Source: a virus
Direction: 5' to 3' (one strand)
Virus record (IMG/VR): IMGVR_UViG_3300030451_000695
Span: 1 to 21,360 of that record
DNA: 21,360 nt
The notes under the pieces: generated by a model
The model's database searches: none
What the model was told of the DNA's origin: nothing
What the model saw: only the letters and a program-made list of their open reading frames with translations
Program-made: the position numbers and the translations under genes
Shown: piece after piece, positions 1-21,360 of the stretch
Layout: the number at the start of each line of letters is the position of its first letter
Numbering within the stretch: the first letter of the stretch is position 1

Positions 1-207
1 GAACCCCGAGCCTATGAGACTAACGGCTTCTGGGCAGATGCGGACTGGCTCCTCTGCCGAGATGGAAAGTGGAGGGCAGTTGAACCCGACACATTCCCGT
101 TGGCTGATGGGGCTACCGCCCGAGTGGGACGACTCCGCGCCTATGGAAACGCCATCACGGCGCAAGTCGCGCAAGGGTTAATCGAAAGTTACATGGAGGT
201 GAGATAA
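1..207 (+). CDS. DNA (cytosine-5-)-methyltransferase, C-terminal fragment
   Basis: Frame 1 is open from the first base to TAA at 205-207, giving 68 residues with no start in the window, so this is the 3' end of a gene entering from the left. The fragment reads [19 protein letters not shown], then FPLADG, then [18 protein letters not shown]. The last part matches motif X of C5-methyltransferases (a GN-[IV]-containing helix that helps form the SAM pocket), and the preceding W-x-D-W...W-R-x-[VI]-E-P segment is common in phage Dcm-like enzymes. The family methylates carbon 5 of cytosine in duplex DNA; in phages this usually protects the genome from host restriction. The catalytic PC and ENV motifs lie outside the window and cannot be checked. 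Its stop overlaps the next start (TAATG), so it heads the small-gene operon that follows. Confidence 0.8.
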
Positions 208-467
208 TGGAAAAGTATTATGAAATTCAAAAAGGTATTCCGATTTCAAATAGACCAAACGCTAAGTATATACAGATAGCAAAACAAATGGAGGTGGATG
301 ATAGTATCCTTTTTAAATCACAAACGGAAGCAACGTCTTTGGTGAATGCAATCAGGTTAACATATGGAAAATGCATTAACGGCAAAGCCACGGTCAAATC
401 GTTTGCAAAGAGAATGCAAAAAGAAAACGGCAAACTTATTGGTTATAGAGTTTGGAGGATAGCATGA
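207..467 (+). CDS. Conserved-type phage hypothetical protein, 86 aa
   Basis: An 86-residue basic protein of unknown function. The start ATG shares a base with the methyltransferase stop (TAATG) and has a strong ribosome binding site (GGAGGTGA, 195-202). It begins [17 protein letters not shown], followed by 'QMEVDDSILF' and a lysine-rich C-terminus ending GYRVWRIA. The pattern KGIPI ... M-x-V-x-D-S ... RVWR resembles a family of small phage proteins that I remember only as unnamed DUFs. There is no membrane segment or signal peptide. Its coupling to the methyltransferase and to the DpdA-like block places it in an early accessory operon. No biochemical role can be claimed. Confidence 0.75.
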   Translation: MEKYYEIQKGIPISNRPNAKYIQIAKQMEVDDSILFKSQTEATSLVNAIRLTYGKCINGKATVKSFAKRMQKENGKLIGYRVWRIA

Positions 468-652
468 TAGATGACAGAGTATGTATGCACTACGTCGTGG
501 ATCGATTGGAAGATTTGATTAATGAATGTAACCCAAGTGAGGGAGCCGCCGCAGGTCTTGCAAGGGTTCATAAAAGTTTATGTGAATTTAAAAAAGAATG
601 CATCTATAATCTAGGTGTGAACACAAGGATTAAACACAAAGGAGAAGACTAA
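464..652 (+). CDS. Small hypothetical protein, 62 aa
   Basis: I chose ATG 464 rather than the in-frame TTG 452, because GGAGG at 454-458 sits five bases before the ATG and the ATG overlaps the previous stop (ATGA). The protein begins MIDDRVCMHYVVDRLEDLI and looks wholly helical: an acidic N-terminal helix, a Gly/Ala segment (EGAAAGLARVHKSL) and a basic tail. It has three cysteines in no recognisable metal-site spacing. The stop overlaps the next start (TAATG). The function is unknown. Continuous coupling on both sides is the main argument that it is a real gene. Confidence 0.6.
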   Translation: MIDDRVCMHYVVDRLEDLINECNPSEGAAAGLARVHKSLCEFKKECIYNLGVNTRIKHKGED

Positions 653-900
653 TGATCAAAGAATTTTGGAAGAAGCTAACTAGCAAGCGTCAAAGTAACA
701 AGGCACTTACTCGGAAGGAGCAAGTCTTGGCTGAACTCGATCGAGGCCCAGGAACCGCTCGGCAACTCGCAGACCGAATGGGTTTGAAGCTGTCGATTGT
801 GCGAAACAATTTATCTCAGCTGCACAAAAAAGGTTTGATTCGGGACACTAATATAGACGCAGGCGCAGAGGGCGTTTGGGAGGTAGTCAAAGACGCATGA
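652..900 (+). CDS. Winged-helix DNA-binding protein
   Basis: An 82-residue protein with a basic N-terminus (MIKEFWKKLTSKRQ) and a recognisable winged helix-turn-helix. Residues about 21-64 read 'RKEQVLAEL', then GTARQLADRMGLKLSIVRNN, then LSQLHKKGLI, the usual helix 2-turn-recognition helix-wing arrangement of small MarR/IclR-like domains. The C-terminal EGVWEVV would form the wing strand. It is probably a transcriptional regulator or a DNA-structure protein of the early operon; no ligand domain is present, so DNA or protein binding is all it can do. The start overlaps the preceding stop, and its own TGA overlaps the ATG of the DpdA-like gene. Confidence 0.75.
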   Translation: MIKEFWKKLTSKRQSNKALTRKEQVLAELDRGPGTARQLADRMGLKLSIVRNNLSQLHKKGLIRDTNIDAGAEGVWEVVKDA

Positions 901-1577
901 TACACTACCACGGCACACCGATCACGCCACGTTCAAAACTATTAGCGATGGCGGGTAAACATTTTTGTGTTTCGTTTGCCGACAAAAGAGATGGAGATTG
1001 GTGTTTGTTAAACGCTCAATCTGTAATGTGGGACAACGGTGCATTCACGGCATTCACTAAAGGCGCAGAACCAGACTGGGTCAAATACTATGAGTGGTTG
1101 GAAGCACGTTTGTCTCATCCGCATTGGGCAGTTGTGCCTGATGTAATTGATGGTGAGCCAGAAGATAATCTGGAACTGATCAAGCAATGGCCTCACAGAA
1201 AAGATTGCAGTGCAATTGTGTGGCACATGGCTGAACCAGTTGATCACCTATTAAAACTGCTTGACCTGGGCTTCGGGAAAATTTGTTTCGGGTCAAGTGG
1301 GAAGTATTGGCAAGTGGGATCTGCTCCTTGGGAGAGAAGAGCAGACGAGGCATTCAATGCCATATCCAAACGTGGATCAATTCCTTGGGTGCATATGCTT
1401 CGAGGGTTGGCTTTGTCTGGAGACAAGTGGCCTTTTGCCAGTGCCGATAGTGCCAATGTGGCACGACATCATAATGAATTAAACATCTGTCCCGAGCGGA
1501 TGGCAAGGAGGATCGACGCAATACAATGCCCAGTAGGATGGGAGCTGCGTCCAGAACAAACGGAGATGATTATATGA
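897..1577 (+). CDS. DpdA-like / TGT-superfamily transglycosylase (putative 7-deazaguanine insertion into DNA)
   Basis: The start is taken as ATG 897, which overlaps the upstream TGA (ATGA). The in-frame TTG 876 lies inside the previous gene. The product is 226 aa. Landmarks of the tRNA-guanine transglycosylase fold appear in order: WDNGAF (Asp46), comparable to the TGT general-base motif D-S-G-G-[FY]; VVPDVIDG (Asp82), comparable to the substrate-recognition Asp region; ICFGSSG (about 129-135), comparable to the glycine-rich loop; HMLRGLAL (166-173); and FASADSANVAR (Asp184), where DpdA and TGT enzymes place the nucleophilic Asp. Known DpdA enzymes exchange guanine in DNA for preQ0 or related 7-deazaguanines, protecting phage DNA from restriction. 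This protein is far shorter than TGT (about 380 aa) and has no CxC-x2-C zinc site. Its partner, the transporter coupled at 1574, supports the assignment. DNA as the substrate is inferred. Confidence 0.62.
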   Translation: MIHYHGTPITPRSKLLAMAGKHFCVSFADKRDGDWCLLNAQSVMWDNGAFTAFTKGAEPDWVKYYEWLEARLSHPHWAVVPDVIDGEPEDNLELIKQWPHRKDCSAIVWHMAEPVDHLLKLLDLGFGKICFGSSGKYWQVGSAPWERRADEAFNAISKRGSIPWVHMLRGLALSGDKWPFASADSANVARHHNELNICPERMARRIDAIQCPVGWELRPEQTEMII

Positions 1578-2092
1578 AAAAGTATTTAGCATTCGCAGGA
1601 TTTGTTGCCACAGTTCCGGCAGCAAACTGGATGATTTCAAATGTTGGCACGGTCTGTATTCCAGACGGACCATGTCTTATACCTTTGGGCTTCGGGATCA
1701 CCGCACCCTCTGGTGTGTTAATGGTAGGAGCCGCACTGGTTCTAAGAGACTTGGTTCACGAATGGATGGGCGCGAAGTATGCTCTTGCCGCTGTCGTGAT
1801 TGGTGCAATCCTTTCTTACTTCTTGGCAGATCCATACATAGCACTGGCAAGTTTTATTGCGTTCTCAATATCGGAACTCTCTGACTTCTTTGTGTACGCC
1901 AAGTTAAGACAGAAGAATAAACCGTTAGCTATCCTAGCTTCTGGCGGTGTGGGTTCCGTTGTAGATAGCGTAGCATTCTTAGCCATAGCCTTTGGATCAT
2001 TAGCCTTTATAGAAGGACAGATCATAGGTAAACTTTTAATCAGTGCGTTAGCCGCTGCGGGATTGTATGTTTGGAGAAAGCGCAATGTTTAA
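1574..2092 (+). CDS. VUT-family (YhhQ-like) queuosine-precursor transporter
   Basis: The start is ATG 1574, which overlaps the DpdA-like stop (ATGA) and follows GGAG at 1562-1565; upstream in-frame ATGs lie inside the previous gene. The 172-aa protein is very hydrophobic, with about five or six membrane segments and a basic tail (VWRKRNV). Family landmarks include GAALVLRDLVHEWMGAKYA, FIAFSISELSDFFVYAKLR, and GGVGSVVDSVAFLAIAFG, matching the Vut_1/YhhQ family. In bacteria YhhQ carries preQ0/preQ1 across the inner membrane. In a phage next to a DpdA-like enzyme, the natural reading is that it supplies a deazaguanine base for DNA modification. No ATPase or ECF partner is encoded nearby, which fits the YhhQ type rather than ECF-dependent QueT. 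The family call is strong; the substrate is inferred. Confidence 0.85.
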   Translation: MKKYLAFAGFVATVPAANWMISNVGTVCIPDGPCLIPLGFGITAPSGVLMVGAALVLRDLVHEWMGAKYALAAVVIGAILSYFLADPYIALASFIAFSISELSDFFVYAKLRQKNKPLAILASGGVGSVVDSVAFLAIAFGSLAFIEGQIIGKLLISALAAAGLYVWRKRNV

Positions 2093-2333
2093 ACTTTTTT
2101 ACACGTTACTTATTATTGAGTACGTGGTTGAAGACCAAGACGTAGCTACGTCTGTTATCTTCCCGAGTGAAGAAGCTTGTTACGATGCTATGGGCGACGG
2201 TGTCATGGATAATCTCTATGACATCCTCGCTGATACCTACGGCAAGGAGATCATGATGTACTGCAAACGCACACCGTTTATGTCAGGTGTAAAGAAACCT
2301 GATGTCAAACCGAGGTTGCGTCCAGATGGGTGA
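2085..2333 (+). CDS. Small hypothetical protein with hydrophobic N-terminus
   Basis: I chose ATG 2085, which overlaps the transporter's stop and follows GGAG at 2073-2076, over the in-frame ATG 2067. The 82-residue product starts MFKLFYTLLIIEYVV, a short hydrophobic stretch that could be a strand, a signal-like segment or a membrane anchor. It is followed by an acidic body (FPSEEACYDAMGDG) with two cysteines (EEAC and MYC) and a basic, proline-containing tail. The pattern of a strand, then 'SEEAC', then a later C-x-R, is common in small secreted or membrane-associated phage proteins of unknown function. Position suggests co-expression with the modification genes. Confidence 0.6.
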   Translation: MFKLFYTLLIIEYVVEDQDVATSVIFPSEEACYDAMGDGVMDNLYDILADTYGKEIMMYCKRTPFMSGVKKPDVKPRLRPDG

Positions 2334-2514
2334 TGAATCATTAAGCCCCGCACAAAAATTTGAGTATCGGTTTCTGAAACAGCAAGTTGATAGACTTTCA
2401 AACGAACTGGGGCGCACGGATAGTCATCCGAATGTGCAACAGGATCTGTGGAGGGCGCAGCAAGAACTCAAAAATTTTGTCAAAAATCTGAGAAAGGTAG
2501 GAGTTAAAATATGA
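2326..2514 (+). CDS. Small coiled-coil hypothetical protein, 62 aa
   Basis: ATG 2326 is preferred because it overlaps the upstream stop by eight bases and the start at 2302 would overlap by 32; neither has a perfect ribosome binding site, so the start is uncertain. The sequence is almost all charged helix: KFEYRFLKQQVDRLSNELGR, then 'QQDLWRAQQELKNFVKNLRK', with heptad-like hydrophobics, so a short coiled coil is likely. The function is unknown. Its TGA overlaps the ATG of the next gene (ATGA), so it belongs to the same operon. Confidence 0.55.
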   Translation: MGDESLSPAQKFEYRFLKQQVDRLSNELGRTDSHPNVQQDLWRAQQELKNFVKNLRKVGVKI

Positions 2515-2840
2515 ACTATGTAAAAGGCAAGGTGTACGACACCGATGAGGATCGCATTCGGTATGAAGATGCGTATCGAAAAGCGTGGATAGCACAATGT
2601 AAGGTGGACGCAGCGGTCAATCCAAGAGTGATGTTGAAGCTACCAGAAGAACGGAAGAAACAAATCCAACCAGAGAGTCGTCCGCTCAATGCATTGGGGC
2701 GCACGGTTAATAATCTTTTGAAGCATAAGATGGGTGTGCCCGAGATATCGGACTCACTTGAGATTGCTCAATCGGAAATAGAAAACATGATAAGAAAGTA
2801 CGGGCTACCGAGGGATGAAAAACCTAGACTTAATAAGTGA
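2511..2840 (+). CDS. Hypothetical protein with C-terminal HTH-like segment
   Basis: 109 aa, with ATG 2511 overlapping the previous stop and a clear ribosome binding site (TAGGAG) eight bases upstream. The N-terminal half is charged and helical (DTDEDRIRYEDAYRKAWIAQ). The C-terminal part, about residues 62-101, reads NALGRTVNNLLKHKMGVPEI, then SDSLEIAQSEIENMIRKYGL with PR following, which resembles a homeodomain-like HTH in which 'I-x-x-x-L-x-[IV]' precedes a recognition helix ending in YGLPR. It is probably a DNA-binding accessory factor. No family name can be given. A small gene (2815) starts within its 3' end. Confidence 0.65.
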   Translation: MNYVKGKVYDTDEDRIRYEDAYRKAWIAQCKVDAAVNPRVMLKLPEERKKQIQPESRPLNALGRTVNNLLKHKMGVPEISDSLEIAQSEIENMIRKYGLPRDEKPRLNK

Positions 2841-2982
2841 CTTAATCAAAGGACTACAGAAACAGATCGACGACATTGAATGGGAAGATCACACAGATCC
2901 CAGGATCGAGGGTCTAGTTCAACAACTCAATCATTACAAAGACAAACAAAAGAAAGGAGAAATTTATGAGCCACGTTTTTAA
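2815..2982 (+). CDS. Small ORF, 55 aa, bridging two genes
   Basis: Translation from ATG 2815 gives 55 codons to TAA 2980-2982: MKNLDLISDLIKGLQKQIDD, then IEWEDHTDPRIEGLVQQLNH, then a basic tail. A GAGGG lies just upstream (2809-2813), though closer to the ATG than ideal. It fills the otherwise empty 125 bases between the flanking genes, overlapping 26 bases of one and 17 of the other, which is how this genome is packed. The peptide is amphipathic and coiled-coil-like. It could be a spurious reading frame, but the lack of any other explanation for the gap favours a gene. Confidence 0.5.
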   Translation: MKNLDLISDLIKGLQKQIDDIEWEDHTDPRIEGLVQQLNHYKDKQKKGEIYEPRF

Positions 2983-3418
2983 TATCGACAACACGCGCAG
3001 ACAACAGATCATGGTGGAATACATTACCGAGACAGGCAGTGGGTTCGCAGTCACGCCGGATGGAGAGCAGGTGTTCATGAATAAAAGGTTGGTTGACGCA
3101 ATGGATGTGCAACCTGGAGACATTTATGATGCGTTCTTACTACCGAATTACCCAGACAAACGGGACGCAATCCCGTGGAGAGCCATGCGTGTGGAACCAG
3201 TGGAAGTTGACTTGGACCTGACGCACGTTAAGTCGGATGCGCTGACCAATCGGATTGTAAAATGGATGCAGGGTTCCGATCCTGACATAGCATTCACTGC
3301 CTCCGAGGTGGCGCAAGAGTTGGAAGAAGAGTATGACGACGTTTTGGCAACGCTTGAGTCCAACAAACAATTATTTTTTAAAACGGATGCATACATATTG
3401 CTTTCCACCGACAACTAA
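2966..3418 (+). CDS. Cold-shock-like (OB-fold) plus winged-helix protein
   Basis: 150 aa, with a good ribosome binding site (AAAGGAG, 2953-2959) before ATG 2966. The N-terminal domain (about 12-72) contains TETGSGFAVTPDGEQVFMNK, then 'VQPGDIYDAFLLPNYPDK' and 'IPWRAMRV'. This follows the cold-shock order of G-F-x-F near strand 2, D/E-x-V-F-x-x before a loop, GD-x-[VY] and a closing strand. The C-terminal part (about 90-147) reads LTNRIVKWMQGSDPDIAFTA, then SEVAQELEEEYDDVLATLES, a winged-helix pattern. It therefore probably binds single-stranded nucleic acid with one domain and duplex DNA or a partner with the other. Both domain calls come from pattern only. It is followed by a short gap holding a possible promoter for the RHH gene. 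Confidence 0.65.
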   Translation: MSHVFNIDNTRRQQIMVEYITETGSGFAVTPDGEQVFMNKRLVDAMDVQPGDIYDAFLLPNYPDKRDAIPWRAMRVEPVEVDLDLTHVKSDALTNRIVKWMQGSDPDIAFTASEVAQELEEEYDDVLATLESNKQLFFKTDAYILLSTDN

Positions 3419-3426
3419 TATATAAC
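3398..3426 (+). promoter_or_regulatory. Possible sigma70 promoter for the RHH gene
   Basis: TTGCTT (3398-3403) and TATAAC (3421-3426) are separated by 17 bases. The -10 is five of six to consensus, the -35 only three of six. It lies across the end of the upstream gene and would start transcription about 20 bases before the ribbon-helix-helix ORF. Weak evidence; transcription could equally come from the upstream operon. Confidence 0.3.
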
Positions 3427-3452
3427 GAGACTACAAGTAAAAGGAGACTATC

Positions 3453-3620
3453 ATGGCGAAGAAAAAAGAAGAGCCAAAGTTCCGCAACGTGGCCTTGTTA
3501 CCAGAGGATCATGATCGTTTGCGGGAGTTAGCTGATGCGGATCAGCGGACAATGACACGACAGTTGTCGGTCATCATTAGAAAAGAGTATGCAAATCAGA
3601 AGGAACCTGTTACAGTTTAG
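3453..3620 (+). CDS. Ribbon-helix-helix (Arc/CopG-like) DNA-binding protein, 55 aa
   Basis: ATG 3453 follows AAAGGAG (3439-3445). The 55-codon product ends at TAG 3618-3620. After a lysine-rich start (MAKKKEEP) comes KFRNVALLPEDHDRLRELAD followed by ADQRTMTRQLSVIIRKEY. The short beta strand (FRNVALL), a first helix and a second helix beginning near 'TMTRQLS' are the Arc/CopG ribbon-helix-helix layout. Such proteins dimerise and bind palindromic operators as repressors. It closes the left-hand plus-strand block and precedes a terminator. Its operator could include the divergent promoter region near 5360, but nothing in the sequence proves that. Confidence 0.7.
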   Translation: MAKKKEEPKFRNVALLPEDHDRLRELADADQRTMTRQLSVIIRKEYANQKEPVTV

Positions 3621-3640
3621 GTACAACTACTGCTCGATGG

Positions 3641-3658
3641 AGACCATGCCTGTGGTCT
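3641..3658 (+). other. Small hairpin upstream of terminator
   Basis: AGACCA (3641-3646) and TGGTCT (3653-3658) form a six-base perfect stem with a six-base loop, without a following T run. It sits 13 bases before the terminator hairpin. It may stabilise the 3' end of the transcript or be a protein-binding inverted repeat. Confidence 0.35.
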
Positions 3659-3670
3659 TCGCCTCAAACT

Positions 3671-3704
3671 AGGGGACGTTGCTCCATACGTCCCCTTACT
3701 TTTT
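3671..3704 (+). terminator. Rho-independent terminator of left plus-strand block
   Basis: AGGGGACG (3671-3678) pairs perfectly with CGTCCCCT (3689-3696) over a ten-base loop, followed by TTACTTTTT. It lies 50 bases after the RHH gene and terminates plus-strand transcription before the convergent minus-strand helicase unit. The T-rich side also contains the stop codon of the minus-strand gene at 3696. In the minus direction there is no T run, so its effect there is doubtful. Confidence 0.75.
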
Positions 3705-3911
3705 CTTAGGCCATTCCCCTTTTTTATATCCACGCACTTCGGCTATGCCTGCGGAGCCTCTGGGTTTGAGATTGGAACAGAATGCTTTGGCTACATCGTA
3801 GCTCAGTCCTGTCATTTCAGATAATTCTTTAGCTGCTGTCTCTCGGGAAGCGTATCCAGTTGCACGTTCTTCCATAAGTTTGGTTATCTTTTTGGGGTCA
3901 ACGTCAGCCAT
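3696..3911 (-). CDS. Small hypothetical protein downstream of SNF2-like helicase
   Basis: 71 aa, ATG at 3909-3911, overlapping the helicase's last 28 bases in another frame. The sequence (MADVDPKKITKLMEERATGY, then ASRETAAKELSEMTGLSYDV, then a basic GYKKGEWPKKK tail) looks like two or three helices followed by a lysine-rich end. 'AAKELSEMTGLSYDVAKAF' resembles a helix-turn-helix, so DNA binding is possible. There is no strong ribosome binding site directly upstream (TAGGAG is about 13 bases away), so translation may be coupled to the helicase. It may be an accessory subunit of that helicase; no homolog is recognised. Confidence 0.65.
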   Translation of the reverse strand: MADVDPKKITKLMEERATGYASRETAAKELSEMTGLSYDVAKAFCSNLKPRGSAGIAEVRGYKKGEWPKKK

Positions 3912-5347
3912 TCTCTTGCTTCTTCTCCTAATACTCTGGCTCCGATGTCGATCTTGTTGCGAAGAGCTTCAACAATCTTCTCGTCAATCGTACCTTCGGA
4001 TATCAGATCTATGTATGTCACATTATTCTTTTGACCAATGCGGTGTGCTCGATCCTCGGATTGGATCCGTGTCTCCAGGTTAAAGTCATTGGCATAATAT
4101 ACCACGAGGTTTGCCTCAGTCAAAGTCAATCCGTATCCGGCGGTGGCAGGATTGCCTACAAAGAACCGTAGCTTGGATCCGTTCTGAAAGTCTTGGACAA
4201 TCTGGTTGCGTTCATTGTCTGTTGTGTCACCGTAGTATGCCGCAGCTGAACCTTCTCCGTATTCTTTGTTCAACATCTCCGTGATCTTGATGATGTCGTA
4301 ACGGAATCGTGACCAGATGATTGCTTTGCCGTCGTGCTCGTCCATGATTTCTTTGAGTGCATCCATCCGGCGTGACGGAAAGTATTTCATTTCACCGTCG
4401 TCCGTCTTGATATGTCCAGACATAACCTGTTGGATGCGTAACATCTGGGTAATCACGGCAGGTGCAGACACTATCTCGCCGTCTTCGAACATCAGCATAG
4501 CTACCTGCTGTAGTTCCATGTACATCTTAATCTGTTCATCCGTCAGTGTGACGTACCTGGCGGTGTAGACTTTCTCGGGTAGATCCAGACAGTCCTTCTT
4601 TAATACACGGAAAGAAAACTGGTCGATCTTTTCTGTCAGTTCATCAAGGTTCTTGTAGCCGACGACCTGCTGAAACGAATGTGCACCCATAGTTCGCCGT
4701 TGCACAACGGCGTATCTGCCTTGGAATGTATAGAAAGATTCGTGGCCCAAGAGTCCCGGTCTGAGGAACTCGGTCTGCGAGTAGATATCCAGAGGACTTT
4801 TTGTAATCGGAGACCCTGTCAAGAGTCTTCTGTACTTGAACCCCGCTGCGATCTTCATTAAAGATTTACTGCGCTTGGCCTTATGGTTTTTAATGGTGGT
4901 GCTTTCATCGATTGCTATCAGGCCGTTGGCCCCAAGCGCACGAGCCATCCACTCCCCTGCTGTCTGACCTTTCTTTGTAGAGAAAGCCTCGATGTTCATG
5001 ACAAAGATTGTCAGCCCTGCAAAGTGATCCTTGACAGAACGCATTTCTTCCTGTTGTTTTTTATTAGGAGAGGAGACCCACCGAATCATACGGTATGGTA
5101 CATCATCAGACATATGCTCTGGGATTTCTTTGGTAACCCAGTTGCGATAGACACCCTTCGGTGCGAGAACCAAGGCGAAGTTTATCTGTCCATTGAGGAA
5201 CAACAAACCCAGGTTGTCGATCAGAACTTTGGACTTACCAGTTCCCATCTCCATGAATAGACCGAACTCTTGTCGGTGCCAACCTTTCTCCAACGCTTGG
5301 CGCTGATGCTCAAACGGTTTTATTTTAAAATTGTACTTGACAGTCAT
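3884..5347 (-). CDS. SNF2-like superfamily 2 DNA helicase/translocase
   Basis: 487 aa from ATG 5347; a GTG one codon upstream is also in frame, but GGAGG at 5354-5358 is correctly spaced for the ATG. SF2 motifs are in order: Q-motif-like region FEHQRQALEKGW (12-23), Walker A MGTGKS (Lys38), motif Ia VLAPKGVYRNW, Walker B IDES (Asp147-Glu148), motif III LLTGSPI, and C-terminal motifs including FFVGNPATAGYGLTL and QSEDRAHRIGQ (motif VI, arginine finger). The compact SNF2 core with RAHRIGQ is typical of phage helicases that translocate on duplex DNA and remodel replication or recombination intermediates. It is transcribed opposite to both neighbouring replication blocks from its own promoter, with one small gene behind it. 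It lacks nuclease or methylase domains, so a restriction role is unlikely. Confidence 0.92.
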   Translation of the reverse strand: MTVKYNFKIKPFEHQRQALEKGWHRQEFGLFMEMGTGKSKVLIDNLGLLFLNGQINFALVLAPKGVYRNWVTKEIPEHMSDDVPYRMIRWVSSPNKKQQEEMRSVKDHFAGLTIFVMNIEAFSTKKGQTAGEWMARALGANGLIAIDESTTIKNHKAKRSKSLMKIAAGFKYRRLLTGSPITKSPLDIYSQTEFLRPGLLGHESFYTFQGRYAVVQRRTMGAHSFQQVVGYKNLDELTEKIDQFSFRVLKKDCLDLPEKVYTARYVTLTDEQIKMYMELQQVAMLMFEDGEIVSAPAVITQMLRIQQVMSGHIKTDDGEMKYFPSRRMDALKEIMDEHDGKAIIWSRFRYDIIKITEMLNKEYGEGSAAAYYGDTTDNERNQIVQDFQNGSKLRFFVGNPATAGYGLTLTEANLVVYYANDFNLETRIQSEDRAHRIGQKNNVTYIDLISEGTIDEKIVEALRNKIDIGARVLGEEAREWLTLTPKR

Positions 5348-5366
5348 CACATACCTCCACTATAGT
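5337..5366 (+). promoter_or_regulatory. Sigma70-type promoter for the coiled-coil/SSB operon
   Basis: A perfect -35 TTGACA (5337-5342), an 18-base spacer and TATAGT (5361-5366, five of six). The upstream stretch TTTATTTTAAAATTGTA (5318-5334) is AT-rich like an UP element. The expected start is near 5373, about 50 bases before ATG 5424. The promoter overlaps the first codons and ribosome binding site of the divergent helicase gene. The -10 lies in the perfect palindrome ACTATAGT (5359-5366). Confidence 0.65.
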
Positions 5367-5368
5367 CC

Positions 5369-5397
5369 ACCTTACGGATGGCGAAATGGTTTGTCAA
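5369..5397 (-). promoter_or_regulatory. Sigma70-type promoter for the SNF2-like helicase
   Basis: On the minus strand, TTGACA (5397-5392) is followed after 17 bases by TAAGGT (5374-5369), three of six to the -10 consensus. The expected start, near 5362, is about 15 bases before the helicase ATG and just upstream of its GGAGG. The perfect -35 and spacing support it; the weak -10 suggests low basal activity or help from an activator. It partly overlaps the region an RNA polymerase on the opposing promoter would cover. Confidence 0.45.
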
Positions 5398-5423
5398 CCC
5401 AGTCCTGAAGAGGAGAAAAACTT

Positions 5424-5984
5424 ATGGATGATATTTTTGAAGACTACTTCGACGACGGAAAGGCTCTTTCCAAAGTCGATACTGGAACAGGGAAACAATT
5501 AAGTGATCTTGTTCGTAAGCTGCGTAAAGTCGAAGATCAAATCGCGGACGCAGAACAATACTTGAAAGCTGTTAAGCTCGAGAAGCACAAGCTTTCAACT
5601 GAAAACATTCCGGCACTTATGGATGAAATGGGTATGGATCGAGTAGACGTGGACGGGTTGACTGTCACACGTAAGATGATCGTACATGCATCGATTCCAT
5701 CAGAGCGCAAGGAAGAAGCCTTTGCTTGGCTACGTGAGAACGGGTTGGATGACATCATCAAGAATGATGTGACGTGTTCTTTCGGGAAGGGCGAAGACAA
5801 TGTAGCAGGGGATGTCGTTGGTCTCTTGCAGGAGCGTGGTTTTGATCCAAAGACTAAGACGCACGTTCACCCATCCACGTTGAAAGCGTTTGTTAAAGAA
5901 CGTGTAACGGACGGGAAACCAATCGACCTGGATATGTTCGGGGCATACATCAACAACGCAGCAGAAATACGGAGGAAAGCGTAA
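5424..5984 (+). CDS. Coiled-coil phage protein preceding SSB (function unknown)
   Basis: 186 aa, ATG 5424 preceded by AGAGGAG. It begins with an acidic segment MDDIFEDYFDDG, then a long charged helix (about residues 22-60: LSDLVRKLRKVEDQIADAEQ, then YLKAVKLEKHKLSTE) that looks like a coiled coil. 'IPALMDEMGMDRVDVDG', a strand-rich middle and a helical C-terminal part (VVGLLQERGFDPKTKTHVHP, then KAFVKERVTDGKP) follow. Similar small coiled-coil proteins lie next to SSB or recombination genes in many phages; a Gam-like nuclease inhibitor is one possibility, but nothing specific shows it. It is translationally coupled to the SSB-like gene (TAATG) and shares the short motif DDIFE with that protein's N-terminus. 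Confidence 0.7.
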   Translation: MDDIFEDYFDDGKALSKVDTGTGKQLSDLVRKLRKVEDQIADAEQYLKAVKLEKHKLSTENIPALMDEMGMDRVDVDGLTVTRKMIVHASIPSERKEEAFAWLRENGLDDIIKNDVTCSFGKGEDNVAGDVVGLLQERGFDPKTKTHVHPSTLKAFVKERVTDGKPIDLDMFGAYINNAAEIRRKA

Positions 5985-6784
5985 TGGCGAATGCAGTAGC
6001 GAAAACAAAAGGTGTGGAAGTAAGCACCGATGTATTAGACGATATCTTTGAGACCGCAGGGGATGGTGCATCCTTTGATAGTTCGGAGATGCAGATACCG
6101 TTTGTTCGGATTTTACAGGCTATGTCACCACAACTCAGCAAAAAGAAACCTGAGTTTATTGAGGGCGCATCGCAGGGAGATGTATATAATACGGTGACCA
6201 GTCAGTATTGGGATGGCGAAGAGGGCATTGTTGTGATTCCTTGCTATCAAACCACAAAGTATTTGGAGTTCATTCCACGCGAACAAGGCGGTGGATTCCA
6301 AGGAGAGATCCCTGCAAACGATCCAGTTATTACAAAAGCTAAGAGAGAAGGATCGAAGGAGATACTTCCAAGCGGCAACGAACTGGTCAAGTCAGACCAA
6401 CACTACTGCTTGGTAGTCGAAGAGGATGGTTCGTTTCAACCTGCGGTGATTGACATGAAGTCTAGCCAGTTGAAGGTGAGCCGTCGTTGGAAAACACAAA
6501 TCGCAATGCAGAAAGTAAAGCACCCAAAGACAGGTGACATGGTTACTCCTGCGGTGTACGCTACGATGTGGCGACTTGCTACTACAGAAGAGTCCAATGA
6601 CCAAGGTACGTGGGGCAACTACACTATTGCGAAAGAAGATCTTGTATCCAACCGTGATCTATTGATGGAGGCCAAGGCTTTCAGAGAGTCGATCATGGCG
6701 GGTGAAGTTAAGGCTGCTGCTGATCCAGAGCATACCTCCACGGGTAGTTCGGATGTGGATGAGGATAACGAAATCCCATTCTAG
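5984..6784 (+). CDS. Putative single-stranded DNA-binding protein
   Basis: 266 aa. ATG 5984 overlaps the previous stop, with GGAGG at 5971-5975. The body is strand-rich with many aromatics (YNTVTSQYWDGEEGIVVIPC, then YQTTKYLEF) and a basic patch (SSQLKVSRRWKTQIAMQKVK), compatible with an OB-type fold. The C-terminal 25 or so residues are a flexible acidic tail (HTSTGSSDVDEDNEIPF). That terminal acidic-IPF tip is the hallmark of bacterial SSBs (DDDIPF in E. coli), which use it to recruit partner enzymes; T7 gp2.5-type proteins also end in an acidic tail with a final Phe. Position between the coiled-coil protein and the primase/helicase/polymerase operon fits. The SSB role is inferred mainly from the tail and location. 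Confidence 0.65.
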   Translation: MANAVAKTKGVEVSTDVLDDIFETAGDGASFDSSEMQIPFVRILQAMSPQLSKKKPEFIEGASQGDVYNTVTSQYWDGEEGIVVIPCYQTTKYLEFIPREQGGGFQGEIPANDPVITKAKREGSKEILPSGNELVKSDQHYCLVVEEDGSFQPAVIDMKSSQLKVSRRWKTQIAMQKVKHPKTGDMVTPAVYATMWRLATTEESNDQGTWGNYTIAKEDLVSNRDLLMEAKAFRESIMAGEVKAAADPEHTSTGSSDVDEDNEIPF

Positions 6785-6793
6785 GTAGTCTTG

Positions 6794-6829
6794 AGGGACG
6801 GCGACCCACACACCTTGCCGTCCCTTTTT
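6794..6829 (+). terminator. Strong rho-independent terminator after SSB-like gene
   Basis: AGGGACGGC (6794-6802) pairs perfectly with GCCGTCCCT (6817-6825) over a 14-base loop, followed by a run of five T (6825-6829). It starts nine bases after the SSB-like stop. The primase gene begins only 21 bases further on with no clear promoter between, so the replication operon must rely on read-through, antitermination or a promoter inside the SSB-like gene. This arrangement would give high SSB and lower primase/polymerase output. Confidence 0.85.
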
Positions 6830-6849
6830 AACTTCAACAGGAGCCAAGC

Positions 6850-8385
6850 ATGTCATTAGCACAGAGAATGCTTGCGGCCTTTGAGGGATCGAAGGTTGCA
6901 TACGGCACGACTACAGTAGGAAAGATTGGTCGCAGCGGTAAAGCTGAAGCGGACAGTCGCATTGTACGTGAGCCGTTAACAGAAAAAATCATGCAGGGAC
7001 ACATAGAGGGCAAGCAGGGTATCGGGGCTATCCCGATCAACGAGGAAAACAAATGCAAGTGGGGAGCGTTGGACATAGATATCTATGATCTTGATCACAA
7101 CGAACTCCAGAAAAGAATAAACAAGCAAAAGCTACCTTTGCTACATTGCCGATCCAAATCTGGTGGGGCACATCTCTATTTGTTCTTGGAAAGATTCGAA
7201 CCTGCAAACGTGGTTCGAGAATACTTACAGGAGATGGCAGTATCTCTTGGTCATAGTGGTTGTGAGATCTTCCCGAAGCAAGACAAGATCCTTGCTGACC
7301 GGGGTGATGTGGGCAACTTTATAAACCTACCGTACTATGATGCAGAGTTACCGCAACGGTATTCCTTCAACGACAAGGTAGAAGCTGTGGAACTAGACGA
7401 GTTCCTTGATCAGATAGACAAGAGAAGAACTAAACTCTCAAGTCTGGAGAAGCTGCGAACCAAGAAGCAACGCAAACAGTTTGCGGATGGGCCAGTATGC
7501 ATGGAGCATTTGTTTCGTGACGGACCTAACTCGGAAGACCGCAACAAGAAACTGTTCATGGCAGGGGTATACAGTAGGCTGAAGCATACGGATGACTGGA
7601 AGCAACAGATGGAGACAATGAACCATCAACTGTTTACCACGCCCCTCGATGCCAAGGAAATGTTGGCTCTTCAGAAAAGTCTGGAGCGGAAAGAATACTT
7701 CTATACCTGCGAACAGGAACCGTTCAAGAGTTACTGCGATAAAGAACTGTGTATTTCCAGGCGATACGGAATCGGAGACGATACAGAACAAGCGGTGAAT
7801 ATCGGGAACCTTCTGATCCAGTTATCGGAACCACGTTTGTACTTTCTGACGGTGCAAGGTGAGAGGATCCAGATTAACTCTGAACAGTTACAGAACCAGA
7901 CGCTCTTTCAACGTGCGTGTATTGAACAGATACAGGTTGCTCCTCCGATCATGAAACCAAAAGCATGGCAGGCGTTACTGCGAAAGTTGCTAACAGAGTC
8001 TACAAAGCAAGAGGTGCCAGAGGAATTGACCCTGACTGGGGAGTTCAAGGAACTGCTACGCATATACTGCACCAGTAAGATCAGGGCTATGCACCCAGAG
8101 GAGATGATTGCGGGTAAACCATGGACGGACAACGAGGGATATACCTCGTTCACGATAGCAGGGCTGATGGAGTTTTTGCACAACCGTCGCTTCAAAGGTT
8201 TCACCAGAGCACAGGTGCAGGAGATTTTAAAACAAATGAATAATGATCAAGAGTGCCATGGGCACAGAGCGATAAATAAAGAAGACGGATCAAGGACCAC
8301 GATTCGAGTTTGGTGGGTTCCTGCTTTTGAAAATTTGGAAGTGGATCTGCCAATACAGGAGATAGATAATGACATACCGTTCTAG
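6850..8385 (+). CDS. Archaeo-eukaryotic-type (TOTE/AEP) primase with PriL-like Cys cluster
   Basis: 511 aa, ATG 6850 behind CAGGAG. The N-terminal AEP catalytic core shows motif I WGALDIDIYD (Asp75, Asp77), motif II SKSGGAHLYLF (His108) and the conserved CEIFPKQ and GNFINLPYY segments typical of TOTE-type and phage AEP primases. Further on, Cys217 (ADGPVC), Cys287 (YTCEQEP), Cys296 (SYC) and Cys301 (ELC), followed by RRYGIG, look like a PriL C-terminal-type four-cysteine (Fe-S or Zn) primase-priming domain, followed by a helical C-terminal part. It would make primers on the unwound template for the PolA-type polymerase. It ends in EIDNDIPF, an SSB-type acidic tip like that of the SSB-like protein upstream. 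It heads the main replication operon and overlaps the HTH gene by 17 bases. Confidence 0.85.
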   Translation: MSLAQRMLAAFEGSKVAYGTTTVGKIGRSGKAEADSRIVREPLTEKIMQGHIEGKQGIGAIPINEENKCKWGALDIDIYDLDHNELQKRINKQKLPLLHCRSKSGGAHLYLFLERFEPANVVREYLQEMAVSLGHSGCEIFPKQDKILADRGDVGNFINLPYYDAELPQRYSFNDKVEAVELDEFLDQIDKRRTKLSSLEKLRTKKQRKQFADGPVCMEHLFRDGPNSEDRNKKLFMAGVYSRLKHTDDWKQQMETMNHQLFTTPLDAKEMLALQKSLERKEYFYTCEQEPFKSYCDKELCISRRYGIGDDTEQAVNIGNLLIQLSEPRLYFLTVQGERIQINSEQLQNQTLFQRACIEQIQVAPPIMKPKAWQALLRKLLTESTKQEVPEELTLTGEFKELLRIYCTSKIRAMHPEEMIAGKPWTDNEGYTSFTIAGLMEFLHNRRFKGFTRAQVQEILKQMNNDQECHGHRAINKEDGSRTTIRVWWVPAFENLEVDLPIQEIDNDIPF

Positions 8386-8569
8386 TTTTATGAAAGCTAA
8401 AGACGTAGCGGAGTGGCTCGGTGTCTCCGAGTCCGCCATATACAAGTGGGTAAGTGAGGGAGACTTTCCCAAGCCATACAAGTTGGGCAATGCGGATGCA
8501 CAACGTGCAGCGAGTCGGTGGGATCGGGAAGAAATCAAACAGTGGTTGGAGAAACGTCGTGATACCTAA
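8369..8569 (+). CDS. AlpA/MerR-type helix-turn-helix protein
   Basis: 66 aa. ATG 8369 follows CAGGAGA (8356-8362) and overlaps the primase 3' end; an alternative ATG at 8390 would drop seven residues. The protein is a single domain: MKAKDVAEWLGVSESAIYKW then VSEGDFPKPYKLG ... SRWDREEIKQWLEKRR. The elements 'V-A-x-x-L-G-V-S-x-x-x-I-Y-x-W', 'G-D-F-P-x-P' and 'W-x-x-x-E-I-x-x-W' are exactly those of AlpA/excisionase-like small regulators. These act as transcription activators of excision genes or as Xis-like DNA benders; inside a replication operon it may regulate early promoters or direct replication initiation. It is tightly coupled to the helicase downstream, whose GTG lies within its last codons. 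Confidence 0.85.
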   Translation: MTYRSSFMKAKDVAEWLGVSESAIYKWVSEGDFPKPYKLGNADAQRAASRWDREEIKQWLEKRRDT

Positions 8570-10088
8570 TGCAACCCTCATACTAGGGCCACCTGGGTGC
8601 GGTAAGACTTATACTTTGATCGAAAGAGTACAAGCCAAGCTACAAGAGGGTGTACATCCGTCTCGTATTGGTGTTGTGTCTTTTACAACTAAAGCAATCA
8701 ACGAGTTTATTGATCGAGCCTGTTCTAAGTTCAATCTAACTCGGAATGATTTCCCACACTTTAGAACCTTACACGCGACGGGATATCACGGGTTAGGTCT
8801 ACAGAGGGGGGATGTCATGGGCCGCGAGGATTATGCTCGTCTCGGTTCCATGTTGGGGGTGGCGTTTGATGGAGCGGATGCCACCTCCATTGACGACGGA
8901 GTTGCGATACCTTCGATAGGAGGATCGGGAGCCAAGTACCTACAACTAATCATGCGGTCTGTCTATCGGGAGTCCACCTTGGAGTTTGAATACAACTATG
9001 AGGAAGACCACAACCTAGACTTCAACAAGCTAGTCCAGATCGACAAGCAGATTAAAGAGTACAAGTCCAAGACAAACCGTTTGGATTTTGCCGACATGAT
9101 CTTGAAGTACATTGAGATTGTAGAGCCACCGAACCTAGATCTGTTGATTGTGGACGAAGCACAAGACCTGACACCGTTGCAGTGGACGATGGTGGAGAAG
9201 ATGGCAGAGTATGCCGACGAAGTATTGATTGCAGGGGATGACGATCAGGCAATCCACCGTTGGACTTCTGTGGACGTTCAGAGGTTCATTAAGTCTTCAG
9301 ATAACATAGAGGTGCTGAACAGGTCGTTTCGCTTACCACGGAGCATCTGGGAGCTTTCTATGCGTATCTCTAGGAAGATACCAGGTAGACTGGAGAAAGA
9401 GTTCTTTCCAAAGCAAGTGGAAGGTAGGGTCACGACAGTGGGTAGCCTGTGGCAGTTGCCATTGGACAGTGGGTCGTGGACTATCATGGCTCGAACCAAT
9501 AGCTTTGTGAACGATATAGCAGAGCACCTTGAGGAATCAGGATACTTCTATAGTCGGAAAGGGAAGTGGTCGATCTCGGAAAAGAAACTCAACGCCATGT
9601 CTGTGTGGAAAGATATCACCACGGGTAAAGGTGTGTATGTCGGACGAGTCAAACAGATGTACGAAATCGTGCCGAAGACTGGTAAGGGCGCGGTTGTCAA
9701 GCGTGGTTCTATGAAACTACTTGAAGCAGCAGGTAGCGAAGAACTACTTACATATGATACACTGGTCAAAGAGTTCGGATTACTGGCCCCTATTACTACG
9801 TCCGAGTTGGATATCGTTAAGCTATCTGAACAGGAAAAGATTTACATTCGCTCCATACAAAGGCGCGGAGAAAGTATTTATCAGCAACCAAGGATCAAAC
9901 TATCTACGATCCATGCCATGAAAGGAGGAGAAGATACAAACGTAGCGGTGTACTTGGGTTCCACAAGAAACTGTGTGGAGAGCAAGCACCCTGAAGACGA
10001 ACATCGGATATTCTATGTGGCAATAACAAGAGCAAAAGAAAATCTATATCTCATAGAGTCCGACAAATCATACAGGTATGACATATGA
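8559..10088 (+). CDS. UvrD/PcrA-like superfamily 1 helicase
   Basis: I place the start at GTG 8559 (509 aa): GGAG at 8548-8551 is seven bases upstream, and the next residues lead straight into the Walker A strand. Longer in-frame starts (8454) would run through the HTH gene. SF1A motifs: GPPGCGKT (10-17, Lys16), VSFTTKAINEF (Ia), LIVDEAQDLTP (Asp199-Glu200), GDDDQAIHRW (226-235), NRSFRLP (IV), STIHAMKGGE (449-458) and FYVAITRAKE (VI). The full set indicates an active 3'-5' ssDNA translocase. At about 500 aa it is shorter than UvrD (about 720), mainly through reduced 1B/2B subdomains, as is usual in phages. With no DnaB-type helicase in the window it could be the replicative unwinding enzyme. 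Coupled by ATGA to the next gene. Confidence 0.92.
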   Translation: MIPNATLILGPPGCGKTYTLIERVQAKLQEGVHPSRIGVVSFTTKAINEFIDRACSKFNLTRNDFPHFRTLHATGYHGLGLQRGDVMGREDYARLGSMLGVAFDGADATSIDDGVAIPSIGGSGAKYLQLIMRSVYRESTLEFEYNYEEDHNLDFNKLVQIDKQIKEYKSKTNRLDFADMILKYIEIVEPPNLDLLIVDEAQDLTPLQWTMVEKMAEYADEVLIAGDDDQAIHRWTSVDVQRFIKSSDNIEVLNRSFRLPRSIWELSMRISRKIPGRLEKEFFPKQVEGRVTTVGSLWQLPLDSGSWTIMARTNSFVNDIAEHLEESGYFYSRKGKWSISEKKLNAMSVWKDITTGKGVYVGRVKQMYEIVPKTGKGAVVKRGSMKLLEAAGSEELLTYDTLVKEFGLLAPITTSELDIVKLSEQEKIYIRSIQRRGESIYQQPRIKLSTIHAMKGGEDTNVAVYLGSTRNCVESKHPEDEHRIFYVAITRAKENLYLIESDKSYRYDI

Positions 10089-10372
10089 AAAGAGATGAAT
10101 ATTTAGATACAGCCAAGAAGCTGATCAATGGTAGCAGAGCCAAGGACTATGGTGATGCGAAAGGAAACTTCGATAGGATAGCCACGGGATGGAATGTTAT
10201 AGTCACTGATGCACTAAACACCCATGGTAAAATCACAGCCAAGCATGTTGCGTTGATGATGGACTGGGTAAAGACTTGCCGTCTGTTGGAGACTATCGAC
10301 CACAAGGATTCGTGGATCGACAAGTGTGGATACAGTGCACTGGGTGCGGAGTTTGACAATGAAACAAACTGA
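10085..10372 (+). CDS. DUF6378-like phage protein
   Basis: 95 aa, ATG overlapping the helicase stop. The sequence is all-helical: MKRDEYLDTAKKLINGSRAK, then DYGDAKGNFDRIATGWNVIV, then MMDWVKTCRLLETIDHKDSW and IDKCGYSALGAEF. The conserved-looking pattern R-x-x-D-Y-G-x-x-x-x-N, W, V-x-x-M-x-x-x-K-x-x-R and D-S-W-x-D-x-x-G-Y matches my recollection of DUF6378, a phage-rich family of unknown function with some resemblance to all-alpha NTP pyrophosphohydrolases. The placement between helicase and polymerase would fit a nucleotide-pool role, but that is speculation. The polymerase starts inside its 3' end. Confidence 0.7.
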   Translation: MKRDEYLDTAKKLINGSRAKDYGDAKGNFDRIATGWNVIVTDALNTHGKITAKHVALMMDWVKTCRLLETIDHKDSWIDKCGYSALGAEFDNETN

Positions 10373-12266
10373 GATGTTTGAAAAAGACTACATCATTGCC
10401 AAGCAGATGAACCAAGGAAAAGAACTGACATGGAACATTCCATCAGAGTTTCCAGATCTGACAGGGTATAAGCAGATCGCCATTGACCTTGAGACATGTG
10501 ACCCAAACCTGACTACGCTTGGCCCTGGGTGGGTGCGTAAGGATGGGTACATTGTAGGCATAGCCGTAGCTGCCGGAGACTGGGAAGGATACTTTCCTAT
10601 CCGTCATGAGAACGGTCACAACATGGATGCAAGGATCGCACTCAAGTGGCTCAAGAAACAGATGGCAACACCAAACATAGACAAGATCATGCACAACGCC
10701 ACGTATGATTTGGGTTGGTTACGTGCCGAAGGTGTAGAGGTACAGGGTCGAATTATCGATACGATGATTACTGGTGCGGTGGTAGATGAGAACCGTTGGT
10801 CATACAGCCTCAACAATCTTGGCAGAGACTATCTCGATGAACGCAAGGATGAGAAACTCCTACGTGTTGCAGCAGCAGAGTGGGGCTTTGATCCCAAGGC
10901 TGAGATGTACAAGCTGCCCCCTGAGTTTGTCGGACGGTACGCTGAACAGGATGCAGGCATGACCCTGCGTTTGTGGGAGCGGCTGAAGATAGAACTGGAG
11001 AAGCAAGACCTGTGGAGCATCTGGAATCTGGAGACTAGCCTGATACCTATGATGTGTGACATGCGTCAGCTAGGTGTGCGCGTGGATCTGGACAAGGCAG
11101 ATCAAGCCAAGACTCTGCTCAAAGCCAAGGGCAAAGAACTGAGAGAAGAGATCCATCGACAGACAAACATCAAGATAGAACCATGGGCGGCTGCGTCTGT
11201 AGCTGCGGTGTTCGAGGAGCTAGGACTGAAGTACCCTAAGACTGAAGCAGGGGCACCGTCATTCACCAAACAGTATCTCAATGCACATGCCCACCCGGTT
11301 GCACAAATGATCGTCAAGCTGCGTGAATTTGACAAGGCGGATAGCACGTTCATCGATACAATCATCAAGCACTCGCACAACGGTAGGATCAACTGCGAGT
11401 TCCATCAGCTACGTTCTGATGACGGAGGCACTGTGACAGGTAGGTTTTCTAGTTCAAACCCAAACCTTCAGCAGATTCCGGCACGAGACCCCGAGATCAA
11501 GAAACTGATCCGTGGTTTGTTTATACCAGAGCAAGGGTGCAAGTGGGGATCGTTTGATTACTCAAGCCAAGAACCAAGGTTACTGGTGCACTTTGCAGCA
11601 AGCTTGAAGGGTGAGTACAAGCACCCGATTGTCGATAAGATTGTTGAAGAGTATCACACAGGTGATGTGGATCTGCACCAGATGGTGGCTGACATTGCAG
11701 GGATCAAGAGGAAAGAAGCAAAGGTCGTAAACCTGGGCATCATGTACGGCATGGGCAAAGGTAAACTTGCAGCGCAGTTAGATATATCACCAGAAGAAGC
11801 AGGGGAACTATTGGATACACACCGAGAGAAAGTTCCTTTTGTTAAGAACCTTGCAGACCTAGCGTCGAAGCAAGCAGAGAAAACAGGGCAGATCAGAACC
11901 CTGTTGGGTAGACGGTGTCGCTTCCATTTGTGGGAGCCTCGATCCTTTGGGTACAAAAAACCACTACCATATGAAGAAGCCATGAAAGAATACGGTCAAC
12001 CATTGAGAAGAGCGTTTACTTACAAGGCGTTAAACAAATTGATCCAAGGTTCAGCTGCGGATCAAACTAAAAAAGCTATGGCAGATTGCTACAAAGAAGG
12101 ACTTTTGCCTATGCTTACGGTGCACGATGAGTTATGCTTCTCAGTAGAGGGCGACGACCAAGCGCACAACATCAAGCACATAATGGAAAATGGGTTGTCG
12201 GATGTCTTGAGAGTCCCCTCTAAAGTAGACGATGAACTCAAGGATAATTGGGGAGAAATCGAATGA
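10359..12266 (+). CDS. Family A DNA polymerase with 3'-5' exonuclease domain
   Basis: 635 aa. The start is ATG 10359 (GGAG at 10348-10351); an in-frame GTG 10326 lies deeper in the upstream gene. Exonuclease motifs: IDLETCD (Asp43, Glu45), HNATYD (Asp117) and YAEQD (Tyr194, Asp198), so proofreading looks intact. Polymerase motifs: A, FDYSSQEPR (Asp400, Glu404); B, RKEAKVVNLGIMYG (Arg451, Lys455, Leu459, Tyr463); and C, VHDE (His589, Asp590). The residue equivalent to E. coli Phe762 is Leu459, the variant linked in marine phage surveys to slower replication or temperate lifestyle. There is no 5'-3' nuclease domain, as in T7-type polymerases. Motif A diverges from the usual DYSQIELR. It is the phage replicase, encoded with primase and helicase. 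Confidence 0.96.
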   Translation: MKQTEMFEKDYIIAKQMNQGKELTWNIPSEFPDLTGYKQIAIDLETCDPNLTTLGPGWVRKDGYIVGIAVAAGDWEGYFPIRHENGHNMDARIALKWLKKQMATPNIDKIMHNATYDLGWLRAEGVEVQGRIIDTMITGAVVDENRWSYSLNNLGRDYLDERKDEKLLRVAAAEWGFDPKAEMYKLPPEFVGRYAEQDAGMTLRLWERLKIELEKQDLWSIWNLETSLIPMMCDMRQLGVRVDLDKADQAKTLLKAKGKELREEIHRQTNIKIEPWAAASVAAVFEELGLKYPKTEAGAPSFTKQYLNAHAHPVAQMIVKLREFDKADSTFIDTIIKHSHNGRINCEFHQLRSDDGGTVTGRFSSSNPNLQQIPARDPEIKKLIRGLFIPEQGCKWGSFDYSSQEPRLLVHFAASLKGEYKHPIVDKIVEEYHTGDVDLHQMVADIAGIKRKEAKVVNLGIMYGMGKGKLAAQLDISPEEAGELLDTHREKVPFVKNLADLASKQAEKTGQIRTLLGRRCRFHLWEPRSFGYKKPLPYEEAMKEYGQPLRRAFTYKALNKLIQGSAADQTKKAMADCYKEGLLPMLTVHDELCFSVEGDDQAHNIKHIMENGLSDVLRVPSKVDDELKDNWGEIE

Positions 12267-12505
12267 AACCAGAAAAGATGAAAACAGTAGGTCTTGTGGA
12301 CATGCATCCAATGCAGGTCAAACACCTTATGGAACTTGTAGGCATGACATTAAATCTTGCTGCCAACACAGGTGACGATGAGATCATGGACGATGCCGAG
12401 CATCTATGTGACGAGATGGTCAAACTATTTGGCGGTGTCGGTGTGACTATGACTGTTGAAGAAGATCTAGATATTACCCACGACGGTTCGCGATCTGTGC
12501 ATTAA
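12263..12505 (+). CDS. Small hypothetical protein at end of replication operon
   Basis: 80 aa from ATG 12263, which overlaps the polymerase stop (ATGA) and follows GGGGAG; the in-frame ATG at 12248 is inside the polymerase. The protein is acidic and Met-rich: MKPEKMKTVGLVDMHPMQVK, then HLMELVGMTLNLAANTGDDE, then 'DAEHLCDEMVKLFGG' and a strand-like end (VGVTMTVEEDLDI). It looks like a small helical domain with a final strand. The function is unknown. Its last 32 bases overlap the 3' end of the convergent large virion gene. Confidence 0.6.
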   Translation: MKPEKMKTVGLVDMHPMQVKHLMELVGMTLNLAANTGDDEIMDDAEHLCDEMVKLFGGVGVTMTVEEDLDITHDGSRSVH

Positions 12506-15500
12506 GCGCAGCGGTTACTGGGTTATCACCTAACAATGCAGGATCTACTGGCCCAGGTGCACGAGCTTGGGTAAAAGTAGGAAAGATTGATGCTTGCACA
12601 GGTTGTGTTACTGGCTGCTGTAAGCTGCTGTCCCTTTGAACTGGGATAGGAGTAAACGTAGGCTCTGGAACACGTCGTTGTGTCGGAGAACCTTCATCAG
12701 GAGCCAAAGGAATGCCATTCATATTACGACGGATATTCTGTATTTCTTCACGAGGAAACTGATTATAAACACCCGCACGTCGCATTTCTTGAAAGTTTTT
12801 GTTTGTAACTTTAAACGGTTCAAACTCTCCACGCATCACACCTTTTATCCCACCGATGTTGTTTTTCTTAAACTCACGACGGATGTCTGAGTCAGACAAA
12901 CCCATGGATCGTAGGTCTTCAACCATCTGATAATATTCACGATCAATGCGCAACTTTGCATCGTTTGCTTTTTGAAATGCATTTGCCAAAGAATTGGCGT
13001 TTGCATTAGAGTCATCTGTCACTCGGTTAAAGATACGTTTAGCATCTGTCTGTGACTGTGACAGGCGATACGCACCGTATTCCATACCACGTTTTGGATC
13101 AAACTCAAGAACCGAAACCCCTGTTGCTTGTCTTGCAAACTCTGCAAGTGGATCACGTTCACGTCCCATTTTGTCCACGCTGCTGATCATGCCATCTTCG
13201 GAACCAAACACACCTCGTAAGAAACGACTTGGTTCTGGCACACCACCAGACACATTTACGGGTAGAAGGTTTGGCATCAAGGTATCTACAACGTGCATAA
13301 ACTTTTTACCCTGACGTGCACCAAAGGAATCTGAAGGGTTGTAAACTTCTGCTCCTGTTGCTGTGCGCCCACCACGAAAAGTCACATCGACCAAGGCCTC
13401 TGTAAGCATAGCCTCTGACATAAACGGTTCAAAGACCTCGGATAAAGTTCCAAGAGCAAGATCCTCAATAACTTGACCCACATCTTTACCCTCACGTACC
13501 GCATCATCTGCTTCATTTATCGCTCGATTAGCAAACCGAGATAAGACATCATATGGATTAGATGTGCTGAAATTTATGTATTGGATTTTTCCATCTTCTG
13601 TTTTTCCAATTGGGACAAGCACTGATCCTTTTTCCCAACGGGGAGCAAAAGATCTTTTGTATGCATCCATTTCCTCACGACCTACACCAGTTGTGGCATA
13701 AGCCATTTCAAGTACAGCAGTGGGGATTATGGTGGTAGTGGTAACAAACCCCAACAAGCGGTTGCGTCCTCGAGCTTGAATAGCAGGAATATCTGAGGCC
13801 ATGTCATCCAATCCCTGCTTTACGATATTAAATCCTGTACGATAGATCTCCGCAGGGAAAGAAATAAAGTTACCAACTGGGAGACGACGACCCAATTGTA
13901 CTAATCCAGATGACGCTTTGTTATAGTTTGGTACAGTGTCACGTACAATCTGTGCGGCACGGTTCTTGATCAACTCATCTAAAACATCCCCACCCTCTCC
14001 GGCTTGCTTAATAAGTTGATTGATTTCAATTTCGTCCATGCCTTTAGTTAAATAAGCAAATTTTTGGTTTATGTTAGCACCACTTAAAGCACTACGAAGA
14101 TGTGCTTGTTCCGCGTGATAGTTAAAGTATTTCCAGAAATCATCTGATCCTTGGTACGCTGCTTCCATTGGTTTAGTAACTTTGCCAATACTACGAGCAA
14201 GTTTTTCTCCCGCCACTGCTTCAACAAAGTTTCTAGGTTCACGAGCCGTGATGTTAAGTCCTTTGTTCAACGTGTCTTGAATCTCTCTTAACTCTGCATT
14301 GGTGCCAAGAACTCCGCGTCGTTGTGCATCGGTTAAATCGGCAAAGACATCATCTGAACCTTTATTGGTAATGTTTGCAAAGACTGCTTGCGCTGAATCT
14401 TTCAGACTACCGCCTCGACCAAAGACAGGCACGTTACCATTTGCTGTGGCAAACGCCAATGCCGTGGTAAAGTTTCGGATTTGTGTAATAGGAGACAAAA
14501 CGGTTTTACTGTACTGTGATATACCTTTGGCTTTTAAAAATGCGCCGAATGTTCCACGTAATAATGTAGTTCCAATATTATCTTCTGCTAAAACTTGCCG
14601 TGTTAAATTGTCATAAATCGGTTTAGGCACATAGTATCCCTCCAAACTTCCCCAACCAGAACTTCCTACAAGTTTTTCAATATCGTCTTCTGCACGTCCA
14701 ACGGGTTGCACACCGCTGCTTGCACCATCTTCTCCTCCGAGCTTAACAAACCCACGATCACGAAGCCCTGCTTGTTGTTCAGGAGTTAAGTCATTTCCGT
14801 TTCTAAATAACTTACCAATGCCAGAGTTTTGTTTTGCCATCTGTGCAATGGTGCCAAAATAATCATCTATTGCTGTAAATTGTGCAAGGTCTGCAATTGT
14901 TCCAAGGTATGCCTCTTGAGGGTCGTCTACCTCTCCAAGCAATTGCCGCAAGGCTTTAGGAATATTTTCTCGTGACATAAACATGCCAGTTTCTAGACGG
15001 TCACGGGCCATGCGACCACCGCCTAGTTTCTCACGAGACTTAATACTGTAACGATTCAAAAAGTTTTCACGGGCTTTTCGCGCTGCTGCGTCTGTGACTT
15101 TAGCTCCAACTTTTATTTCAATTCCGTCTTCCCCTCTTTGTTTGGTCAGACCATTCCTGAGAAGAAAATCTTCTGACAATTCTCCGTCAACATCCTTTCG
15201 AGCAAGCTCTGTTAATTCTTTTTCGACTGCTGTTTTTTTACCTTTGAAGAAATCATCTGCAACTCTTATGGATTCTTCTGTCGGTATATACTTTGAGTCT
15301 TCAAAAATTTTGTAACGTCGTCGCAAATAACTATTAATATTTTGTTCAATCAAGCCTGTTAAATCTGTACCATCTGGAAGAGTCTTGCCGTCTTTCAAAA
15401 AGTTGCTGCCTAGAACGTCACGACTAAGCTTATCAATATGTTTACGCATACGCACTGCATTTTGACGTACACCCATAGGGAGTTCTCTTTTTAAACGGCT

Positions 15501-16556
15501 CTTAACCGCTTCATCAGACTCAGTCAGATAACTTTCTAACTTAGACATGATTCCTACACGGTCAAGATTGCCGTCTCCTTCAGGAGTTCTATTTATAAAA
15601 GTTTCAATTTCATTATCTAAATCTTTTAGAATACGATCTGCTTTTTTAATTTCAGTCTGTACCTGACCATCAATCAACTCTCGTTTGGTTGCAGCTTGTT
15701 CAGGTAGGTATCCACGGTAACGGCTAAATGCGATAGCATCTGCTAGTTTAGTCTTAAAGTATCCAAGCTCTTCTGCACTACCAGGTTTTGCTAACATCCT
15801 ACGCTCAAGAAGACTATCGATATTGCGACCAACCTGATCTAACTTTTGATTCACGGCTTGTGCAGACGCTTGTCCAAACTGTGTTTCTCCAATGGTACGA
15901 CCTACACCTCCCGCAGCTTTACCCGCGCCCATCAGAGCACCTTGAGCTACGCCACCAAGAAGACCACCTTCTGCTCCAACTTTTAGCTTGTTACCAAGAC
16001 GAGCAAGGGCTTTCTCTCGACCACTCAACCCGATTAAATCACTGGTTTGTGTTGGACCCATGTCCACCCAATCTCCAACAGTGGTCATACCATCTGTGGA
16101 TACGGCTGCATCCGCCAACCCTGCGGCACCGATCTCTGTTAGAGCTAGTCCAAACCTATCCGCTTTACTCATCTTTGAGGCATCAGTCACACCTTTATAA
16201 GACTTGTACAACTTTCCTGCTTTAGCCGCCGCACCAACTCCAGGTACAACAAACTGTGTAACTATTTCCGCACCTTTACCAAGAAAACCTTCAGGATCTA
16301 AACCCAAAGCATCACGAGCAGACTCCGCTAATTCTGTAACCTTGTCCCCGTAGTTTGTGTCTGCAACAATATCAACAGCCGCAGCGCCTAGTCCTGCAAG
16401 CCCTTCTCCGATACCTATAAGACCAGAGGCGATACCCTCTCCAATTTCACCTACAGCGGTGCCATCGTAGAATTGTTGGTCTTGCTCACCAACAGGCTTT
16501 GGAACAAAGGTTTCAGTGTTAGAAGAATCAATGGGAATAGGTACAAAGTCTGCCAT
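12474..16556 (-). CDS. Very large internal virion / DNA-ejection-type protein
   Basis: 1360 aa, ATG 16556 with AGGAG well placed upstream. The N-terminal 200 residues are glycine/alanine-rich amphipathic segments (GEGIASGLIGIGEGLAGLGA; GLLGGVAQGALMGAGKAAGG), the sort of sequence that inserts in membranes. The middle is long, charged and helical. About residues 865-955 hold VPNYNKASSGLVQLGRRLPV, then GNFISFPAEIYRTGFN and a hydrophobic stretch (LLGFVTTTTIIPTAVLEMAY). The C-terminus is proline/glutamine-rich. I recognise the '[LIV]-P-[VI]-G-N-F-I-x-F-P-A-E' segment from large internal virion proteins of marine podovirus-like phages. No lysozyme or transglycosylase motif was found. The likely role is ejection with, or stabilisation of, the genome. 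It is the last gene of the minus-strand virion operon and ends inside a convergent plus-strand gene. Confidence 0.7.
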   Translation of the reverse strand: MADFVPIPIDSSNTETFVPKPVGEQDQQFYDGTAVGEIGEGIASGLIGIGEGLAGLGAAAVDIVADTNYGDKVTELAESARDALGLDPEGFLGKGAEIVTQFVVPGVGAAAKAGKLYKSYKGVTDASKMSKADRFGLALTEIGAAGLADAAVSTDGMTTVGDWVDMGPTQTSDLIGLSGREKALARLGNKLKVGAEGGLLGGVAQGALMGAGKAAGGVGRTIGETQFGQASAQAVNQKLDQVGRNIDSLLERRMLAKPGSAEELGYFKTKLADAIAFSRYRGYLPEQAATKRELIDGQVQTEIKKADRILKDLDNEIETFINRTPEGDGNLDRVGIMSKLESYLTESDEAVKSRLKRELPMGVRQNAVRMRKHIDKLSRDVLGSNFLKDGKTLPDGTDLTGLIEQNINSYLRRRYKIFEDSKYIPTEESIRVADDFFKGKKTAVEKELTELARKDVDGELSEDFLLRNGLTKQRGEDGIEIKVGAKVTDAAARKARENFLNRYSIKSREKLGGGRMARDRLETGMFMSRENIPKALRQLLGEVDDPQEAYLGTIADLAQFTAIDDYFGTIAQMAKQNSGIGKLFRNGNDLTPEQQAGLRDRGFVKLGGEDGASSGVQPVGRAEDDIEKLVGSSGWGSLEGYYVPKPIYDNLTRQVLAEDNIGTTLLRGTFGAFLKAKGISQYSKTVLSPITQIRNFTTALAFATANGNVPVFGRGGSLKDSAQAVFANITNKGSDDVFADLTDAQRRGVLGTNAELREIQDTLNKGLNITAREPRNFVEAVAGEKLARSIGKVTKPMEAAYQGSDDFWKYFNYHAEQAHLRSALSGANINQKFAYLTKGMDEIEINQLIKQAGEGGDVLDELIKNRAAQIVRDTVPNYNKASSGLVQLGRRLPVGNFISFPAEIYRTGFNIVKQGLDDMASDIPAIQARGRNRLLGFVTTTTIIPTAVLEMAYATTGVGREEMDAYKRSFAPRWEKGSVLVPIGKTEDGKIQYINFSTSNPYDVLSRFANRAINEADDAVREGKDVGQVIEDLALGTLSEVFEPFMSEAMLTEALVDVTFRGGRTATGAEVYNPSDSFGARQGKKFMHVVDTLMPNLLPVNVSGGVPEPSRFLRGVFGSEDGMISSVDKMGRERDPLAEFARQATGVSVLEFDPKRGMEYGAYRLSQSQTDAKRIFNRVTDDSNANANSLANAFQKANDAKLRIDREYYQMVEDLRSMGLSDSDIRREFKKNNIGGIKGVMRGEFEPFKVTNKNFQEMRRAGVYNQFPREEIQNIRRNMNGIPLAPDEGSPTQRRVPEPTFTPIPVQRDSSLQQPVTQPVQASIFPTFTQARAPGPVDPALLGDNPVTAALNAQIANRRG

Positions 16557-16565
16557 GTCAGTCTC

Positions 16566-17609
16566 CTACTGGACTTGGAACTCTTGACCACCCAACGTGT
16601 ATGTCGTTTGTCCCGCTTGTTTCGCTGCGTCGTTGGCACTTTTGTGCTGTTCAATCGTCACAGTTTCTGTTGTTTGCGTCGTTATCTGACCACTATAGTA
16701 TGGAGCTAGTTGCTCCGATGCTTTTCTCATGGCTTCTTCTGGGTCTGCGCCTGTAGCTGTCATGATTTTCCCTGCTAAATCACGAACTGCATCAGCAAAA
16801 GGTTCAAGGGGAGACATTTTACTGCCCGATGATGCCGCAGATCTAGCCGCCGCTGTCTGCTTGTAGTTCTGAAGACCAAGGAGCAAGGCACTAGCAAGTT
16901 TGTCCGTGCCCTGAGTGCCGCCGCCAATTGTAGACGCAACCGCAACCTTTGCTATCCGATCATTGATAGCGTCGATGTCGTTTACATTTTCCAAACCAAA
17001 TATGTTCTCAACAACATCTCTTTTGTTTTCGTCGGTAGGTTCTTCTCCCATAGAGGTCAACACCGCATTGGATATCTCTACAGGATCGCTTGTTGTAGAA
17101 GTAACTTCTTCTATCTCATCTTTTTTCTTTACTATCTCTTCCTTGACTTTTTCTTCTGAACCATACTTGCCCAACACCTTTTCATATATACCAGATCCTA
17201 CGTTAAACAGGGCTAGTTGAAGCTTAGTCATGGGAGCCGCTGTTGGACTTTGCGTTACGTCTATCTTCCCGCCCTCTTGTAACTTAACAGCGTCTTGCTG
17301 CATCGGATTCATAGAGGCTTGTTGTTGCGCGGGTGCCTGTTGTTGCACAGGAGCTTGTTGCACCATTGGAGCAACAGTGGTTTGCATTGGAACTTGCGGA
17401 AGTGCAGGTTGCACCATGGGCGTCATAGGTGGTGGTGTCATGGGCGGTGGTGGTGTCATGGCCCGAGGTGCAGCAGCCTGCATTAGTTCGGAAGACGACG
17501 CTAGAATCCCACTTGGGCCGCGCTTGATACCGCCCATCATTTCTAGTTTTTCTCTAGCACTCCTTTGAGAAGCTCCGAACAACGCTGCGTTATTGATACC
17601 ACCTTGCAT
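16566..17609 (-). CDS. Virion-operon protein with Pro/Gln-rich linker
   Basis: 347 aa, ATG 17609, GAGGAA upstream. The N-terminal 45 residues (FGASQRSAREKLEMMGGIKR) precede a low-complexity Pro/Met/Gln segment (48-105). A lysine/glutamate-rich helix (about 148-170: EEKVKEEIVKKKDEIEEV) and an Ala/Ser-rich helical region follow, and the C-terminus QTTYTLGGQEFQVQ looks like a small strand hairpin. Such composition is typical of internal virion or scaffold-like components, with a flexible linker between helical parts. Its TAG stop is built into the TAGGAG ribosome binding site of the next gene, so translation of the two is probably coupled. No enzymatic motif is visible. Confidence 0.65.
   Translation of the reverse strand: MQGGINNAALFGASQRSAREKLEMMGGIKRGPSGILASSSELMQAAAPRAMTPPPPMTPPPMTPMVQPALPQVPMQTTVAPMVQQAPVQQQAPAQQQASMNPMQQDAVKLQEGGKIDVTQSPTAAPMTKLQLALFNVGSGIYEKVLGKYGSEEKVKEEIVKKKDEIEEVTSTTSDPVEISNAVLTSMGEEPTDENKRDVVENIFGLENVNDIDAINDRIAKVAVASTIGGGTQGTDKLASALLLGLQNYKQTAAARSAASSGSKMSPLEPFADAVRDLAGKIMTATGADPEEAMRKASEQLAPYYSGQITTQTTETVTIEQHKSANDAAKQAGQTTYTLGGQEFQVQ
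17295..17468 (-). repeat. Low-complexity Pro/Met/Thr and Gln/Ala repeat within CDS
   Basis: Codons 48-105 of the gene at 16566-17609 encode imperfect repeats: MTPPPPMTPPPMTPM followed by VQQAPVQQQAPAQQQA. The DNA shows matching short tandem repetition (GGTGGTGGTGTCAT-like units on the plus strand near 17429-17460 and GTTGTTGC-like units near 17321-17345). It is a likely slippage site for length variation between related phages. Confidence 0.7.
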
Positions 17610-17610
17610 G

Positions 17611-18777
17611 TTATGTTCCTCGATTTACGATAGATCCAAGGGTGCTAATGCCACCCGTAGCGCCACCCAGTTGTCCGGCGTAATTTAATGTAGCCCCCAA
17701 TGGACTAGCCTGTGGTGTTGCCGCAGCAGCCAAAGAAGTCCCACTTGACGGAACCCCAGATAAAATATCACGCATGTAGGAGAATCGAGCAAACGGTTCG
17801 TAGGCTTGCTCCAGATCCGCTGCACGTTGTACGTCATACTGTCGTTGAAGTTGCTGTTGTTCTAGCTGTCCTGCATTAAACAAAGTGTTGAAGTCTTGGA
17901 ACCCTTGTTGTTGCGCTGCTTCTCCAAGTGCCCCGATCCCTGTTCCTAGTCCTTGGAACAACTGACCCGCCTGCAATCCGCGTTTTTGTTGATTTTCAAA
18001 AGCAGACTGCGCTTGTTGTTGCGCTCCAGTAAATGCTGCGGATCTGAGTTGTGCACCCGTCTTAGCCATTTGATCTGCAACATTACGTTGTAATTCTTGT
18101 TGTGCTACAGCCTGACGTGATCCACCAAAAGCTCCCCCACCAACTGAGTCTGCTCTAATTCTTTGGTTTTGTATATCTCTCTCACGACCTATATCGGCTA
18201 AAGTTGTGTCGATAACTTCTTCAACAAACGGATCGTAAAACTCTTTGTAACTTGTTGGATCATATTTCGCGGTAGAGGCTTCTACAGTATCAACCCCTGT
18301 TCGAAATGTCTCAAGAGCTTCATCTAAATAAGGCTTGTATGCTTCCAACATACCTTCATAGATGACGTTTCCTTCTTCATCCGTAGCACCCATCAAACGG
18401 TCTAATGCATCAATCTGTGCGTCTGTAAACCCGATAACATCAGGTGCACCCACACCACCTTCCATTGCAAAAATCGGTTGATCGTATTGATCCATAGCTG
18501 CCATGGTTGGGTCAGAAGTAAACCCACCCGCTGCTGCTTCATACAATCTAATAGGATTCCCTGCTTCGTCTACAGCCGCCGCTGATGGGTCAAGCGTCGA
18601 TCCACCATCTTCTGTCTGATAGTATTGTTGACTCTCTAAAGGAGAACGAGCAGCAATACCTGTAATTGTGCCTGTCTCAGGATCAACTTGATAGATGTTT
18701 GCTAGGAGATTTTTTAAGAACTCTTCCTGATACTCAGGAAGAAGAGTCATAGACTTCATAACATTATCTTCTGCCAT
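17611..18777 (-). CDS. Ala/Gln-rich internal virion protein
   Basis: 388 aa; the start overlaps the previous gene's stop by one base (TGATG). The N-terminal half is acidic, with repeated 'DP-x-x-A-A-x-D' style segments (TLDPSAAAVDEAGNPI; TSDPTMAAMDQYDQPI). The centre has FYDPFVEEVIDTTLADIGRE followed by RADSVGGGAFGGSRQAVAQQ, a pattern I associate with phage head-tail or internal proteins. Residues about 215-325 are a long Gln/Ala-rich helix (QQEL, QQQAQSAFENQQ, EQQQLQRQYDVQRAADLEQA). The C-terminus is Gly/Ala/Ser-rich. The composition resembles podovirus internal core/ejection proteins that assemble into a tube. It ends one base before the next ATG. Structural role likely, exact role unknown. 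Confidence 0.65.
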   Translation of the reverse strand: MAEDNVMKSMTLLPEYQEEFLKNLLANIYQVDPETGTITGIAARSPLESQQYYQTEDGGSTLDPSAAAVDEAGNPIRLYEAAAGGFTSDPTMAAMDQYDQPIFAMEGGVGAPDVIGFTDAQIDALDRLMGATDEEGNVIYEGMLEAYKPYLDEALETFRTGVDTVEASTAKYDPTSYKEFYDPFVEEVIDTTLADIGRERDIQNQRIRADSVGGGAFGGSRQAVAQQELQRNVADQMAKTGAQLRSAAFTGAQQQAQSAFENQQKRGLQAGQLFQGLGTGIGALGEAAQQQGFQDFNTLFNAGQLEQQQLQRQYDVQRAADLEQAYEPFARFSYMRDILSGVPSSGTSLAAAATPQASPLGATLNYAGQLGGATGGISTLGSIVNRGT

Positions 18778-19565
18778 CAGGCTCTCCTCTCAAATTGATC
18801 CATCATCTGGTACATCCTTGCGGCTCCCAGATCACGGTTGCCATTTCCTGCACCCTTCACAGCCGCCTCTGTCATAACGAACTCTCCGTCTGATAAGGCT
18901 GCTTCCTGAACTCTACCACCATTCTGATAGATCGCTGCGGGTATTGAATCACTGGTTCCTGTACCTGGACCCTCAATGTATCCACCCATTGCCATCTTAG
19001 GACGATAGCTCACAACTGGAGTACCAGGAGCCGCGACCCCTTGAAAGCTTGGATTGCGCTCACCAGTACGGAACTGTTCTTGCTCCAGATCTGTCATCAG
19101 AGTATCAAACCGTGGACGGCGTTGTCGATCTAACTTGTCCATCATGTAACCCTCTAACAACCTACTTAAAGGTCCTGGATCTTTTCCATCTTGTCCTTGT
19201 GGAGCAGCAAGACCCATCATCATGGCCTGCGCCAAGGGAGGAGCACCACTAGACATAGCAGCAAGTTGCAAGGCTCGAGGATCGCTGATCGCGCCCATAA
19301 TACCTTGACCTATGTTTCCGGCACTACCGCCTGCACCGCCTAGTGCGTTGAGTGCAAGACCGGGTGCACCCATGGTTGCGCCTTGAAAGAACGAACCAAT
19401 ACCAGAACGAAAAGCATCTTCCCCTGATTTGCCAGATAACAAAGCACCACCGATGCCACCGACAAGTGCACCTACAGGACCGCCTGTTAACATCCCAACA
19501 AGGCTACCAAGAGATTCAAATAAGCTTGATTTGTTGCTTTCTAGTTCTGATTCTTCAGCCATCAT
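18777..19565 (-). CDS. Glycine-rich virion protein with 'SDSIPA...DGEFVM' C-terminal motif
   Basis: 262 aa. Tandem ATGs at 19565 and 19562; the first overlaps the upstream TGA. Residues about 18-110 are Gly/Ala-rich hydrophobic segments (LVGMLTGGPVGALVGGIGGA) that could insert into membrane. The C-terminal 65 residues contain GYIEGPGTGTSDSIPAAIYQ, then 'ALSDGEFVMTEAAVKGAGNG' and 'MYQMMDQFERR'. The G-P-G-T-G-x-S-D-S-I-P-A ... L-[ST]-x-G-E-[FY]-V-[MV] module recurs at the ends of many phage tail, tape-measure and internal proteins. An insertion (IYQNGGRVQEAA) separates SDSIPA from LSDGEFV here. It is likely an ejected or tail-tube component. Confidence 0.7.
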   Translation of the reverse strand: MMAEESELESNKSSLFESLGSLVGMLTGGPVGALVGGIGGALLSGKSGEDAFRSGIGSFFQGATMGAPGLALNALGGAGGSAGNIGQGIMGAISDPRALQLAAMSSGAPPLAQAMMMGLAAPQGQDGKDPGPLSRLLEGYMMDKLDRQRRPRFDTLMTDLEQEQFRTGERNPSFQGVAAPGTPVVSYRPKMAMGGYIEGPGTGTSDSIPAAIYQNGGRVQEAALSDGEFVMTEAAVKGAGNGNRDLGAARMYQMMDQFERRA

Positions 19566-19795
19566 GCCTCTCCTGAAATTGCTTCTGGTGCGGTAACTGT
19601 AATAGCCGTATGCCGTTTAGTTTCTCCTGTCCAAGACTGTCCACAATTTGGACATGTTCCATCTGGATAAGATGCAACCTCCTCTGGAGTGTCTACTACG
19701 TTATCACAATTATGACACTGTAATCTATCAACTGATGTAGACGGTCTAAACCTAGAACCATCACCTATTACTATAATATGTTCATCATCGCTCAT
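19562..19795 (-). CDS. Small zinc-ribbon protein in virion operon
   Basis: 77 aa, ATG 19795 overlapping the upstream stop (ATGA). A two-knuckle zinc ribbon is clear: Cys27-x2-Cys30 (LQCHNCDN) and Cys48-x2-Cys51 (GTCPNCGQSW), 17 residues apart. A strand-rich N-terminus (EHIIVIGDGSRFRPSTS) and a Thr-rich tail (HTAITVTAPEAISGEA) flank it. The family is unknown. Zinc ribbons of this size bind nucleic acid or proteins. Its location, locked by overlaps between two structural genes, suggests a virion or assembly component rather than a regulator. Confidence 0.75.
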   Translation of the reverse strand: MSDDEHIIVIGDGSRFRPSTSVDRLQCHNCDNVVDTPEEVASYPDGTCPNCGQSWTGETKRHTAITVTAPEAISGEA

Positions 19796-20088
19796 GTTGT
19801 GCTCACTGTTACTGATCCAACTGTTCCCGTGCCTTGAGATCCACGTAAAAAAGCCGAATGGGTTAAAGGTACTCTAACATAACCATCATGCTGAAATAAA
19901 GCCCCAGGTTCTAATCCACTGTCATCTGTTTGCAAATCGGTTATGGTTATGTCTGTTGCCCTTACGTCACCTGGGTTTTGAATCTGTTCCAAGAACACAG
20001 AAAACGCACGAATAACTTCCGCAAAATAAGTTCTTTGATATTGATCTGGTGGTATCGGGAAGTATGGACGGGATAAACGTCTAGACAT
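19792..20088 (-). CDS. Small virion-operon protein, 98 aa
   Basis: ATG 20088 overlaps the previous stop (TAATG), with a strong GGGAGG. The N-terminus SRPYFPIPPDQYQRTYFAEV is followed by one helix (IRAFSVFLEQIQNPG) and a strand-rich half ending FLRGSQGTGTVGSVTVSTT. Small proteins of this type, with a 'P-x-[FP]-x-x-Y' start and a G-rich strand end, often sit directly after the large strand-rich structural protein in podovirus-like genomes and may be connector or neck pieces. No specific family is identified. Confidence 0.65.
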   Translation of the reverse strand: MSRRLSRPYFPIPPDQYQRTYFAEVIRAFSVFLEQIQNPGDVRATDITITDLQTDDSGLEPGALFQHDGYVRVPLTHSAFLRGSQGTGTVGSVTVSTT

Positions 20089-21360
20089 TAGCGCCTCCCA
20101 TCTGATCGTATATCAAGGCGGGGCGAACCCAATCGCCAAGTCACACCAAGATCATCCGATGCAATCTTAAAACGCATCTGTCTACCACGAAGCCTAAAGT
20201 ATAGTTGCTCGGTTCGAGCACTTACAGAAGCGGCTTGCGTTTTCACAAACGTATCGGTTTCTGTTTTTGAATATGTCCCATCTGGCACGTTTTTTACATC
20301 TAAAGTTATGTCTACATCAGGAAGCAGCGCCGTAGAATCCCTAAAATCAACATCAGGAATCATTTTACGAAGCAACATAAACTGTTCGCCGTCACCTATA
20401 TCGATAGGACTTGACTGAATATAGGCATTGATGGCTGTGGTTGGGTTAGTAGTGCCATCATCAAATCCGATTTCATGCTCATAAATATAACCGTCAGCAT
20501 TTGCTGCAAAAGGGAAATCAAAAATACCCCTGTCAATCCATGCAGTTCTACCAAAAGATCCATAATACCAAACCTGTTCTTGATAGTTAAAGACAACATA
20601 CCTGTTTACTTCAGAGCTATTTGCAGAAGGATAATACCACCAAATCTCAGAATGCTCCGTGTTCAAAGCTGCGTTGATCTTGTCTAGCTGTTCTTCGTTT
20701 ATGTCAGAAAAAATAAAATCCCTGACTAAACAAGGGAGTCTTTGAACAGCACCACTGTACACATAAAACTCTGCTCGACCCATCCAATATACATTGTCAT
20801 CCACAGCTATGGCGGCATTCGGACCTGCAATCGTAATGTTTTCGGACAAAGAGTTTGTACCAAAGATAAACGGTGGTCCAAGAAACTGCATGGAATACAG
20901 CGTCGTATCTGTAAAGACTAGGATTTGTTGTCTGGTTTCAAGAGCCGTAACAATCTCGGAACCAGAACCGAGACGCAACTCACCCGCTGTATTGGTCGCT
21001 GTGGCTGCCCAGTCGGTTAATGACTCTTGGGAGGAGAATCGTATAGCCAACGGATCTTGGACACCCGGATTAGCCTCTGTGTCACAACCAAACGCTATGA
21101 TGTGCCGGTCTCGGTCTGATACTAATATTTGTTTTGCAACTGTGGGCGCACTGATGGAACCTGCTAGAGTTGTTATATCAACGCCTCTTGTAGATAATGT
21201 GTTTGTTTCGTCCCAGTAATATATGCCGCCATCTCTCACGTTCATTATGAGGTCTTCACCGAAGTTATCGTGTGACCAAAGACGAAGTGTGTTTGTAAGA
21301 ATGGACTCTGAGGAGGCAGATCCCCATGTGCCTCGTGACCACGTTCCTGCGCCCCATCCC
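20088..21360 (-). CDS. Strand-rich virion structural protein (phage stabilisation-like), N-terminus missing
   Basis: The frame is open to the window edge. Upstream of the internal Met at 21245, 38 more codons read GWGAGTWSRGTWGS, then TNTLRLWSHDNFGEDLI, so the gene starts beyond 21360. At least 423 aa are visible. The content is beta-rich with repeated W/G/Y-F motifs (DGGIYYWDET, HIIAFGCD, WWYYPSANSSEVNRYVVFNY, VWYYGSFGRTAWIDRGIFDF), reminiscent of WD-like or propeller folds. The G-W-G-x-G-x-W start and LWS-x-DN-F-G-E-D segment occur in phage proteins annotated as structural or head-tail stabilisation. It is the most upstream virion gene seen and couples to the next by TAATG. Confidence 0.75.
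   Translation of the reverse strand, partial: GWGAGTWSRGTWGSASSESILTNTLRLWSHDNFGEDLIMNVRDGGIYYWDETNTLSTRGVDITTLAGSISAPTVAKQILVSDRDRHIIAFGCDTEANPGVQDPLAIRFSSQESLTDWAATATNTAGELRLGSGSEIVTALETRQQILVFTDTTLYSMQFLGPPFIFGTNSLSENITIAGPNAAIAVDDNVYWMGRAEFYVYSGAVQRLPCLVRDFIFSDINEEQLDKINAALNTEHSEIWWYYPSANSSEVNRYVVFNYQEQVWYYGSFGRTAWIDRGIFDFPFAANADGYIYEHEIGFDDGTTNPTTAINAYIQSSPIDIGDGEQFMLLRKMIPDVDFRDSTALLPDVDITLDVKNVPDGTYSKTETDTFVKTQAASVSARTEQLYFRLRGRQMRFKIASDDLGVTWRLGSPRLDIRSDGRR

Follow-up and report, generated by a model that had tools for sequence, protein, structure and literature searches.

The stretch of DNA analysed, called here the window, comes from a virus and counts 21,360 bases (21 kb); the record may be a fragment. 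Near its left end, a gene at 897-1577 on the plus strand encodes a 226-aa transglycosylase resembling DpdA and TGT, which belongs to PHROG887 and carries two invariant aspartates, D46 (in DNGAF) and D184 (in SADS). It is followed by a gene for a 172-aa VUT/YhhQ-type membrane transporter (1574-2092, plus strand; Pfam Vut_1, PHROG4899). As read from the sequence, the two genes share an ATGA start/stop overlap at 1574-1577 (plus strand), so that their translational coupling is likely. In related loci (L002 to L006) and in Rhizobium phage RHph_N3_2, the dpdA and VUT genes likewise abut directly or overlap. A second ATGA overlap, at 897-900, joins the dpdA start to the end of an upstream gene for an 82-aa winged-helix protein (FaeA-like/MarR-like; 652-900, plus strand), which places the enzyme/transporter pair inside a tightly packed gene run. 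This winged-helix gene was found as a dpdA neighbour in the closest relatives only. Within the enzyme gene, plus strand, the WDNGAF codons (residues 45-50) lie at 1029-1046, and this motif corresponds to DSGGF, the general acid/base motif of TGT; the SADS codons (residues 182-185) lie at 1440-1451, and here the equivalent is the SADS found in Pfam DpdA, with D184 as the putative nucleophile. An earlier note on this DNA had listed the two genes, their overlap and the motifs WDNGAF, VVPDVIDG, ICFGSSG and ADSANVAR, and all of them are present at the positions given there.

The earlier note had also reported that no folE, queD, queE or queC gene accompanies the pair. A profile search for QueC, QueD, QueE and FolE found none in the 21,360 bases, a result whose scope is the window rather than the whole phage. 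A search of GenBank for a near-identical phage gave no near DNA match to the window among 50,697 phage records. A marine host is plausible, because the DNA polymerase encoded in the window has its closest relatives (49-53% identity) in phages from the sea, Pelagibacter phages among them. Two other features were recorded. At the contig edge (1-207) lies the C-terminal end of a DNA methyltransferase (PHROG363), a second DNA-modification gene near the dpdA/VUT pair. In the replication module, a primase domain of the archaeo-eukaryotic type (PF22548, AEP-TOTE; 6850-8385) adjoins relatives of cyanophage Pam3 gp33 and gp34. A reading of the region as a defence system was dropped after a PADLOC search.

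The family of the enzyme was then considered. It matches PHROG887, annotated as queuine tRNA-ribosyltransferase, with an E-value of 3.6e-39 over residues 1-192, and PHROG15826 only weakly (E 3e-3); no match was obtained in Pfam, including its DpdA (PF23859) and TGT families, nor in NCBIfam or PADLOC. With tblastn, relatives were detected in 104 phage records. One of these is the sole dpdA of Pantoea phage MED16, 34.6% identical to the window enzyme over 92%. The PHROG887 match and the MED16 relative place the protein, by sequence, in the DpdA/TGT superfamily. Positions invariant in 56 diverse homologues include D46 (DNGAF), D82, H110 and D184 (SADS), and no cysteine is invariant across these 56. 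In an alignment with TGT, DNGAF takes the place of the acid/base motif DSGGF. DNGAF and SADS also fall in register with DSGAF and SADS of Pfam DpdA PF23859, of which Sinorhizobium phage phiLM21 encodes a member, although the profile score is non-significant taken alone (probability 6.7%). By analogy, D46 is a putative general acid/base and D184 a putative nucleophile.

A classical tRNA TGT was rejected as an identity for this protein by the profile comparison, its length and, more weakly, the lack of an invariant cysteine. Alignment with hhalign against 13 host TGTs gave nothing significant (E 0.33 over 17 columns), and phmmer and profile searches of the PDB returned no significant TGT match. 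The protein has 226 residues against the 357 positions of the TGT model, with no TGT-like C-terminal region. Several alphaproteobacterial host TGTs (L172 to L178) were themselves found to be without the canonical zinc-site cysteines (e.g. SSCPAAN, SKCAASN); the zinc site is therefore a poor test of TGT membership.

An AlphaFold model built on the 56-row alignment was confident (pLDDT 92.5, pTM 0.88), and replaced a first model made from a shallow alignment (pLDDT 58), which was dropped. In a library of viral structures, all functionally named matches below an E-value of 1e-3 were queuine or queuosine tRNA-ribosyltransferases (query TM 0.53-0.67, E down to 7e-9). In the PDB, generic TIM barrels came on top (TrpA, best E 3e-3), and TGT was not among the top 50 folds. 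The AlphaFold and HHpred-type comparison proposed in the earlier note thus gave a divided answer, with viral queuine-enzyme folds on one side and, on the other, a TGT outside the top 50 PDB folds and an hhalign E of 0.33. Given these viral matches and generic PDB barrels, we filed the 226-aa protein, on sequence and model, as a DpdA-like member of the TGT superfamily and not as a TGT proper. Of the TGT/DpdA assignment made from the sequence alone, the superfamily placement has gained the PHROG887 match, the MED16 homologue and the viral folds; a direct match to classical TGT did not come with it.

The transporter scored 51.3 bits against Pfam Vut_1 (cut-off 27.2), in line with the VUT membrane protein recognised earlier, and a simple hydrophobicity scan showed five hydrophobic segments. 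It did not reach the equivalog cut-offs that NCBIfam sets for transporters of queuosine precursors, with 44.5 of 50.95 bits for TIGR00697 and 32.2 of 252 for PRK11212. In this family, E. coli YhhQ/QPTR moves preQ0 and preQ1 and a Chlamydia member moves queuine, and substrate specificity is not readable from sequence (PMC11130926). VUT matches are rare in phages, being present in just 76 of 50,697 phage records.

The earlier note had proposed a survey of whether the two genes co-occur across related contigs, and this was carried out. Enzyme relatives were taken from viral contigs and bacterial genomes, and every open reading frame was scanned with purpose-built profiles. The loci are the best 80 matches per scan, out of 593 enzyme-family and 343 transporter-family members, and are not an unbiased sample. 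Among these best matches, 67 non-redundant viral loci had at least 1.2 kb on both sides of the enzyme gene, and 57 of them carried a VUT gene on the same strand within 1.2 kb (28 downstream, 29 upstream, none on the opposite strand). Starting from the transporter, again among best matches, a DpdA-type gene lay within 1.2 kb in 55 of 55 non-redundant viral VUT loci; the partner belonged to PHROG887 in 37 cases, to PHROG15826 in 17 and to PF23859 in one. Chance adjacency of enzyme and transporter is excluded, because dozens of divergent contigs show the same pairing. The enzyme family is not strictly dependent on the transporter, as an adjacent VUT was lacking in 10 of the 67 viral loci and in 23 of 36 genome loci. 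A hydrophobicity scan of the loci lacking VUT revealed no substitute transporter, except for one hydrophobic ORF of 62 aa in L052. One viral contig without VUT carries two dpdA-like copies close together (L162:5001-7117).

Linkage to VUT as a general property of any DpdA was rejected with PF23859 DpdA as a control, where an adjacent VUT was found in only 3 of 37 viral members; in this the PF23859 proteins differ from the window's family. On the enzyme tree, VUT presence is clustered, with at least 12 changes of VUT state. The transporter tree splits into two groups across a branch longer than 2 changes per site, both paired with the PHROG887 enzyme family. With transporters this divergent beside a single enzyme family, the pairing has probably originated at least twice, as judged from these trees. 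The phiLM21 transporter, whose partner is a PF23859 DpdA, is nested in the PHROG887-linked group. Hosts of the paired loci range from Rhizobium to cyanobacteria and Actinomycetota.

In a few relatives, synthesis genes stand where the transporter would be. Two loci (L017 and L018) have no VUT, and the genes that come after dpdA there are queE (TIGR04508, 345 bits, cut-off 240) and queD (TIGR03367, 93.9 bits, cut-off 89.25). Their dpdA genes are surrounded by primase, helicase and polymerase genes resembling those of the window, and both loci are nested with full support in a VUT-bearing clade of the enzyme tree. A QueE relative occupies the equivalent place in L113. In another locus (L154:3942-5687), VUT, a 182-aa QueC (PF06508) and dpdA are consecutive overlapping genes, an arrangement that would add to the transporter the final step of preQ0 synthesis alone. 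In Ensifer and Metarhizobium, a queE-queD-queC run ends with a VUT gene whose product is about 52% identical to that of the window, and in other Rhizobiales VUT comes after queC. The replacement by queE-queD and the host que operons therefore tie the transporter to the 7-deazaguanine pathway independently of its name. Among rhizobial loci, L084, L085 and L086 to L089 showed queE-queD-queC-VUT or queC-VUT runs with a VUT about 50% identical to the phage VUT. In Caulobacter phage DMCA, a 98-aa QueD-like gene with a weak PTPS match lies immediately before dpdA (L035:11705-12001).

In three complete isolate genomes that bear the pair, those of RHph_N3_2, Pam5 and RHph_X2_30, we found no FolE, QueD or QueC, nor a QueE of the TIGR04508 type. 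Full-length QueC was present in 22 of 24 host genomes carrying relatives; the two hosts without it (R. subbaraonis and D. ginsengisoli) both harbour a VUT prophage. A preference of VUT prophages for preQ0-deficient hosts was not significant, with 7 other VUT loci in QueC-positive hosts (exact p ~0.13). On four host contigs (G032:C26, G042:C24, G045:C49 and G046:C11), a second TGT-like ORF of about 430 aa was seen together with queD, and in G032 and G042 with queC too; these are possibly bacterial dpd DNA-modification islands.

Many relatives contain a third gene, of 80-95 aa, placed between VUT and dpdA or beside dpdA. A profile built from eight members and searched in 2.46 Mb of loci found 37 copies (among them L009:7729-7983, L033:13307-13531, L034:12681-12908 and L064:5753-5983, with 33 more), all 37 within 1.5 kb of a DpdA-type gene, a figure that holds partly by construction because most loci were fetched for holding DpdA or VUT. 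A separate search of all phage records found the gene in four of them, always together with a PHROG887 dpdA, and a protein-level count found it in 4 of 9 viral loci without VUT. The window contains no copy. Six of six members tested matched PHROG37496, which has no assigned function, and one gave a weak match to GTP cyclohydrolase I (E 5e-4). The family has conserved CP and (F/L/Y)(Q/H)E motifs, and when the family is aligned with host QueF, its CP coincides with the CP motif there and its FQEDL with FHEDC (probability 48%, E 1.8e-4 from one comparison). These similarities suggest a minimal QueF-like T-fold protein, which may tailor the base.

Taken together, we read the two genes as a salvage module for a 7-deazaguanine base, in which the transporter would feed a DpdA-like exchange in DNA, and give this reading a probability of about 0.75. 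The VUT protein, in the host inner membrane, would import a base of the queuosine pathway (preQ0, preQ1 or a close relative), or alternatively would enlarge the host's pool of the 7-deazaguanine base. The DpdA-like enzyme would then swap guanine in DNA for this base by the double-displacement mechanism of TGT, with D184 as the nucleophile on C1' and D46 as the general acid/base; protection against host nucleases would be the benefit. This salvage-and-insert reading is well supported. The comparisons establish the two genes and their families, the linkage in both directions and the exchange of the transporter for synthesis genes in a relative; the substrate, the direction of transport, the DNA target, the roles of the aspartates and the benefit against nucleases, restriction included, are inferred. 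The import-and-swap proposal of the earlier note is thus borne out in part: that a DpdA-type enzyme and a transporter of 7-deazaguanine precursors are functionally coupled is strongly supported by the two-way linkage, the queE-queD exchange and the host que operons.

The enzyme could instead act on tRNA, the imported queuosine precursor serving to modify host tRNA and tune translation, with no DNA base changed. Among superfamily members, those that act on tRNA are indeed the best known, and the viral fold matches that have a name bear that of tRNA-ribosyltransferase. Yet phage MED16, whose DNA contains dADG, has no dpdA other than the homologue (PMC8306585), and the short length, the want of an invariant cysteine and the missing TGT-like C-terminal region set the window enzyme apart from tRNA TGT. 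Moreover, TGT was already present in 17 of 18 host genomes searched, so that a second tRNA enzyme would be redundant. We consider action on tRNA unlikely. Nor do we favour, rating it as quite unlikely, a scheme in which DNA is modified with a precursor made by the host, VUT mainly lifting the host preQ0 pool or having another purpose, for instance queuine import. The frequency of QueC in the hosts and the many relatives without VUT would fit such a scheme, but the 55 of 55 reverse linkage and the queE-queD replacement tie VUT to the precursor supply of the enzyme. Finally, that the genes are adjacent by hitch-hiking in one phage lineage, without cooperation of their products, is highly improbable: loci were picked by similarity, close relatives inflate the counts and VUT presence is clustered on the enzyme tree, but both gene orders occur, VUT state changed at least 12 times, very remote VUT lineages and three enzyme families are involved, and the host range is wide.

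The salvage-and-insert reading can be set against known systems. Phages with DpdA and no precursor genes were found to be numerous in a 2019 survey, which already proposed that they rely on a host or imported precursor (PMC6884629), and phage homologues of YhhQ have been published (PMC6884629, PMC6266253, PMC8310023). What is new here is the strength of the dpdA-VUT coupling. We found no prior description of the two-way linkage, the queE-queD substitution or the PHROG37496 partner in the literature searched, the coverage of which is incomplete, so that an earlier description is possible. MED16, one of these DpdA-only phages, resembles the window in having a DpdA-type gene and no preQ0 biosynthesis genes. 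It differs in that its dpdA neighbourhood has no gene annotated as a transporter, and its enzyme has 261 aa against 226; only the enzyme gene of the window overlaps a transporter gene. LC-MS/MS detected dADG in MED16 DNA at about 0.13% of G, which hardly affected restriction, most enzymes tested cutting the DNA (PMC8306585). Where modification is dense, as in phage CAjan, protection from restriction has been demonstrated (PMC6884629).

Like the window, Pantoea phage Vid5 and Enterobacter phage EC151 combine 7-deazaguanine genes with a YhhQ/Vut_1-type transporter, in their case for preQ0/preQ1 (PMC6266253, PMC8310023), but they encode most or all of folE-queD-queE-queC, whereas the window has salvage alone, and between its VUT and the one in EC151 identity is only about 30%. 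The isolates closest to the window are Rhizobium phages RHph_N3_2 and RHph_X2_30 and Pseudanabaena phage Pam5, which carry the same pair (VUT 56-59% and enzyme 46-49% identical). Their genes are annotated merely as hypothetical, transglycosylase, DUF165 or VUT family, and no report on their DNA bases was found in the literature searched. Phage phiLM21 likewise pairs its PF23859 DpdA with a VUT, 59% identical to that of the window. The mini-DpdA proteins of PHROG15826, as in Arthrobacter phage Aoka (annotated DpdA-like) and Mycobacterium phage GreaseLightnin, are also paired with VUT. They form a family separate from that of the window enzyme, measure about 200 aa, and have in common with it the pattern DNG, PDV, F.G[GS][ST], WVHM and DSxDG.

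The fact that related phages almost always keep both genes together suggests that many phages scavenge the base rather than make it. This bears on a point left open by the 2019 survey, in which YhhQ was uncorrelated with any phage group (PMC6884629), as small DpdA families and VUT show a near-obligate linkage. More tentatively, and at less than even odds, import and insertion may be a separate and widespread route of hypermodification, in which short DpdAs of at least two families, PHROG887 and PHROG15826, are fed by a dedicated transporter and the base is in many phages tailored by the PHROG37496 T-fold enzyme, possibly giving a 7-deazaguanine new to DNA. The linked T-fold gene is also a lead towards a new enzyme of base tailoring. 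In the DpdA-only phages for which modification has been measured, it amounts to 0.02-0.13% of G or is absent (PMC6884629, PMC8306585). A shortage of precursor would explain this low modification, and predicts a higher density in phages that bear the transporter: the DNA of pair-bearing phages should hold more of the modified base than that of 7-11, Orion and other DpdA-only phages, and would need extracellular precursor for it. If this is true, the chemistry of phage DNA would hinge on what neighbouring microbes release.
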